Translations under genes and position numbers: made by a program | Assembly: GCA_001485605.1 (NCBI GenBank) | Contig: FAON01000011.1 | Location: 1-64,000, forward strand | Direction of reading: 5' to 3' | DNA from: Candidatus Kryptobacter tengchongensis | GTDB taxonomy: Bacteria; Bacteroidota; Ignavibacteria; Kryptoniales; Kryptoniaceae | Length of the DNA: 64,000 nt | The notes under the pieces: model-generated | What the model saw: the letters and a program-made list of their open reading frames with translations, nothing else | Told to the model about the DNA's origin: nothing | Database searches by the model: none | Shown: in pieces, positions 1-64,000 of the stretch | Layout of the letters: each line of letters begins with the position of its first letter | Position numbering within the stretch: the first letter of the stretch is position 1

Positions 1-596
1 ATTGTAATAAGGTAAATTCTTTGGTTCAGACGTGCCTGTGGAACTTCTTGTTTCCATCTTTCACGCAGTGTTCTTTTACAAGTTAAAAAAATTGCTTTAT
101 CTGGTGTTTTCAATGCTACAGCAGAAGAAGGTATAACTATATCAACTCTCTTTAGTTTTTCTTTAAATTTTCCCGCAGGTGTTTCACATTTAATTCCTAT
201 ATAATTTAGGAGTTTAACAAGAACCTTTTCAAAAGTTTTTCCGCCCCTTGCTTTTCGCATGTTTCCAAGAATCTTCTCAAAGTCTTGAACTAAAACCGCA
301 AATTCAACAAACTTTTGACTTAATCTTTCTACGAAATCTTCTTTTTCAATTATCTCATATAGTTCTCTTTTGATTTCATCCTTTCGGCTTTCCATCCATG
401 ATAGAGCTAATTCTCTGATCGCTTCTCTCTCATACTTTTTAAAAACATTTGTTGCTTCCTCATCAAATCTCATCAAGACCTCACCAAAATTTCTCCTCAC
501 ATATTCCTTGCTTAGATTCAAATTACTCCACGTTTCATTTATGATTTGATCTACCGATGGTATTATGTTTTTAGCAAAAATCAATTCCTCTCTCAT
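1..596 (-). CDS. Type II restriction endonuclease-like protein (EcoRII-C/PspGI-like), C-terminus beyond left edge
   Basis: The reading frame is open on the minus strand from an ATG at 596 to the window edge, giving the first 198 residues. The N-terminal ~110 residues are helical and charged. The region 114-198 looks like a PD-(D/E)XK nuclease core: RKARGGKTFE (114-123, a candidate first acidic residue at E123), then RVDIVIPS (150-157, candidate D152), then LTCKRTLRERWKQ (171-183, candidate K174). The TLRERWKQ block resembles the KxTxRxRWRQ signature I recall from EcoRII/PspGI-type restriction enzymes. Such an enzyme cleaves foreign DNA and normally sits beside a methyltransferase; none is visible, so a partner would lie to the left. 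It is transcribed divergently from the M28 peptidase gene. The family assignment is from motif memory, and a solitary or decayed enzyme remains possible. Confidence 0.65.
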   Translation of the reverse strand, partial: MREELIFAKNIIPSVDQIINETWSNLNLSKEYVRRNFGEVLMRFDEEATNVFKKYEREAIRELALSWMESRKDEIKRELYEIIEKEDFVERLSQKFVEFAVLVQDFEKILGNMRKARGGKTFEKVLVKLLNYIGIKCETPAGKFKEKLKRVDIVIPSSAVALKTPDKAIFLTCKRTLRERWKQEVPQARLNQRIYLIT

Positions 597-640
597 TTGA
601 TAGTTTTTTCAAATATAAAAAAATTTCCACAAAATTCATC

Positions 641-668
641 TTGACCTGTCAAATTTTTTTGTTATCTT
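641..668 (+). promoter_or_regulatory. Candidate sigma-70-type promoter with overlapping palindrome
   Basis: TTGACC (641-646) and TATCTT (663-668) are separated by 16 bp, 25 bp upstream of the M28 peptidase start at 693. The -35 box lies inside the perfect inverted repeat TTGAC-CT-GTCAA (641-652), which could be an operator. The 96-bp gap separates two divergent genes, so the site might serve either. It is a sequence match only. Confidence 0.4.
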
Positions 669-692
669 TTGAAAAAAAACAAATAACGAAAA

Positions 693-2828
693 ATGAAAGA
701 AATCGTAAGATTTATTTTAATCCCGATCCTCGCTCTAAATTTCTCCAACGGACAAACAAAATTTGATTCAATTTCAGCGTGGAACTTTAACAAAATTTTG
801 ACCTCTAAAGAATTTCAAGGGCGTAAATCTGGAACAATAGGTGGTGAAAGGGCGAGTGAATGGATAGCAGAAAAATTTAAAGAATTCGGACTTAAACCAT
901 TTGGAGATGATGGAACATATTTTCAAAACTTTAAAATTCTTTCAACTCAAGACAAAGTAACAAAACTAACACTCTTAAATGGGAGAAAGGGGAAAACAAG
1001 ATATTCACTTGGCGATGATTTTACAATTTTAACAAACAGTGGAAGTGGAAAGGTTAAAGCAAAAGTTGTCTTCGTTGGATATGGCATTTCCGCACCAGAA
1101 AAGGGACGGGATGATTACGCAAGTGTTGATGTCAAAGGCAAAATAGCCCTTCTGCTTGCTGGAACTCCAGAAGATGAAGAAGGTAAATTTGAAATTGAAG
1201 GTTCAAGAGGATACAAAATTAAAAAAGCATTTGAAAAAGGAGCATCGGCGGTTTTCTATGTTCAAGGAGATAAACCAGTAAGGGGTGGCGCTATACCAGA
1301 GGAATATTATACACCTGAACTCCCAGCATTATGGATTGGGAGAAAGATTGTTGATGATATCTTCTACAATACTGGTATAAGCTTTGATGCATTGAAAAGC
1401 GAAGTCAATTTCAAAGAAAAATCTTTTGAGATTGATAAAATTTTTGAAGTTGAAACCAAGGTGGAAAAACTGAATGGTCAAACGAGAAATGTCGTCGGGC
1501 TAATCCCCGGCAATGACGAAATTTTAAAAAATGAATACATAGTTGTCGGAGCCCATATGGATCACAATGGAATAGATGCGGAAGGTTTTATTTACCCCGG
1601 GGCTGACGATAATGCCTCTGGAACCTGCCTTGTGATGGAACTTGCAAGAAGCATGATGGCAAATAATGAAAAACCAAAACGCTCAATAATTTTTGTTTTA
1701 TTTTCAGCAGAGGAACAGGGATTGCTTGGTTCAAAATACTTCGCCTCACATCTCCCAGTCCCAGAAGAAAACATCGTTGCAATGTTCAACTTTGACATGG
1801 TGGGACGCGGAAACGGAAATATAAATATCGCCGGAACTGAAAATTTCCCAGAAATGTGGAGCATAATTAAAGGATTTTTTCCAGAAAATAAACTAAAAAA
1901 TCTTGGCAAATTTCGTGCGGGCGCAAACTCTGATCATTATCCATTTCAAGAGCGTGGTATACCTGCGTTCTTTTTTATCTCTGCTGGACAACATCCAGAA
2001 TATCACAGAACAGACGACACAAGTGATAAAATCCAACCATTTGTTCTTGGTGAAGTTGGAAATGTAGCCTACGATGTAATCCTCGGGCTCGCAAATTACC
2101 CGCATAGTCTAAAAAAACAAAACAGATTCATTGATTATATCTACTCAAATGCTCAAACATCCCTCTATATTCAAATACGGGCTGATTCAACCACAAAAGA
2201 ATGGCTTTACAACCTTCGGGAAAAAGTTAAAAACGATGGGGTTGAAGCAATCATCCTTGAAATAAACTCAAAAAATCTTGATGATATCATCAGGGTTATT
2301 TATTTTGTTGATTCGCTTGCCACAAGGGAATATAGATATTTCAATGTCGTTTCAAGTAAATCCGATTTCATAACATCACCTGATGTTTTGAATATAATTT
2401 TCTCGGTCAGAGCGGACGCCTTTAAAAATCTGCCTCAATTACTACCGATTCTTTCAAAATCAGGTTTGAAATTCCTCACTTTTGATGAACTAACCCCCGC
2501 TGATAGCATTCAAAACATTATCAACATCGTAAATGATTTCTACCTTGATATAATTCCAATTCTTAAGAAAAAAGAGAATTTAAAAATTGTAAAAACTCAC
2601 ATTATTTTTAACCCTGACTCAATTAGCGATGACCCGATGAGTTTTTACTTTTTCACTGACCAAAGCAAATTCATATCTATTGCAGACTCTATCAAACTTG
2701 AAAAAGTATTTGTAAATTTGACGCCAGATGAAGCCAAATTTTTAATTTCAAATCTGCGAAAGAAAAACTGGGAAACAAGGAAAATTCAACGAATTTTCGG
2801 AACAAATCTCTACAAACTTTTAAAATAA
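693..2828 (+). CDS. Secreted M28 family zinc aminopeptidase with PA-like insert and unknown C-terminal domain
   Basis: The protein (711 aa) starts with a signal peptide (about 1-20). Residues ~100-230 look like a protease-associated (PA) insert (VVFVGYGIS, KGKIALLLAG). The M28 catalytic core spans about 260-470. Its expected di-zinc ligands and catalytic acid are all visible: H288 (GAHMDH), D305 (GADDNASG), E340/E341 (SAEEQGLLGS), D368 (NFDMVGR) and H438 (PEYHRTDDT). It probably releases N-terminal amino acids from peptides in the periplasm or outside the cell. Residues ~475-711 form an extra alpha/beta-looking domain that I do not recognise, longer than usual for M28 enzymes. The next gene starts 15 nt downstream, so the two are probably co-transcribed. 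Exact substrate is unknown. Confidence 0.88.
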   Translation: MKEIVRFILIPILALNFSNGQTKFDSISAWNFNKILTSKEFQGRKSGTIGGERASEWIAEKFKEFGLKPFGDDGTYFQNFKILSTQDKVTKLTLLNGRKGKTRYSLGDDFTILTNSGSGKVKAKVVFVGYGISAPEKGRDDYASVDVKGKIALLLAGTPEDEEGKFEIEGSRGYKIKKAFEKGASAVFYVQGDKPVRGGAIPEEYYTPELPALWIGRKIVDDIFYNTGISFDALKSEVNFKEKSFEIDKIFEVETKVEKLNGQTRNVVGLIPGNDEILKNEYIVVGAHMDHNGIDAEGFIYPGADDNASGTCLVMELARSMMANNEKPKRSIIFVLFSAEEQGLLGSKYFASHLPVPEENIVAMFNFDMVGRGNGNINIAGTENFPEMWSIIKGFFPENKLKNLGKFRAGANSDHYPFQERGIPAFFFISAGQHPEYHRTDDTSDKIQPFVLGEVGNVAYDVILGLANYPHSLKKQNRFIDYIYSNAQTSLYIQIRADSTTKEWLYNLREKVKNDGVEAIILEINSKNLDDIIRVIYFVDSLATREYRYFNVVSSKSDFITSPDVLNIIFSVRADAFKNLPQLLPILSKSGLKFLTFDELTPADSIQNIINIVNDFYLDIIPILKKKENLKIVKTHIIFNPDSISDDPMSFYFFTDQSKFISIADSIKLEKVFVNLTPDEAKFLISNLRKKNWETRKIQRIFGTNLYKLLK

Positions 2829-2843
2829 AAAATCAATGATAAA

Positions 2844-4718
2844 ATGAAGAGAACATTACTTTTAATTTTAATTTTCTCCGTCAATCTTCTTGCTCAAGTT
2901 TATGAACATAGAGGTGTGTGGTATGTCCCAAGAAGTGGGAACGCATATAAGACAAAGCCAGAAATTGCTCTGGATATGGATAGCATTGCAAGAAATAATT
3001 TCAACGCCGTTTATGTCCTTGTTTGGGCAAGGGGTTATCCCTTATTTAAGAGCGAAACATTTTACAAAGAAACCGGGCTTTACACAGACCCACAACTTGG
3101 TGAAAGAGATTTACTTCAGGAGATGATTGCTGAAGCTCACAGGGCTGGACTTGAAGTTTATGCTTGGTTTGAATATGGCTTCATAGGCGGATGGGGTGGC
3201 TATCTACCAGGAAATAGCGGGAAAGGAAAAATCTTTGATGTGCACCCCGATTGGCTTGCGAAGAAAAATGATGGCACAGATGCTGGCTCATCAGAAGATC
3301 AAATCAGTTCAAACTTTTACTGGATGGCTCATGCAAATCCCCAGGTCCAAAACTTTTTAATTCAACTTATCCTTGAAATGGTGAAAAAATACGATATTGA
3401 TGGTTTTGAACTTGACAGAATCCGCTACCCAGACCCAAATTGTGGTTATGATAGTGTAACAATTGAAATTTACAAACAAGAACACAACGGAGCTTTACCA
3501 CCTTATGATTATAATAATCCTGAATGGAAAAATTGGCGAATTCAAAAGTTGAATCAATTCGCAAAAATGGTTTATGATTCTGTGAAGTTTTATAGACCAG
3601 ATATGAGACTTACAAATGCAGTCGGGGTCAGTCCAGATTGGGCAAAATCAGAAAAACTTCAAGACTGGGTGACATGGATCAACAACGGCTGGCTTGATTA
3701 TGTTGAACCAATGAACTATAGAAGAACGGCAAACGAATTTATCGCCGAATGTGTGAACATCTTTGGAAGAGTAAATAATAAAAGTAAAATTCTCTTTGGA
3801 ATTGACAGCCAAAACCCAACAACATCTGAATTTTTAAAAATGATTAAATATGTAAGACAGCAGAATTTAAAAGGTTTTGTCATTTGGTATTATGGCTCGC
3901 TTTCTGATGATCTTGACTCATTGAAAACACTTCTAAATACAAAAGCTCTCGTCCCTGACAGACCTGAAAACTGGAGAATTCCAGCAGTTATAATTGATAA
4001 TGATGACACTGCATTTGTTTCTTACTCTGGCGGATGGGTAAAGCAATCAGCTTATGTTCATTGGGGAAGCGATTATCTTGCGACCCAATCAACAACTCCA
4101 CAATGGATTGAATATTATGCAAATGTTCCAGAGGATGGTTATTATGAAATTTATGTTTTCGTAGTTCGTTCAACATCTAAAAACGCAGTTTATTATGTTT
4201 ATGATTCTTCAGGCGTGCAAAGGAGATTTACAATTGATCAAAACAATCAGTTCATTTACGATGGATGGTATAAAATTGGCGATTTCTATCTTAAAAAAGG
4301 TAGACAAAAAATTTTAAGGATAACAAATGAAAACCTTGTGACCCCTGGATTTATGACTGGTGACGCAGTGATGTTAATTTTAAATCGTCGCTTGACGCCA
4401 GTTGTGACTTCAATAAAAGACCAAAAAAGCGAGATTTTCCCAAAGGATTTTGAGATAAATGTTTATCCCAATCCGTTTAATTCAACTACAAATATAAGCG
4501 TCTTTCTTCCAATTGATTCTTTTCTTAAAATTGAAATTTATAACTTACTTGGGCAAAAAATTCACAATTTAGTGGATGAAAAACTCACTCAGGGTTCACA
4601 TAAATTTTTATTTTCGCCGGGGGCAATTGCCTCCGGCGTTTATATTCTAAAAGTTGAAGTAACCTCAAAAGATGAAAAGAATCTTAAATTGATGAGAAAG
4701 ATTGTACTGATAAAATAG
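2844..4718 (+). CDS. T9SS-secreted GHL10/DUF187-type glycosidase-like protein
   Basis: The protein has 624 residues and a signal peptide (1-18). Residues ~20-350 match the YngK/GHL10 (DUF187) TIM-barrel family: HRGVWYVPRS near the N-terminus, YAWFEYGF in the first third and DGFELDRIRYP near 185-195. Residues ~375-515 (VIIDNDDTAF, WIEYYANVP, GYYEIYVFV) resemble the golvesin/xanthan-lyase-type beta-sandwich appended to many FCB-group enzymes. Residues ~535-624 are a type IX secretion sorting domain (VYPNPFNSTT, IYNLLGQ, GVYILKV). Family knowledge suggests cleavage of a polysaccharide or peptidoglycan-like glycan at the cell surface; the substrate cannot be told. It ends 2 nt before the convergent ltaE gene, and I see no hairpin terminator between them. 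Confidence 0.85.
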   Translation: MKRTLLLILIFSVNLLAQVYEHRGVWYVPRSGNAYKTKPEIALDMDSIARNNFNAVYVLVWARGYPLFKSETFYKETGLYTDPQLGERDLLQEMIAEAHRAGLEVYAWFEYGFIGGWGGYLPGNSGKGKIFDVHPDWLAKKNDGTDAGSSEDQISSNFYWMAHANPQVQNFLIQLILEMVKKYDIDGFELDRIRYPDPNCGYDSVTIEIYKQEHNGALPPYDYNNPEWKNWRIQKLNQFAKMVYDSVKFYRPDMRLTNAVGVSPDWAKSEKLQDWVTWINNGWLDYVEPMNYRRTANEFIAECVNIFGRVNNKSKILFGIDSQNPTTSEFLKMIKYVRQQNLKGFVIWYYGSLSDDLDSLKTLLNTKALVPDRPENWRIPAVIIDNDDTAFVSYSGGWVKQSAYVHWGSDYLATQSTTPQWIEYYANVPEDGYYEIYVFVVRSTSKNAVYYVYDSSGVQRRFTIDQNNQFIYDGWYKIGDFYLKKGRQKILRITNENLVTPGFMTGDAVMLILNRRLTPVVTSIKDQKSEIFPKDFEINVYPNPFNSTTNISVFLPIDSFLKIEIYNLLGQKIHNLVDEKLTQGSHKFLFSPGAIASGVYILKVEVTSKDEKNLKLMRKIVLIK

Positions 4719-4720
4719 GT

Positions 4721-5755
4721 TCAGCCAAACAATTTGTAAAAAATTTCAACTGCTTGTTTCACATCCTCCATTGAAACATCAAGGTGAGTTACCGCACGAA
4801 TTTTCATATAACTTCCCGAGCTTAAAAGCACCCCGTTATCTTTCAAAATTTTCAAAATTTCATCTGGTGTTTTTCCTGTTTTCTCAACCCCAATTATTAC
4901 AATGTTCGTTTGAACAGTTTCAAGGTCTATGTCAAAAACTTTCAATTTTGCTATTTCTTCTGCAAAAAATTTTGCTTTTTCATGGTCTTCTTTCAGCCTT
5001 TCAATGTTATGTTTGATCGCATAAATTCCAGCTGCTGCAAGAATCCCAACCTGTCGCATTCCCCCACCGAAAATTTTTCTATACCTTCTTACTTTCTCAA
5101 TAAATTCTCTATCACCTGCAACGACTGAGCCAACTGGAGCGCCAAGCCCTTTAGAAAGACAGACAAGCACAGAATCAAAATATTGTGCATATTCCTTTGG
5201 ACTTATACCAGTTGCCACACAAGCATTCCATAATCTGGCGCCGTCAAGATGCATTTTGATTCCATTTTCCAGAGCAAATTCGCGAATTCTCTTTATTTCC
5301 TCAAGTGGGAAAATTGTCCCGCCAGCACGATTATGTGTATTTTCAAGACAAATCAACCGAGTTCTCGGCATGTAATACGCTTTTGGTCTAATGGCTTTTT
5401 TTATTTGCTCAAGCGTTATAACGCCATGTTTCCCCTGTATCGGATAAAGTTGAACTCCAGAAAGCATTGACGGCGCAGCTGTTTCGTAATTCATTATGTG
5501 CGATTCAGCTTCCACAATTACTTCATCCCCCGGCTCAGTATGGGCTTTTATTGAAGTTTGATTTCCCATAACACCGCTTGGGACGAAAAGAGCAGATTCC
5601 TTACCAAGGATTTCAGCAACCATATCTTGAAGCTTATTAACAGTTGGATCTTCACCAAAGACATCGTCTCCAACTTCAGCTTCCATCATAAATTTTCTCA
5701 TTTCGGGAGAGGGCTTTGTAACTGTATCACTTCTCAAATCAATGTATCTTTGCAT
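4721..5755 (-). CDS. ltaE: Low-specificity L-threonine aldolase
   Basis: This 344-residue protein is a fold-type I PLP enzyme of the beta-eliminating lyase family. It cleaves L-threonine or allo-threonine to glycine and acetaldehyde. Family signatures are RSDTVTKPS (8-16), GDDVFGEDPTV (29-39), HLDGARLWNA (169-178, with the PLP-ring D171) and VCLSKGLGAPVGS (198-210, with the Schiff-base lysine K202). Full length for the family. It lies 26 nt downstream of fhs on the same strand. Threonine aldolase supplies glycine and formate-THF ligase charges tetrahydrofolate, so the pair fits glycine/one-carbon metabolism. Substrate stereospecificity cannot be read from sequence. Confidence 0.9.
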   Translation of the reverse strand: MQRYIDLRSDTVTKPSPEMRKFMMEAEVGDDVFGEDPTVNKLQDMVAEILGKESALFVPSGVMGNQTSIKAHTEPGDEVIVEAESHIMNYETAAPSMLSGVQLYPIQGKHGVITLEQIKKAIRPKAYYMPRTRLICLENTHNRAGGTIFPLEEIKRIREFALENGIKMHLDGARLWNACVATGISPKEYAQYFDSVLVCLSKGLGAPVGSVVAGDREFIEKVRRYRKIFGGGMRQVGILAAAGIYAIKHNIERLKEDHEKAKFFAEEIAKLKVFDIDLETVQTNIVIIGVEKTGKTPDEILKILKDNGVLLSSGSYMKIRAVTHLDVSMEDVKQAVEIFYKLFG

Positions 5756-5781
5756 TTTTAAATCCCTTTTAATTTCTAGTT

Positions 5782-7449
5782 TTAAAATAGCCCAATTATA
5801 TTTCCATATTCATCAACATCCATATTGAAAGCAGCTGGATTTTTAGAAAGTCCTGGCATAAGCATTATATCACCACAGATTGCGACAATAAAACCAGCAC
5901 CAGCAAACAAGCGAGCATCTGTCACCGTTAAGGTCCATCCCTTCGGAACGCCGATAAGCTTGGGGTTATCACTTATTGAGTTTGGTGTTTTCGCAATGCA
6001 AACTGGTAGATGCTCATATCCATGTTCAATATATTTTTCAAATTTTTTCATCGCTTTTCTCTCAATATAAACATCATCAGCGCCGTAAACCTCAGTTGCT
6101 ATAAGTTTTATCTTTTCTATTAATGGGACAGATAACCTATAAAGTGGTTTAAAATCGGATGGGACTGTTTCAGTTATCTTTACAATTTTTTCTGCAAGTT
6201 CAATTCCACCTTCCCCGCCCCTGTTAAAAAATTCTGTAACAGAGCATTCAACTCCAATTTCAGCACATTTTTCTTTTATAAGTTCAATCTCAATTTCAGA
6301 ATCAGTAGCAAATTTATTTATAGAAACTACGACTGGGACACCAAACTTTCGGACATTTTTCACATGAAATTCAAGATTCTCAAGCCCTTTTTTGAATTTC
6401 TCCACACTGAAATCATCTTGGGATTTTATCCCACCGTGGTATCTTATTGCTTTTGCGGAGACAACTATAACAGCAGCGTCGGGTTTAAGCCGATGGATTT
6501 GAGCCACTATATCAAAAAATTTCTCCGCCCCAAGATCCGAACCGAAACCTGTTTCAACGACGACATAATCGGCAAGTTTAAGTGCAATTTTGTCAGCTAT
6601 GACGCTATTTGTTCCATGTGCTATATTCGCAAACGGTCCGCCGTGAATTATCGCAGGCGTATGTTCTGTTGTTTGAACCAGATTTGGCATAATTGCCTCA
6701 TTTAGCAAAACCATCATAGCACCACAGGCTTTCAAATCCCTTGCTTTTACAGGTTCACCATCAAGATTATATCCAATGACAATTTCACACAATCTTCTTT
6801 TTAAATCCGCCCTTGATCCAGCCATACATAAAATAGCCATTGTTTCAGATGCAGCTGTTATAACAAAGCCAGATTCCCTTGGAACACCGTTTGCTTTCCC
6901 ACCAAGCCCAATCACAATATGGCGCAATGCTCTATCGTTCATATCAATTGTCCTTTCCCAAGTGATGTTATTAACATCAATCCTAAGTTCATTTCCGTGA
7001 TGAATGTGCGCATCAATCAAAGCTGCAAGCAAATTATGTGCGGAGGCGACCGCATGTATGTCGCCATTGAAGTGAAGGTTAATAAGTTCAGATGGTATCA
7101 CCTGCGATTTCCCACCACCTGTTGCCCCACCTTTAATTCCAAAGACAGGACCGAGTGAGGGTTCGCGTAAAGTAACAATTGATTTTTTCCCAATTTTGTT
7201 AAGTGCTTGACTCAATCCAATTGATGTTAGAGTCTTTCCCTCGCCGGAAGGGGTTGGGGTTATGGCAGTGACAATTATTAACTTGCCATCAGGTTTGTCC
7301 TTCATTTTCTCCATCACCTCAAGCCGAATCTTACCAGTAAATTTGCCATAATACTCAAAATCGTCATCAGTTAGCCCAATTTGCTCCATTATGTGCTTGA
7401 TGTGAAGGGGTTTAACTTTTTCTTCAAGTGTAACTGAGTTTGACATCAT
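5782..7449 (-). CDS. fhs: Formate--tetrahydrofolate ligase
   Basis: The 555-residue protein makes 10-formyl-THF from formate, THF and ATP in the cytoplasm. The N-terminal P-loop ITPTPSGEGKT (63-73) is diagnostic. It is followed by TLREPSLGPVFGIKGGATGGG, by THF-domain stretches such as PAIIHGGPFANIAHG, and by the C-terminal LMPGLSKNPAAFNMDVDEYG region. Length matches the usual ~555-560 aa. There are two adjacent ATG codons (7449 and 7446) and either could start the protein. A hairpin terminator separates it from clpX upstream, so fhs-ltaE is probably its own unit. In a heterotroph this enzyme feeds purine and one-carbon synthesis; nothing here shows a complete acetyl-CoA pathway. Confidence 0.96.
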   Translation of the reverse strand: MMSNSVTLEEKVKPLHIKHIMEQIGLTDDDFEYYGKFTGKIRLEVMEKMKDKPDGKLIIVTAITPTPSGEGKTLTSIGLSQALNKIGKKSIVTLREPSLGPVFGIKGGATGGGKSQVIPSELINLHFNGDIHAVASAHNLLAALIDAHIHHGNELRIDVNNITWERTIDMNDRALRHIVIGLGGKANGVPRESGFVITAASETMAILCMAGSRADLKRRLCEIVIGYNLDGEPVKARDLKACGAMMVLLNEAIMPNLVQTTEHTPAIIHGGPFANIAHGTNSVIADKIALKLADYVVVETGFGSDLGAEKFFDIVAQIHRLKPDAAVIVVSAKAIRYHGGIKSQDDFSVEKFKKGLENLEFHVKNVRKFGVPVVVSINKFATDSEIEIELIKEKCAEIGVECSVTEFFNRGGEGGIELAEKIVKITETVPSDFKPLYRLSVPLIEKIKLIATEVYGADDVYIERKAMKKFEKYIEHGYEHLPVCIAKTPNSISDNPKLIGVPKGWTLTVTDARLFAGAGFIVAICGDIMLMPGLSKNPAAFNMDVDEYGNIIGLF

Positions 7450-7471
7450 TTTTCCACCATGCTTTTATTTT

Positions 7472-7503
7472 TAAATAAAAAATCCCGACTTTTGGTCGGG
7501 ATT
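7472..7503 (-). terminator. Rho-independent terminator after clpX
   Basis: On the minus strand a perfect 9-bp stem (AATCCCGAC / GTCGGGATT, 7481-7503) with a 5-nt loop is followed by a run of T (TTTTTTATTT). It lies about 54 nt past the clpX stop and closes the tig-clpP-clpX unit. Confidence 0.85.
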
Positions 7504-7556
7504 AAGAAACTTTAAACTCTGTCAAGGTATAAACAAGTGCTTTTTGCGATTTATAA

Positions 7557-8843
7557 TTACGCAGAAAGTTTTTGTTCACGATAAATGAAAATTGGTTCGG
7601 CTCTTTCATAAATCGTTTCTTTTGTAATTATACACTTTGAGATTGGTTGATCCTTAAGTAACGATGGTAATTCAAACATTATATCAAGCATGATCTCTTC
7701 AATTATTGCTCTTAATCCTCTTGCGCCCGTTCCACGTTTTAAGGCAAGTTCTGCAACTGCCTCAAGTGCTTCAGGTTCAAATTCAAGTTCAACACCATCA
7801 AATTCAAATAACTTTTTATACTGCCTTACGATTGCATTTTTCGGCTCCGTCAGGATCTTCACAAGAGCATCTTTTGACAGCGAATGAAGTGTTGCTATAA
7901 TGGGAAGACGCCCTATAAACTCTGGAATAAAACCAAATTTCAAAAGGTCTTCTGGCTCAACCAATGGCAAAAGTTCATCAATAATTTCATCTTTGTTCCC
8001 ACGGATTTCAGCTGTAAAACCAATTGAATTCCTGTTTATTCTCTTTGCGATAATCTTTTCAAGTCCTTCAAAAGCACCACCACAGATGAAAAGTATGTTT
8101 TTAGTATTTATATAAATCAGACTCTGCTCCGGATGTTTCCTCCCTCCCTTAGGTGGAACTCCTGCAATTGTTCCTTCAAGGATTTTCAAAAGTGCTTGCT
8201 GAACACCTTCACCCGAAACATCTCGTGTGATTGATGGGCTGCTTGTCTTTCTTGCTATTTTATCTATCTCATCAATATAAACTATTCCCCGTTCTGCTCT
8301 TGAAACATCATAATCCGCATTTTGCAAAAGATAAAGAAGAATTGTTTCAACATCATCCCCAACATAACCGGCTTCCGTAAGGGTCGTCGCATCAGCGATG
8401 GCAAATGGAACATCAAGAATTTTTGCAAGCGTTTGGGCAAGAAGGGTTTTCCCAGTGCCAGTTGGACCAATCAAAAGAATATTGCTCTTTTCTATCTCAA
8501 CATTATCCGTCAGATTTTTTATGTGATTGTTTGACTCAAGGTTATTCTCAATTCTTTTGTAATGATTATAAACAGCTACTGATAAAATTTTCTTTGCTCT
8601 CTCCTGTCCAACAACATATTCATCAAGCGCTTTTTTGATAGCGGCGGGGGTAAGCGGAACTTTGCCATGCCTTCTGTGCGACGAATAAGCAGCCATGTTA
8701 TTTCTCAAAATATCAACCGATTCACTCACACAAATATCACAAATATAAACATCTGGACCAGCAATCATATTTCCAACCTCATCAATGCTCCTTCCACAAA
8801 ATGAGCAAATTGGTTTCATCCTCACATCTAATTTTTCTGACAT
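7557..8843 (-). CDS. clpX: ATP-dependent Clp protease ATP-binding subunit ClpX
   Basis: The AAA+ unfoldase (428 aa) feeds substrates to ClpP. An N-terminal C4 zinc finger (CSFC at ~13-16, CDIC at ~35-38) is followed by Walker A GPTGTGKT (~126-133), the pore loop GYVGDD (~159), Walker B IVYIDEID (~187-194), the sensor/arginine-finger region and a C-terminal small domain. The IGF-type ClpP-docking loop is represented by NSIGFTAE. I chose the ATG at 8843, which overlaps the clpP stop as TGATG and has a GAGGT Shine-Dalgarno at good distance. An in-frame GTG one codon earlier (8846) is possible. The gene order tig-clpP-clpX is widely conserved. Confidence 0.97.
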
Positions 8844-9469
8844 CACCTACCTCTTTTTGTTGACGGAATTTCCCTTTTCACAAGAATTTGATCAATTATC
8901 CCATATTCTTTTGCTTCTTCGGCGGACATGTAATAATCACGATCTGTGTCCTTTTCAATTTGCTCAATTGGTTTTCCAGTATGTTTTGCGAGTATTTCAT
9001 TTATTTTCCTTTTCATCCTGAGAATTTCTTCCGCTTGAATCCTTATATCTGCAGCTGTTCCTTGAACTCCACCCCAGGGCTGATGAATCATAATTCTTGA
9101 ATTTGGAAGTGCCGTCCGCTTCCCCTTTGCACCACCCGCCAGTATAACAGCTGCCATACTTGCTGCCATACCAATGCAAATTGTAGCAACATCAGGTTTT
9201 ATGTATTGCATCGTATCATAAATTGCAAGCCCAGCTGAAATTATACCTCCAGGGCTATTTATGTAAAGATAGATGTCTTTGTCCGGGTCCTCTGATTCAA
9301 GAAAGAGCAATTGCGCTATCACTAAACTTGCAACAGTATCATCAATAGGTGTTCCTATGAAAACAATTCTTTCCTTTAAAAGTCGTGAAAAAATATCATA
9401 GGCTCTTTCTCCTCTGCTTGTCTGCTCAACAACTATAGGAACCAGCTGGTCATAGATCATTTTACTCAT
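8843..9469 (-). CDS. clpP: ATP-dependent Clp protease proteolytic subunit ClpP
   Basis: The 208-residue serine peptidase (S14) forms the tetradecameric chamber used with ClpX. The catalytic triad is visible: S104 in GMAASMAA, H129 in RIMIHQP and D178 in [13 protein letters not shown], each offset by seven from the E. coli numbering. The INSPGG oxyanion-region motif is at 70-75. The short N-terminal extension before the axial loop suggests normal propeptide processing. It is 39 nt downstream of trigger factor and its stop overlaps the clpX start, so the chaperone and protease subunits are likely translated from one message. Confidence 0.97.
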
Positions 9470-9508
9470 AGGTTTAATGTTTTCAGATTTTGTTTTTATT
9501 CCAGAACT

Positions 9509-10756
9509 TCAGACAAACTTTTCTACAACTTTAACTTTATCTTTCAAAAATTGCAAAACTTTTCGGTTCAATATCTTTTCTTTTATATGTTCTGAACTTC
9601 TATAAAACGACATCAATTTTTCCTTTTCAATCCCGATTTCAGCGGAATCCTCTTCCGCAAGTTTTTCAAAATCCTCATCTGTTAGCTCAATCCCCTCAAC
9701 TTGTGCAATTCTGTTCTTTATGATATACCACTTCGCGTTAAAAACTGCATCTGCTCTCTTCTTTTGTCTGAAAAATTGCTCATCAAAATTCTCTGGCAAT
9801 TTCCCATCTGGATATTTACTTTTTTCTTCATCAAGCATGCTTTGAATGAAATCCTCAATCAAACTTTCTGGGACAGTGAAATCATTCATTCTAACAAGTT
9901 CAGAAATTATCGCATCGTAAAACTTCAACTCACTATATTCATTCCACCATTTTTGAAGCTCTGCTTTAAGATAACTTCTTAACTCATCAACAGTGTTTAC
10001 TTTTCCGCCCGTGACCTTTGACGCAAATTCATCATTTAATTCGGGTAAAATCTTCTTTTCTATTTTCTTGACGCTTACCCTCACCTTTTCGGGTTTATTA
10101 TCAACCATGAGCTCAATTATAAATTCATCACCTTTTTTAGCTTTTAAAAGTCGCTCCCTCAAACCCTCAACAACAGATTCATCCTCAAGATCAATCACAA
10201 CATCTTCGCTTCTTCTACCAAGCACGGGCAAGTTGTTTTGATCAACCCCTTGAAGATCAACAGTAACCCTATAAAGCTTATCCTTAACCTCATCAGCTTC
10301 TTCATAAGTTGCATTTGCAATCAATAAGCGTTTGATCTCATCCTCAACCTCTTTATCATCAACTGCGTGAATTATCTTTTCAATTTGCAAATTTTCATAG
10401 TTTGCAAGTTGAATCTCGGGCATCACTTCATATTTTATTTTGAAGATTAACGATTCCCCACGTTTATAATCAACATCAACAAGTTCAGGTGTCCCAATGG
10501 GATCAATCTTTTTATCTTTAACGAGATTCTTGTAAATATCATTCACAATATCATCAAGTGCGTCATATTCAATTTGTTCTCCGAATTGTCTTTTTATCAA
10601 TTCAATTGGAGCTTTACCTTTTCTGAATCCTTTAATTTCTGCTTCTGCGCGAAATTTTTTATAAGCTTCTTCAAAATAAGGTACAAGCTCATCCCAATTT
10701 AGTTTTACTTCCGCTTCTTGTTCAGTTTGGCTCAATTTGTTGATATTAAGTTCCAC
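9509..10756 (-). CDS. tig: Trigger factor (ribosome-associated chaperone and prolyl isomerase)
   Basis: The 415-residue protein holds nascent chains at the ribosome exit. The N-terminal ribosome-docking signature GFRKGKAPIELI is at ~43-54. A central FKBP-like PPIase domain (~150-245) and a C-terminal SurA-like helical chaperone domain (~250-415) follow. The start codon is GTG at 10756, with AGGAGG about 10 nt upstream on the minus strand. tRNA-Leu lies 42 nt upstream on the same strand and no hairpin separates them, so a shared primary transcript is likely. Sequence divergence in the PPIase part is normal for the family. Confidence 0.95.
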   Translation of the reverse strand: MELNINKLSQTEQEAEVKLNWDELVPYFEEAYKKFRAEAEIKGFRKGKAPIELIKRQFGEQIEYDALDDIVNDIYKNLVKDKKIDPIGTPELVDVDYKRGESLIFKIKYEVMPEIQLANYENLQIEKIIHAVDDKEVEDEIKRLLIANATYEEADEVKDKLYRVTVDLQGVDQNNLPVLGRRSEDVVIDLEDESVVEGLRERLLKAKKGDEFIIELMVDNKPEKVRVSVKKIEKKILPELNDEFASKVTGGKVNTVDELRSYLKAELQKWWNEYSELKFYDAIISELVRMNDFTVPESLIEDFIQSMLDEEKSKYPDGKLPENFDEQFFRQKKRADAVFNAKWYIIKNRIAQVEGIELTDEDFEKLAEEDSAEIGIEKEKLMSFYRSSEHIKEKILNRKVLQFLKDKVKVVEKFV

Positions 10757-10798
10757 CTAAGCTTTTCCTCCTATTAGGTTTTTTATTTTTAATTTTTG

Positions 10799-10881
10799 TG
10801 GGCACGGGGGGATTTGAACCCCCACGGGTTTCCCCACTGGATCCTAAGTCCAGCGCGTCTACCAGGTTCCGCCACGTGCCC
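10799..10881 (-). tRNA. tRNA-Leu (anticodon UAG)
   Basis: The minus-strand cloverleaf has acceptor stem GGGCACG/CGTGCCC, D-stem GCG/CGC, anticodon stem CTGGA/TCCAG around loop CTTAGGA (anticodon TAG, reads CUA/CUN leucine codons), a long variable arm (TGGGGAAACCCG) typical of class II tRNA-Leu, and T-arm GGGGG-TTCAAAT-CCCCC. The discriminator base is A at 10799. CCA is not encoded and must be added by nucleotidyltransferase. The stems are very GC-rich compared with the genome, as expected in a thermophile. Confidence 0.97.
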
Positions 10882-10908
10882 AAAAAGAACACTGAATTTC
10901 GCTTAAAA

Positions 10909-10937
10909 AATATAACTCTTTTTTTAATAAAGTTCAA
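10909..10937 (-). promoter_or_regulatory. Sigma-70-type promoter for tRNA-Leu (and probably tig-clpPX)
   Basis: Read on the minus strand, TTGAAC (10937-10932), a 17-bp spacer and TATATT (10914-10909) lie about 28 nt upstream of the mature tRNA 5' end. The spacing and both hexamers are close to the housekeeping consensus, which suggests this organism uses ordinary -35/-10 promoters rather than the Bacteroides -33/-7 type. Inference from sequence. Confidence 0.6.
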
Positions 10938-11003
10938 AATTGCGAAAATTTTGCAATTTTACTTAAATTTTACCTGTATCGGAAAATAAACATTCAACTT
11001 CCC

Positions 11004-11822
11004 GTGAAACTTAAATTCTACAAAATGACCGGAGCTGGAAATGATTTCATTCTATTTGACAATCGCAATGGAAAGATAAAAGACCCCGTTAAACTTGCTA
11101 AATGGGTCTGCGATAGACATTTCGGAGTAGGCGCAGATGGAATAATTTTAATTGAAAAGAGCAAAACGACAGATTTTAAAATGGTCTATTTCAATTCCGA
11201 TGGAAGTTTCGGAGGAATGTGTGGAAATGGTGGAAGATGCGTCGCAAAACTCGCCTATATACTTGGGATAACGAAAGGTAAGATAACTTTTGAAGCAAAT
11301 GGGAAATTCTACAAAGCCGAGATACTAAACGATGAAAATGTGAGGCTTTATCTACCTATGCCGAAAATGAAGAAATTTAACCTTGGACTCAAACTTGGGA
11401 AAAAACTTTTTAAGGCACATTTCGTTGATACAGGGGCACCCCATCTTGTGCTTTTTACGGACGAAAACAAAATAAAAAACATTGAAAAAATTAATCTTAA
11501 CGACCTCGGGCGAAAACTTCGCTTCCATCCGTATTTTGAAAATGGAACAAATGTAAATTTTGTCACAGTGCTTAACAAAAACACCATAAGAATGAGAACA
11601 TACGAACGGGGTGTTGAAGGTGAAACCCTTGCTTGCGGGACAGGTTCGGTTGCATGCGCTATAGCATCCGCCGAAATTAAAAATATGAAACCACCAATCA
11701 AGGTAAAAGCAACAAGTGGAGAAATTTTAACGGTTGGATGGAATGAAAAAAATTCAGAGTTTGTTTATCTTGAAGGAAGCGCAAAGGTAATATGTGAAGG
11801 TAATTTAAACTATGACAATTGA
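11004..11822 (+). CDS. dapF: Diaminopimelate epimerase
   Basis: The 272-residue PLP-independent epimerase converts LL- to meso-diaminopimelate for peptidoglycan and lysine synthesis. The two catalytic cysteines are visible: C73 in GMCGNGGRC and C211 in LACGTGSVACA. The N-terminal MTGAGNDFILFDN and GVEGETL motifs are also typical. The start is GTG at 11004; no earlier in-frame start fits the family N-terminus. It opens a long plus-strand run and overlaps the next gene by 11 nt. A meso-DAP enzyme agrees with a diderm cell wall. Confidence 0.96.
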   Translation: MKLKFYKMTGAGNDFILFDNRNGKIKDPVKLAKWVCDRHFGVGADGIILIEKSKTTDFKMVYFNSDGSFGGMCGNGGRCVAKLAYILGITKGKITFEANGKFYKAEILNDENVRLYLPMPKMKKFNLGLKLGKKLFKAHFVDTGAPHLVLFTDENKIKNIEKINLNDLGRKLRFHPYFENGTNVNFVTVLNKNTIRMRTYERGVEGETLACGTGSVACAIASAEIKNMKPPIKVKATSGEILTVGWNEKNSEFVYLEGSAKVICEGNLNYDN

Positions 11823-12186
11823 GGAATTTGAAGAAATAGTTAAAGAAACAATTGAAAATTTACCCGAGCTGATAAAACAAAAACTTGACAATGTTGTCTT
11901 CATAGTTCAAGATTACCCAGATGAAGACGAATTAAAAAAATCAAAATCAAATAAATACAATCTCCTCGGACTTTACACTGGAATACCTTTATCAAGGCGA
12001 GGAACAAACTATGGAATGTATCCGGCAATGCCTGATAGAATCTTTATTTTCAAAGCGAACATTGAAAGGCTCTGCAAAAACGAGAATGAACTCAAGAAAA
12101 AAATAAGAGAAGTTGTACTTCATGAAATAGGTCATTACCTTGGAATGAGTGAGGAAGAGGTTAGAAGAGCTTTAAAAGAGCGATAA
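11812..12186 (+). CDS. Zinicin-like (DUF1025) HEXXH metallopeptidase family protein
   Basis: The small protein (124 aa) has a single clear motif, VVLHEIGHYLGM (about 102-113), an HEXXH zinc site with a GMSEEEVRRAL tail. This is the pattern of the DUF1025/possibly-zinc-metallo-peptidase family (PF06262), whose members are ~110-130 aa and mostly uncharacterised. The N-terminal half (EEFEEIVKETIENLPE) also fits. There is no signal peptide, so it is cytoplasmic. It overlaps dapF by 11 nt and so is translationally coupled. A substrate or protease activity has not been shown for it here, and the function stays open. Confidence 0.8.
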   Translation: MTIEEFEEIVKETIENLPELIKQKLDNVVFIVQDYPDEDELKKSKSNKYNLLGLYTGIPLSRRGTNYGMYPAMPDRIFIFKANIERLCKNENELKKKIREVVLHEIGHYLGMSEEEVRRALKER

Positions 12187-12229
12187 GAGCAAATCAAAAA
12201 GCGGGAAAAATAATTTAAATCACCCATAG

Positions 12230-12805
12230 ATGGAAGAACTCCTACAGAAATATGGTTATATTTTAATTTTCTTAATCACACTTTTTGAAGGCGAGTCAAT
12301 TTTGTTAATTGCTGGGTTTATGGCTCATCAAGGCATGCTTGATCTTCACACTTCAATTTTATCTGCTTTTCTCGGTTCAACCCTTGCAGACCAGATAATT
12401 TTTTATCTGATGCGAAGAAATAACAACTTTCTCTTGAAAAAATTAAAAAAATTTGACAAATACTATACGATAGCAAAATTTTACGCTGAAAAATATGGTT
12501 CAGCTGTCGTTCTTTTGGCAAGATATCTCTACGGCATAAGAACACCACTTGTCATGATCGTCAGTTTAAGTGGAATAAATGCCTTAAAATTTACAATTTT
12601 AAACATTATTGCTGCGTTCGTGTGGGCTATAAGCTTCGGATATGCAGGATTTTACTTTGGACAGGCTGCAGAGAAATTCATCGGCGACATAAAAAGATAT
12701 CAATTTTATGGATGGGGTTTGATATTTTCAATCGTCTTGATACTTTATGTCATAAGCAAAATAAGAATTTACCAATTAAAGAAATTAACGGGTGAGAAGA
12801 GATGA
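12230..12805 (+). CDS. DedA/VTT family membrane protein
   Basis: The 191-residue integral membrane protein belongs to the DedA (SNARE-associated/VTT) family. Known members act as undecaprenyl-phosphate or phospholipid flippases. Features are the EGESILLIAGFMA segment (19-31) with the conserved acidic pair region, re-entrant hydrophobic stretches, the ARYLYGIRTPLVMIVSLSGI segment (~97-116, family F/Y-x-R-x-x-P motif) and about four to five membrane segments ending near 175. Its stop overlaps the ftsH start by 4 nt. The exact lipid substrate cannot be told from the sequence. Confidence 0.85.
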   Translation: MEELLQKYGYILIFLITLFEGESILLIAGFMAHQGMLDLHTSILSAFLGSTLADQIIFYLMRRNNNFLLKKLKKFDKYYTIAKFYAEKYGSAVVLLARYLYGIRTPLVMIVSLSGINALKFTILNIIAAFVWAISFGYAGFYFGQAAEKFIGDIKRYQFYGWGLIFSIVLILYVISKIRIYQLKKLTGEKR

Positions 12806-14610
12806 AGAAACAAACACAGTTCTCAATAGCATATTACATCATTGCCATCATAATTTTGATACTTCTTCAATACTTCATCTTTCATCCACCTTTAAAAGAG
12901 ATTTCGTATAAGGAATTCAAAGAGCGTCTTTCAAAAAACGAGATTGAATCGGTTCAAATAGGGAATGAAAAAATCATTGTGACATTAAAAAAGGAGGTCG
13001 CCGAATCACAGAAAGTTCCAAAAGTAGTTGAAGTTGTAAAACTACCCGATGAAAATTTAATAAAAGAACTGCAGGAAAGCGGGGTTGATTACCGAGGCGT
13101 AATTGAGAGCAACTGGGGAAAGGAATTTCTTCTTAATTGGATTCTGCCGATTGCATTTTTTATTTTCCTATGGGCTGTATTAATTCGTAGATTTTCGCCA
13201 ACGCAAAATGTTATGACATTTGGAAAAAGCAAGGCAAAAATTTATGCAGCAGACGAAAAGAACAAAGTCACATTTGCTGATGTCGCTGGGCTTGACGAAG
13301 TAATTGAGGAAGTAAAAGAGATAGTTGACTTTCTGAAAAATCCCAAAAAATATCAGCGTCTTGGGGCAAAAATCCCAAAAGGTGTTCTCCTTGTTGGTCC
13401 ACCTGGGACTGGGAAAACACTCCTTGCAAGGGCAATAGCTGGTGAAGCTGGGGTTCCATTTTTTTATTTGAGTGGTTCCGACTTTGTTGAAATGTTTGTT
13501 GGCGTTGGCGCTGCGAGGGTTCGCGACCTCTTCGCCCAGGCGAAAGAAAAAGCACCATGTATAATTTTTATTGATGAAATTGATGCGATCGGAAAAGCAA
13601 GAGCAAGAGGCGTAGTTTACGGTGGAGTAGATGAAAGAGAAAATACGCTTAACCAGTTGCTCGTTGAAATGGATGGTTTTGATTCAAGTATTGGAGTAAT
13701 AATAATGGCAGCGACAAATAGACCAGATGTCCTTGACCCTGCTCTTTTAAGACCCGGAAGATTTGACAGACAAATAATTTTAAGCAGACCCGACTTAAAA
13801 GGAAGAATTGAAATTTTCAAAGTTCACACACGAAATCTAAAAATAGCCGAAAATGTTGATTTTGAAACACTCGCTGCACAAACCCCAGGATTTGCTGGCG
13901 CTGAAATTGCAAATGTTTGTAATGAAGCTGCGCTTCTTGCTGCAAGGAAAGGTAAAGATAAAATTGAAATGTCCGACTTTCAAGAAGCGATTGAAAGAGT
14001 AATTGCAGGTCTTGAAAAAAGAAGCAAAGTTATAAGTGAAAAAGAGAAAAAAATAGTTGCATATCACGAATCAGGACATGCAATCGTTGGATATTATATT
14101 CCAGGAGCTGATGTTGTCCAGAAAGTTTCAATTGTCCCAAGAAGCATCGGTGCGCTTGGATACACCCTCAGAACTCCAACTGAGGAAAGATACCTTTTGA
14201 CAAAGGAAGAACTGCTTGGGAAAATTGTGGGAATCTTAGGTGGTAGAGCTGCTGAGGAGATCGTCTTTGGGCAAATTTCAACAGGAGCTCACGATGACCT
14301 TAAAAAAGCAACTGAACTCGCACGGCTTATGGTGACAACCTACGGAATGAGTGAAAAAATTGGACATGTTTCACTTGCTGAAATTGAAGAAACGGACTTC
14401 TTGAGCAAAAGCCCGTTCTCAAAACCCTATAGCGAAGAAACAGCAAAACTTATTGATGAAGAAGTCAAAAGAATAATTGACCAAAGTTACAAAAAAGCTC
14501 TTGAAGTTTTGACAACGCATAGAGATAAACTTGATAAACTTGCAAATCGCTTACTTGAAAAAGAGGTGATAGATAGGAAGGAACTTGAGGAAATTTTAAA
14601 TCAAAATTAA
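12802..14610 (+). CDS. ftsH: ATP-dependent zinc metalloprotease FtsH
   Basis: This 602-residue membrane AAA+ protease degrades misfolded and regulatory membrane proteins. TM1 is ~9-27 and TM2 ~111-129, with a periplasmic domain between them. Walker A GPPGTGKT is at 199-206, Walker B IIFIDEID at 254-261, the SRH region ([19 protein letters not shown]) near 304-322, the pore motif FVGVG near 232-236, the zinc site HESGH at 422-426 and the third ligand D499 in AHDDL. Length is typical of FCB-group enzymes, which lack a long C-terminal tail. It overlaps the DedA gene by 4 nt. Confidence 0.97.
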
Positions 14611-14622
14611 GATTATGGGAAA

Positions 14623-15435
14623 ATGCATAAAAAGGCTTTCATATTTATATTTTTCTTTTCAACATTAGCTTTTTCAATGGACGAGCCTGATCAAATCATA
14701 AAAACAAAACCTCGTCCTCTTCAAATTCAAACAACTCTCGGCTTCACACTCACAGCTGGGAACTCAGACACAAGAATTTTAACATTTGATTCAAACATCC
14801 AAAAACCTTTTGAAAGATTTATTTACTACACAAAGTTTAACCTCGCCTATGGAACATCACGCTATGGAAATGGTCCAAGAATTGAAACGACAAACAACTG
14901 GGCTATATCAACACGACTTGACTGGTTCACATCTGATAGAAGAAAAAGTTACCTTTTCATCTCAAGCGGTCTATCCGGGAACAAGTTCCGTGGTTATTGG
15001 TCAAGAAGAAATGCACAACTTGGCGCAGGTTATAATTTTTTCCACAATATTGACACTCTAAAATTAAGTTTTGGACTTGGCATTGATTATTCAAAAGATA
15101 ACCTCATCGTAAAAGGAAGCGCAGATGATGAAATTTTTTTCGCCCTTTTTAAACCAGAATTTGAAATTATAATCAACAAAAATGTCAAGTTTGGGAATAA
15201 CGCAAACTGTTTTATTGACTTCCAGGAGCTGAAAAATTACCGCATAAATTCTCAAACATATTTAAACCTAAAGGTGACAACTCGCTTTGCGGTAAATTTT
15301 AACTTTAATTTAAATTACGACAATAAGCCGAGATTGATACCTGAGATTGGAGACAACGGAAAACCAACTGGTAAACTTATACCCGCAAAACCAGCAGACA
15401 AAATTTTCAATATAGGAATTTCAATAACTGTGTGA
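14623..15435 (+). CDS. DUF481 (YdiY-like) outer-membrane beta-barrel protein
   Basis: The protein (270 aa) begins with a signal peptide (1-17). Alternating beta-strand stretches then start with LGFTLTAGNSDTRILTFD (about 35-52), the hallmark opening of the DUF481 family, and end with an aromatic-free strand near the C-terminus. The family forms small outer-membrane barrels of unknown transport role (E. coli YdiY is annotated as acid or salt induced). It sits 12 nt after ftsH and its stop overlaps the comEC start. No specific function is claimed. Confidence 0.75.
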   Translation: MHKKAFIFIFFFSTLAFSMDEPDQIIKTKPRPLQIQTTLGFTLTAGNSDTRILTFDSNIQKPFERFIYYTKFNLAYGTSRYGNGPRIETTNNWAISTRLDWFTSDRRKSYLFISSGLSGNKFRGYWSRRNAQLGAGYNFFHNIDTLKLSFGLGIDYSKDNLIVKGSADDEIFFALFKPEFEIIINKNVKFGNNANCFIDFQELKNYRINSQTYLNLKVTTRFAVNFNFNLNYDNKPRLIPEIGDNGKPTGKLIPAKPADKIFNIGISITV

Positions 15436-17900
15436 GAAATAAACCAGCGCTGAAATTTTCGCTTGCCCTTGTCCTCGGAATTTTACTTGAACATTTTATT
15501 GGGATTGAACTTAAAACGCTACTCCTCTTATCTTTAATTTTACTCCTCTTTTACATTACATTCACATTTTCAAAAATCAGTTTACTAAAACATTTCTCAA
15601 TTTACCTGCTCATCCTCACCGTTGGTGCTTTAAAATATCTCTCCGATAACAAGTTTCAACCCCAGAACTCAATTGTTAATTTTGCAAATGATACAGCGAT
15701 TGTAAAAGTCCAAGGCAAAATTATTTCCCCACCTGAAATTAAAAACGATAGGACAAACTTCGTCATCTCTGCAAACAAAATTTTTAAACATGGGGAAGAG
15801 ATAAATGTTTCAGGCGATGTATTTGTATCAATAAGAAAAGGAAAATCAAAATTTGACAGTTTGCCGAAATTTAGCTATGGCGATGAAATTCAAATCATCG
15901 GGGTTTTGAAGGAGCCCATAAGATCAAGAAATCCCGAGGAATTTGACTTTGCAAGGTATTTAAAAATACACGATATTGATGCAGTTTTTCTTTCTTATAT
16001 CTTGAGCCATATCAAGGTTATCAAAAAATTTGAAGCGAAAACCTTAAACCCGATTGAAATCCTGAAAAAATTAACTTACGAGATTAAAATCGCTGGCTTA
16101 AAAATCTTTGATGAACTCCTACCACAAAGTGAAGCGTCTTTCATTAAAGGTCTCATCCTTGGATATAGAGGGGAAATTTCAAAAGATGTCCAGCAATACT
16201 TTATTAACACGGGAACTTATCATATTCTCGCTGTTTCAGGTTTACATGTTGGGATAATAACCTCAATGTTTTTCGTATTGACAAGTTTTTTAAGGGTTAG
16301 TTTTGTGTTTAGAGTTTTGTTGACGATATTAGGGCTAATTTTTTATGCTTTCGTTGTCGGTCTTCCTCCATCGGTTGTAAGAGCCAGCATAATGGCTTCA
16401 ATTGTCTTGATAGGAATGGCAATTGAAAGAAGAATTGATATCTTTAACCTGCTTGGGTTTTCAGCCATTGTAATTTTATTTTTTGATTCAAAACAAATTC
16501 TACATCCTGGATTTCAACTTTCTTTCTCTGCGGTTGCTTCAATTTCTTATTTTTACCCGAAAATTTTCAATTTCTTTTCAAAAAATTTCCCATTTGCCAC
16601 TAAATGGTTCATTTCACCTATAGCCTCTTTATTTATTGCTTCAATTAGCGCACAAATTTTAACGCTCCCGTTTGTCGTTGCTTACTTCAGTAAAATTTCA
16701 ATTATCTCAATACTTGCAAATGTTTTTATCGTTCCGCTTGTCAGTCTTGCTGTCCCGCTTGGCTTTGCAACGCTTTTACTTTATCCTGTATCAGGGTTCA
16801 TCGCTCAAATGATGGCAAATAGCCTATGGCTAACTTTAAACTTAACCATCACCTTGGCAAAATTTTTTGCTCATTTACCATTTGCTTATATTGAGGTAAG
16901 CAAGGAAATTTCGTTTTATATCGTTCTGATTCTATTTTCATTAATGGTTTTTTCAAAAATAAAATTTCAAAGCCCGATGAAAAGAATTACATTCGCTGTT
17001 CTAATTCTTTTAAACCTTTATATTTACATTGCTCCCAATGGTGTAATTTCAATATTATCCAATAAACTTAACGCTGAAGATTCAAACCTTGAAATCACGG
17101 TCCTTGATGTTGGTCAAGGTGATGCAATCTTCGTGCAATTCCCCGATGGGAAAAATTTGTTGATAGATGGAGGTAATAAAACATTTAACTTTGATCCTGG
17201 ACAAAGGATAATTGAGCCGTTTTTGAGGAAAAAGGGAATTAAAAAGATTGACGCAATTCTTGTGACCCATCCGCATAACGATCACATTGGTGGAATTCCG
17301 TATATACTTGAGAAGTTTGAAGTTGGAACGGTAATTGATAACGGTTTAAATTACAATTCATCAATTTACAAAAGATATCTTGAATTGATTCAAAGCAAAG
17401 GCATCACGCACATAACCGCAAGGGCTGGAAATAAAATCACATTAACCGAACATGCAAGGATTTATGTTCTCCATCCAACTGATGAGTTTATAAAAAGCAA
17501 TGATAAAGAAGATAACTATGGTTCTGGTCATGATGCAAATAATTCATCCGTCGTGATAAAAATTCAGTATGGGGATAACTCGTTTCTTTTAACTGGCGAT
17601 GCCGAAAAAGAAGCGGAGGACTCAATGATAAAAATCTATGATACATTTTTAAAAAGCGATTGGATAAAAGTTGGACATCATGGAAGTGAAACGAGTAGTT
17701 CACCCGCATTTGTTTCAAAGGTCAAACCAAAGTGGGCTGTTATCTCCGTTGGAAAATATAACAAATATAATCATCCATCTGATATAGTTTTGAGAAGATA
17801 CAACTTGATCGGCGCTCAAATTCACAGAACAGATGAAGAAGGCGCAGGAGTTTTCAGATCAAATGGTAAAGATATTGAAAAGATTCAATGGAGAAATTGA
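15432..17900 (+). CDS. comEC: ComEC/Rec2 family competence DNA-uptake channel
   Basis: The 822-residue polytopic membrane protein starts with GTG at 15432, overlapping the previous stop as GTGA. It has an N-terminal DUF4131 region (~20-180), the ComEC competence domain with the HILAVSGLHVGI motif (~262-273) and PPSVVRASIMA, then a C-terminal metallo-beta-lactamase domain from ~553. That domain carries LDVGQGDAIFVQFPDG, THPHNDHIGG, LLTGDAEKEAE and VGHHGSETSSSPAFV. The channel imports single-stranded DNA, and the MBL domain is proposed to degrade the other strand. All three parts are intact, so natural transformation is plausible. Other com genes are not in the window. Confidence 0.93.
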   Translation: MRNKPALKFSLALVLGILLEHFIGIELKTLLLLSLILLLFYITFTFSKISLLKHFSIYLLILTVGALKYLSDNKFQPQNSIVNFANDTAIVKVQGKIISPPEIKNDRTNFVISANKIFKHGEEINVSGDVFVSIRKGKSKFDSLPKFSYGDEIQIIGVLKEPIRSRNPEEFDFARYLKIHDIDAVFLSYILSHIKVIKKFEAKTLNPIEILKKLTYEIKIAGLKIFDELLPQSEASFIKGLILGYRGEISKDVQQYFINTGTYHILAVSGLHVGIITSMFFVLTSFLRVSFVFRVLLTILGLIFYAFVVGLPPSVVRASIMASIVLIGMAIERRIDIFNLLGFSAIVILFFDSKQILHPGFQLSFSAVASISYFYPKIFNFFSKNFPFATKWFISPIASLFIASISAQILTLPFVVAYFSKISIISILANVFIVPLVSLAVPLGFATLLLYPVSGFIAQMMANSLWLTLNLTITLAKFFAHLPFAYIEVSKEISFYIVLILFSLMVFSKIKFQSPMKRITFAVLILLNLYIYIAPNGVISILSNKLNAEDSNLEITVLDVGQGDAIFVQFPDGKNLLIDGGNKTFNFDPGQRIIEPFLRKKGIKKIDAILVTHPHNDHIGGIPYILEKFEVGTVIDNGLNYNSSIYKRYLELIQSKGITHITARAGNKITLTEHARIYVLHPTDEFIKSNDKEDNYGSGHDANNSSVVIKIQYGDNSFLLTGDAEKEAEDSMIKIYDTFLKSDWIKVGHHGSETSSSPAFVSKVKPKWAVISVGKYNKYNHPSDIVLRRYNLIGAQIHRTDEEGAGVFRSNGKDIEKIQWRN

Positions 17901-17959
17901 CAAATCAAAAGTTAATTGTTATATTTACATTGAAAACAAAAAATTAAGTGAGAGAGACA

Positions 17960-18259
17960 ATGGCACTCAAAATCACAGGGCACCATGTTGAAATGAGTGA
18001 ACAACTTAAGAACTACATTCAAAAGGAAATCACACGGCTTGATAAATTTTTCAACGGAATCATTGACACAGAGGTTATACTTCGGCAAGATACAAAGCAT
18101 AATCATTTAAAGGAGGCGGAAATTCTCGTAAAGGTTTATGAACACAAACTCACCGCAAAAGCAACGGATCAGGATATATTCAAAGCGTTTGACAAATCCC
18201 TTACAAAAGTTGAGAGGCAACTTGTGAAATTTAAAGATAAGATTAAATCCCACAGATAA
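17960..18259 (+). CDS. raiA: Ribosome hibernation promoting factor, short form (RaiA/HPF)
   Basis: The 99-residue protein matches the HPF/YfiA fold: LKITGHHVEMSEQLKNYI at the start, LRQDTKHNHLKEAEILV in the middle, and DQDIFKAFDKSLTKVERQLVKFKDK near the end. It would bind the 30S decoding region and stop translation in stationary phase. I chose the ATG at 17960, which has a GAGAGA purine block 4-9 nt upstream. An in-frame GTG at 17948 would add four residues and destroy that spacing. It lacks the long C-terminal dimerisation domain. The neighbour hprK is a common partner of hpf genes. Confidence 0.9.
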   Translation: MALKITGHHVEMSEQLKNYIQKEITRLDKFFNGIIDTEVILRQDTKHNHLKEAEILVKVYEHKLTAKATDQDIFKAFDKSLTKVERQLVKFKDKIKSHR

Positions 18260-18261
18260 AA

Positions 18262-19293
18262 ATGTTCAATAAAGAATTTAAAGAAATACGAAAGACTCAT
18301 ATAACCGTTGGTTTCTTTTACGAATCTGGCAGGGAACTTTTCAAACTTAAATCACTTAACGGTGAAGTCGGTTTTGACAGGAAAATCACTGATAAAAATA
18401 TACATAGACCAGGGCTTGCGCTTGCTGGATATGTTGAACTTTTCACATACAATAGAATTCAGGTTTTCGGAAATACCGAGATAAAATATCTTCAAAGTTT
18501 ATCACACGAGGATAGGATAAAGTCAATCAAGACCATACTTCAATTTGATATCCCTTGTATTGTCATAACCAATGATAATGTTTTGCCAGATAATTTAATT
18601 GATCTTTTCACGGAAAGAGAAGTTGCAGTTTTTCAGACACCACTTGAAACAACAAAACTGGTTTATTTCATCAGCGATTTTCTTGATGACCAGTTTGCAC
18701 CTCAAACTGTAGTTCATGGTGACCTTGTTGATGTCTATGGTATAGGGTTACTTTTTGTTGGTCGCTCTGGAATTGGAAAAAGTGAAATTGCACTTGACCT
18801 TGTAGAAAGAGGACATCGCCTTGTTGCGGATGATGTTGTGCTTATAACTAAAAAGGGTGAAAACATTTTGATTGGGACATGTAATACTGTAACAAAGCAT
18901 TTCATGGAAATAAGAGGTCTTGGAATAATTGACATAAAAAATATGTTTGGGATAAGAGCAATACGATATCAGAAAAGAGTTGAGGTCGTTGTTGAGCTAC
19001 TTGACTGGGATCCAAAGGAAGAGTACACACGCACTGGGCTTGATGAAGAACACATCTCCATACTTGGCGTTGAAATTCCACTTGTTAAACTTCCCATTTT
19101 CCCAGGGAAAAATATCACCGTGATCGCAGAAGTTATAGCGCTTAATCATCTTTTAAAACATTATGGATATGACTCCGCAAAGGAATTCAACAAAAACCTT
19201 GAAACCCTCATTAAGCAAAAAGCGTCTATTTTAAAAGCCGACGATTTACCCATTGAAAGAATAACGAAATACTTTGAGCACGATTTTGAATAA
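18262..19293 (+). CDS. hprK: HPr kinase/phosphorylase
   Basis: The 343-residue bifunctional enzyme phosphorylates and dephosphorylates HPr on serine. Features are an N-terminal domain (1-130), H152 in VVHGDL, the P-loop GRSGIGKS (167-174), RLVADDVV (D190/D191) and the family signature EIRGLGIIDI (217-226) followed by a C-terminal helical segment. It starts 2 nt after raiA. No PTS gene lies in the window, so it may act in regulation rather than sugar uptake. That idea is inference from context, but the identification is firm. Confidence 0.93.
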   Translation: MFNKEFKEIRKTHITVGFFYESGRELFKLKSLNGEVGFDRKITDKNIHRPGLALAGYVELFTYNRIQVFGNTEIKYLQSLSHEDRIKSIKTILQFDIPCIVITNDNVLPDNLIDLFTEREVAVFQTPLETTKLVYFISDFLDDQFAPQTVVHGDLVDVYGIGLLFVGRSGIGKSEIALDLVERGHRLVADDVVLITKKGENILIGTCNTVTKHFMEIRGLGIIDIKNMFGIRAIRYQKRVEVVVELLDWDPKEEYTRTGLDEEHISILGVEIPLVKLPIFPGKNITVIAEVIALNHLLKHYGYDSAKEFNKNLETLIKQKASILKADDLPIERITKYFEHDFE

Positions 19294-19310
19294 ATAAAAA
19301 AAGAGATTAA

Positions 19311-20906
19311 ATGCGGATTAATCATCTCTTTTTGTTCTTTCTTTCTCTGATTCTCCTGTTAATGCACTCAAGCTGCAGAAAAGAAACAACAAAAAATTAT
19401 ATTGTCATAGGAAGCACAATTGATATTGATTCCTTTAACCCGTATTTAAGTACTTCGCTTTTTTCACAGGATTTGCTTGATAGGCTCTACCTTCGGCTTG
19501 CAATTGAGCAAGAAGATTACCGAACATTTACCCCACTTTTAGCAAAGCGATGGGAATGGTCAAAGGATTCAACACAAATAACATTTTATCTTCGCAACGA
19601 TGTTTATTGGACAGACGGGGTTAAAACAACTGCCTATGATGTTGAGTTCAGCTTTAAGGCAGCAACATCTCCAGAGGTTGCATGGTTGAACGCAGAAGAT
19701 ATAGTCAGAAACATTGAATCTGTTAAAGCGATAAATGAAACAATTTTGACAGTTAAATATCGCTATGTTTACCCATATCAATTGACCGACATAAACGATA
19801 TTTGGATAGTTCCAAAGCATGTTTATGAGAAAATTCCTTTTTCTGAATGGAGAAGGAATGGTTTTTTTGATGAGAATCCAGTGACAAATGGACCATACAA
19901 AGTTGCTCGTTGGGAAAGGGGGCAATTGATTGAACTTGTTAAAAATGAAAGATATTTTGACAAAGCTTACCCTAAAATTGGAAGAATTTTTATTAAGATT
20001 GTGCCAAATGAATCAAATTTGCTTCTTCAATTTTTAAATGGCGAAATTGATGTTTTGCCTTCAATTCCACCAGCAGTTGCAGAAAAATATGAAAACAATC
20101 CAGATATTAAATTTATAAAGTATCCATTTCTTGCTTATGAATACATCGGTTGGAATCAGAAAAACCCAATCTTTGCGGATAAAAGGGTTCGCCAAGCGTT
20201 ATCTTATGGGATCAATGTTGATGAGATAATTAAAGTTATACTTAAAGGAAATGCGGTTCGTTCAACCTCCCCATTTCCATCAATTTTTTGGGCTCACAAT
20301 GAAAAATTAAAGCCATATCCATATAACCCTGAAAAGGCAAAAAAACTTTTAGCTGAAGCTGGATGGAAAGATTCAAACGGCGATGGGATACTTGATAAAA
20401 TCATAGATAATAGAAAGGTTGACTTCAAATTCACTCTCATAACGAACGCAGAAAATCAAACGAGAAAAGAAGTTGCGACAGCAATTCAAAATGATTTATT
20501 AAAGCTTGGAATAAAGATGGAAATTCAAATTTTTGAATTCAACACATTTATGCGCCACATACTTAACAAAAATTTTGATGCTGTTTTATCCGGTTGGAGA
20601 GTGGCAACAAAACCAGACCTTGCAACTGTATTTCATACAGAGGCGATAAAATCTGGGCACAACATCGTCTCATATTCCAACCCACAGTTTGACAAGTTAA
20701 ACGATTCAGCTGCTGTTCTAAATAATCTTTCAAATGCAAAAGTTATATGGGATAAGGTTCAAGAAATAATTTATGAAGATCAACCTTATACTTTCCTCTA
20801 TGAACCCGTACGGATAAATGGTATAAGCAAGCGAATAAAGCCAGAGACAGTGCGAATGAATAGCATAAGTTTTCTTTATAACCTGCATGAGTGGGAATTA
20901 AAATAG
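19311..20906 (+). CDS. Peptide-type ABC transporter substrate-binding lipoprotein (SBP family 5)
   Basis: The 531-residue protein has a lipoprotein signal peptide ending at LMHSSC (C22). It follows the family 5 extracellular solute-binding pattern: DIDSFNPYLSTSLF, KRWEWSKDSTQITFYLR, DVYWTDGVKTTAYDVEFSF, VTNGPYKVARWERGQLIELVKN and VRQALSYGINVDEII. Members bind oligopeptides, dipeptides, nickel or sugars, and the ligand cannot be told here. It lies 17 nt after hprK and 10 nt before the first permease. In a diderm it would be tethered to the periplasmic side of a membrane. Confidence 0.88.
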   Translation: MRINHLFLFFLSLILLLMHSSCRKETTKNYIVIGSTIDIDSFNPYLSTSLFSQDLLDRLYLRLAIEQEDYRTFTPLLAKRWEWSKDSTQITFYLRNDVYWTDGVKTTAYDVEFSFKAATSPEVAWLNAEDIVRNIESVKAINETILTVKYRYVYPYQLTDINDIWIVPKHVYEKIPFSEWRRNGFFDENPVTNGPYKVARWERGQLIELVKNERYFDKAYPKIGRIFIKIVPNESNLLLQFLNGEIDVLPSIPPAVAEKYENNPDIKFIKYPFLAYEYIGWNQKNPIFADKRVRQALSYGINVDEIIKVILKGNAVRSTSPFPSIFWAHNEKLKPYPYNPEKAKKLLAEAGWKDSNGDGILDKIIDNRKVDFKFTLITNAENQTRKEVATAIQNDLLKLGIKMEIQIFEFNTFMRHILNKNFDAVLSGWRVATKPDLATVFHTEAIKSGHNIVSYSNPQFDKLNDSAAVLNNLSNAKVIWDKVQEIIYEDQPYTFLYEPVRINGISKRIKPETVRMNSISFLYNLHEWELK

Positions 20907-20916
20907 CATTGAAAAA

Positions 20917-21882
20917 ATGAGTTTTATTTTAAAGCGATTTGTAAATTCCATTTTCCTATCATTTGGGATTGCAACGGTTGTTTTTTTCCTGCTGAGAATC
21001 TTACCGTCCGCATCTTTCTCAGATGTCTATCTCAACCCCAGGCTATCTGAAGAAGCAATTCAAAAAATAAAATCAGCGTATGGGCTTGATAAACCTGTTT
21101 TAATCCAATTTTTGAATTGGCTTAAAGAAATCATCACTGGCAATTTTGGTTTTTCATTTATCTACCGCAAACCTGTTATAAACTGCATTGGCGAGGCTTT
21201 AACTTCAACGCTTATTGTCGGAATCCCAGCATTAATTTATAGTTTCAGTGTTGGAATTTTCGTAGGAATTCAATCTGCCAAAGCGCAGGGCAAATTGCTT
21301 GACCGCATCATGTATTCATTATTTCTTGTTTTATACTCAATTCCTTCCTTTTGGCTTGGGATAATTTTAATTCTTTTGTTCAGCTATACATTTAGAGTAT
21401 TTCCACCATCGGGGCTTCACTCTTTCAACTTTAGCGAGATGAGTTTCGTTGGGAAGATTTATGATACTGCTATTCATATATTTTTACCTGCATTTACTCT
21501 TGGGACTGCACCAATGGCAGCGATCGCAAGGTTTACAAGAAATATGATGTTAAGGGTTTTATCGCAAACATATATCAAAACCGCAAAAGCAAAGGGGCTT
21601 GATCAAAAAACAATTTTTTACAAACACATTTTACCAAACGCACTTTTACCGGTAATAACTCTATTTGGGCTTTATCTTCCACTTTTCTTTGCGGGTTCAA
21701 TTGTAGTGGAAGAAATTTTTTCAATTCCAGGGATTGGTAAATTGACCGTTGATTCAATTTTTCAGCGAGATTATCCGCTAACGGTGGGGATAACACTTTT
21801 CGTTTCATTTATTGTGATTATTGGAAATTTAATCTCGGATATTCTCTACTCAATTTTTGACCCAAGGATAAGGTTAAAATGA
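20917..21882 (+). CDS. ABC transporter permease, DppB/OppB type
   Basis: The 321-residue inner-membrane permease has about six TM helices. The N-terminus FILKRFVNSIFLSFGIATVVFFLLR is typical, followed by the periplasmic loop (GLDKPVLIQFLNWLKEII) and the conserved cytoplasmic EAA-like loop (RNMMLRVLSQTYIKTAKAKGLD, about 209-230). The ending is GNLISDILYSIFDPRIRLK. It pairs with the next permease (4-nt overlap) and the upstream binding lipoprotein. There is no linked ATPase gene. Confidence 0.92.
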   Translation: MSFILKRFVNSIFLSFGIATVVFFLLRILPSASFSDVYLNPRLSEEAIQKIKSAYGLDKPVLIQFLNWLKEIITGNFGFSFIYRKPVINCIGEALTSTLIVGIPALIYSFSVGIFVGIQSAKAQGKLLDRIMYSLFLVLYSIPSFWLGIILILLFSYTFRVFPPSGLHSFNFSEMSFVGKIYDTAIHIFLPAFTLGTAPMAAIARFTRNMMLRVLSQTYIKTAKAKGLDQKTIFYKHILPNALLPVITLFGLYLPLFFAGSIVVEEIFSIPGIGKLTVDSIFQRDYPLTVGITLFVSFIVIIGNLISDILYSIFDPRIRLK

Positions 21883-22808
21883 AAAAACGAAAGAAGATAT
21901 TTTTAATTGCTATTTCAATTACTCTATACCTAAGCTTCGCTGATGTGATAGTTCCATTTGACCCAATCATTTCGCTTGATAGGGAAAATCTTTCCGCCCT
22001 TCCACCATTTTCAAAAGCTTATGAACTGAGACTTGATGACGGAAGTAAAATTATTGTGCTTGACTACAGGATTTACGACGGATTCATTTACTATGAGCAA
22101 AAATTTCTTTCTGGGAAAATCAAACTTGAAAGATTAAAAAGCATCCGAACGCTTTTCTTTATCTTTGGCACCGATAACCTCGGACGGGATGTTTTCAGCA
22201 GGACAATTTACGGGGGCAAATTCTCACTCATAATTGGGATTCTCTCATCATTTCTCGCTTTTTTAATTGGTGTTTCAGTCGGGTCTGTAGCTGGATATTT
22301 TAGGGGTATAATTGATAAAATTTTAATGAGAGCAACGGATGTTTTTCTTGCCTTTCCAAAGCTATTCCTTGTTCTCGTTCTCATTGCTTTTATGGGAAAT
22401 CAGACAATTTTTTCGCTTATAATAATACTTTCGCTCCTTAATTGGATGGGAATTGCACGACTTGTAAGAGCAGAGTTTTTGAGGTTAAAAGAAATGGAAT
22501 TCGTTCTTGCGGTTGAATCAATTGGTTTGCCAAGATTGAGGATAGCAATAAAACACATACTTCCAAATGCAATTTTACCTGCATTGATAAGCATTCCGCT
22601 TATAACCGCTGATATTATATTAACTGAATCAATTTTAAGTTTTCTTGGTTTTGGAATTCAACCGCCGACTCCAACCTGGGGTAATATGATAAGCGAAGCT
22701 GAAAAGAGTTTAATTTCAACCTGGTGGTTGCCGATTTTCCCTGGAATCTTAATTTCTACAACTGTTTTGATGATGAATTGGATTTCAGACATAGGTAGCG
22801 AAACCTGA
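21879..22808 (+). CDS. ABC transporter permease, DppC/OppC type, with divergent C-terminus
   Basis: The 309-residue partner permease has TM1 at ~8-25, a periplasmic segment (~27-95) and GTDNLGRDVFSRTIYGG (~103-119), which is diagnostic for DppC/OppC. The EAA loop is ARLVRAEFLRLKEMEFVLAVESIGL. Relatives end with a motif like GDGLRDALDPR after the last TM, but here the protein stops at NWISDIGSET. Reading the other two frames past the stop did not recover the missing motif, so this looks like divergence rather than a simple frameshift. gatB follows after 64 nt, and no OppD/OppF-type ATPase is present. Confidence 0.88.
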   Translation: MKKRKKIFLIAISITLYLSFADVIVPFDPIISLDRENLSALPPFSKAYELRLDDGSKIIVLDYRIYDGFIYYEQKFLSGKIKLERLKSIRTLFFIFGTDNLGRDVFSRTIYGGKFSLIIGILSSFLAFLIGVSVGSVAGYFRGIIDKILMRATDVFLAFPKLFLVLVLIAFMGNQTIFSLIIILSLLNWMGIARLVRAEFLRLKEMEFVLAVESIGLPRLRIAIKHILPNAILPALISIPLITADIILTESILSFLGFGIQPPTPTWGNMISEAEKSLISTWWLPIFPGILISTTVLMMNWISDIGSET

Positions 22809-22872
22809 GCACATCTTGTTTTATTCCGCCAAATTTTTTAACTTCTAAAAAAAGAAACCAATCTTAATTCCT

Positions 22873-24333
22873 ATGTTTGGCGATAAATATGAAGCAGTTA
22901 TTGGTCTTGAGGTTCATGCCCAGCTGTTAACAAATTCAAAAGCCTTTTGCGGTTGTTCAACAAAGTTTGGACTTCCTCCAAATTCAAATGTCTGCCCTGT
23001 TTGCCTTGGAATGCCGGGTACTTTGCCTGTCTTGAATAAAAAAGTTGTTGAATTTGCAATTAAGCTTGGTCTCGCCACACATTGTAAAATTAGAACCTAT
23101 TCAATTTTTGCAAGGAAAAATTATTTTTATCCAGACCTTCCCAAAGGTTACCAAATATCTCAGTATGAAGAACCAATTTGCTATGACGGCTATGTTGAAA
23201 TTGAACTTAAAAACGGCGAGAAGAAAAAAATTAGATTAAGAAGAATTCACATGGAAGAAGATGCAGGCAAATCAATTCACGATCAGGATATTGATACGCT
23301 AATTGATATAAACAGGTGTGGTGTCCCACTTCTTGAGATAGTGACAGAACCAGATATAAGAACCCCACAGGAAGCTGCACTTTACTTAACAAAAATAAGA
23401 CAGCTCGTTCAGTATCTTGATATCTGCGATGGTAATATGGAAGAAGGCTCATTAAGATGTGATGCAAATGTATCAGTCAGATTAAAAGGTGAAACAAGGC
23501 TTGGGACGAAAACAGAGGTTAAAAATATGAACTCAATTAAAAATGTTGAAAAAGCGCTTGAATATGAGATAAACCGTCAGATTCAAATTCTTGAAAATGG
23601 TGGGACAATTGTCCAGGAAACATTGTTGTGGGATGCCGTAGCTGGTATCGTAAGACCTATGCGTTCAAAAGAAGAAGCACATGATTACAGATATTTTCCA
23701 GAACCAGACCTTGTCCCAGTGGTTGTATCTGAAGAATGGATAGAAGAAATTAAAAAATCGCTACCCGAGCTCCCCGAGGAAAAAAGAGATAGATTCATAA
23801 AACAATACGGCTTGCCAAAGTATGACGCCGAGGTTTTAACCTCTTCAAAAGCGCTTGCTGAATATTACGAGCAATGCGTGAAATTCACCGACGATTACAA
23901 ATCCGCAAGTAACTGGATAATGGTTGAGGTTTTGAGAATCTTAAATGACAAACAAATTGAGATAAGCGATTTTAAAGTTAAACCAGAGTTTCTCGCAAGA
24001 TTAATTAACCTTGTAAATGAGGGCAAAATCAATCAAACTACGGCAAAGAAAATTCTTGAAGAAATATCTGAAACCGGTGAGGATCCAGAGTCGCTCATAG
24101 AGAGAAAGGGACTTGCCCAGATAAGCGATGAGAAATTTATTGAGGAGGCTGTGCTGAAAGTTCTTGAAGATAACAAAGAAAATGTTGAGAGATATTTCGC
24201 TGGGAAAGATAAATTATTTGGTTATTTTGTTGGTGAAGTGATGAAATTGACAAAAGGCAAAGCAAATCCGAAAATTGTGAATGAAATTTTGAGAAAGAAG
24301 CTTGAGGAAATGAGGGAAAAAGTTAGTGGATGA
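22873..24333 (+). CDS. gatB: Asp-tRNA(Asn)/Glu-tRNA(Gln) amidotransferase subunit B
   Basis: The 486-residue GatB transfers ammonia to misacylated tRNA. Features are [15 protein letters not shown] (4-18), a zinc-binding CGCST[10 protein letters not shown] set (~30-48), [19 protein letters not shown] (~76-94), [14 protein letters not shown] and the C-terminal GatB/YqeY helical domain (~345-486). It is full length. gatA and gatC are not in the window, so the subunit genes are split. The gene is monocistronic here: a strong hairpin follows it, and the ABC permease gene precedes it by 64 nt. Confidence 0.97.
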
Positions 24334-24407
24334 AAATTTTTTGGTGAGGAAGTTGCGTTTGCTTTGGAAATTTATTATTATTGTATTGGCATTAAAATTT
24401 CCCCACA

Positions 24408-24480
24408 CCCTGGGTTAATCCCCGCCCAGGGAATCCCACTGCGGTGAGTGGGTCCCTCCCCCGCCCCTCACCGCTTTTTT
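24408..24480 (+). terminator. GC-rich double hairpin with terminator after gatB
   Basis: Within an AT-rich genome this stretch is strikingly GC-rich. Hairpin 1 is CCCTGGG/CCCAGGG (24408-24414 with 24425-24431). Hairpin 2 is GCGGTGAG/CTCACCGC (24441-24448 with 24467-24474) followed by TTTTTT, a Rho-independent terminator shape with a long 18-nt loop. A third stem CCCAC/GTGGG (24435-24439 with 24448-24452) would overlap the 5' arm of hairpin 2. It closes gatB and lies 77 nt before the next start. Confidence 0.7.
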
Positions 24481-24556
24481 ATTTTTGATGAAACATTTAA
24501 TCTCTATACGACGACTAAAAAGAAAAAGTTCTATCTCAAACAAACGGAGGCAGGAA

Positions 24557-27500
24557 ATGAGAAAGAAAATATTTCTTCTTTTCGTTTTACCTGTTTTAAT
24601 CCTAGCTCAACAACAGACAAAGCCAGTTGAAGGTTTAAGAGACAACCCTCCTAAAGTTTTCGCTCTCACAAATGTTAAAATCTTCCAATCGCCAGGGAAA
24701 ACAATTGAAAAAGGGACAGTTATTATAAGAAATGGGTTGATTGAATCAGTTGGTGTAAATGTTCAAATACCGCCGGATGCACAAGTAATTGATCTTTCAG
24801 GGAAGGTGGTTTACCCTGGATTCATTGATCTTTACACAAATTATGGTATGCCAAAGCAAAGAGAACGAACACAAACGGAAGGAGGTCAAGCTGAAACACC
24901 TCAATCTCGGGAAGTTAAAAAAGGCGCCGACAATTGGAATCCAAATGTGCTTTCACACAAACTTGCTGTTAATGAATTTACGCCAGATCCAAAAGAAGCT
25001 GAAAAATTAAGGTCACAGGGTTTTACAGTTGTGCTTTCAATCCCAAATGAAGGAATTTTCAAGGGGAAAAGCGCTCTTGTAACTTTATCAGAAGGTAAAG
25101 CACCGAATGATATTATAATTAAACCCATCGTTGCACATCATATTGCTTTCATCCGTGGTTTCGGAAGAGATATTTATCCAAATTCATTAATGGGGAACAT
25201 TGCTTTAATTCGTCAAACATTCCTTGATGCACAATGGTATGCCTCAGCGTGGGATGCGTTTTCAAAAAATCCATCTATTCAAAGACCAGAGATAAATTCT
25301 TCGCTTGAAGCCTTGTTGGGCGCATTGAAAGGTGAACCAGTTACATTTGAAACAAATGATGAGCTTGATTTTTTAAGATGCGCAAAAATTGCAAAGGAAT
25401 TCTCTCTTAATGCCTTGATGGTGGGAAGCGGTTATGAATATCGCAGAGCAGAAGCGATAAAAAATACAGGTTTCCCAGTAATTCTACCACTCAATTTCCC
25501 CAAACCGCCAGATGTTGAAAATCCAGATGACGCTGATAACATTGACCTCAGAACTTTAAAACATTGGTATAATGCTCCTGAAAATCCCAAAAAATTATAT
25601 GAGGCTGGGGTAACATTTGCATTTACAACATATCGTCTTGAAAATCCATCTGAATTCCTGCAAAGGGTTCGTGAGGCAGTAGAAAGAGGACTACCTGAAG
25701 ATGTCGCCCTCTCAGCTTTAACAGTTACACCTGCAAAACTTATCGGACTTGACAAACTTCTTGGAACAGTTGAACCTGGAAAAATGGCAAACCTCGTTAT
25801 CACCGACAAAAATATATTTGATGAAGATGCAAAGATTCTCCAAGTATGGATTGATGGGGAAAAATATGATGTTGAAGGTCTACCTGAATTTGATCCAAGA
25901 GGTGAATGGAAAGCTCAACTTAACAATGATACATTTAGCCTCAATATAGCCGGGCAACTTAAAAATCTCAGAGGAAGAATTAGGAAAGGAGATAAATCAG
26001 TTAACTTAATCAGAGTTGGTTTGTTTGATAATAACTTGACCATTGCTTTTAATGGTGATTCCATTGGGATGAGCGGAGTTATAAGAATTTCTGCTTTTGT
26101 AAAAAAGAAGGAAATTGAAGGTTATGCGGAACTTTTAAGTGGTGAGAGATTAATTTTCAAAGCCGTAAAAGTTTCTGAGCCAAGAGACGAAACACCCCGG
26201 AGAACCAAAAAGGTGAGGTTTGAACCTTTACCCATTGTTTATCCCGACGGAGCATTTGGTTTCTTAAAACAACCAGAGCAACCCGAATACATTTTGGTTA
26301 AAAATGCAACTATTTGGACATGTTCAAAATCTGGCAAACTTGAAAACGCAGATATGCTCATCCGTCGTGGGATAATTGAAAGAATTGGGAAAAACATTGA
26401 GCCACCAAAAGGGGCAGTTGTAATTGACGCCACTGGAAAACATGTAACCCCAGGAATAATTGATGCCCATTCTCACACTGCCATAAGTGGAGGAGTTAAT
26501 GAATCAACACAAGCAATAACTGCCGAAGTAAGAATTCAAGATGTAATAAACAGTGACGACATAAACATATACCGTCAACTTGCTGGCGGGGTTACAACTG
26601 CAAATCTCCTGCATGGCTCCGCAAATCCAATTGGTGGTCAGAATGCAGTCGTAAAATATAGATGGGGCTCACTGCCAGATGAACTTATTTTCAAAGAAGC
26701 TCCAGCAGGGATTAAGTTTGCGCTTGGAGAAAATGTAAAACAAAGCAACTGGGGCGATAGATACACAACAAGATATCCACAAACGAGAATGGGAGTTGAA
26801 CAAATCATAAGAGACGCTTTCAAATCAGCACTTGATTATGAGAGGGCATGGAATACCTATAGAGAAGAAAGCAAGAGAAAAATTTTAATTCCTCCAAGAA
26901 GAGACCTTCAAACTGAAGCACTTCTTGAAATCCTTAAAGGGCAACGTCTCGTTCATGCTCACTCTTACAGGCAGGATGAAATCCTTATGCTTTTGAGGGT
27001 TGCGGAAGATTTCGGTTTCAGAATCGCAACATTACAACATGTTCTTGAAGGATATAAAATAGCAGAAGCAATCGCAAAACATGGTGCAGGCGCCTCAACA
27101 TTTAGCGATTGGTGGGCGTATAAATTTGAAGTCTACGACGCAATCCCACATAACGGGGCTTTAATGGAAAAAGTCGGGGTAATTACATCTTTTAACTCTG
27201 ACAGCGATGAACTCGCACGAAGGTTAAATCTTGAAGCTGCTAAAGCTATCAAATATGGCGGGCTAAGCGAAGAAGAGGCACTAAAACTTGTCACGATAAA
27301 TCCAGCAAAACAGTTACGAATTGATAAATATGTTGGTTCACTTGAACCCGGGAAACATGCTGATTTTGTAATTTGGAGTGGAAATCCCCTTTCAACTTAT
27401 ACAATTTGCGAACAGACATGGATTGAAGGAAGAAAATACTTTGATAGAAATGAAGATTTGAAAATGCGAGAGGAGGCAAAAAAATTAAAAAACTTTATAA

Positions 27501-27568
27501 TTCAGAAAATTCTTGAGGTGAAATCAGCCGCAAGACCTCAGCCACAATTCACAACACAAGCAAACTAA
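24557..27568 (+). CDS. Exported tandem amidohydrolase: inactive-looking N-domain plus metal-site-bearing C-domain
   Basis: The protein (1003 aa) starts at ATG 24557, where GGAGG (24546-24550) and a signal peptide (RKKIFLLFVLPVLILAQQQ) fix the start; an upstream ATG at 24485 adds a charged, non-signal leader. Two amidohydrolase (imidazolonepropionase-like) domains are fused. The first (~30-440) has YPGFIDLYTNYG where active enzymes have DxHxH, and no visible metal ligands. The second (~580-990) has PGIIDAHSHTAISGG, HAHSYRQDE, LQHVLEGYK and SFNSDSDE, a full ligand set. It probably hydrolyses a cyclic amide or peptide-like bond in the periplasm; the substrate is unknown. The next gene encodes a third such domain 18 nt later. 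Confidence 0.85.
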   Translation: MRKKIFLLFVLPVLILAQQQTKPVEGLRDNPPKVFALTNVKIFQSPGKTIEKGTVIIRNGLIESVGVNVQIPPDAQVIDLSGKVVYPGFIDLYTNYGMPKQRERTQTEGGQAETPQSREVKKGADNWNPNVLSHKLAVNEFTPDPKEAEKLRSQGFTVVLSIPNEGIFKGKSALVTLSEGKAPNDIIIKPIVAHHIAFIRGFGRDIYPNSLMGNIALIRQTFLDAQWYASAWDAFSKNPSIQRPEINSSLEALLGALKGEPVTFETNDELDFLRCAKIAKEFSLNALMVGSGYEYRRAEAIKNTGFPVILPLNFPKPPDVENPDDADNIDLRTLKHWYNAPENPKKLYEAGVTFAFTTYRLENPSEFLQRVREAVERGLPEDVALSALTVTPAKLIGLDKLLGTVEPGKMANLVITDKNIFDEDAKILQVWIDGEKYDVEGLPEFDPRGEWKAQLNNDTFSLNIAGQLKNLRGRIRKGDKSVNLIRVGLFDNNLTIAFNGDSIGMSGVIRISAFVKKKEIEGYAELLSGERLIFKAVKVSEPRDETPRRTKKVRFEPLPIVYPDGAFGFLKQPEQPEYILVKNATIWTCSKSGKLENADMLIRRGIIERIGKNIEPPKGAVVIDATGKHVTPGIIDAHSHTAISGGVNESTQAITAEVRIQDVINSDDINIYRQLAGGVTTANLLHGSANPIGGQNAVVKYRWGSLPDELIFKEAPAGIKFALGENVKQSNWGDRYTTRYPQTRMGVEQIIRDAFKSALDYERAWNTYREESKRKILIPPRRDLQTEALLEILKGQRLVHAHSYRQDEILMLLRVAEDFGFRIATLQHVLEGYKIAEAIAKHGAGASTFSDWWAYKFEVYDAIPHNGALMEKVGVITSFNSDSDELARRLNLEAAKAIKYGGLSEEEALKLVTINPAKQLRIDKYVGSLEPGKHADFVIWSGNPLSTYTICEQTWIEGRKYFDRNEDLKMREEAKKLKNFIIQKILEVKSAARPQPQFTTQAN

Positions 27569-27586
27569 AACAAGGAGGTGTAAAAA

Positions 27587-28921
27587 ATGAAAGCAAAGTT
27601 TATATACACTTGGATTTTAATACTTGTGCTCGTTTTAAGTTTAAAAGCCTCTGATATAATTCCAGGCAAACCACAAAACAAACCAATAGCTCTTATCGGT
27701 GGAACCATTCACACAATTACAAATGGGACAATTGAAGGTGGTATAGTTCTATTTGACAAGGGTAAGATTGTTGCTGTTGGAAAAAATGTTAATATCCCAA
27801 AAGATGCCGAGATAATTGATATAAGCGGGAAACATGTCTATCCTGGATTGATTAACGCTTTTACAACGATTGGCTTGGTGGAGATTGGCGCTGTCAGAGC
27901 AACCCGTGATGTCACAGAAGTTGGTCTTATAAATCCAAATGTTCGTGCTGAAATTGCTTTTAATCCCGATAGCGAACATCCACCCGTGACACGCTCAAAT
28001 GGTATAACAACTGTCCTCGTTGTCCCAACTGGCGAACTTATCGCTGGTCAATCCGCGCTGATGATGCTTGATGGATGGACTTGGGAAGAGATGACTTTAA
28101 AAGCTCCCGTTGGGCTACATATTTATTGGCCAAGAATGGTGCAACCCTCTGGACCCGGGTTTGCACTCGCAAGACGAAGCCCTGAGGAAATAAGAAAAGA
28201 AGTAGAAAAAAGACTTCAATTAATTCGTGAAACATTTCAAAAGGCGAGGGCATATAAAAAAGCAAAAGAATCAGAAACACAAAAAGGCATTCCCTATCAT
28301 GATACTGATTTAAAATATGAAGCTATGATCCCGGTGCTTGAGGGTAAAGTGCCCGTTTTCATTCACGCAAACTCATCAAAAGAAATTTTATCTGCGGTTG
28401 AATGGGCAGAAAGCGAAGGGCTTAAAATTGTCATTGTTGGTGGAAATGATGCCTGGAAAATCGCGGATGTTTTGAAAGCAAAAAATATACCTATCATACT
28501 CACAAACATTCACAGATTACCCTCAAAAACAGATTCCGAATATGATGAACCATTTACCGTTGCTTATAAACTTTACAAAGCTGGTGTCAAGTTCTGCATT
28601 GCTGGTGAAGGTGGTTATTACAACGAGAGAAATCTCCCATATCAAGCTGCAACATGTGTGGCGTTTGGTCTCCCAAAAGAAGAAGCTTTAAAAGCTATAA
28701 CAATATATCCAGCTGAAATCCTTGGTGTTGCCGATAAAGTTGGCTCAATTGAGCCTGGAAAAGATGCAACACTTATCGTCACAACTGGAGATCCGCTTGA
28801 AATTCCAACACAGGTAATTTATGAATTTATTCAAGGGAGAAAGGTTGACCTTTCAAACCGACAAGTTAAACTTTATGAAAAATATGTTGAAAAATACCGC
28901 CGTCTTGAATTGCTAAAGTAA
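27587..28921 (+). CDS. Exported amidohydrolase-like protein lacking the metal-binding motif
   Basis: The 444-residue protein has a signal peptide (1-22) and a strong Shine-Dalgarno (AAGGAGGTG). The amidohydrolase framework is clear: ALIGGTIHTITNGTIEGG, KHVYPGLINAFTTIG, GVADKVGSIEPGKDATLIVTTGDP. The HxH pair is replaced by NAFTT, and the last-strand Asp region reads AGEGGYYNER, so the normal zinc ligands are missing. It resembles the N-terminal, ligand-free half of the preceding 1003-aa protein. The likely reading is a structural or regulatory partner in a complex with it. This inference is from co-location and missing residues. A terminator follows at 28941. Confidence 0.8.
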   Translation: MKAKFIYTWILILVLVLSLKASDIIPGKPQNKPIALIGGTIHTITNGTIEGGIVLFDKGKIVAVGKNVNIPKDAEIIDISGKHVYPGLINAFTTIGLVEIGAVRATRDVTEVGLINPNVRAEIAFNPDSEHPPVTRSNGITTVLVVPTGELIAGQSALMMLDGWTWEEMTLKAPVGLHIYWPRMVQPSGPGFALARRSPEEIRKEVEKRLQLIRETFQKARAYKKAKESETQKGIPYHDTDLKYEAMIPVLEGKVPVFIHANSSKEILSAVEWAESEGLKIVIVGGNDAWKIADVLKAKNIPIILTNIHRLPSKTDSEYDEPFTVAYKLYKAGVKFCIAGEGGYYNERNLPYQAATCVAFGLPKEEALKAITIYPAEILGVADKVGSIEPGKDATLIVTTGDPLEIPTQVIYEFIQGRKVDLSNRQVKLYEKYVEKYRRLELLK

Positions 28922-28940
28922 ATCTAAACTGAAACTTTAT

Positions 28941-28976
28941 AAGCCCCTGAACATTTTAAGTTCAGGGGCTTTTTTG
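28941..28976 (+). terminator. Rho-independent terminator after amidohydrolase operon
   Basis: An 11-bp perfect stem (AAGCCCCTGAA / TTCAGGGGCTT, 28941-28951 with 28961-28971) with a 9-nt loop is followed by TTTTTT. It lies 20 nt past the stop of the 444-aa gene. Confidence 0.92.
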
Positions 28977-29075
28977 TTTTCACCTGAAGTTTTAAACCTC
29001 AAAGTTTCAATGCGCTCTTGATTAATGGGAAAATAATCCGTAAAATTTATTCAAAATCTAAAAACAAAACCACTT

Positions 29076-30779
29076 ATGAAAATGAAAAAAATTGTCCTCG
29101 TTTTCATAATCTTATCTCTTTTCATGCAAATCTTTACACAGGTTGAATCTGCTTCAAAAAAACCAGTCAAGGCGTTCAATGGGATGGTCGTCTCATCAGA
29201 CTCACTTGCAACAAAGGTCGGGGTTGAAATTTTAAAAAGAGGTGGAAATGCTGTTGATGCAGCAGTAGCAGTCGGATTCGCTCTTGCGGTAACTTACCCA
29301 CAGGCTGGAAACATCGGTGGCGGTGGATTTATGGTTATAAAGATGGCAAATGGCGAAACCGTTACAATTGACTATAGGGAAAAAGCCCCTATAAAAGCGC
29401 ATGAAGATATGTTTCTTGACGAAAGTGGGAATTTTGTTCCAGAAAAGAGCCAAATTGGGCATCTATCTGTAGGTGTTCCAGGTTCAGTTGCTGGATTATT
29501 ACTCGCTCTTGAAAAATACGGGACAATGTCAAGAAAAGAAGTTCTAAAACCAGCAATTGAACTTGCTGAAAAAGGATTTATTGTAAATGAAGGTCTTGCA
29601 AGAGCATTTAAAAACGCATTTGAACATTTTAAAAAATTTCCAAGCACGATGAAATACTTCTCAAAAAATGGGGAACCATATAAAGAAGGTGATTTGCTTA
29701 TTCAAAAAGATCTCGCTAAAGTTTTAAAATTAATCAGGGATAGGGGACGGGACGGATTTTACAAAGGCAAAGTTGCAGATTTAATAGTTGCAGAAATGAA
29801 ACGAGGCGGTGGAATAATAACCCATGAAGATCTTGAAAAATATCAACCTGTGATAAGGAAACCCGTTATCGGAAACTATCGTGGATATGAGATAATTTCA
29901 ATGGGACCACCAAGCTCGGGAGGTGTTTGTTTAATTGAACTACTTAACATCCTTGAAAATTTTGACCTGAAAAAATACGGACATAATTCATCTTATACAA
30001 TTCATTATCTTGTTGAAGCAATGAAGAGAGTTTACGCAGATAGAGCAGAATATCTCGGGGATCCAGACTTCGTTGAAATACCACTTGATAAACTTCTATC
30101 AAAAGAATATGCGAAGGAAATTGCAAGTCAAATAGATACATTTTTTGCAACCCCAAGTTCTAAAATTGTTCGTTCGGTATCTCCACCGCAAGATGGAATT
30201 CATACAACGCATTATTCTGTAGTTGATAAATGGGGAAATGTTGTAAGCGTGACGACGACGATCAATAGTTATTTTGGATCAATGGTTGTAGTTGATGGTG
30301 CTGGCTTTTTCCTTAATAATGAAATGGACGATTTCAGCGCAAAGCCAGGGGTACCTAATCAATTTGGTCTTTTAGGTAATAAGGCAAATTCAATTCAGCC
30401 AGGTAAAAGAATGTTAAGTTCAATGACTCCAACAATAGTTCTGAAAAATGGGAAACCGTTTCTCGTCCTGGGTTCCCCAGGTGGCTCAACAATTATAACA
30501 TCTGTTTTACAAGTGATTTTAAATGTGATTGATTTTGGGATGAACATTCAAGAAGCGGTGGACGCACCGAGGGTTCACCATCAATGGTATCCTGACGAAG
30601 TTTATTACGAAAAAAGAGGATTACCTCTTGATGTAATTGAAAACTTAAAAAAACGAGGACATAAACTTGTGGAAAGACATGGATTTCAGGGTGAGGTTCA
30701 GGCAATTTTAATTGATGAAAACGGAATTAAATATGGAGCTGCTGACCCAAGAGGTTACGGATTTGCAATGGGATATTGA
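29076..30779 (+). CDS. ggt: Gamma-glutamyltransferase (glutathione hydrolase)
   Basis: The 567-residue Ntn-hydrolase carries a signal peptide (1-25). It is made as a precursor that self-cleaves before the catalytic threonine T377 in HTTHYSVVDKWGN. Other signatures are GGNAVDAAVAVGFAL (57-71), GGGGFMVIK (81-89), the large-subunit REKAP (101-105), the small-subunit LNNEMDDFS and GSPGGSTII near the oxyanion region. The periplasmic enzyme breaks glutathione and other gamma-glutamyl compounds. It stands alone between a terminator upstream and an RCK gene downstream. The lid-loop residues that set substrate range cannot be judged by eye. Confidence 0.95.
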   Translation: MKMKKIVLVFIILSLFMQIFTQVESASKKPVKAFNGMVVSSDSLATKVGVEILKRGGNAVDAAVAVGFALAVTYPQAGNIGGGGFMVIKMANGETVTIDYREKAPIKAHEDMFLDESGNFVPEKSQIGHLSVGVPGSVAGLLLALEKYGTMSRKEVLKPAIELAEKGFIVNEGLARAFKNAFEHFKKFPSTMKYFSKNGEPYKEGDLLIQKDLAKVLKLIRDRGRDGFYKGKVADLIVAEMKRGGGIITHEDLEKYQPVIRKPVIGNYRGYEIISMGPPSSGGVCLIELLNILENFDLKKYGHNSSYTIHYLVEAMKRVYADRAEYLGDPDFVEIPLDKLLSKEYAKEIASQIDTFFATPSSKIVRSVSPPQDGIHTTHYSVVDKWGNVVSVTTTINSYFGSMVVVDGAGFFLNNEMDDFSAKPGVPNQFGLLGNKANSIQPGKRMLSSMTPTIVLKNGKPFLVLGSPGGSTIITSVLQVILNVIDFGMNIQEAVDAPRVHHQWYPDEVYYEKRGLPLDVIENLKKRGHKLVERHGFQGEVQAILIDENGIKYGAADPRGYGFAMGY

Positions 30780-30859
30780 ATGATTATTTCAATTTGAGTA
30801 AATTTTTGAAAAATACCACCGACTTTGTTAATTCGTTGGAAAATATAATTTAATTTGTC

Positions 30860-31615
30860 GTGATACGAAACTTTTTGAATATTGCTCGCTTTACTTTTAT
30901 TGCGATTTTGCCACCGTTAGTTTTTCTTATTTTGTTTTTTGCGATTTCAATGATTATTTATAAACATCTTGAAAAAGATATTTCTTGGGTTGATGCGTTC
31001 TTCTGGATTACCCACCCGCATGCTATCTCAGAGCACAGGCGAGACATAACGAAATTGTTCGCTTTTGTAGTTTATGTTGGGATTTTCTTTTTTCAAGTTT
31101 GGTTTATTGAAAGAATCCTCGTAAATATATTTAGCGGAGAATTAAAAATACTTTGGAGAAAACGCATGAGCGAAGTTGTGATCTCAAAACTTAAGAATCA
31201 CTATATAATTTGTGGGTATGGGCAAGTTGGGAGAACTGTTGTTGATGAACTTATTAAATTAAATTTGCCCTTTGTTTTAATAGAATTGAACGAGAGCATA
31301 GCGAAAGAACTGATAAAAGAGGGGTTAAATGTAATCCATGGCGATGCAAGAAGAAGAAGTGTTTTAATTAGTGCCGGAATTAAAAGGGCTAAATTTATTT
31401 GCACATTGATTGATAATGATGCGGATAACCTTTACATAACTATAACTGCAAAAATGCTCAATCCAAATATAAAAGTTATTTCAAGGGCTGGGAATTTAAG
31501 ATACGCCGAAGCTATGAAAGGCGCAGGAGCAAACGAGGTCATAGTTCCCGAATATGAGGGTGGCTTGGTTGTTGGCAGGATGATAGCAAGATATGAAAAA
31601 GTAGGAAGAGATTAA
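30860..31615 (+). CDS. RCK (TrkA-N) membrane protein resembling a K+ channel without the selectivity filter
   Basis: The 251-residue protein (GTG start) has a hydrophobic N-terminus (TM ~10-33), a pore-like segment (ISWVDAFFWITHPHAI, ~41-56), and a second TM (~68-90). A TrkA-N RCK domain with the NAD-type fold follows: YIICGYGQVGRTVVDEL (~114-130), VLIELNES, VIHGDARRRSVLISAGI and a final EVIVPEYEGG. In MthK-like channels the pore segment ends in TVGYGD; here the equivalent stretch is HPHAISEHRRD, with no GYG. So it could be a non-potassium channel, a regulator or a degenerate channel. The gene is monocistronic and precedes the repeat cluster. Confidence 0.75.
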   Translation: MIRNFLNIARFTFIAILPPLVFLILFFAISMIIYKHLEKDISWVDAFFWITHPHAISEHRRDITKLFAFVVYVGIFFFQVWFIERILVNIFSGELKILWRKRMSEVVISKLKNHYIICGYGQVGRTVVDELIKLNLPFVLIELNESIAKELIKEGLNVIHGDARRRSVLISAGIKRAKFICTLIDNDADNLYITITAKMLNPNIKVISRAGNLRYAEAMKGAGANEVIVPEYEGGLVVGRMIARYEKVGRD

Positions 31616-31621
31616 AGTAAA

Positions 31622-32093
31622 GAAGCAATTTCAAAAATCTTTTTTACTCCTTCTCTAAGTTTTTAGAGATTTTTTACTCACCCCTTTCAATTCCCCCTCT
31701 CTATTTTATAGAGAGGGGGTTAGGGGGTGAGTCAATTTTTACCCCTCTACAATTTTAGAAAGAAGCAAGGTTGAGAAGCAATTTCAAAAATCTTTTTAAC
31801 TCACCCCCTTTAAGTTCCCCCTCTCTAAGTTTTTAGAGAGGGGGCAGGGGGTGAGTCAATCTCTTAAGCAGGCTTTTGTTCTTCAGATAATGACAGATTG
31901 TTCTTATCGTTGTGAGGGAAAACAGTTCTTGAAGCAATTTCAAAAATCTTTTTAACTCACCCCCTTTAGTTCCCCCTCTCTAAGTTTTTAGAGAGGGGGT
32001 CAGGGGGTGAATTAACTTCTTTACTCCCCTCTCTATTTTTATAGAGAGGGGGCAGGGGTGAGTCAATCCTTTCCCCTCTATCTATATAGGGGT
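31622..32093 (+). repeat. Cluster of palindromic REP/MITE-like repeats
   Basis: The leader GAAGCAATTTCAAAAATCTT occurs three times (31622, 31775, 31931). Each time it is followed by a long nested inverted repeat, ACTCACCCCC...CCCCCTCTCTAA...TTAGAGAGGGGG...GGGGGTGAGT. Unit A is at 31676-31732, B at 31799-31856, C at 31955-32011, a shortened D (without leader) at 32023-32063, and degenerate fragments lie at 31641-31675, 31741-31760 and 32070-32093. Each unit would fold into a ~57-nt hairpin on either strand. Units differ at the loop and by 1-2 bases, so they are not identical recent copies. There is no transposase gene and no regular spacer, so this is a non-autonomous element or REP cluster. 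Its biological role is unknown. Confidence 0.85.
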
Positions 32094-32449
32094 ACGGAGT
32101 TAGTCAATTCCTTTATTTCACCAAGGTTTTAGGAAGGGGATTATACCTAACCTGCGAAATCTAAAAATTCATACCCTCAAAGTCCCTCTCAAGATTTTTG
32201 TCCTTATAACCTCTTTTAACTTTTTCTATTTATAATCCAAAAACCCACCAATCCCATTTAGTTCAAGCTGATATAAGATAGAAGATTTAGCAAAAAACAA
32301 AAAGGCGAAAAAGGTAAAGAAAGAACCCAAGAAGTTTTAAGATTAAACTGACCGATAGGCAAGCACAAATGCCTTTTTAGATTAAAATTTTTATTTTTTT
32401 GAATTTTTTTTAAATTATTTTCAAAAAATCGGGCGAATTTCTCACCACG
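32094..32449. other. Non-coding tail of the repeat region
   Basis: About 350 bp between the last repeat fragment and the phosphoesterase gene. I see no gene with coding character, only AT-rich sequence and one weak hairpin (AGGCA/TGCCT, 32357-32374) followed by TTTTT that could be a minor terminator. The rest carries no recognisable feature. Confidence 0.5.
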
Positions 32450-33157
32450 TTGAGAATAGCAATTATATCTGACATACATTCAAATCTTGAGGCATTAACA
32501 AAAGCTTTTGAAATAATTGATACTAAAAATGTTGATGAAATTGTCTGCCTCGGCGATATAGTCGGATATGGTGCAAATCCAAATGAATGCGTTGAATTTA
32601 TAAGAAAGAGAGTCAAATATGTCGTAATGGGAAATCACGATTATGCAGTCGCTGTTGATCCGGCTGAGCTTTTTTATTTTAGTTCCTATGCTCGTGAATC
32701 TGACCTTTGGACAAGAGAGGTTCTAACTAAGGAAAACCTTGATTTTTTAAAATCACTTCCATTTACCATTTCCCTTAAAAATTTGCTTTTCGTTCATTCA
32801 GCTCCAGCCCAACCAAGAGAATGGGAATATATCTTTACAGAAGCACAGGCAAAGGTTCAATTCCAATACTTCAAAGAAAAAATCTGCTTTATAGGACATT
32901 CCCACTTTCCTGGGATCTTCCCCGAAAATGGCTTTTACAATGGAAAACTTGATAGAAACACAAGATATATAATTAATGTTGGAAGCATAGGTCAACCAAG
33001 GGACGGAGATTGGCGATTGTGCTTTGGGATATTTGATATGGGGACCTGGACTTACGAGGAGATTCGTTCTGAGTATGATGTTGAAAAAGCATCAGTTAAA
33101 ATTATTCAAAACGGCTTGCCTGAATTCTTAGCAAGAAGAATTCTAATTGGAAGATAA
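32450..33157 (+). CDS. Calcineurin-like metallophosphoesterase
   Basis: The 235-residue cytoplasmic protein belongs to the YfcE/MJ0936 group of two-metal phosphodiesterases. Metal-site motifs are DIHSNLEAL (8-16), GDIVGYGANP (36-45), GNHD (near 62-65) and GHSH (near 149-152). The start is a TTG codon at 32450 because MRIAIISD is the expected N-terminus; there is no clear Shine-Dalgarno. Family members hydrolyse cyclic nucleotides, phosphodiesters or phosphoserine, and the substrate here is unknown. It ends 2 nt from the convergent VWA gene. Confidence 0.9.
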   Translation: MRIAIISDIHSNLEALTKAFEIIDTKNVDEIVCLGDIVGYGANPNECVEFIRKRVKYVVMGNHDYAVAVDPAELFYFSSYARESDLWTREVLTKENLDFLKSLPFTISLKNLLFVHSAPAQPREWEYIFTEAQAKVQFQYFKEKICFIGHSHFPGIFPENGFYNGKLDRNTRYIINVGSIGQPRDGDWRLCFGIFDMGTWTYEEIRSEYDVEKASVKIIQNGLPEFLARRILIGR

Positions 33158-33159
33158 AC

Positions 33160-34266
33160 TCACAGATTATACTTTATTCTCTTCCTTCTATTTCTGATGT
33201 AATCAACGAATATAAACTCCCCAAGCTTATCAAGGGAAGAATAGTAAGCTCTTCCACGATTTGCTTTTGTTAATTCCTCCACGAAATTTATTAGATACGG
33301 ATCCTTTGCAACCATAAATGTGCAAATTGTTATTTTCTCCCTTCTGCATGCAACCGCCTCATCAAGGGTTTTATTGACAATTTTCGGATCAAGCCCGAAT
33401 GAGTTTTTATATAATCTTCCATCTGACTCAAAAATTGCGGATGGTTTCCCATCTGTTACAAGAAAAATTTGCTTGTTGACATTTCCCTCTTTTCTTAAGA
33501 TATGTCTGGCAAGCCGAAGAGCCGCTTTCGTATTGGTATGATATGGCCCAACGCTCACAAAGGGAAGCTCAGACAAAGTTATAAGCTTTGCATCATCTCC
33601 AAAAACAACGATGTAAAGCTTATCCTTTGGAAATCTCGTTTTTATAAGCTCAGCAAGAGCAAGCGAGACTTGCTTGGCCGGGGTTATTCTATCTTCACCG
33701 TACAAGATCATGCTATGGCTTATATCAAGTAGAATGACAGTTGAGCAAGATGTCATAAATTCAGTTTCATAAACTTGCAAATCTTCTTCTCTTATTGTGA
33801 ACTCATCAATCCCATCCCTTATTAAAGCATTCGTAACTGTTGATACAAGGTCTATATTTGTGGGTTGATCCCCAAACTGATAAGGTCTCGTCTCACTTAA
33901 TCTATCAATACCCTCACCCGAATGTGGTGTTTCATGAAACCCAGATAAAGGTCCCCTTTTCAAATTGTTAAAAATCTCATTTAAAGCATCTTGTCTTATT
34001 CTCTGGACCCCCTTTGTTGTTAAAATTAACATATCTTTCGCCTCCTCAATATAACCCATTTCCTTTAACTTCTGAACAAAATCATCAAATGTAAACTTTT
34101 CATCAAATAACTCATTTTCCTCCCCTATCATTCTCATCCATTCAAGTGCCTCCTTTACATCACCACTCGTTTTCAACAAGAGATAACTGAAAATTGAGAT
34201 CAATTCCTGCAACCTTTGCTCATCTGTCATTGATCGTTCGGTCCATTTTGAATAACGAATAAACAT
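33160..34266 (-). CDS. VWA-domain protein, partner of a MoxR-type ATPase
   Basis: This 368-residue cytoplasmic protein has a helical N-terminus (1-160) and a C-terminal von Willebrand A domain (~175-350). Its MIDAS metal site is intact: DISHS (181-185), the threonine near T243 (YHTNTKAAL) and D272 in LVTDGKPS. MoxR-type AAA ATPases and VWA proteins commonly act as a pair that inserts metal cofactors or assembles complexes. Here the ATPase is four genes upstream in the same run (35605-37125), with an MBL hydrolase and a flavin reductase in between. It is the last gene of that unit. Confidence 0.85.
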   Translation of the reverse strand: MFIRYSKWTERSMTDEQRLQELISIFSYLLLKTSGDVKEALEWMRMIGEENELFDEKFTFDDFVQKLKEMGYIEEAKDMLILTTKGVQRIRQDALNEIFNNLKRGPLSGFHETPHSGEGIDRLSETRPYQFGDQPTNIDLVSTVTNALIRDGIDEFTIREEDLQVYETEFMTSCSTVILLDISHSMILYGEDRITPAKQVSLALAELIKTRFPKDKLYIVVFGDDAKLITLSELPFVSVGPYHTNTKAALRLARHILRKEGNVNKQIFLVTDGKPSAIFESDGRLYKNSFGLDPKIVNKTLDEAVACRREKITICTFMVAKDPYLINFVEELTKANRGRAYYSSLDKLGEFIFVDYIRNRRKRIKYNL

Positions 34267-34292
34267 CTTTGTTAACCCTTTATCTTAATTTT

Positions 34293-34928
34293 TTAATCGC
34301 TGAGTCCATAAATTTTTTTGTATTCATCATAACTTAATCTTTTCATTTCAAAGACATTATCAACAAACGTATAAAAATTCCCCCCAAGCCGTCCAACGAC
34401 TTTTAACTTCTTTGGATTCACAGCTTCATCCTCAAAAATTTCATCCTTGACATGAAACATCACGATTTCACCAAATACAACAGAGTTCGGCGAATCACCA
34501 ATTTCAATAATTTTAACAACTTTACATTCAAGGTTTATAGGTGATTCAAGTATCCTTGGTGATTTCACAATCTCACTTTTTACAGGGGTAAGTCCAGCAA
34601 TTTCCGCTTCACTTATCCCATAAGGAAAATCAACAGCACATATGTTCATTTTCTCAGCTATTTCTTCTGTAACTATATTAACAACAAAATCCCCATTCAA
34701 TTCAATGTTTTTTAAAGTGTCTTTTTTATCTCCATCCCTTTTTCTATCTATTGAGATATAAATCACCGGTGGTTTAGAACTTACACCACCGAAAAAGCTA
34801 AATGGGGCAACATTTACAACTCCAAATTCGTTTATCGTTGAAACAAGAGCAATTGGTCTTGGTATAAGTGCACTTATCAAAAGTTTATATGCCTGATATT
34901 TTGAAAGTTCCTTGGGATCAACCCTCAT
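34293..34928 (-). CDS. Flavin reductase family protein (FMN-binding split barrel)
   Basis: The 211-residue protein matches the DIM6/NTAB flavin reductase family: ISALIPRPIALVSTINEFGVVNVAPFSFF (about 14-42), KPPVIYISIDRKRDGDKKDT, NGDFVVNIV (about 79-87) and LECKVVKIIEIGD. These bind FMN and reduce flavins or act as ferric reductases. It lies 21 nt from the MBL gene and 26 nt from the VWA gene on the minus strand. The pairing of a split-barrel flavoprotein with an MBL hydrolase hints at a redox role, since flavodiiron enzymes combine these two folds. That hint is inference. Confidence 0.87.
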   Translation of the reverse strand: MRVDPKELSKYQAYKLLISALIPRPIALVSTINEFGVVNVAPFSFFGGVSSKPPVIYISIDRKRDGDKKDTLKNIELNGDFVVNIVTEEIAEKMNICAVDFPYGISEAEIAGLTPVKSEIVKSPRILESPINLECKVVKIIEIGDSPNSVVFGEIVMFHVKDEIFEDEAVNPKKLKVVGRLGGNFYTFVDNVFEMKRLSYDEYKKIYGLSD

Positions 34929-34949
34929 TTTTGACGAGTTAACATTATT

Positions 34950-35585
34950 TTACATTGATTGTGTTAGAAAAGGATTAAACTGTTTCTCTTTACCGATTGT
35001 CGTTGAGGGACCATGCCCCGGATAAACTGTGACATCATCATCAAGTACGAAAAGTTTCTCTTGGATTGATTTTATTATTTCATCATAAGAACCACCTGGA
35101 AGATCGGTCCTACCAATTGTTCCAGAAAATAAAGTATCCCCACTGAATAAGATCTTTTCATTTTCTTCATAAAGACAAATGCTACCAAGCGTATGTCCTG
35201 GGGTGTGGATCACTCTTAGTCTCATTTCACCAACCTCAATTATATCACCATCGTTCAAAATTATATCCGGCTTAACCCCCTCAATTCTGAAAGGAAGTTC
35301 ATATAGAACAGATTTTGGATCCTCAAGCAGATGTGCATCTTTTTGATGGATAGCAACTTTTGCAGCCGTCAGCCGAATAATTTCAGCATCATCTGCGATG
35401 TGATCCCAGTGTCCATGTGTATTAATTAAGCAAAGAATTTCACAATCTCTTTTTTTTGCCTCATTTACAATTTCTTCTGCTGAATCTTTCGGTGCATCAA
35501 TTACAACCGCATAGTTACTTTTTTCATCAATTACAAGGTAACCAATTGTCAAAAGCGGACCGGATTCAAAAGCTTTAACTATCAT
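34950..35585 (-). CDS. Metallo-beta-lactamase fold hydrolase (glyoxalase II-like)
   Basis: The 211-residue protein has the full MBL metal set: NTHGHWDHIADD (~54-65), HTPGHTLGSICLY (~126-138), FSGDTLFSGTIGRTDLPG (~146-163) and a final YPGHG (~187-191). This is the hydroxyacylglutathione hydrolase/persulfide dioxygenase-like subgroup. It could hydrolyse S-lactoyl or other thioesters. It sits 20 nt from the AAA gene upstream and 21 nt from the flavin reductase downstream. No rhodanese is nearby, so persulfide use is not supported by context. Confidence 0.87.
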   Translation of the reverse strand: MIVKAFESGPLLTIGYLVIDEKSNYAVVIDAPKDSAEEIVNEAKKRDCEILCLINTHGHWDHIADDAEIIRLTAAKVAIHQKDAHLLEDPKSVLYELPFRIEGVKPDIILNDGDIIEVGEMRLRVIHTPGHTLGSICLYEENEKILFSGDTLFSGTIGRTDLPGGSYDEIIKSIQEKLFVLDDDVTVYPGHGPSTTIGKEKQFNPFLTQSM

Positions 35586-35604
35586 CGGAAACCATATTTT
35601 ATTT

Positions 35605-37125
35605 TTAAAATTCTTCCCTCGTCTTACTTGAAAAAATACTCACAACCATATCTTTATACGAACTGACATTGTCAATTTCATCCTTTGCTATCCTTGAAAA
35701 TTGATGCAATCCATCAAGGACAAATTCCATCGCAGTTGCCATGGCATATTTATCGTTTTCATCAATTTTAAGATACTTTTTCACAATTTCTTTTAATCCT
35801 TTCACCTTGCAAAGCTCAGCGTAAAACTCATTGATTGGCATCTCATCTGAGATCTCTATCTTATTCCCATTTTCAAACCATGCAATTATTTGAGCATATT
35901 CTTGATGCCCAGATTGTTGCTGTGCTTGTCCTCTTCCCCTCTCCTCATAAGAGTGATATCTCGTTTTTGGCAATGGATCTGGAAAGTATTTTTTAAATAC
36001 CTCTCTTATCGCTTTTCCAATTAACGCTTTGCTCACCTTAACACTTCCCTCCTGCTCACCCTCAAAAACAAGCTCAACTTTCCCTGTTATCCCAGGCAAA
36101 ATAAAATTTAAATCACAAATTCTGGGATAAATGATATCCTCGTTAAATTTTATAGCCCTTCTCTCAGCGTTGCTTACGAGATTTTCCATACAAGAAATGG
36201 TTAATCTTGCGCTCACACCAGATTTTTGATCCACAAACTCGCTCGTTCTCGCTTGAAAAGCTATCTGCTCAATTATTTCTTTGAAATAATGCGGAATTAT
36301 AACTTTTTTACCAGAATCTCTATTTATCCAAGCCTCTTGTTCAGTAATTTTAATTCCATCTTCAATTGTCCTTGGATAATGAGTCAATATCTGCGAGCCA
36401 ATTCTATCTTTTAAAGGTGTGATTATATTTCCACGGTTTGTGTAATCCTCCGGATTCGCTGTGAAAATTATCATTATGTCAAGCGGAATTCTTATATTAA
36501 ATCCTCTAATTTGAATATCTCGCTCTTGCATGATGTTGAATAATCCGACCTGGATTCTCGGTTGAAGATCCGGAAGCTCGTTTATAACAAATATACCACG
36601 GTTCGTTCTTGGAATTATCCCCCAGTGGATAACCCCTTCGTGTGAATAATAGAGCTTTTGTGTTGCTGCCTTTATTGGGTCAATATCCCCAATTAAATCT
36701 GCAATTGTCACATCTGGAGTTGCAAGTTTTTCACCATACCTTCTTTCCCTTGGGAGCCATTCAACTTCAACATCATCTCCATACTCTTTTACAAGATCAA
36801 CGCATCTTTTACAAAGCGGTTTATATGGGTTGTCGTTTATCTCACACCCTTTAATTATTGGGATATATTCATCAAGAAGGTTCACAAACAATCTTGCAAT
36901 TTTTGTCTTTGCTTGTCCCCTTAAACCAAGTAGGATAATATCGTGTTTTGAAAGTATTGCATTTACTATTGCCGGAATCACAGTTTTATCATACCCAATT
37001 ATTCCGGGGAAAAGTGTTTCGTTATTTTTTAATTTTTGAATTACATTCCTCCGTAATTCCTCCTTAACAGAAACAACTTTATATCCCGAACGCTTTAATT
37101 CTCCTATTGTTTTAGCAAATTTCAT
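35605..37125 (-). CDS. MoxR/magnesium-chelatase-type AAA ATPase
   Basis: The 506-residue ATPase has Walker A GLRGQAKT (67-74), a cysteine cluster C94-C105-C108 that could bind zinc, Walker B-like FVINELPDL with N-E in place of D-E (about 181-189), and TANPEDYTNRG (~225-235) sensor 1. A long C-terminal part (~310-506) carries MELVFEGEQEGSVKV-like and helical sections. This is the ChlI/MoxR family used with a VWA partner. It is the first gene of a four-gene minus-strand unit whose last gene is the VWA protein. The client complex is not known. Confidence 0.85.
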   Translation of the reverse strand: MKFAKTIGELKRSGYKVVSVKEELRRNVIQKLKNNETLFPGIIGYDKTVIPAIVNAILSKHDIILLGLRGQAKTKIARLFVNLLDEYIPIIKGCEINDNPYKPLCKRCVDLVKEYGDDVEVEWLPRERRYGEKLATPDVTIADLIGDIDPIKAATQKLYYSHEGVIHWGIIPRTNRGIFVINELPDLQPRIQVGLFNIMQERDIQIRGFNIRIPLDIMIIFTANPEDYTNRGNIITPLKDRIGSQILTHYPRTIEDGIKITEQEAWINRDSGKKVIIPHYFKEIIEQIAFQARTSEFVDQKSGVSARLTISCMENLVSNAERRAIKFNEDIIYPRICDLNFILPGITGKVELVFEGEQEGSVKVSKALIGKAIREVFKKYFPDPLPKTRYHSYEERGRGQAQQQSGHQEYAQIIAWFENGNKIEISDEMPINEFYAELCKVKGLKEIVKKYLKIDENDKYAMATAMEFVLDGLHQFSRIAKDEIDNVSSYKDMVVSIFSSKTREEF

Positions 37126-37182
37126 TTTTAAAATTTAAATTTTGTTGTTGTATTTTTACCTAAAAACAAGATAATAAATCAA

Positions 37183-38196
37183 ATGAAACATCAAAAAATT
37201 TTGATAATCAGGTTAAGTTCTATTGGGGACATCGTGCTTTCAACTCCGCTTATAAGAGTGTTAAGAAATAAATTCCCAAACTCACAAATTGATTTTATCA
37301 TAAAGAAAGAATTTTCAGAACTTTTAAAATATAATCCAAACCTCACGAATTTGATTGAATTTAACACTGAAAATGGTTTCAAAGAACTGTTAAGATTAAA
37401 AAGGCAAATTTTAAAGGAAAATTACGATTTAATTATTGACATCCACAATAATTTAAGGAGCATATTTTTAAGAATGTTCACAGGTGCGCATGTGGTCAGA
37501 ATAAATAAGCGAGTTTTCAAAAGATTCCTTTTGGTAAAATTTAAAATCAATTTATACAAAAATGCAATTCATGTAGTTGACCGCTATATTGAAACTTTAT
37601 CTAATTTTTCTATCAAAAATGATAACCAGGGTCTTGAGATATTTGTTCCTGAAGATACGATTGAAATAGCGAAAAACAAAATAAATTTTTCCGATAAAAA
37701 TCTCTACATAGCAATTGCCCCATCCGCAAAGCACGAAACGAAAAGATGGTTACCCGAAAGATTTGCTCAGCTTGGGGATAAACTTGCTGAAAAATTTAAA
37801 GCCAAGATCATCTTACTTGGTGGGAAAGAAGATGAAGATAGGTGTAGATTCGTTGAAGAAATGATGGTGAGCAAACCGATAAATCTATGCGGTAAAACAA
37901 CACTTCTTGAATCAGCTGCTGTGTTATCTATGTGTAAATTGCTTGTCACAAATGATTCAGGATTAATGCATATTGGATCTGCGATGAAGACAAAAATTGT
38001 GGCAATTTTTGGGTCAACAGTAAAAGAATTCGGCTTTTCCCCATATGGTGTTGAAAATATCGTGATTGAAAAAAATATACCTTGCCGACCCTGCTCCCAC
38101 ATAGGAAGGAATAAATGCCCCAAAGGACATTTTAAATGCATGAGGGATATTCAAGTTGAGGATGTTTTCAATGCATGCGCCATTTTACTGAGATAA
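37183..38196 (+). CDS. Glycosyltransferase family 9 (heptosyltransferase-like)
   Basis: The 337-residue GT-B enzyme transfers heptose or a related sugar in lipopolysaccharide core synthesis. Features are KILIIRLSSIGDIVLSTPLIR (4-24), IAIAPSAKHETKRWLPERFAQL (~172-193), IILLGGKEDED and LLVTNDSGLMHIGSAMKTKIVAIFG (~249-273). The tail contains CRPCSHIGRNKCPKGHFKCM, a cysteine-rich motif that I recall from many WaaF/WaaC-type proteins. It is divergent from the AAA operon (57-bp gap), and the donor sugar cannot be told. An LPS role fits the LptE gene further on. Confidence 0.9.
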   Translation: MKHQKILIIRLSSIGDIVLSTPLIRVLRNKFPNSQIDFIIKKEFSELLKYNPNLTNLIEFNTENGFKELLRLKRQILKENYDLIIDIHNNLRSIFLRMFTGAHVVRINKRVFKRFLLVKFKINLYKNAIHVVDRYIETLSNFSIKNDNQGLEIFVPEDTIEIAKNKINFSDKNLYIAIAPSAKHETKRWLPERFAQLGDKLAEKFKAKIILLGGKEDEDRCRFVEEMMVSKPINLCGKTTLLESAAVLSMCKLLVTNDSGLMHIGSAMKTKIVAIFGSTVKEFGFSPYGVENIVIEKNIPCRPCSHIGRNKCPKGHFKCMRDIQVEDVFNACAILLR

Positions 38197-38250
38197 TTTT
38201 TGCCAATATATAAAAATTTTATAAAAACCTTGATTTTAAAAACTTTTAGC

Positions 38251-38279
38251 TTGACATACACCAATTCATTTCCTAAATT
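38251..38279 (+). promoter_or_regulatory. Candidate sigma-70-type promoter for the 1418-aa T9SS gene
   Basis: TTGACA (38251-38256), a 17-bp spacer and TAAATT (38274-38279) lie ~130 bp upstream of the start codon, in a 212-bp gap. A long 5' leader and a strong AAAGGAGGAG Shine-Dalgarno (just before 38409) suggest high expression. Sequence match only. Confidence 0.4.
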
Positions 38280-38408
38280 ACTATTGGTTTAAGCCTTTAG
38301 TTGAAATTTTGAAGTTATAACTTTTGAGAACGAATGTAAAGAAGCTAAGAGGGTATGCAAAACGAGGGAATAAACAAATAATTAAAATAACAAATAAAGG
38401 AGGAGATT

Positions 38409-41400
38409 ATGAGAACTCATTTACTTTTTGCGGTTTTACTTTTAATATTAATAACAGCTATGCTTGAAGCACAGCCACCATCTTTATCAAATATTTGGAA
38501 CCCATCAACCAACGCAGGCCAGAAATGGACAAATTACAGATTTAGAGATGCTGCAATTGTAAAAGGTGGTTCTTATGATGGAAGAGTTTATTTGACAAGT
38601 TCAGCCAATACAATAGGGATAATTTATTATGAAAAATCAAATACTATTGATATTAATACAGCTCCAAACACAACTCCAGACGGTTCATTTGCATCAACGA
38701 TGCCCGACGGTAGCGCATGGGGAACAGCAGCTCCATATGGAATAGCAATTGATGATAGCGGTTATATTTATGTTGCATCCTATGGCAATAAAAAAATAGC
38801 ACGTTATAAAGTTGGTCAAGAAACAACGAGTGGAGTTATTTTAAAAGATACAACTGGTACTTCTGACCTTATCCTTCAACAAAATCCAAGGTTTATAAGG
38901 GTCGAATATGCTGGAGAAAATGTAAAAATCTACTACGGCGATGGCAATAGCAAAACAAATGGTGGGGTTTATGTAATTTTTAAAAGTGGCAATGGATGGA
39001 AAGATTCTTTACTATTTAATGTTTCACTCACAACCTCAAGATCAATTCAAGCAGTTATAAAACGTCCCGGGGCAAATACACTTTATGTAACTTACAATGG
39101 TTCACCGTATATAGAAAAGTTTGATTATGTTAATGGAAGCTGGATTAAAGATCCAAATTTTGTTCCGCATAATTTTACTCTATCACTTTTAATGGGAATC
39201 AGCTTTATAGACTCCGCAGGTAATTTCATAATAGCATGTGATGGTACTAACAGGACATTTAATATTCTTGATGCTGAAACTGGTGTAAGATACGCTGGTA
39301 TAAACTTTGGAGTTTCTGGTGAAGCTCTTGACAATGCAGCTGTAGGAATTGCATATAACGATTCTATATTTTTTACTGTTGGCAGTAGAAGCGCAACCGC
39401 AGGTGTATTTGAGAAAATAGTTTCAAATTATCCGCTCAAAAATGAATATAAAAATCTTAACTTTAGAACAGTTAAAAGTGGCTATTGGAGTGATAAAACA
39501 ATATGGGAAATGAACGACGGTTCAAGATGGGTGTCAGCCAACTTTTATCCATCCTTCTTCAATAGTAATATAACAATAAGAAGTGGGGATACTGTAATTG
39601 TAGATGTAAATACAGTAATAGATCAATTATTAATTGAAAATGGTTCAATACTAAAAATTGACTCGGCAAAAACGCTTACAATATCAAATGGTCCTGCAAC
39701 ATATGATCTTGACATTAAAGGAATTCTACACAATTACAAGGGAACAATATCAGTCGGCTCTGGATTACCAACAATTACAGTTTGGCGCATCGCAAATGGT
39801 GGAACATACATACATAACACAACAACTGGGCTTTCGACACCCCTAAACTATGCTATAATCGATACAAATAGTACCGTTGAATTCCGTGATTCAGGAACCC
39901 CTACAATTTCGGGTAGAACATATTGGAACTTAAAATTTACAAGCGATTTAACGTTATCACTTACAAATTCAACAGGTTCAAATCCACTTACAATTAACGG
40001 AACATTCACAATCGGAAAGGGGGTCACATGGACACTAACTTCTGGATTTACAGGTGCGCTCAATATCAACGGAGATTTCATCTTGGATGGGGTATTTAAC
40101 ACTAGGAAAAACTTTGATATAAAACCTAATAAAACACTTTACTTAAATGGTATTCTAAACCTTGATAGCTCAATAACTGTGACAATTAATGGAACAATTT
40201 CTGCCAGCGATACTGCCTATGTTAAAGGTATAGGAAACTTTACTCTTTCGGATTTCGCAATCTTTAAAACAAAACATCCTAACGGGCTTGATGGCAGCTT
40301 AATTAACACAGGAGAAAAAAATTTAAGCCAACTTGCAAAATATATTTTTAACGGAACAATCCCACAGGTAACAGGGACAATACTCCCTGTCGCTATTAAA
40401 CATATTGAAATAAACAATCCATCTGGGGTTACCTTAAGCCATTCAATAGATGTAGATACATTGTTACTTATATCGGGTGATTTGACTATTCCTAATCCGA
40501 TATATGGGGTAACTGTTATGCTGTTATTTGATGCCAGCCTAAATAAAGTTAAGGGAACAGGAACATTTATTCTCTCTGATAATGCTACTTTTAAAACGGC
40601 AAATTTATATGGTGTTGATAGCACGATAACAACCTCAACAATTTTCCTATCACAATGGAATACTAAATGGGAGTTTAATGGAACATCACAACAGAAAACA
40701 GGTAACTTAATTCCGGATATAATTGGCAAATTGATTATAAATAACCCTGGTGGGTTAATCCTATCAAAAGATATATCGTCTAATTCACTTGAATTTGTTA
40801 AAGGAAAGTTATATTTGAATGACAAGGATTTTTATCTTTTTTATCCCGATATAACAGGGCATAACAAAGATCGTTATGTTGTCGCTGATAGCACAGGTGA
40901 GTTGGAATTTGGAATTTCAATTCCCGACTCAGTATTTGCACCGGTTGGAACAAAATCAACATACTTACCTGTTGCCGTCAAAGATTTAAATTCTCCAAGT
41001 CTATATAAAGTCGCTATTAGAGTTGATGGGAAAAATCCAACGATTGGAAGAGTTGGTAGAGCAAGAAATCCACTTTTAAATACTTGGTATTTTAAATTAG
41101 GAGATGAAACTACCCAAGTTTATGACTCTATAAAGGTTTGGTTTTACTATCCCAGATCAATCAGACAAACTGGTTTTATTCAATCGCTTGCGTTTGTTGC
41201 AAAATGGCTTGATTTGTCGGGCGAATGGGTTCACTATAAACAAGAAAGCAAACCATCATCTGACCTTGATACATCATTTGTTTCAGTGCTTTTCAATGAA
41301 ATAAGAGGTGATACAGTTGTCCGCCCATACGGTATTTTCTGGGGGAGTATACCCGACATTCCCATCAGTTGGGAAATCATACAAGCAAAACGTGACCTTA

Positions 41401-42665
41401 ACAATGACTTCATCCCTGACCTTATTGATTCAACCGTCACAGTTGTTGGAATAGTGATATCACCTAACTTTGTTCCAGTTGCATCCGGCAAACCAGCAAT
41501 TTCATATTATATCCAAGATGAAACAGGGGGAATAAACATTTTTAGAGATGGGCTATCGGACACTCTGAAACTTAATATTGGAAATTTGGTTAAAGTCAAA
41601 GGGAGAATATACCAATATAATGGTTTAACTGAGATAATTCCGGATAGCCTGAACCCATTTGGAAATATTACTATTCTAAAACCGGATACTGTGCCTCCAT
41701 CTCCCGTTAAAATTTCAATAGCGCAATTTTTGTCAAATCCTGAGAGATATGAGGGGATGCTAATTAAGATTGATACAGTCTGGAAAAAATCGGGTACTTG
41801 GCCAGGTGCTGGCTCAAATGCAAATATAATTGTTTATGATAAAGATACAAATCTTCCTATAATTTTGAGAATAGATGCTGATACAGATATAGATGGAAAC
41901 CCCGAACCACGCTATCCAATAAATATAATTGGCATTGCTGGACAATTTCATACAACAAGAAAAGATACGGGTTATCAAATTATACCAAGATTTTTAACGG
42001 ATATTACTAGAATTAATCTTTTACCAGTTGTAAATCTGATATCACCCGCTGATAGACAGACATTTGGAATAGTACACGATAGTGCAATTATTACATTCAC
42101 CTGGTCAAAACCCTATGATCCAAACATTCCACCAGATACAATACGTCATGTTATTTTCAAAATTTCATCGCTACCGAATTTCACTACAATTTTATATAGC
42201 GATACACTTTCACCAGCTGATACAACTATAAGTATTTACCACTACATCTTCAGAGCAATGTTCCCATTAAATATTGATACAATTGATGTTTTTTGGGCTA
42301 TATTTCCATTTGACGGAGAAGGATACGGAAAAAGTGAAACCTATAAGATAAAATTAATAAAGAGACCAACTCCTGTCGTTGAACAATCTAATGAAATACC
42401 ATCAGATTATTACCTCGCTCAAAACTATCCTAACCCATTTAACTCAGCAACAACCCTTGAATTTGGATTACCAAAAGAATCATATGTGAAACTCTCAATT
42501 TACAACATAATTGGGCAAGAGATTAAAATATTAATTGACGAGGTAATGAATGCAGGCAAATATAAAATAAACTTTGACGCAGATAAATTTTCTTCTGGTG
42601 TATATTTTTATGTGTTAAAGACCAATGATAGAATACTAAAGCGAAAAATGGTTCTAATCAAATAA
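38409..42665 (+). CDS. Giant T9SS-secreted mosaic surface protein
   Basis: The 1418-residue protein has a signal peptide (1-22), then a beta-propeller-like region (~25-350; repeats such as GIAIDDSGYIYVASYGN). Residues ~395-590 are beta-helix or adhesin-like (GDTVIVDVNTVIDQLLIENG). Two tandem ~100-residue repeats lie at ~605-700 and ~714-810 (LSDxAxFKT..., I/VNNPxG...LS). An OB-fold-like domain at ~1010-1200 begins VVGIVISPNFVPV, a fibronectin-like domain spans ~1205-1320, and a type IX sorting domain lies at ~1333-1418 (YLAQNYPNPFNSATT, GVYFYVLKT). It is probably a cell-surface or extracellular adhesin or enzyme scaffold. I recognise no catalytic motif. Confidence 0.85.
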   Translation: MRTHLLFAVLLLILITAMLEAQPPSLSNIWNPSTNAGQKWTNYRFRDAAIVKGGSYDGRVYLTSSANTIGIIYYEKSNTIDINTAPNTTPDGSFASTMPDGSAWGTAAPYGIAIDDSGYIYVASYGNKKIARYKVGQETTSGVILKDTTGTSDLILQQNPRFIRVEYAGENVKIYYGDGNSKTNGGVYVIFKSGNGWKDSLLFNVSLTTSRSIQAVIKRPGANTLYVTYNGSPYIEKFDYVNGSWIKDPNFVPHNFTLSLLMGISFIDSAGNFIIACDGTNRTFNILDAETGVRYAGINFGVSGEALDNAAVGIAYNDSIFFTVGSRSATAGVFEKIVSNYPLKNEYKNLNFRTVKSGYWSDKTIWEMNDGSRWVSANFYPSFFNSNITIRSGDTVIVDVNTVIDQLLIENGSILKIDSAKTLTISNGPATYDLDIKGILHNYKGTISVGSGLPTITVWRIANGGTYIHNTTTGLSTPLNYAIIDTNSTVEFRDSGTPTISGRTYWNLKFTSDLTLSLTNSTGSNPLTINGTFTIGKGVTWTLTSGFTGALNINGDFILDGVFNTRKNFDIKPNKTLYLNGILNLDSSITVTINGTISASDTAYVKGIGNFTLSDFAIFKTKHPNGLDGSLINTGEKNLSQLAKYIFNGTIPQVTGTILPVAIKHIEINNPSGVTLSHSIDVDTLLLISGDLTIPNPIYGVTVMLLFDASLNKVKGTGTFILSDNATFKTANLYGVDSTITTSTIFLSQWNTKWEFNGTSQQKTGNLIPDIIGKLIINNPGGLILSKDISSNSLEFVKGKLYLNDKDFYLFYPDITGHNKDRYVVADSTGELEFGISIPDSVFAPVGTKSTYLPVAVKDLNSPSLYKVAIRVDGKNPTIGRVGRARNPLLNTWYFKLGDETTQVYDSIKVWFYYPRSIRQTGFIQSLAFVAKWLDLSGEWVHYKQESKPSSDLDTSFVSVLFNEIRGDTVVRPYGIFWGSIPDIPISWEIIQAKRDLNNDFIPDLIDSTVTVVGIVISPNFVPVASGKPAISYYIQDETGGINIFRDGLSDTLKLNIGNLVKVKGRIYQYNGLTEIIPDSLNPFGNITILKPDTVPPSPVKISIAQFLSNPERYEGMLIKIDTVWKKSGTWPGAGSNANIIVYDKDTNLPIILRIDADTDIDGNPEPRYPINIIGIAGQFHTTRKDTGYQIIPRFLTDITRINLLPVVNLISPADRQTFGIVHDSAIITFTWSKPYDPNIPPDTIRHVIFKISSLPNFTTILYSDTLSPADTTISIYHYIFRAMFPLNIDTIDVFWAIFPFDGEGYGKSETYKIKLIKRPTPVVEQSNEIPSDYYLAQNYPNPFNSATTLEFGLPKESYVKLSIYNIIGQEIKILIDEVMNAGKYKINFDADKFSSGVYFYVLKTNDRILKRKMVLIK

Positions 42666-42672
42666 TAAAAAT

Positions 42673-42703
42673 AAAACAGGGTGCGAAGAGCACCCTGTTT
42701 TGT
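42673..42703 (+). terminator. Bidirectional terminator between convergent genes
   Basis: A perfect 12-bp stem (AAAACAGGGTGC / GCACCCTGTTTT, 42673-42684 with 42690-42701) with a 5-nt loop lies between the 1418-aa gene and the convergent GT2 gene. Flanking A and T runs let it act on both strands. Confidence 0.9.
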
Positions 42704-42713
42704 TTGTCTTTAA

Positions 42714-44285
42714 TTATCTCACATTTGAACTCTTATATATAAACTTGCCCCTGATTATATTCCATATAAGATATAGTTTTACTACATATTCGTTCCAGAC
42801 TTTTGAATGCTTTATTGACAGAATCCCTATGAAGGAGAATCCAGCAAAAAACATTACTTGAAAAGGTATCGCAGCAAGTTCAAGATAATACACACTTACC
42901 ATCATTCCAGCGAACATATATAGTGCAAGCAAAATTTCAACATATGTTACCCATTCAACTCGGGATGCAACATATTTTTTCGTTTCCCATTTTTCTTCTT
43001 CACTTTCAATCCCATATTTTGGTGTCCTTACAAATTCAGTTTTTTTCCTCAATAAGGCTAAGATAACAGCCCTTGTGTTATTAACGGCAAGACCCATGCT
43101 TCCAGCAAGAAAAAGAGGAAACAAAATTATCTTATCCTTCCAATTGCTGTAAATTTCCCTTTGAGCAAGTGTATAAACAAGAAATGGACCAAAAAAAGGT
43201 AGAACGAAAGCACCCATAATGAAATAATACCAATTATAATCTCCGCTCTCTTTTATCACAACAACCATTGGATTAAGCAAAGCAGTCAAAAGGATAAAAG
43301 GAAAGACAAAATTGTTTGTTAACTGAAATGTCGCTTCAAGTTTAAGCTTTAGTGGTAGATTTTCACGCCATATCTCTTTCAGATATTTTAGCCCAACCTC
43401 AATCGCACCCTTGGTCCAGCGGAACTGCTGAGACTTAAGGGCATTTATTTCAGCAGGTAATTCAGCTGGTGAAACAACATCCTTCAAAAATATAAACTTC
43501 CATTTTTTAAGTTGAGCCCTATAGCTCAAATCCATATCCTCTGCAAGCGTATCAGTTTCCCAACCACCTGCATCCTCTATACATGATTTCCTCCATATAC
43601 CACCTGTCCCATTAAAGGTTATAAAAAATCCAGACTCATTTCTTACATATTGCTCCATTATGAAATGCCCATTCAAGGCAAGTGCCTGCGCCTGAGTCAA
43701 AAGAGAATAATTATCATTCAAATGTTCCCATCTTGTCTGAACCATTCCGATATTTCCATCAAGATAAAAATATGGTAATGTCTTCTTTAAAAAATCCGAC
43801 TTCGGAACAAAGTCAGCGTCAAAAATTGCAATAAAATCACCTTTAGCAAATTTTAAACCATATTTCAAAGCACCAGCCTTAAACCCTTCTCTCGTCCCTC
43901 TTCGTATATGCTCAATATCAAAACCCTTCCTTTTCAACTCCATCACCTTTAAAGCAACTACCTGAACAGTTTCATCCGTTGAATCATCAAGAACTTGAAT
44001 TTGTAATTTCTCCTTCGGATATTCAATCCTGCTCACAGCATCAAGAAGGCGAGATACAACATATAATTCATTGTAAATTGGAAGTTGAATTGTTACATTT
44101 GGATAATTTTTCTCGTCCCCAAAGAGTTCTTCAAGCGTTTTAGGGCTTAACTTTCTTTTCCTTCCCTCAGCTTCTTCCTTTTTATTTTTGAAGTAATAAT
44201 AAACAAGGACAAAACCATGAGAGCCAAAAACAGAAAGAACAAGAATTGAAACAAAGTAAAGCGCAAGAACAAAAATTTCTAACAT
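42714..44285 (-). CDS. Processive family 2 glycosyltransferase (cellulose-synthase-like)
   Basis: The 523-residue protein has an N-terminal TM (~3-32) and a GT2 catalytic domain with PIYNE (69-73), VLDDSTDE (98-105), the metal motif DAD (156-158), the LAEDMD base region (247-252) and QQFRW (286-290). Four to five C-terminal TM helices (~310-520) follow, so it is membrane-embedded like BcsA or glucomannan synthases. No PilZ domain is seen. It is the last gene in the minus-strand unit, 21 nt after lptE. The product polymer is unknown; beta-glucan or mannan synthesis is the family expectation. Confidence 0.87.
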   Translation of the reverse strand: MLEIFVLALYFVSILVLSVFGSHGFVLVYYYFKNKKEEAEGRKRKLSPKTLEELFGDEKNYPNVTIQLPIYNELYVVSRLLDAVSRIEYPKEKLQIQVLDDSTDETVQVVALKVMELKRKGFDIEHIRRGTREGFKAGALKYGLKFAKGDFIAIFDADFVPKSDFLKKTLPYFYLDGNIGMVQTRWEHLNDNYSLLTQAQALALNGHFIMEQYVRNESGFFITFNGTGGIWRKSCIEDAGGWETDTLAEDMDLSYRAQLKKWKFIFLKDVVSPAELPAEINALKSQQFRWTKGAIEVGLKYLKEIWRENLPLKLKLEATFQLTNNFVFPFILLTALLNPMVVVIKESGDYNWYYFIMGAFVLPFFGPFLVYTLAQREIYSNWKDKIILFPLFLAGSMGLAVNNTRAVILALLRKKTEFVRTPKYGIESEEEKWETKKYVASRVEWVTYVEILLALYMFAGMMVSVYYLELAAIPFQVMFFAGFSFIGILSIKHSKVWNEYVVKLYLIWNIIRGKFIYKSSNVR

Positions 44286-44306
44286 TAATATCCCTTTAGT
44301 TTATTT

Positions 44307-44837
44307 TTACCAATTTGCTACAGTTGCAAGTAAAATGTCCTCAGAGAGTTTTTCTATCGCTTGCTGAATTCCTAATTGTAAATTTGCCTGTATATTTCCC
44401 TCAAGTTCATACTCTCCCCAATTTGAAAATGTTCTCTCCCAAACCCTTACACGCTTGACCATATCATAAAAACTCACTTTAACAGTTATAGTTATCCTTG
44501 ATTTCATAACTTTTTCACCAGTTCCAACAACAACTGGGTTATCCTGGACGCTCACGATAACTCCTTCAAGAATTGAATTTGCGGTGTTTTTATCAGCGAC
44601 TTTCAAGGTGTTATCTTGGATAAATCTTTCAACAATTTTATTCGTCAATTCTTCTCTTAAAGTTGCTCTTCCATAACCGCTTTGATCGTCAAACACGGGT
44701 ATAGCTATAGTTTTCAAATGTGATGGCACTGACGCACCTGTAAACGAATACCTACATCCGTAAATAGATAATGCAATCGCAAATATAACAAATTTTAATT
44801 TAACAATAAAATTATTTTTTCTGCCTTTCTTCCTCAA
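44307..44837 (-). CDS. lptE: LptE-like LPS-assembly lipoprotein
   Basis: The 176-residue protein has a lipobox ending at C28 (ALSIYGC). Its remainder matches the LptE family of the FCB group: TIAIPVFDDQSGYGRATLREELTNKIVERFIQDNTLKV (about 43-80), then ANSILEGVIVSVQ and SFYDMVKRVRVWERTF. LptE plugs the LptD barrel that delivers LPS to the outer leaflet. The ORF overlaps the end of the sigma-54 activator gene by 26 nt, and no later start leaves a lipobox. Gene order miaB/sigma-54 activator/lptE is one I recall from other Bacteroidota. Confidence 0.83.
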   Translation of the reverse strand: MRKKGRKNNFIVKLKFVIFAIALSIYGCRYSFTGASVPSHLKTIAIPVFDDQSGYGRATLREELTNKIVERFIQDNTLKVADKNTANSILEGVIVSVQDNPVVVGTGEKVMKSRITITVKVSFYDMVKRVRVWERTFSNWGEYELEGNIQANLQLGIQQAIEKLSEDILLATVANW

Positions 44838-45996
44838 GCCCGTATTCTTTTATTTTTCTATAAAGTGTTCGCTCGCTGATTTGCAAAGCTCTTGCAGCAA
44901 GGCGTTTGTTCCAATTAAATCTATCAAGCGCAGCTTTTATCATTCTCTTTTCCATATCAATAAGTGAATAGTTTTCAACAACCGTCCCAGTTTTAAAATC
45001 AACCTTCGCCTCAGGCAAAGCAAGTGGTGATGAAATTTGCTTTACGAGGAAATCTGCAAGATTCCCAAGTAAATTTTTTATCTCTATCAGATCGCTTTTT
45101 ATATCAACCAAAGCCCTGTAAATTAATTCCCTATCAGCTTGTTCTCCGGGTTTTCCATATTTTATCGGAAGATTTCTGGCATAATCAAATTGATTAAAAT
45201 CATACCTGAGATATTTTCGCACCATTGGCGCATCTATTACCTTGCCACTTTCAAGGACAAGAATACTTTCCACAAAATTTTTCAGCTCACGAACATTCCC
45301 TGGCCAGTGATAACTTATCAAAACTTGCATTGCATCATCCGTTATCCCGGCAAAAGCAACTTTATTCTTTTCGCAAAAATGAGAAACAAATCTCTCAAAT
45401 AAAATAGGTATGTCTTCCCTTCTTTCACGAAGCGGTGGGATGTAAATGTTAACTGTTCTCAAACGATAGTAAAGGTCCTCTCTGAAATTTCCACGCCTTA
45501 CTTCCTCATCAAGATTTTTATTCGTTGCTGCTATAACCCTTACATCAACCTTTCTCAACTGAGATGAACCAACCCTCATAAACTCACCTGTCTCAATCAC
45601 CCTCAAAATTTTCACCTGCGTTGCGATCGGCATATCACCGATTTCATCAAGAAAAATTGTCCCACCATCCGCCATTTCAAAATATCCTTTTCTCGTTTCA
45701 ATTGCACCTGTAAATGCACCTTTCTCATGACCAAATAGTTCCGATTCAAGTATCCCCTCCGGTATCGCTCCAGAGTTAACGATAACAAATGGTCCCTCTG
45801 CTCTTTTGCTCTCCCCGTGAATTGCGCGCGCAACAAGCTCCTTTCCAACACCACTTTCACCTGTAATCAAAACCGTTATATCAGTTAAGGCAACCTGCTT
45901 TATAACGGCAACTATCTCCTTTATCGCTTGGGATTCACCATAAATCCCATACTTTTCTTGAATGTCAAATTTTTCTTTCCCTACGGGTGAAATCAT
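44812..45996 (-). CDS. Sigma-54-dependent Fis-type activator without receiver domain
   Basis: The 394-residue enhancer-binding protein is nearly all AAA+: Walker A GESGVGKE (46-53), GAFTGA (93-98), Walker B IFLDEIGD (114-121) and the R-finger region PPLRERREDIP. A linker (~270-340) and a Fis-type HTH end it (MIKAALDRFNWNKRLAARALQISERTLYRKIKEYG, split across ~350-390). There is no receiver or GAF domain, so its activity must be set by another protein or by its own level. The GAFTGA loop is intact, so it should remodel sigma-54. It lies between the RNase Z-like gene and lptE. Confidence 0.93.
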   Translation of the reverse strand: MISPVGKEKFDIQEKYGIYGESQAIKEIVAVIKQVALTDITVLITGESGVGKELVARAIHGESKRAEGPFVIVNSGAIPEGILESELFGHEKGAFTGAIETRKGYFEMADGGTIFLDEIGDMPIATQVKILRVIETGEFMRVGSSQLRKVDVRVIAATNKNLDEEVRRGNFREDLYYRLRTVNIYIPPLRERREDIPILFERFVSHFCEKNKVAFAGITDDAMQVLISYHWPGNVRELKNFVESILVLESGKVIDAPMVRKYLRYDFNQFDYARNLPIKYGKPGEQADRELIYRALVDIKSDLIEIKNLLGNLADFLVKQISSPLALPEAKVDFKTGTVVENYSLIDMEKRMIKAALDRFNWNKRLAARALQISERTLYRKIKEYGLEEERQKK

Positions 45997-46004
45997 TGAA
46001 ATTT

Positions 46005-46781
46005 TTATACCTCTATTTTCATTCCATCATAAGCAAGATTAATGTTCATATCAAACTTCGCCCTTGCATACTCAACCATTGGCATTATATTCTTATCAGG
46101 AGAAACATGTGTTAAAACAATTTCTGAAATATCAAAATCAGAAACCACATCAATTATATCCTCAATCTCAATATGAGCACACTCTATCACCAAAAGGTTA
46201 AGACCATCAAGATAATTTTTAACTTCATCAACCGAATGAAGATCCGAAGAAAAAAGAAATTTCTTCGCTTCAACCCCATTATTTGCGATCTCTTCAATCA
46301 AATAACCATATGAGGTCGTCTCAACGCCATAAAGTTCAGCATATTTCCGATATTTCTGCAAATGCTTTGTCGGAAACATTTTCATCTTCAAGTTCTCAAA
46401 CACAAAAAATTCCTTGTCTGACAAAGGCAAAAATTTATATTCAAATTCAAATCTTTCCTTGAAAATGTATAAAAACGGCAAAAATTTTTCAACCGCCTCA
46501 ATATGCTTTGAAGGAAGATAAATTTCAAGTGGTTTCCTTCGTTTTTTCCATTTAAAATACTGAAGCAATCTCGGAAGCCCAATGAAATGGTCAGCGTGAG
46601 TGTGGGATATAAAAATTTTCTCAATTTTATCAACATCAATTCCATCTCCGGCAATTGAAGACGCAGACCCTTCCCCCACATCAAGCAAAATCATCTTTTC
46701 TCCAACCTCAACTCCGATGCAGGTTTGAGATTTCCCTTTTTCAGGTATTCCCGATGCGCTCCCAAAAATTGTTATCTTCAT
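46005..46781 (-). CDS. RNase Z-like MBL-fold hydrolase
   Basis: The 258-residue protein has FGSASGIPEKGKSQTCIGVEV, FISHTHADHFIGLPRLLQYF (~52-71; HxHxDH motif), a KHLQKYRKYAELYGV exosite-like stretch, SSDL and IVLTHVSPDK. This is the tRNase Z/ElaC-type MBL arrangement, in which the product is the mature tRNA 3' end. Since the tRNA in this window lacks CCA, RNase Z is expected somewhere. Whether this is the main enzyme or another MBL phosphodiesterase cannot be decided by eye. It overlaps the SPOR gene by 4 nt. Confidence 0.78.
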   Translation of the reverse strand: MKITIFGSASGIPEKGKSQTCIGVEVGEKMILLDVGEGSASSIAGDGIDVDKIEKIFISHTHADHFIGLPRLLQYFKWKKRRKPLEIYLPSKHIEAVEKFLPFLYIFKERFEFEYKFLPLSDKEFFVFENLKMKMFPTKHLQKYRKYAELYGVETTSYGYLIEEIANNGVEAKKFLFSSDLHSVDEVKNYLDGLNLLVIECAHIEIEDIIDVVSDFDISEIVLTHVSPDKNIMPMVEYARAKFDMNINLAYDGMKIEV

Positions 46782-47476
46782 CTTATCTCCACAGATGAGA
46801 TGATAAAACTTTCTTTTCCAAACCTTCTTTTAATTTCTTTCCTTACCATATCAGCCTCATTTCTATCGTAAAAACATCCAACCCAAACAACATAAAATAA
46901 TTTTCCATCTTTAAACTTTGTATGAAGTTCAACCCCGTATCCTTTACTTTCAAAAAATTGTTTCTCCCTCTCAGCATTTTTCTTATCAAGAAAAGCTCCA
47001 ACTTGCAAAGAATAATTGCAATCAACTTTTGACTCCGTAGGTTTTCTCCCTGATTTATCAATTATTGAAATCGTTTCAGCTTCGGGGAAGCGAACTCTCA
47101 ATCCAGCATAAGGAGATGAAGGATAAAGCGCTTTCAATCTTTCAAGTTCTCTCTTCGCTTGTTCATAATCACCCTTAGCATAATAAAACTGGAAAATTTT
47201 AAAAAGTGCATCATCAGAATAATCATTATCTGGATGATTTAAAGCGATATCATAATATATTTTCACAGCCTCTTCCCCATCCTGAATTAAACTTGCCTCA
47301 AGATATTTAAGGTTAACGGAAGCAGGATAAATTTTTTTTAAGCTATCAAGCGAATTCCTTACACCCTCAATATCTCCAACCCTCAAAAGGTAAAGATATC
47401 CGCTTATATCAACCTCTTGTGAAAAAGCAAAATTAATTAACAGAAGTAGGGATATTTTCAGGATTGTTTTTCTCAT
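46778..47476 (-). CDS. Exported TPR and SPOR domain protein
   Basis: The 232-residue protein has a signal peptide (1-20, MRKTILKISLLLLINFAFSQ), TPR-like helices (~20-130: LKYLEASLIQDGEEAVKIYYD, DYSDDALFKIFQFYYAKGDYEQAKRELERL) and a C-terminal SPOR domain (~150-230: YSLQVGAFLDKKNAEREKQF, YVVWVGCFYDRNEADMVRKEI). SPOR domains bind denuded septal peptidoglycan, so it probably acts in division or wall remodelling. It overlaps the end of miaB by 44 nt, and the signal peptide fixes this start. A TPR-SPOR protein in a miaB operon is unremarkable. Confidence 0.82.
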   Translation of the reverse strand: MRKTILKISLLLLINFAFSQEVDISGYLYLLRVGDIEGVRNSLDSLKKIYPASVNLKYLEASLIQDGEEAVKIYYDIALNHPDNDYSDDALFKIFQFYYAKGDYEQAKRELERLKALYPSSPYAGLRVRFPEAETISIIDKSGRKPTESKVDCNYSLQVGAFLDKKNAEREKQFFESKGYGVELHTKFKDGKLFYVVWVGCFYDRNEADMVRKEIKRRFGKESFIISSVEIR

Positions 47477-48794
47477 GAAGGATTTTGACTATATCACCAA
47501 ATAAAGTTGCAGATGTTGCCTTTTTTATGCGAACAATTATGTAATCACCTGGCTTTACTTCATCAACTTTCGGGAAAACAACGACCTTGTTTGTATCCGT
47601 CCTCCCCATCCATTGATCAGATGAACGCTTACTTTCACCCTCAACAAGAACCTCAACTTCGCTTCCTATCATGCCCTGGTTAATTTCGTAGGAGATCTTT
47701 TGCTGCAGTTCAATTATTTCGTTTAATCTTCTCACTTTCACATCGTCAGGCACATCATCCCCCATCTCATACGCCTTCGTCCCTTCCCTTGGAGAATATT
47801 TGAACATAAAAGCACCATCAAATCTAACTTCCTCAAGCAAACTCAATGTCATCTTATGGTCATCTTCAGTCTCCGTTGGAAATCCAGCAATTATGTCAGT
47901 TGATAAACTAACCCCTGGTATCATCTCCCTTATTCTCCTAACGAGATCAAGATAATGCTTTCTGTCGTAGGTTCTGTTCATTAACTGAAGAATTCTATCC
48001 GAACCAGATTGAACAGGAAGATGTATATAGTTGCAGATATTAGAGTGTTCAGCGATTGTTCTGATCAATTTATCAGACATATCTTTTGGATGGGATGTTG
48101 TAAATCTAATCCTCATATTTCTATCAATTTGAGCAACAGCTGAAAGTAAATCTGCAAAATCATAATTTCCATCGCGATATGAATTAACATTTTGCCCAAG
48201 CAATGTAACCTCTCTATAACCTTGAGCGGAGAGCATTTCAACTTCTTTAACTATGCTCTCAAGCGGTCTGCTTCTCTCCCTACCTCTCGTGAATGGAACA
48301 ACACAAAAAGTGCAAAACTTATCACATCCTCTCATAACCGTAATCCACGCACTTATCCCATCAGTTCTTAAAGGTGTGATATCATCATAAGTTTCAACCT
48401 TTGACAGTTTGACTGCAATTCCCTTATTGCCTGCAAAGGCATCATTCACAAGCTGTGGGAGTTTTCGGTATTCATCTGGACCAACAACTATATCAGCAAG
48501 ATTTTCCTCGTCTATCAATCTCCTTTTCAACCTCTCCGCCATACACCCAAGAACTCCAACGACAAGGTCAGGTTTTTTCCTTTTATATCTTAAAAATGAA
48601 CTCAATCTCCCTATCACCCTTTGTTCAGCATGCTCCCTCACACTGCATGTATTTACAAGTATTACATCTGCCTTTGAAATATCATCTGTAAGCGTATACC
48701 CGTGTTTTTTCATAATCCCAAGGACGATTTCCGAATCCGCAAGATTCATTTGACATCCATATGTTTCTATGTAAATTTTCTTGCCTTCGCTCAT
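47433..48794 (-). CDS. miaB: tRNA-2-methylthio-N6-dimethylallyladenosine synthase
   Basis: The 453-residue radical SAM methylthiotransferase modifies A37 of tRNAs reading UNN codons. The N-terminal cluster cysteines are C14 (YGCQMN), C50 (NTCSVRE) and C84 (LGCMAE). The radical SAM triad is C157-C161-C164 in RGCDKFCTFC, and a C-terminal TRAM domain is at ~385-445. Full length. It is the first gene of a six-gene minus-strand unit and is divergent from the CHASE2 gene over a 152-bp gap. Confidence 0.96.
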   Translation of the reverse strand: MSEGKKIYIETYGCQMNLADSEIVLGIMKKHGYTLTDDISKADVILVNTCSVREHAEQRVIGRLSSFLRYKRKKPDLVVGVLGCMAERLKRRLIDEENLADIVVGPDEYRKLPQLVNDAFAGNKGIAVKLSKVETYDDITPLRTDGISAWITVMRGCDKFCTFCVVPFTRGRERSRPLESIVKEVEMLSAQGYREVTLLGQNVNSYRDGNYDFADLLSAVAQIDRNMRIRFTTSHPKDMSDKLIRTIAEHSNICNYIHLPVQSGSDRILQLMNRTYDRKHYLDLVRRIREMIPGVSLSTDIIAGFPTETEDDHKMTLSLLEEVRFDGAFMFKYSPREGTKAYEMGDDVPDDVKVRRLNEIIELQQKISYEINQGMIGSEVEVLVEGESKRSSDQWMGRTDTNKVVVFPKVDEVKPGDYIIVRIKKATSATLFGDIVKILHEKNNPENIPTSVN

Positions 48795-48851
48795 TTTTTG
48801 GAAATTTGTTAATTTCTAATAGGTTATTTTTAATTTAATTTAAAAAAACGA

Positions 48852-48895
48852 CCTTTGAAAAACAAAAGCTAAAATCTTCGCTCCCTTTGAAAAAC
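48852..48895. promoter_or_regulatory. Direct repeat CCTTTGAAAAAC x2 in the miaB/CHASE2 intergenic region
   Basis: CCTTTGAAAAAC occurs at 48852-48863 and 48884-48895, starting 32 bp apart (about three helical turns), in a 152-bp gap between divergent genes. Each copy is followed within 8 bp by CTAAAATC. The arrangement suits a binding site for a dimeric regulator of either side. No -24/-12 box was found here. Confidence 0.35.
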
Positions 48896-48946
48896 CTAAA
48901 ATCCTGTTTAAATTAAATAGGTTTAAAACCTCAAAAACGACATACG

Positions 48947-51595
48947 ATGAAAGTTCAACACAAGTTATTGATTGCCTTCTTGATCTCATTTTTAATCTTT
49001 ATAGTTGAGCTTGCAAAACTTCAACCCTTTGAAAGCCTGAATTCACTTTTCAACGAATTAAAATTTAGACTCCGTGGACAATCCCAAGTTGATACATCTC
49101 TCATATTTCTTTACATTGACGATAACGCTATTTATTCTCTTGGCGGTTATCCCTTAAAACGAAGCTACTATGCACTTTTAATTGATCTGCTTACCCAGTT
49201 GAATGTCAAAGCGATCGCTCTTGATATATTATTAACCGAAAGAAATTCCGATTATCCAGAAAGAGATGAATTGCTTGCTTTAACCATCAAAAACTCAAAT
49301 AGGGTTTACCTTGGCGGAAGTTTCGCAAATCTTAAAAGATCAGATAAAGATACATCTAATTATTCCAAATTAATAGAAAAATTTTTGATAAAAGCAAACG
49401 AGAAGAACCCAAATTTTATTAAGGGTTCTAATTTTCTTGCGCCCTTTGATGAACTGCTAAATAGCTGCGCTGGACTGGGACATCTAAACTATATTCAATT
49501 GAATTTTCCTAAAGAGATACCACTAATTATTCAAATTGATGAAAACCGATATTTGCCCTCGCTTTCACTTGAACTTTCACGAATTTACTATAATATCCCA
49601 AGGGATTCGGTAAAGATTTTAAAAAACGAAATTTATCTTGGTCGGATGAAAATCCCAACGAAGGATGGGAAAATCCTTATAAATTATATAGCTGGAACCA
49701 AAGGCTTGAAAATGTATCCCGTTTTAGACTTTGTAAGGTCATACGATGCGATTAAGTCTGGACTTGAACCCGAAATCAACTTGAGTGAGTTCAAGGATAA
49801 AATCGTATTTATTGGGATTTTCAGCGAAGCCCTTGGACAAGTTGTAAATACACCATTTCAAGATAAATTTCCACCCACTGGAATTCATTTAATGGCACTT
49901 AACACAATTATTCGGGGAAAATTTCTGACTGAAACTACCTCAACCTTGAATTTCATTTTATCATTTGTTTTCTCACTTTTAATCTTACATCTCACCCTAA
50001 TGAAAAACATTTCAAACATCATCAAACTCTTAGTTTTTCCCAGTCTTGTGATTTTAATTTTTCTATTGTTTTCACTTGCTTTATTTGTAATTGATATTTC
50101 AATTCCAGCATATCCTGCTTTCGCCATTTTGTTTTCATCACTTCTTGGAGTGATTTATACTTTTGAAATTGAACGAAAAAAGATGATTGAAATTGAAAGC
50201 CAGAGGGCAAAAATTGAAGAGATGATCAAAGAAAAAGAGTTAAAGATAATTGAACTCCAACAGAAACTTGAAAGCCTAAAATTGATGGAAGAAAAATCAA
50301 GTTTAATTTCAAACCTTGAAAAAACTTATGATGAGGTTAAAGAGTTAACTTCAAAATTTGAGGATTTTTCCGACTTTAATATAAATTATGAAATTAACGG
50401 TGCTGAACTTGAGGGGATAGTTTACTCAAAAGGCGGTAAGATGGAGGAGATAATTTCAACTGTTCAGAAGGTTGCTCCATCGGATGCTCCAGTTTTAATA
50501 ACAGGTGAAAGTGGAGCAGGTAAAGAACTAATTGCAATGGCAATACATAAGTTAAGCGAAAGAAAAGATAAAAAATTTGTTACGATAAACTGCTCTGCTG
50601 TTCCCGAAACATTGCTTGAAAGCGAACTTTTTGGTTATGAAAAAGGTGCTTTCACAGGAGCAACGCAAAGAAAAAAAGGTCTATTTGAAATTGCAGATGG
50701 AGGAACAATTTTCCTTGATGAAATAGCGGAAACGAGTTTATCATTTCAAACAAAAATTTTAAGGATACTTCAATCAGGTGAATTTAACCGAGTCGGTGGG
50801 ACAGAGGTTTTAAAAGTCAATGTCAGAATCATCGCTGCAACAAACCGTGATATTGAAAAAGCCATAAGAGAAGGGAAATTCAGAGAAGACCTTTATTACA
50901 GATTGAATGTTATCAGAATTCATATCCCACCTCTACGTGAAAGAAAAGAAGATATTCCATTTCTCGTTGAACATTTTCTGAGAAAATTTAAATCTGGGGA
51001 TATAAAAGTTTCACATGCTGTAATGATAGCTTTTTTAAACTATGATTGGCCAGGGAATATACGCCAACTTGAAAATGCAATAAAAAGAGCAATTATATTC
51101 GCAAGATCCGATGGGAGAAAATTAATTCAACTTAAAGACCTCCCAGAAGAGATCGCAAAATCAGCTAAAGGGAAAATAGATATTGAAGAAAAAATACTTA
51201 ACTCACTTCGTGAGAAAAAATTTTCACATAGTTCAATCTCTGAAACTGCAAACGAACTTGGATTAAATAGGGGAACAATTGGGGAATATCTGCGTGGAAT
51301 TTGTTTCAGAAATTTATACGAATGTAAATTTGATATAACCAAAGCATCCCTGAAAATTGCCGGAGATGACCCAGATGTTTCAGAAAGGGTAAAGAAAAAA
51401 CTCATTGATTACATAAAGAACTTGATAGAAAACATAGCGCAGTGCAAATCGGAAGACGAAATAAAATCACTAATCAAACAAAAATACAAAAATCTTCCCT
51501 TAAGATACCATCCTTATCTTGAAGAATTTGCAATAAGATTCCAAAAAGGCGAACTCACCATGGAAAAGTTGAATTTAAACGGTGGGGATACCTAA
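48947..51595 (+). CDS. Membrane CHASE2-sigma-54 enhancer-binding protein
   Basis: The 882-residue protein joins an extracytoplasmic sensor to a transcription activator. TM1 (~7-22), a CHASE2 domain (~30-325, with DTSLIFLYIDDNAIYSLGGYP, RSYYALLIDLL and DKIVFIGIFSEALGQVVNTPF), three TMs (~334-405) and a coiled coil (~408-470) come first. A sigma-54 AAA+ domain follows (~485-725) with Walker A GESGAGKE (520-527), GAFTGA (567-572), Walker B FLDE (589-592) and PPLRERKEDIP. The C-terminal ~150 residues include an HTH-like stretch (SISETANELGLNRGTIGEYL) rather than a plain Fis tail. It likely activates sigma-54 promoters directly from the membrane. The candidate target lies ~80 bp downstream. Confidence 0.88.
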   Translation: MKVQHKLLIAFLISFLIFIVELAKLQPFESLNSLFNELKFRLRGQSQVDTSLIFLYIDDNAIYSLGGYPLKRSYYALLIDLLTQLNVKAIALDILLTERNSDYPERDELLALTIKNSNRVYLGGSFANLKRSDKDTSNYSKLIEKFLIKANEKNPNFIKGSNFLAPFDELLNSCAGLGHLNYIQLNFPKEIPLIIQIDENRYLPSLSLELSRIYYNIPRDSVKILKNEIYLGRMKIPTKDGKILINYIAGTKGLKMYPVLDFVRSYDAIKSGLEPEINLSEFKDKIVFIGIFSEALGQVVNTPFQDKFPPTGIHLMALNTIIRGKFLTETTSTLNFILSFVFSLLILHLTLMKNISNIIKLLVFPSLVILIFLLFSLALFVIDISIPAYPAFAILFSSLLGVIYTFEIERKKMIEIESQRAKIEEMIKEKELKIIELQQKLESLKLMEEKSSLISNLEKTYDEVKELTSKFEDFSDFNINYEINGAELEGIVYSKGGKMEEIISTVQKVAPSDAPVLITGESGAGKELIAMAIHKLSERKDKKFVTINCSAVPETLLESELFGYEKGAFTGATQRKKGLFEIADGGTIFLDEIAETSLSFQTKILRILQSGEFNRVGGTEVLKVNVRIIAATNRDIEKAIREGKFREDLYYRLNVIRIHIPPLRERKEDIPFLVEHFLRKFKSGDIKVSHAVMIAFLNYDWPGNIRQLENAIKRAIIFARSDGRKLIQLKDLPEEIAKSAKGKIDIEEKILNSLREKKFSHSSISETANELGLNRGTIGEYLRGICFRNLYECKFDITKASLKIAGDDPDVSERVKKKLIDYIKNLIENIAQCKSEDEIKSLIKQKYKNLPLRYHPYLEEFAIRFQKGELTMEKLNLNGGDT

Positions 51596-51624
51596 ACCCA
51601 GCAATTTTAGGCTGAAACCCAGCA
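51594..51624 (+). promoter_or_regulatory. Candidate enhancer site: two AAACCCAGCA repeats 21 bp apart
   Basis: AAACCCAGCA is repeated at 51594-51603 and 51615-51624. The start-to-start distance is 21 bp, two helical turns, so a dimer or hexamer could bind one face. The first copy overlaps the stop codon of the CHASE2 activator. The last copy ends 54 bp upstream of the candidate -24 box, a usual distance for sigma-54 upstream activating sites. Function is inferred. Confidence 0.5.
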
Positions 51625-51677
51625 TTTCCAGAGAAAATTTCCTCTTGAAAAACAATAACTTTTCAACATATTGTAAA

Positions 51678-51692
51678 TGGCACAATAGTTGA
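51678..51692 (+). promoter_or_regulatory. Candidate sigma-54 (-24/-12) promoter
   Basis: TGGCAC (51678-51683), 5 bp, then TTGA (51689-51692) matches TGGCAC-N5-TTGC except for the last base (A for C). The GG of the -24 element and the G of the -12 element are in register. It lies 48 bp before the DUF4382-like gene, 82 bp after the sigma-54 activator stop. Confidence 0.55.
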
Positions 51693-51740
51693 AGTTAATC
51701 ATTACTGAAGATTTCAAAAACAAAATTTAGGAAAATAGCC

Positions 51741-52529
51741 ATGTTTAAAAAATTATTTTCACTTGCACTTATCTCACTGGCAATTTCAATCACCGGTTGC
51801 ACAAAAGGGACGGAACCAACAGGAACAAATCTTGTCCCAGTGGAGCTTAAACTTGTGGGAGAGACATCAGGAAATATAACTTTTGCAAAAGCGCTTGGTC
51901 AGGTTGATTCAATAAAAATTGATTTCGCTGTAATTGTTCTCAGATGGATTCAATTTAAGCAAAACATTGACACAGTTAAAGAAGATTCTCTCTGGGATGA
52001 CCACGATATGAATATGATACGTGAAAAAATGAGACGGATGGATGATGATCTAACGATAAGATTTAAAGGACCATTTTTTGTGACCTTAAGAAACAACGAA
52101 CCAACCCCGATAGCCGTTGACAGTTTACCACCTGGGAATTACAACGGAATAAAATTTAAAGTTCATGCTATTGTCCCATATGACTTACAAGTAAACCCTG
52201 CGGTGCCTGATTCGTTTCTCGGGAAGAGCATTTATGTTAAAGGAAAGATTTACCAAAACGGGACATGGAAAGACTTCGTCTTCACAACTGGAAGAGTTAA
52301 CACGGAATTCAAGATCAAAGGCGATTTTACAATTACAGAAACAGATAAAAACATCCCTTATGTTCTTGTCTTTGACTTGAATTCCTGGTTCATTGATCCA
52401 TTAACTGGACGAGTTCTTGACCCAAGCGATCCAGGTGATCAAGGCAAGATAATATCAAACATTGTTCACTCATTAAAAGGCAAAGCACGTGGCGGTAAAG
52501 ATAGAAATAGAGACGGAAGGCCAGATTGA
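51741..52529 (+). CDS. DUF4382-like exported lipoprotein
   Basis: The 262-residue protein has a lipobox ending at C20 (SITGC). The region ~35-150 resembles DUF4382: VELKLVGETSG, QVDSIKIDFAVIVLRWIQF and LPPGNYNGIKFKVHAIVPYDLQ, a beta-rich domain of unknown role. The remainder (FKIKGDFTITETDKNIPYVLVFDLNSWF) is also beta-rich. The tail is a basic, charged GGKDRNRDGRPD. It has its own candidate sigma-54 promoter at 51678 and a terminator at 52554. Function is not known; the family match is tentative. Confidence 0.6.
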   Translation: MFKKLFSLALISLAISITGCTKGTEPTGTNLVPVELKLVGETSGNITFAKALGQVDSIKIDFAVIVLRWIQFKQNIDTVKEDSLWDDHDMNMIREKMRRMDDDLTIRFKGPFFVTLRNNEPTPIAVDSLPPGNYNGIKFKVHAIVPYDLQVNPAVPDSFLGKSIYVKGKIYQNGTWKDFVFTTGRVNTEFKIKGDFTITETDKNIPYVLVFDLNSWFIDPLTGRVLDPSDPGDQGKIISNIVHSLKGKARGGKDRNRDGRPD

Positions 52530-52553
52530 GCGCCCCTCGGGACGCGGTTCATC

Positions 52554-52592
52554 AGTGCAAAGCCCGGATTTTGTCTGGGCTTTGCACTTTTT
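52554..52592 (+). terminator. Rho-independent terminator after the DUF4382-like gene
   Basis: A 12-bp stem (AGTGCAAAGCCC / GGGCTTTGCACT, 52554-52565 with 52577-52588) is followed by TTTTT. It would end most transcripts from the candidate sigma-54 promoter before the next gene at 52644, though read-through is possible. Confidence 0.88.
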
Positions 52593-52643
52593 AAATTTGA
52601 ATCATAACTTTAAATCAGGTAAAAGAGCAAAAGACATACTGAA

Positions 52644-53531
52644 ATGAAAAAAATAATTTACATAATCCTGGCTCTTGGATTGCTTGGATGTAGTAAAAAC
52701 CCGCTGATAATAACACCAGAAGAAGAGGAAAAATTTAACCTTGAGGTAATTTATCTTGACGAAACAGAACCAGTCATTGAGTTTTTGAATTCTGCCCAAA
52801 CTGGTCTTTTAACCTCAGAAATGATGGGTCCAGGGGGGTTAGTGGTATTAAGTTATTATCAATTTGTTGATGATTTTGGGAACAGATACGATACAACCTT
52901 GGCTTATGCACTTTTTCGTGATATGAGCTCACCACCTATAAACATGGGGCGCTGGCGTGAAAGAAAAGGGCTTGATCTTGGCGATGTTTATCTTGAAAAT
53001 ATAAAACTTGAAAAATCTACCAGAGAAATGAGAACACCACAACAACACCATGCAAGAATGGACACAAGCTACGGGGTTGAATATAAACTTAAAATAACAA
53101 ACTTTGACTTCAAACATTCTAAAAACCACAAATTTAAAATCATTAACAAAACAGGCTTGGAACAAAATTTTGAACTTAACACACCAGATAAAAAAGAGTT
53201 TGAGAGTCTGCCGGAATACGATGGCAAAAACTTAAAACTTAAGTTTAAATCAAAAACGGATTCTTTAAATATCATCGTAAATATACCGCTATCAACCCAA
53301 GATAAATTCGTTACAAAGCCAGTGATGATGCTTAAATTCAAGAATTTATCCGATTCAAAAATTAAAATTGACTCAACAATTATAAACCTTATACCAAGCG
53401 AATATAGGCGAAACTATCTTATATTTAGCATAGTTCAGGAACGCAAAAGCGATATAAATATATTGGGATACCCAGGAAATGTTAAGGGTTTTGTATCATC
53501 AACTCTTTATTTTAAAGTAAATCTAAGATGA
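52644..53531 (+). CDS. Hypothetical exported lipoprotein
   Basis: The 295-residue protein has a clear lipobox ending at C16 (LGLLGC). The rest is beta-rich and charged, with PEEEEKFNLEVIYLDETEP near 31-50 and NFDFKHSKNHKFKIINKTG in the middle. I do not recognise the family. It overlaps the next gene by 4 nt, so the two are probably co-translated and the proteins may work together at the outer membrane. Codon use looks like its neighbours and there is no sign of transfer. Confidence 0.6.
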   Translation: MKKIIYIILALGLLGCSKNPLIITPEEEEKFNLEVIYLDETEPVIEFLNSAQTGLLTSEMMGPGGLVVLSYYQFVDDFGNRYDTTLAYALFRDMSSPPINMGRWRERKGLDLGDVYLENIKLEKSTREMRTPQQHHARMDTSYGVEYKLKITNFDFKHSKNHKFKIINKTGLEQNFELNTPDKKEFESLPEYDGKNLKLKFKSKTDSLNIIVNIPLSTQDKFVTKPVMMLKFKNLSDSKIKIDSTIINLIPSEYRRNYLIFSIVQERKSDINILGYPGNVKGFVSSTLYFKVNLR

Positions 53532-55501
53532 AACTGCGTCTCATTTTATTTTTCACAGCGCTCAATCTGGCTGTAGCACAAAATTTAACATCACCGCAGA
53601 CGATCGCTGGATTTTCACCATTTGTAAATTCTGTTTTATCGTCTACGCTTAATCCAGCAGGTTTGACAAGGGTTTATGATTGGAATGTAGGATTAATGGG
53701 TTATTACACAAAACATTTGGGTAGTGGAATGCATTCAGTTGGAATAGCAAAAAGGTTCAACGAAAAACAAACCATTGGTTTCATCTACTCACCCGGGGCT
53801 GTTCTTGAATTTATTTTCCCTTCACCCGTATCAATAAACATAGGCAATTCAATTCTAAATGCCGAATTTCAACGCAAAATAGTTTATTCATCAAACTATG
53901 CGTTTGCGTATGCCCTAAAACTTTCAAATGAAACCTCAATTGGTTTATCAACACGATATATCTCACAAAATTTTTTTGAAACCGACTATAAGATTCAATC
54001 AACCGACTCGCTTCCAAATATCAACATTGAAACATTCCAATACAAATCTTCATTTTTAAATTCAAAAATTTCGCTTCTTTATGAACCAAGCCCAAAAATC
54101 TCACTTGTTTTTACATTTGAAAATCTGCCAATCAAGCTTGATAACGGATTTCCAGAAAAATTTAAGAACTTTGAAATTGATAATAAATTCAAACTTCAAA
54201 CCTCGCTTGGATTTCGCTTCCGAAACTTCAAATGGGGAGTTGAAATTTCATCACTCAGAGATCTTCTCTCTGGCTTTGAAGTTCAACCGATTGAAAACTT
54301 ATTTTTGAGATGCGGACTGTCTTCGGAAAATCTAAAAGTCAATGCTTTCTTGGCAGGGGTTGGTTTAAGAACTGGGATCTTTCAATTTGATATCGCCTAT
54401 CTTAAAAATACATCAAACATATGGAGCGATAATAAACTAACGCAAAGTGAATTTCTCTCGTCACACATACGGGATATTGAACTTAACAAATTCATCACAG
54501 ACAGAATAACATTTTCAATTTCAATAGATATGAGTAGATGGCATGAAAAAAACTTGCGCATAAAAAATATCGTAATCCAAAATGAAATCTTTCCTCATTT
54601 GATTGACGAACTTGAGAGAAAAAAGATCGGCTTCATTGAAGTTGAAAACATATCTAATAAAACTCTGAATGCGAAAATTGAACCGAAATCAACTCTGATT
54701 GACATTGAAGTTGAACCCGAAGAATTTCAAATCAAACCATATGAAACAAAAACAATACTCGCTTATATTTTTAAAAAATCAAACAATCCAGAGATAAAAG
54801 AGAAAACCAAAGTTGATATCAAATTTGATATTAAATCAATCCCCAATGTCCCGGATGAAACGAAAAGAATTAAAATTTCAGTTTATGGTAAAAATGATTG
54901 GAATGGGAATGTTGAAGATTTAAAATTTTTTCTCAAATTTGATTCCCCAGAGATATTATCTTTAACCAGAAAAATAATCTGGGAACGGAAGGATACACTT
55001 GAAAAAATAGACCCGATGTTGAGAAAATTTTATCAGGCGAAATTTTTGTTTGATGAACTCTCAAAAATCATAACTTATGTCAGCGATCCAAGTTTAAGCA
55101 TTGACAGGGTTCAATATCCAGAGGAAACATTGAAACTTCACACAGGCGACTGCGATGATCTTGCGGTTTTGTATGCTTCAATGCTGGGTTCGGTAGGGAT
55201 TGACTTCGCCTTTGTTGATGTGAAAGCAATGAGAAAACCTAACGAATCACATGTTTATATTCTGTTTGATTCAGGAATAGATAAAAAGTATGCTTTGAAC
55301 ATAACGGACAATGAGAAAAGATATACCATTATAAAAAATAAAGACGGAGTTGAAACTCTTTGGATACCCATTGAAACGACACTTGTTCGCGAGAAATTTG
55401 ATAGGGCTTGGGAGGTTGGAGCCGAACAATTTTTTGATGACTTTGAGCTCAATCTTGGGCAAACTAAAGGCAAAGCAAGAATTGTATTCATCCAAAAATA
55501 A
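53528..55501 (+). CDS. Beta-barrel protein fused to a transglutaminase-like domain
   Basis: The 657-residue protein has a signal peptide (1-17) and then a porin-like N-terminal half (~20-330: NPAGLTRVYDWNVGLMGYYTK, and repeated alternating strands) similar in style to PorV/UPF0164 barrels. Residues ~345-450 look like an Ig/HYDIN-type domain. The C-terminal part (~480-657) has a transglutaminase-like core: HTGDCDDLAVLYASMLG (candidate nucleophile C~542), ESHVYILFD (candidate H~575) and LWIPIETT (acidic third residue region). A barrel carrying an apparently intact transglutaminase triad is unusual. Function is inferred as surface processing or assembly of proteins; a non-catalytic fold is also possible. 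Confidence 0.6.
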   Translation: MKLRLILFFTALNLAVAQNLTSPQTIAGFSPFVNSVLSSTLNPAGLTRVYDWNVGLMGYYTKHLGSGMHSVGIAKRFNEKQTIGFIYSPGAVLEFIFPSPVSINIGNSILNAEFQRKIVYSSNYAFAYALKLSNETSIGLSTRYISQNFFETDYKIQSTDSLPNINIETFQYKSSFLNSKISLLYEPSPKISLVFTFENLPIKLDNGFPEKFKNFEIDNKFKLQTSLGFRFRNFKWGVEISSLRDLLSGFEVQPIENLFLRCGLSSENLKVNAFLAGVGLRTGIFQFDIAYLKNTSNIWSDNKLTQSEFLSSHIRDIELNKFITDRITFSISIDMSRWHEKNLRIKNIVIQNEIFPHLIDELERKKIGFIEVENISNKTLNAKIEPKSTLIDIEVEPEEFQIKPYETKTILAYIFKKSNNPEIKEKTKVDIKFDIKSIPNVPDETKRIKISVYGKNDWNGNVEDLKFFLKFDSPEILSLTRKIIWERKDTLEKIDPMLRKFYQAKFLFDELSKIITYVSDPSLSIDRVQYPEETLKLHTGDCDDLAVLYASMLGSVGIDFAFVDVKAMRKPNESHVYILFDSGIDKKYALNITDNEKRYTIIKNKDGVETLWIPIETTLVREKFDRAWEVGAEQFFDDFELNLGQTKGKARIVFIQK

Positions 55502-55515
55502 ATCAGGTTTATAAA

Positions 55516-56235
55516 ATGAAACAAAAAATTTTAATTCAGCTGATCTTAACACTTGTGATTTTAACGCTTTCCATTTCAGGTGAAAATTATATATACAAGG
55601 TGAAGAAATTAAACGGAGAAGCACTGGTAAGACATGGAGCAAAAGAAAAATGGGTGAAGCTTTCATATGGAGATACCCTCCGACCTGAGGATACATTTTT
55701 TCTTGATAAAAATGGATATATTGAAATAGAAGGGAATAAAATACTTTTCAAATCAGATGGTGGAATAATCATCAACATTTCGGATTTAAGACGGTTAACA
55801 AAAGAAGAACTTTTGCTTCAACTTGCATTTGAAGAGATGAAAAGTGTCCCCGATGTTAAAAAAGATAAATCAAACGCGAAATCAACAGGGATTTATGGAA
55901 CTGAAATAGAGAAAGAAAAAACAAATCTAAAAACTGGATGGAATTTAACGAATTATTGGGTTAAGGGAGTTAGCGCTTTATTTGAAAATGGATTCTATGA
56001 AACATCTGCTATAAGGGCAAGAAATTTGATGCTAAAATTTGACGAGTTAAAAGATAACATTGAATTAAAAATGATAATTGCAACTTCACTTGAAAAGCTT
56101 GAGCTTTATGGTGAAGCAATTTCCGAGCTTAACAAGATACTTCTATCATCAAAGGACAAAAATTTAAATGCAAGGGTTGAGCAGAAAATACAGGAACTTA
56201 AAATGAAACTTGCATCTTTAAGGGGCGATAAATAA
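55516..56235 (+). CDS. FecR-like and TPR-like exported protein
   Basis: The 239-residue protein has a signal peptide (1-22). Residues ~26-92 resemble a FecR-type beta domain: GEALVRHGAKEKWVKLSYGD, LRPEDTFFLDKNGYIEIEGN. A linker follows, then helical pairs (~145-225: NLTNYWVKGVSALFENGFYETSAIRARNLML, LEKLELYGEAISELNKILL) read as TPR-like. It is 14 nt after the barrel/transglutaminase gene and probably in the same operon. I recall FecR-type proteins lying beside CHASE2 proteins in other bacteria. The FecR match is weak by eye. Confidence 0.5.
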   Translation: MKQKILIQLILTLVILTLSISGENYIYKVKKLNGEALVRHGAKEKWVKLSYGDTLRPEDTFFLDKNGYIEIEGNKILFKSDGGIIINISDLRRLTKEELLLQLAFEEMKSVPDVKKDKSNAKSTGIYGTEIEKEKTNLKTGWNLTNYWVKGVSALFENGFYETSAIRARNLMLKFDELKDNIELKMIIATSLEKLELYGEAISELNKILLSSKDKNLNARVEQKIQELKMKLASLRGDK

Positions 56236-56260
56236 ATTTCATAAAAAATCCAAATCAGAT

Positions 56261-56560
56261 ATGAAAATAACACGCTGGGATAAACCGTATAATCCAAATG
56301 TTGATGAACTTAAAAAGATACTCATCTCAGAGGGAACAAAACCCTACACTTGGGTTGATGAACCCGGAACTTATTATGGTGATCACTCACACACATTTGA
56401 TGAAATTCGTTGGGTTGTAAGTGGCAGGATGAGATACGGGGTTGGAAATGAGGAATTTGTTCTTGGTCCCGGGGATCGGCTTGATCTTCCAGCTGGGACA
56501 ATTCACTGGGCAAGGGTTGAAGGAGATGAACCGGTTGTTTACTTATGTGCTTCAAAATGA
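56261..56560 (+). CDS. Small cupin-domain protein
   Basis: The 99-residue single-cupin protein carries the metal ligands H42, H44, E48 (GDHSHTFDEIRWVVSG, motif 1) and H82 (PAGTIHWARVE, motif 2), a normal Fe/Mn/Zn set. Such small cupins act as dioxygenases, isomerases or sensors, and the substrate is unknown. It is 25 nt after the FecR-like gene on the same strand and 1 nt from the convergent csrA. I see no terminator between them. Confidence 0.85.
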   Translation: MKITRWDKPYNPNVDELKKILISEGTKPYTWVDEPGTYYGDHSHTFDEIRWVVSGRMRYGVGNEEFVLGPGDRLDLPAGTIHWARVEGDEPVVYLCASK

Positions 56561-56561
56561 G

Positions 56562-56789
56562 TTATCTTCTAAACTTTCCAACAAAATTTTTCAAAGAATC
56601 ACGAACAACACCCGAGGCTAATTTATTTTCCTTTGCCACTTTTACATAGATCTCCTCACGATAAATTGATACATCATCCGGGGCTTCAAAGCCAAGTTTT
56701 ATTTGATTTCCCGAAATTTCAAGAACTGTTACCTTTATGCTGTTCTGTATTATAACTGACTCCCCAACCTTTCTTGAAAGCACAAGCAT
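56562..56789 (-). CDS. csrA: Carbon storage regulator CsrA (translational repressor)
   Basis: The 75-residue protein begins [12 protein letters not shown], the invariant CsrA start, so I chose ATG 56789. An in-frame TTG at 56804 would add five residues (MGNLE) absent from the family. It binds GGA motifs in 5' leaders and blocks translation. The next upstream gene on the same strand is fliW, whose product binds and inactivates CsrA until flagellin is exported. This fliW-csrA pair controls flagellin synthesis in Bacillus and Campylobacter, and is likely to do the same here. Confidence 0.95.
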
Positions 56790-56816
56790 TTCCAAATTTC
56801 CCAAAATTTCTTTTTA

Positions 56817-57212
56817 TCAAGCAAATAATGAATGCGAAATCTCAAAATCCGAATTTTCAAGTATAACCTGTTTACCAAGATTTTTAACTCTATCAATTAC
56901 AATTGGCGCCTTTAAATTAACACTTATTTTTGAAACATCCTTATTTAATGTCACTATAGCAAAAACGACATGAATTTTTTGATCAAATCCCGCACGATTA
57001 TAATAATCTTCAACCACAAGCGACGGCTCAATAATTGCAAACCCTATCTCTGGCTCGTCAACTGAGATCAACCAACGAAATGGCTTAAAATCCTCGTCTT
57101 CTACTATGATAAATCTCTTCAACTCCTCAAATCCTATTATGCCCTCAGGGAAAGAAATTATTATCCGATCATCAAATTCAATTTCTCCGAATTGAGAATT
57201 TCTTATCTTCAT
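56817..57212 (-). CDS. fliW: Flagellar assembly factor FliW (CsrA antagonist)
   Basis: The 131-residue protein shows the FliW pattern: FGEIEFDDRIIISFPEGIIGFEELKRFIIVEDED (6-40), PFRWLISVDEPEIGFAIIEP (about 43-62), and a C-terminal DRVKNLGKQVIL. It binds flagellin and CsrA in turn. It lies 12 nt after motB and 27 nt before the csrA start, in the flagellar run. No flagellin gene lies in the window. Confidence 0.93.
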   Translation of the reverse strand: MKIRNSQFGEIEFDDRIIISFPEGIIGFEELKRFIIVEDEDFKPFRWLISVDEPEIGFAIIEPSLVVEDYYNRAGFDQKIHVVFAIVTLNKDVSKISVNLKAPIVIDRVKNLGKQVILENSDFEISHSLFA

Positions 57213-57224
57213 TTTTTTAGAATT

Positions 57225-57971
57225 TTAATTTGAAATTTTACCAAACACTCCACTTTGAGTTGAGATTACAACTATGTCAACTCTTCTATTTTTTGCTCTA
57301 TTTTCTTCGCTATCGTTGGGGGCGATCGGTCTATATTCTGCATATCCAACAATTGAAATTTTTTCAGGGTTAACACCTTTGTTCATTAAATAGTAAGCGG
57401 TGTTTAAGGCTCTTGCAACTGAAAGATGCCAGTTTGATGGAAATTTTGCACTTCTGATCGGTCTATTATCCGTATGTCCTTCAATTCTTATTTTATTTGG
57501 CAGGAATTTTAAAATTTCAGCAAGGGTATCAAGAACTGACATTGCTTCAGGTTTTAATTCAGCGCTTCCAGATTCAAAAAGTAATCTCTCAAGAAGGTGA
57601 ATTGTTAGACCTTCTGACGATGTTGTCACAATAATTTTCTTTGATTGGATGTTTGAACTTAAAACTGCATTTATTTGAACTTCAAGTTTTTGCTGTTGTG
57701 TTGGCTGAGACGCACTCACATCGGAAGCAGAGCCCGACTTGGGTGGCGCTGGCGTTATGAGAACTCCCTTGCCCCCAGCAAGAACCCCTCCACCGCCGAA
57801 AAGTTGACTGAAAGCAGAAATCCACTGCTGATACTTGCTTAAATCAATTTGCGACATTGAATAAAGCACAACGAAAAGCCCAAGAAGAAGTGTAATAAGA
57901 TCAGCATAGGTTATAAGCCATCTTTCAAGATTTTCATGCTCTTCGTGATGTCCTTTTTTCTTTCTCGCCAT
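57225..57971 (-). CDS. motB: Flagellar motor stator protein MotB
   Basis: The 248-residue protein has a short basic N-terminus, one TM (~20-40) with the proton/ion-binding aspartate D24 in TYADLITLLLGLF, a glycine-rich plug/linker (GGGGVLAGGKGV) and a C-terminal OmpA-like peptidoglycan-binding domain (~130-240: IEGHTDNRPIRSAKF, NRRVDIVV). It pairs with MotA 2 nt upstream. The ion used (H+ or Na+) cannot be decided by eye. Confidence 0.95.
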   Translation of the reverse strand: MARKKKGHHEEHENLERWLITYADLITLLLGLFVVLYSMSQIDLSKYQQWISAFSQLFGGGGVLAGGKGVLITPAPPKSGSASDVSASQPTQQQKLEVQINAVLSSNIQSKKIIVTTSSEGLTIHLLERLLFESGSAELKPEAMSVLDTLAEILKFLPNKIRIEGHTDNRPIRSAKFPSNWHLSVARALNTAYYLMNKGVNPEKISIVGYAEYRPIAPNDSEENRAKNRRVDIVVISTQSGVFGKISN

Positions 57972-57973
57972 AA

Positions 57974-58759
57974 TTAATTCTCTATGGATTGTTCGCTTAT
58001 CGGGAACATTGAATAAAGTTTCGTTTTAATTATGCTTGGGACTTCACCGGCCTGAATTGCAAGGACACCTTCAACTATGATTTCAAGCAAGACCTTTTCC
58101 TCTGCATGGATTGCTTTTAGTCTATCTGCAATTGGAAGCCATATAATGTTTGCAGAAAAAACTCCCCAAAGCGTTGCTATAAATGCGCTCGCTATATGAT
58201 GGATCAATTCATTAGGGTCACCACCCGCATTTGCAAGCGTTGAAATTAAACCCATAACCGTCCCAATTATCCCCATCGTCGGCGCATAGCCACCCATCTT
58301 TTGAAAAACAGTAGCATTTGTCATATGTCGCTCAGTTATATAGTTGATCTCAATATCTGCAATCTCACGGATTGTTTCCGGATCAGTTCCATCAATTGCG
58401 AGGCGTAACATTTTCTTTAAAAATGGATTTGATATACTGTTAACTTCCTTCTCGAGCGCAAGTATTCCATCCTTTCTTGCTATAATTGCATAATTTACAA
58501 TCATCTCAATTGTCTCAACCACATTAAATTTTGGCGGAACAAGCGCAAGCTTTATAAAACTTGGAATTTTTAAAAAGACTTTCGCAGGCGAGCCAATCAT
58601 AGCAGTTGCTATTGTCCCACCGAAAACAATAAGCATCGCTGGAATCAAAATCAAAGCCCCTAAAGTCCCACCCTCAAGTAAAAACGATCCAAAAATTGAC
58701 AATATCCCAAGTATAAGCCCAGCTATAGTCCCAAATTCAAATGTTGAGTTATTCTTCAT
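57974..58759 (-). CDS. motA: Flagellar motor stator protein MotA
   Basis: The 261-residue inner-membrane protein has four TM helices (~8-24, 33-52, ~155-176, ~186-208) and a cytoplasmic loop with torque-type charges (RKDGILALEKEV). The GGYAPTMGIIGTVMGL stretch near TM3 is typical of MotA. It lies between flgL (4-nt overlap) and motB (2-nt gap), so stator genes are embedded in a hook/junction operon. Confidence 0.95.
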   Translation of the reverse strand: MKNNSTFEFGTIAGLILGILSIFGSFLLEGGTLGALILIPAMLIVFGGTIATAMIGSPAKVFLKIPSFIKLALVPPKFNVVETIEMIVNYAIIARKDGILALEKEVNSISNPFLKKMLRLAIDGTDPETIREIADIEINYITERHMTNATVFQKMGGYAPTMGIIGTVMGLISTLANAGGDPNELIHHIASAFIATLWGVFSANIIWLPIADRLKAIHAEEKVLLEIIVEGVLAIQAGEVPSIIKTKLYSMFPISEQSIEN

Positions 58760-59637
58760 CTCAAATAATCAATGATTGTTTTTTGAACTATCCTTCCAGC
58801 AATTATATAAGCCGATTCAAGGATAAGTTGATCTCTTTGTAGGTTTATCGCTTGCTGAGCCATATCCGTATCCTGGCGAATTGATAAAAGCTCTTTTAAC
58901 ACAACATTTTGTTTTTCAATTTGCTTCTGCAAAAGAGAAAATCTATTCATCGCAGCTCCAACATTTGACGCTTGACTTACGATGAACTCAAAAAGTTCAT
59001 CAAATCTTTGAAAAAGTGAATCATCAGGTTTAATTCCTCCTTTCAACAAATTTTTCATCTGAAGTATCAAGTCAAAAATCTCTCTTCCACCAAATAACTC
59101 GTAAACTGTGAAATTGACCTTCTCATAAACTCCATCGTTAAGCTCAAACTTTATCGCTTCATCTGATAAATCAACACTTAAAAAATCAACTCTTTCATTA
59201 TAATTGAACGGCTTTACATCGCTTTTAGTCCCATTGAATATATATTTGCCCTTAAACTTCGTATTAACCGAATCAAGCAACTGCTTAAAAAGCTCGTTCA
59301 ACCTATTTGCGTATGTTTGATAATCGGGTTGACGAGCTGAATTTGAAATCTCAACAAGAAGAGATTTAACATCAATCATTGTATTAATGAAATTATCAAC
59401 CGCATCAGCTGTGGCTGTTAGAAAATCAATCGCATCGTTTATATTCTTTTGAAACTGTTCATTTTTATTTATCATGTTTTTCAGGTTCATTATCAAATTT
59501 GCCGTATAAGGGTCTTCCGAAACAGTGTTGATATTTTTCCCCGTTGCAATTTTCAACTGCGTCTCATTAACTCTGCCCCTTACTTTATTTATGCTTTCAA
59601 CCAGATTCTTTATAACCGTTAGTTCTGTAATCCTCAT
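58756..59637 (-). CDS. flgL: Flagellar hook-filament junction protein FlgL
   Basis: The 293-residue protein (HAP3) shows the flagellin-like N-terminus (KVRGRVNETQLKIATGKNINTVSEDPYTA, ~19-47) and C-terminus (VLKELLSIRQDTDMAQQAINLQRDQLILESAY), with a short central part. It links FlgK to the filament. It is 18 nt after flgK. The length is close to that of other FlgL proteins. Confidence 0.93.
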   Translation of the reverse strand: MRITELTVIKNLVESINKVRGRVNETQLKIATGKNINTVSEDPYTANLIMNLKNMINKNEQFQKNINDAIDFLTATADAVDNFINTMIDVKSLLVEISNSARQPDYQTYANRLNELFKQLLDSVNTKFKGKYIFNGTKSDVKPFNYNERVDFLSVDLSDEAIKFELNDGVYEKVNFTVYELFGGREIFDLILQMKNLLKGGIKPDDSLFQRFDELFEFIVSQASNVGAAMNRFSLLQKQIEKQNVVLKELLSIRQDTDMAQQAINLQRDQLILESAYIIAGRIVQKTIIDYLR

Positions 59638-59655
59638 AAATCTTCGCTTTTTGTT

Positions 59656-60999
59656 TTATCTAATCATGGAGAGAACCGCATCAATCATCTCATTTACCGT
59701 TTGTATGACCTTTGCTGAAGCTTCAAACATCTTTTGAAACTTTATCATGTTGAGCATCTCCTCATCAATTGAAACTCCTGAGATCGCATCCCTTTGAGAT
59801 TCAATTTGATTCAAAACCATACGATGTAAATTCTCATTATCAGAGCTTATCTTTGTTCTCAATCCAATATCACTAACCATTGAATTATAAAACCCTAAAA
59901 TCTTCACATCATTTCTCAAAGATGAGATTGCGAGAGCCACTTCATTGTTGCCAATGTTACCATTTATTGAAGATGAAATCTTTGAAGGATTATCAATTAT
60001 GCTTTTGTTAACCTGAATGTTTCCAGCTCCTGTCCCAATGAAAAAATCAAGCCCAGTGCTTCCATCAATCCCATATCCGACCTTGTGAAAGTCATTCACT
60101 TTCTTAATTAAATTTTGAGCAAGCTCATCAAATTTTTGCTTTATCTCGGGAATTACCTCGTTAAACAAACTCTGCAAAGCGAAAACCTCACCAGACTTTA
60201 ATTTGATCTCGCTTCCATCCCGAAGAGATACAATCTTTGCAAAACCGTCAACGAATCTCAACTCAATTGTTTGGATAAAATTTTTATCCACGACCATAAC
60301 CCCACCCATACTTACTCTAACACTTCCACTCTTATCGTAAGAAACAACTAAATCAGCAAGTTCTGAAAGATCCTTTAATTTTTGATTTATTTTGTCACGA
60401 ATGTCGTTTGTTTCAGCGCCAGAGTTACGAAGGTTTATCGCAGATTGATTTAATTTTCCGAGATCCTCAATTATTTGATTTATTTTCCCCACTTTTGCTT
60501 CAAGTTCAGAAATTATATCTTTTTTAATACCCAGTAAACTGTTAAAAATATCGTTAAATCGCCCTGAAAGGGCTTTACCAGTATGGATAACTGAAACTCT
60601 TATAGCTCTATCTTCGGGATTTTTTGAAAGGTCATCAAAAGCGTTGAAAAAATTCTCAAGCAAATTACCAAGTCCAGTTTCATCAGGTTCGTTTAGTAAA
60701 GATTCAATACGAGTTAGTATTTCCTTTTCAATTGAATAATTCCCAACTAAATTTGAAATTCTTCTTATTTCACCCTCAATAAATTCGTCACGGATTTGTT
60801 TTACACCGACAACTTTTACACCCGCATTTATCATCCCATTTTTTAAGTTTAAGACATCAGTTGATGTTAACTCAATTCTTTGCCTTGTATAACCAGGCGT
60901 ATTTACATTTGAAACATTATGGCTTGTCACTTCCATCCCAGCTCTTGAAGAATTAATCGCTCTCTTTGCGCTCTCAATTATACTGAATAAACCAGCCAT
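59656..60999 (-). CDS. flgK: Flagellar hook-associated protein FlgK
   Basis: The 447-residue protein (HAP1) has the rod/hook N-terminus (GLFSIIESAKRAINSSRAGMEVTSHNVSNVNTPGYTRQRIEL) and a C-terminus SGVSIDEEMLNMIKFQKMFEASAKVIQTVNEMIDAVLSMI. It is shorter than the enterobacterial protein (~547) because the central variable domain is reduced. It starts 2 nt after flgN, and the start codon of the N-terminal motif fits. Confidence 0.94.
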   Translation of the reverse strand: MAGLFSIIESAKRAINSSRAGMEVTSHNVSNVNTPGYTRQRIELTSTDVLNLKNGMINAGVKVVGVKQIRDEFIEGEIRRISNLVGNYSIEKEILTRIESLLNEPDETGLGNLLENFFNAFDDLSKNPEDRAIRVSVIHTGKALSGRFNDIFNSLLGIKKDIISELEAKVGKINQIIEDLGKLNQSAINLRNSGAETNDIRDKINQKLKDLSELADLVVSYDKSGSVRVSMGGVMVVDKNFIQTIELRFVDGFAKIVSLRDGSEIKLKSGEVFALQSLFNEVIPEIKQKFDELAQNLIKKVNDFHKVGYGIDGSTGLDFFIGTGAGNIQVNKSIIDNPSKISSSINGNIGNNEVALAISSLRNDVKILGFYNSMVSDIGLRTKISSDNENLHRMVLNQIESQRDAISGVSIDEEMLNMIKFQKMFEASAKVIQTVNEMIDAVLSMIR

Positions 61000-61001
61000 T
61001 G

Positions 61002-61385
61002 TTATATCTTTGCATTTATTTTGTTTTCAGCGCCGTATAACTCAAGCAACTTCACTATAAAGGAAAGAGAATAAGAGATTAAATATCTATTCTCAGCATT
61101 TAACTTTCTAACTTTTTCAACTTCACTTTCAACACCATCTCTTAATAATCTCAACTCATCACTACCTTCAATAAACGTCTTTATATTTCTCCCAAATTCG
61201 GCGACAAATTGAGCCTCAATTGTAGAAATTTCCCCAAGCAAGGATTCCTCCCGTTCAAGCACGCTTTCAAGCTTCCTACTATCAAATTCAATGATTGCTT
61301 TCTGTTTCTCCTCAACGATTGACCTGAGCAATTTAAATTTTTCCTTAAGTTCAAGAAGTAATGATTTAATTTTATCGTTCTGCAT
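61002..61385 (-). CDS. flgN: Flagellar export chaperone FlgN-like protein
   Basis: The ~127-residue, mostly coiled-coil protein (KSLLLELKEKFKLLRSIVEEKQKAIIEFDSRKLESVLEREESLLGEI) fits FlgN, the chaperone for FlgK and FlgL. I chose the ATG at 61385. An upstream TTG (61412) would add nine residues and a 41-nt overlap with flgJ. The position just before flgK supports the assignment. FlgN has little sequence identity across phyla, so the call depends on context. Confidence 0.75.
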   Translation of the reverse strand: MQNDKIKSLLLELKEKFKLLRSIVEEKQKAIIEFDSRKLESVLEREESLLGEISTIEAQFVAEFGRNIKTFIEGSDELRLLRDGVESEVEKVRKLNAENRYLISYSLSFIVKLLELYGAENKINAKI

Positions 61386-62223
61386 CAGCGTTTGAAATTT
61401 TACTTTTCTCAAAGAGTTTAATATATTTCATCACTTTGCCGAGATATTCAATTGTTTCTGGAAATGGTGGAATTCCACCATACTTTTCAACATTTTCAGG
61501 TCCAGCATTATATCCAGCAAGAGCAAGTTTTATATCTCCATTAAATCTATCAAGAAGATGACGAAGATATTTAACGCCACCATATATATTTTCGGCAGGA
61601 TTCCAGATGTTCTTGACACCCACAAATTCAGCCGTTGAATCCATAAGTTGCATTAATCCCTTTGCTCCCTTTGGAGAAAAAGCAAGGGCATTTCCACTGG
61701 ATTCAACCGCAATCACTGCTTTTATTAACTCCTCTGGAACATTGAACTCTTCAGACGCCTTTCTTATCAAGTCATCAAATCTATTTATTCGTTCAATCAA
61801 AGATTCACCGTATTTGTTGATGAAAAAACTTTTTCTGCTGTTCTTCTGCAATTCTATAAATTTTTCCTTACGATTGATTTCTGCATTTTCAATCTTTGGT
61901 GATCCCTCAATTTTCAGATTTTCTGAATCTTTCTCAACAAGTTGTTTATATATCAATTCTGCGATTCCAAATTTGCCATTTTTCGCAATATGCTTTGAAA
62001 GTTCAAGATAAAAAATGCTATCAAGCACATCCCCACCGAAATTATCTCCACCGAAAATGGAGTTCTCCCTATCTGAAGAAGTTTTCATCATTGATTTAAG
62101 CATAAAATTTAAGAATATCGCTTCAAAATTTTCCGAAGCCTCTTTCAATTTCGTCCTTTTCAGTTCATTTGTGTTTAAATTTGCATTTGATAACCTTTGA
62201 CTATTTTTCACATCAATTTTCAT
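61372..62223 (-). CDS. flgJ: FlgJ-type rod assembly protein fused to SLT lytic transglycosylase
   Basis: The 283-residue protein has an N-terminal FlgJ rod-binding domain (~15-95: SENFEAIFLNFMLKSM, FGGDVLDSIFYLELSKHIAKNG) and a C-terminal SLT-type muramidase (~150-275). The latter carries the catalytic E of ELIKAVIAVESSGNALAFSPKGAKGLMQLM (ESSG motif), an NIYGGVKYL stretch and ALAGYNAGPENV. In enterobacteria FlgJ ends in a glucosaminidase; the SLT ending is different. I chose ATG 62223, which follows AGGGG by 4 nt, over a GTG at 62235. It locally opens peptidoglycan for the rod. Confidence 0.9.
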   Translation of the reverse strand: MKIDVKNSQRLSNANLNTNELKRTKLKEASENFEAIFLNFMLKSMMKTSSDRENSIFGGDNFGGDVLDSIFYLELSKHIAKNGKFGIAELIYKQLVEKDSENLKIEGSPKIENAEINRKEKFIELQKNSRKSFFINKYGESLIERINRFDDLIRKASEEFNVPEELIKAVIAVESSGNALAFSPKGAKGLMQLMDSTAEFVGVKNIWNPAENIYGGVKYLRHLLDRFNGDIKLALAGYNAGPENVEKYGGIPPFPETIEYLGKVMKYIKLFEKSKISNADAER

Positions 62224-62231
62224 AGTTCCCC

Positions 62232-63332
62232 TCACATAATTATCAATTCTGCTTTCAAAGCCCCTGCCTCTTTAAGTGCTTGGAATATGGCAATTATATC
62301 TCTTGGCAAAACTTTTAAGGCATTCAAAGCCCTTGCGATATCCCGCACTGTTGCAACCCCCTCAATGGCTGTTACAACAGTTGTATCTTGATAGACATTT
62401 ATGGTCGTTAATTGAGTGACAACCGTCTGACCTTGTGAAAATGGACTTGGTTGAGAAATAACCGGAACCGCTTGTATCTCTATATGAATTGCCCCATGCG
62501 AAATTGCAACTGGTGAAATCGTTACATTTTCACCAACGACTATTGTTCCAGTCCTCTCGTTTATAACAACTTTTGCAATTACATCCGGTTGAATTTCTAT
62601 CGTTTCAACTTGAGAGATGAAGTCAACTATTTTTTCCTCGCTTTTAAATTCATCTGGAACTTTCACAATGACCTCAGAAGCATCAATGGCAAAAGCGATA
62701 TTTGAGTTAAATTTTGAATTTACAGCGTCAGCAATTCTTTTTGCAGTCGTGAAATCAGGTTGACGAAGAATTATTTCAATTTTATCATTTGAGCTGAAAA
62801 AATTTGACGGGATTACTCTCTCCACTACTGCACCGTTCGGGACACGACCAGTGGTTGTGACATTTCTTCTATATTCAGTCCCTGTTGCGGTTCTCACATC
62901 AAAACCACCAACTGAAACAGGACCTTGTGCAACAGCATAAACAATTCCATCTTGCCCGACAAGCGGGGTCATGAGTAAATTACCCCCGTGTAAACTCGTG
63001 GCGTCACCAATTGAAGAAACAAGAACATCAATCATCGCTCCTTCCTTTGCAAATGGTGGAATTGTCGCAGTAACCATCACCGCTGCAACATTTCTCGTCC
63101 TTAAATTTTCATCCATAACTGTTATCCCAAATCTTCTCAACATGCTTACTATAGATTGAAGCGTGAAACTTGACCTCCTTGAATCACCCGTGCCATTTAA
63201 ACCAACCACAAGACCATAGCCAATGACTTGATAACCCCCTGAACCTTTAACATAGGCAATATCTTTTATTCTTGTCCCAAAACTCAAAGTTTGAAAAAAC
63301 AAAATAAGCCAAATTAACACCACATGTTTCAT
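62232..63332 (-). CDS. flgI: Flagellar P-ring protein FlgI
   Basis: The 366-residue protein has a signal peptide (~1-19) and the diagnostic N-terminus IKDIAYVKGSGGYQVIGYGLVVGLNGTGDS (~22-51), plus AAVMVTATIPPFAKEGAMIDVLVSSIGDATSLHGGNLL (split) and a C-terminal DIARALNALKVLPRDIIAIFQALKEAGAL. It forms the periplasmic ring around the rod. It lies 30 nt after flgH. It is full length and confirms a peptidoglycan ring. Confidence 0.97.
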   Translation of the reverse strand: MKHVVLIWLILFFQTLSFGTRIKDIAYVKGSGGYQVIGYGLVVGLNGTGDSRRSSFTLQSIVSMLRRFGITVMDENLRTRNVAAVMVTATIPPFAKEGAMIDVLVSSIGDATSLHGGNLLMTPLVGQDGIVYAVAQGPVSVGGFDVRTATGTEYRRNVTTTGRVPNGAVVERVIPSNFFSSNDKIEIILRQPDFTTAKRIADAVNSKFNSNIAFAIDASEVIVKVPDEFKSEEKIVDFISQVETIEIQPDVIAKVVINERTGTIVVGENVTISPVAISHGAIHIEIQAVPVISQPSPFSQGQTVVTQLTTINVYQDTTVVTAIEGVATVRDIARALNALKVLPRDIIAIFQALKEAGALKAELIIM

Positions 63333-63362
63333 ATCCAGTTTAGAAAATTTTTTTAAATCCGT

Positions 63363-63926
63363 TTAAAATAACCAGTGAAAAAGTCGTGTGATCCAACTTG
63401 GGCTTTTACTTCTATAGATCATGCCCTTGCCAGTGAACTCAATCTCTGCGTCAGCAATGTTATATGAATAAACCGTATTATCCCAATTGACATCAGTCGG
63501 TCTCACAATACCTTTTATCCTTATGATTTGTTCATCTCCATTAACATTAACTTTTCTTTGCCCTTCAATTATCAAATTTCCCGCTGAATCAACCCCGACA
63601 ATTCTCGCGCCAAGTTTTGCTTTCACAGTCCCGCGTGTTGAGGTTGAACCTTGACCTTTAAATTCATTCCCAGTTCCAATTGAAAACCCAGTTTCAGGTA
63701 TGAATCCAAGCGCACCACTTCCAGAAACTTGACCATTTACACTTCCACTTCTTGATGCATCCCTTTCGGCTTTGCTCTCCGCAGATGAAACCTCAATTAT
63801 AATTATTGTTATCACATCGCCTGGTTTAAACGCTTTTTGATCCGAAAAAAGAGAACGCTGAATTACACCTTGCGCTAACAAGTTAGATAAACCCAACACC
63901 ATCAAGATTAAAAATTTTATCAACAT
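63363..63926 (-). CDS. flgH: Flagellar L-ring protein FlgH, without a lipobox cysteine
   Basis: The 187-residue protein has SLFSDQKAFKPGDVITIIIIE (~25-45), GTVKAKLGARIVGVD, GNLIIEGQRKVNVNGDEQIIRIKGIVRPTDV and YSYNIADAEIEFTGKG, all typical of FlgH. E. coli FlgH is an outer-membrane lipoprotein with a Cys at the end of the signal; here the sequence NLLAQGVIQRSLFS has no cysteine, so it is likely cut by signal peptidase I. It precedes flgI and follows a partial ORF (flgA?). Confidence 0.94.
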   Translation of the reverse strand: MLIKFLILMVLGLSNLLAQGVIQRSLFSDQKAFKPGDVITIIIIEVSSAESKAERDASRSGSVNGQVSGSGALGFIPETGFSIGTGNEFKGQGSTSTRGTVKAKLGARIVGVDSAGNLIIEGQRKVNVNGDEQIIRIKGIVRPTDVNWDNTVYSYNIADAEIEFTGKGMIYRSKSPSWITRLFHWLF

Positions 63927-64000
63927 CTCAAATAACCATATTTAATTTTCAATTTCAACAATTACAATTTTTTCACCGATAACTTTGCCATAAAACAATT
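63920..64000 (-). CDS. Partial CDS, C-terminal end, possibly FlgA
   Basis: A minus-strand frame stays open from the window edge to a TGA at 63920-63922, overlapping the flgH start by 7 nt. The visible 26 residues include YGKVIGEKIVML, which has the G-x-V-x-G-x-x-V pattern seen at FlgA C-termini. The other two frames contain stops. FlgA (P-ring chaperone) normally precedes flgH and flgI, so context also suggests it. Too little is visible to be firm. Confidence 0.4.

Follow-up and report, generated by a model that had tools for sequence, protein, structure and literature searches.

LapA, a giant adhesin, is the substrate of LapG, a cysteine protease of the BTLCP family (Peptidase C93) with a transglutaminase (TG) fold and a GDC[DE]D-type cysteine-calcium signature, which is tied genetically to LapD, an inner-membrane receptor with a periplasmic sensor. 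This LapG-LapD-LapA system is already known, as are operons that associate a CHASE2 receptor with a periplasmic FecR-domain protein, such as BiofilmReg of Burkholderia (PMC5192318). In that description, BiofilmReg comprises a histidine kinase, a response regulator and a LysM-FecR protein, with neither a TG enzyme nor a barrel. Another BTLCP, HvyA of Caulobacter, likewise has a periplasmic TG-fold cysteine domain with an envelope role; its description (PMC4241560) presents it as a soluble protein, made of a signal sequence and one domain, that acts on capsulation.

We analysed a 64-kb window, that is, the whole stretch of 64,000 nucleotides of Candidatus Kryptobacter tengchongensis, and describe an operon encoding a protein in which an outer-membrane-type barrel precedes an Ig-like sandwich and a TG-fold domain. 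The operon resembles the LapG system in its TG-fold cysteine domain with the same signature, in its genetic tie to a receptor that sits in the inner membrane and has its sensor in the periplasm, and in a partner protein with a beta domain ahead of the proposed site. Unlike LapG, the protein has a Glu at the triad position of the Asp, is anchored by a barrel and an Ig domain, and is unmatched by Pfam C93. Unlike the Lap system, the receptor is a CHASE2 protein with a transcription or cyclase output instead of LapD, and the partner is a FecR-like/TPR protein or a small motif protein instead of a giant adhesin. The operon also differs from BiofilmReg in its sigma54 output. PorV/PorQ and FadL have the 14-strand barrel in common with our protein, whereas here the barrel is fused to an Ig-TG module and scores under the PorV/PorQ cut-off. 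Going by the titles retrieved, a full-text search of the open-licence PMC literature returned no description of a TG enzyme with FecR, CHASE2 or PorV, and none of CHASE2 together with LapG.

Organization of the operon and its candidate promoter

The operon is located on the plus strand of the window and contains the following features.

48947-51595, plus strand: protein of 882 aa with a CHASE2 periplasmic sensor, transmembrane segments and a sigma54 AAA+ activator (Pfam; position conserved in relatives)
51597-51624, plus strand: candidate binding site for the activator, made of two direct CCCAGCA repeats at a 21-bp spacing (unique in the genome)
51678-51693, plus strand: candidate sigma54 promoter, TGGCAC-N5-TTG (position conserved in the genus)
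51741-52529, plus strand: lipoprotein 1, lipobox ITGC, weak DUF4382 likeness (ORF list, Pfam)
52644-53531, plus strand: lipoprotein 2, lipobox LLGC, overlapping the next start codon (class-wide conservation)
53528-55501, plus strand: barrel-Ig-TG protein, 657 aa (ORF list, profile matches, AlphaFold2, Foldseek)
55516-56235, plus strand: partner of 239 aa with a signal peptide, a FecR-like beta domain, a helix and a TPR-like region (hhalign, conserved adjacency)

The genes for the CHASE2-sigma54 protein, the two lipoproteins, the barrel-TG protein and the FecR-like/TPR partner follow one another in this order, all in the same orientation and, from lipoprotein 1 onwards, with short gaps. A preliminary description made from the sequence had proposed co-transcription of the barrel-TG gene with two exported proteins. 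The two upstream lipoproteins agree with that proposal, which was incomplete in that neither the receptor nor the FecR-like/TPR partner was mentioned, nor the likely sigma54 promoter. The upstream protein matched Pfam CHASE2 (PF05226) with 116 bits against a cut-off of 26.3, and Sigma54_activat with 242 bits, and it is likely the receptor and activator of the operon.

CCCAGCA-N12-18-CCCAGCA has its sole occurrence in the whole 2.68-Mb genome at this position, and a pair of such repeats, with some mismatches, is readable upstream of TGGCAY-N5-TTG in six of the six genus members compared. TGGCAY-N5-TTG itself lies in the same place, the gap before lipoprotein 1, in all six, and it occurs once in the window when both strands are scanned, the pattern having been fixed after the window site was seen. 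A scan with the sigma54 consensus by itself gave 38 matches versus 30 expected, which is no support above chance; what supports the promoter is its conservation in the six related genomes, which are not independent of descent. Going by these sequences, transcription of the operon would start from a sigma54 promoter under the control of the CHASE2 receptor encoded next to it.

Lipoprotein 2 is conserved across the class, as a profile of 6 relatives recovered it with an E value of 3e-23. For lipoprotein 1, no homology to the same-position gene was detectable outside the genus, where an unrelated lipoprotein takes its place. The C-terminal end of lipoprotein 1, GGKDRNRDGRPD, is an EF-hand-like acidic motif that is retained in the genus member L029. 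C-terminal tails of the class-wide lipoproteins 1 (DD..P...WWGVPY; L030:5295-6266, L035:5700-6743) resemble those of CHASE2-cyclase receptors (PPP.DW.GVF; L036:2350-4539, L037:7304-9469), a likeness that may be due to chance.

A predicted barrel fused to an Ig-like sandwich and a TG-fold domain

The barrel-TG protein is predicted to contain three parts.

53681-54532, plus strand: 14-strand FadL/PorV-type barrel, aa 52-335 (AlphaFold2, structural neighbours)
54554-54883, plus strand: Ig-like sandwich, aa ~343-452 (AlphaFold2, structural neighbours)
54911-55498, plus strand: TG-fold domain, aa ~462-657 (Pfam, family profile, AlphaFold2, conservation over 121 sequences)

This layout had been read from the sequence as a porin-like N-terminal half, an Ig-like linker and a transglutaminase-like domain, and AlphaFold2 yielded the same succession of a barrel, an Ig sandwich and a TG fold. 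The full-length model, built with 28 relatives, reached a mean pLDDT of 85 and a pTM of 0.53, a value that leaves the relative orientation of the predicted domains open, and the Ig-TG module modelled alone reached a pLDDT of 90 and a pTM of 0.83.

The N-terminal half matched the NCBIfam PorV/PorQ model (NF033709) with an E value of 8e-9 and 35.5 bits, below the curated cut-off of 90, and as a family profile it matched solved PorV with an E value of 4.6e-6. Furthermore, the predicted barrel fitted FadL and PorV about equally well (Foldseek E 6e-10 to 5e-9; Z about 25). FadL-type barrels have a periplasmic C-terminus. Because the modelled barrel has an even number of strands, the TG domain that follows it would reside in the periplasm and not be exposed at the cell surface.

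The structural neighbours of the TG domain are TG-fold proteins with Z scores of 9-10, including 3kd4 (Z 10.4, rmsd 3.3, 139 aligned), yeast PNGase (Z 9.7, rmsd 3.9, 151 aligned), 3isr (Z 9.4, rmsd 2.9, 125 aligned) and human transglutaminase 2 (Z 9.3, rmsd 4.2, 170 aligned). When the Ig-TG module was used as the Foldseek query, Ig-like chaperones ranked first. LapG was absent from the structural neighbours of the module among the matches listed, which excludes nothing. With Pfam Transglut_core (PF01841), the barrel-TG protein scored 22.5 bits, just under the cut-off of 23, and 25 of 28 module members matched this family at an E value of 0.01. In TG-fold enzymes the Cys lies at the N-terminus of a helix, and the His and the acid on the strands after it. 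In the predicted model, C542 starts helix 542-555, H575 begins strand 574-585 and E616 comes directly after strand 609-615, hence a TG arrangement by both fold topology and sequence order.

A predicted LapG-like active site with a glutamate

Three sites form the predicted catalytic centre.

55148-55156, plus strand: D541-C542-D543, predicted nucleophile flanked by predicted calcium ligands (conservation, LapG alignment)
55250-55252, plus strand: H575, predicted catalytic His (121/121)
55373-55375, plus strand: E616, predicted catalytic acid, Asp in LapG (119/119 without gap)

The motifs GDCDD, ESHVY and WIPIETT, reported earlier in a Cys-His-acid order, are present around C542, H575 and E616. 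Conservation was counted over 121 distinct module sequences from several phyla. C542 was found in 120 of these, H575 in every one, and E616 in all 119 sequences without a gap at this position (two are gapped), while D520, D541 and D543 were conserved in 120, 120 and 116 of the 121, respectively. In L101:2780-4789, a copy from a MAG, a Tyr replaces the catalytic Cys, which reflects either an error or an inactive enzyme.

Among solved structures, the module profile is closest in sequence to two LapG entries, 4u65 (E 1.4e-5) and 4fgo (E 0.006), and D520, D541, C542 and D543 align to LapG D111, D134, C135 and E136. In published work, the Cys of LapG is given as C135 (PMC3032545), D111 is listed among the calcium ligands (PMC4359373), and a double change of both Cys-flanking residues of DvhG is reported to abolish activity (PMC13090378). 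The residues of the LapG-type calcium site, on either side of the Cys and in the loop that precedes it, are thus present in the alignment and suggest a calcium site in our protein. Peptidase C93 (PF06035) gave no match to the barrel-TG protein at E values up to 1 and none in its genome at 1e-5, and was found in one of 247 genomes across the phylum. LapG-family proteases carry a Cys-His-Asp triad and cleave substrates with a retention module in a calcium-dependent manner. Because the acid is a Glu and not an Asp, and because Pfam C93 is unmatched, the barrel-TG protein is, by its sequence, LapG-like but not a LapG.

A FecR-like partner with a conserved motif

In all of the 25 class loci examined, the gene immediately after the barrel-TG gene encodes a FecR-like partner. 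The partner family (13 aligned members) matched CHASE2-linked FecR proteins by hhalign (prob 95.4, E 1.9e-8, 64 columns), and none of the 13 members matched PF04773 (FecR) at E values up to 1. One short motif lies between the two domains of the partner.

55882-55905, plus strand: STGIYGTE, between the FecR-like and TPR parts, proposed as the equivalent of the FecR RGT signature by position only

Gly128 is invariant in the 13 partners. The Arg of the RGT position is replaced by Tyr or His in most class partners; Kryptonia and most Ignavibacteria lack it, and an intact VVRGT is found in the L134 partner.

We also considered whether the partner is a LapA-type retention-module substrate, since 10 of the 13 downstream partners matched NCBIfam retention_LapA (best E 2.8e-4). 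This candidate was rejected because the match is common to ordinary FecR proteins and hence not specific: in a control set of ten proteins from a Pfam FecR search, two of which are TG partners and were not counted, 4 of the other 8 also matched (best E 6.6e-4). Nothing significant was obtained with retention_LapA in the genome itself, the best E value being 0.32 at another place. FecR-like domains (55516-56235; L085, L094) gave weak scores with the model of the LapA retention module, which suggests that the two domains are related.

Relatives in several phyla

A contig scan with the single protein as the query retrieved no relative. Full-length homologues were found in 12 further genomes among 61 searched, and the resulting 13 full-length proteins align end to end. 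Because of these homologues and of the near-invariant triad, the barrel-TG architecture is not a product of chance. The Ig-TG module is present in 41 of 149 class genomes. Across the phylum it was found in 72 of 296 genomes, with many of these matches weak and partial. The closest named relatives of the TG part belong to Candidatus Kryptonium, Chrysopegis and Thermokryptus; Kryptonia have been described from high-temperature springs (PMC4737851). The 77 named module loci include Ignavibacteria, Spirochaetes, Delta- and Gammaproteobacteria, Rokubacteria, Elusimicrobia and Cloacimonetes.

The anchor of the module varies and can be a FadL/PorV-like barrel, another outer-membrane barrel, or NHL or regulator propellers with TPR. 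A type of ~850 aa has an N-terminal part with no Pfam match, followed by TG and TPR. That N-terminal part was labelled CsgG-like purely by reading; a Pfam CsgG match in L036 was discarded as support for it, as the match belongs to the neighbouring gene.

Excluding one locus with no TG ORF and four truncated loci left 72 testable named loci, of which 64 have a FecR-like or RG..YW-motif gene adjacent to the TG gene (25 with an adjacent FecR-like gene, 38 with an RG..YW gene downstream and one with a FecR-like gene upstream). The remaining eight have no recognisable partner. The RG..YW motif was found in 0 of 195 background ORFs of similar length, and in 0 of 6400 shuffled copies of the 32 small motif-selected partners. 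Because the RG..YW motif itself served to retain 32 of the 35 downstream genes, the invariance of RG and YW is partly due to selection; the downstream gene of L170 carries the variant RGK. Furthermore, all 13 proteins of the ~850-aa type that were checked have a similar motif, FGGRRG.DPT...LYWK (YWR in one), at their C-terminal end or close to it, a count that leaves out G087 and G104. Profiles of the FecR-like and of the small RG..YW partners gave no whole-profile match to each other and only a weak TPR alignment (prob 2.9). Judged by position and reading, the two motifs may be equivalent.

Linkage to CHASE2 receptors

A CHASE2 gene is linked to 35 of 46 module matches in the class, one fragment (G146) of the 47 rows being left out. 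A script requiring the same strand and a distance within 8 kb retrieved 32 of these, and reading of the neighbourhoods added L035 and L097 on the same strand and L096 on the opposite strand. Three of the 11 matches with no linked CHASE2 gene are at contig ends (G144, G123, G128). In barrel types the receptor gene lies 5-7 kb upstream of the TG gene. In ~850-aa types it is found downstream, at a distance of about 1.8 kb, and the two of these receptors that were checked have a cyclase output; overall, the outputs of CHASE2 receptors near the module are sigma54 or cyclase. The genome of Candidatus Kryptobacter tengchongensis has three CHASE2 genes, each beside a TG gene or a FecR gene. Module loci of Gammaproteobacteria and Elusimicrobia gave no CHASE2 match. 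FecR-CHASE2 pairs also exist without TG, indicating that TG is not essential to that pairing.

A proposed envelope-signalling mechanism and its alternatives

The reading that we favour, and for which we see the arguments as evenly balanced, is that of a periplasm-facing LapG-like TG-fold cysteine enzyme that acts on the partner, with CHASE2 as the read-out. The FadL/PorV-like barrel would anchor the enzyme in the outer membrane and may bind a ligand, and the Ig-TG part would use Cys542, His575 and Glu616 along with the LapG-type calcium site. The enzyme would most likely recognise, and probably cleave, the downstream FecR-like/TPR partner, with cleavage proposed near the conserved motif between its two domains. 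The CHASE2 receptor would then sense the outcome in the periplasm and turn on the operon from the sigma54 promoter, the barrel-TG protein being the putative effector of a dedicated envelope-signalling operon. Counted against this reading are the Glu in place of the LapG Asp, the Tyr in L101, the eight loci of 72 that lack a partner, the missing motif Arg, the two partner profiles that do not match each other, the CHASE2-free loci of Gammaproteobacteria and Elusimicrobia, the FecR-CHASE2 pairs without TG, and the pTM of 0.53.

An alternative that is rather unlikely, yet carries real weight, keeps an active TG enzyme and gives it another envelope substrate, such as lipoproteins or peptidoglycan-bound proteins, with the FecR-like partner as a binding regulator or inhibitor. 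Conservation of the partner and its motif suits binding as well as cleavage, the enzyme of the ~850-aa type itself carries the motif C-terminally, as would be expected of an autoinhibitory tail, and the operon includes two lipoproteins. Conversely, the layout of the partner, a beta domain followed by a helix and the motif, loosely parallels that of the LapG substrate as given in PMC13090378, which speaks for a substrate. A catalytically dead TG domain, serving for binding and with its conserved residues holding the fold or calcium, is improbable: the Glu instead of Asp and the Tyr in one relative would fit it, whereas near-invariance of the Cys, His and Glu over 121 sequences from several phyla would be unusual for a dead enzyme.

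The preliminary description had favoured the processing or crosslinking of exposed surface proteins. Despite the barrel anchor and the presence of human transglutaminases among the structural neighbours, we regard this role as very improbable because the C-terminus of such even-stranded barrels is periplasmic. Furthermore, its gene is linked to those of a periplasmic FecR-like partner and a CHASE2 receptor, the nearest sequence relative of the protein is the protease LapG, and the same module is carried by propeller/TPR or other non-barrel parts in relatives. The least probable reading is that of a type IX secretion accessory, in which a PorV-like shuttle would be fused to a maturation enzyme. 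PorV is indeed close to the barrel by sequence profile and by fold, but FadL fits the fold equally well, the module also occurs on propellers and other anchors, and no type IX secretion gene was recognised among the neighbours of the operon.

The favoured reading of an enzyme acting on its partner can be extended into a broader one, which we advance as possible but doubtful: an envelope system spanning several phyla, in which a TG-fold protease with a Cys-His-Glu triad is mounted on anchors, periplasmic or outer-membrane, that can replace one another, its secreted substrate is marked by a motif, and CHASE2 receptors read out the cleavage in Bacteroidota-related lineages. The substrate motif would be a FecR-derived RG[A/T], with YWK after it in many phyla, that survives loss of the FecR domain and has a similar counterpart in cis on the enzyme. 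Such a system would be an outside-in counterpart of Lap signalling, and would in addition account for the input that some CHASE2 domains sense.

The related pairs in several phyla suggest an undescribed envelope-sensing system, and the recurrent link between genes for CHASE2, a TG enzyme and a FecR-like partner provides a concrete candidate for the periplasmic input to CHASE2 receptors. If the partner is cleaved, the role of LapG-like folds in periplasmic proteolysis would extend far past the release of adhesins. As a short peptide, the motif of the partner lends itself to direct biochemical tests.

Genomic surroundings of the loci

Genes for CsrA, FliW and MotB-like, MotA-like, FlgL-like and FlgK-like proteins (names read from translations) adjoin the operon at 56562-60999 on the minus strand, and the order of these genes beside the operon is kept in genus loci L025-L027 and not in L029. 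In the Gammaproteobacteria loci L142 and L147, the TG-partner pair is located between lpxD-fabZ-lpxA-like and tsaB-like genes (names likewise read from translations), a stable chromosomal place.
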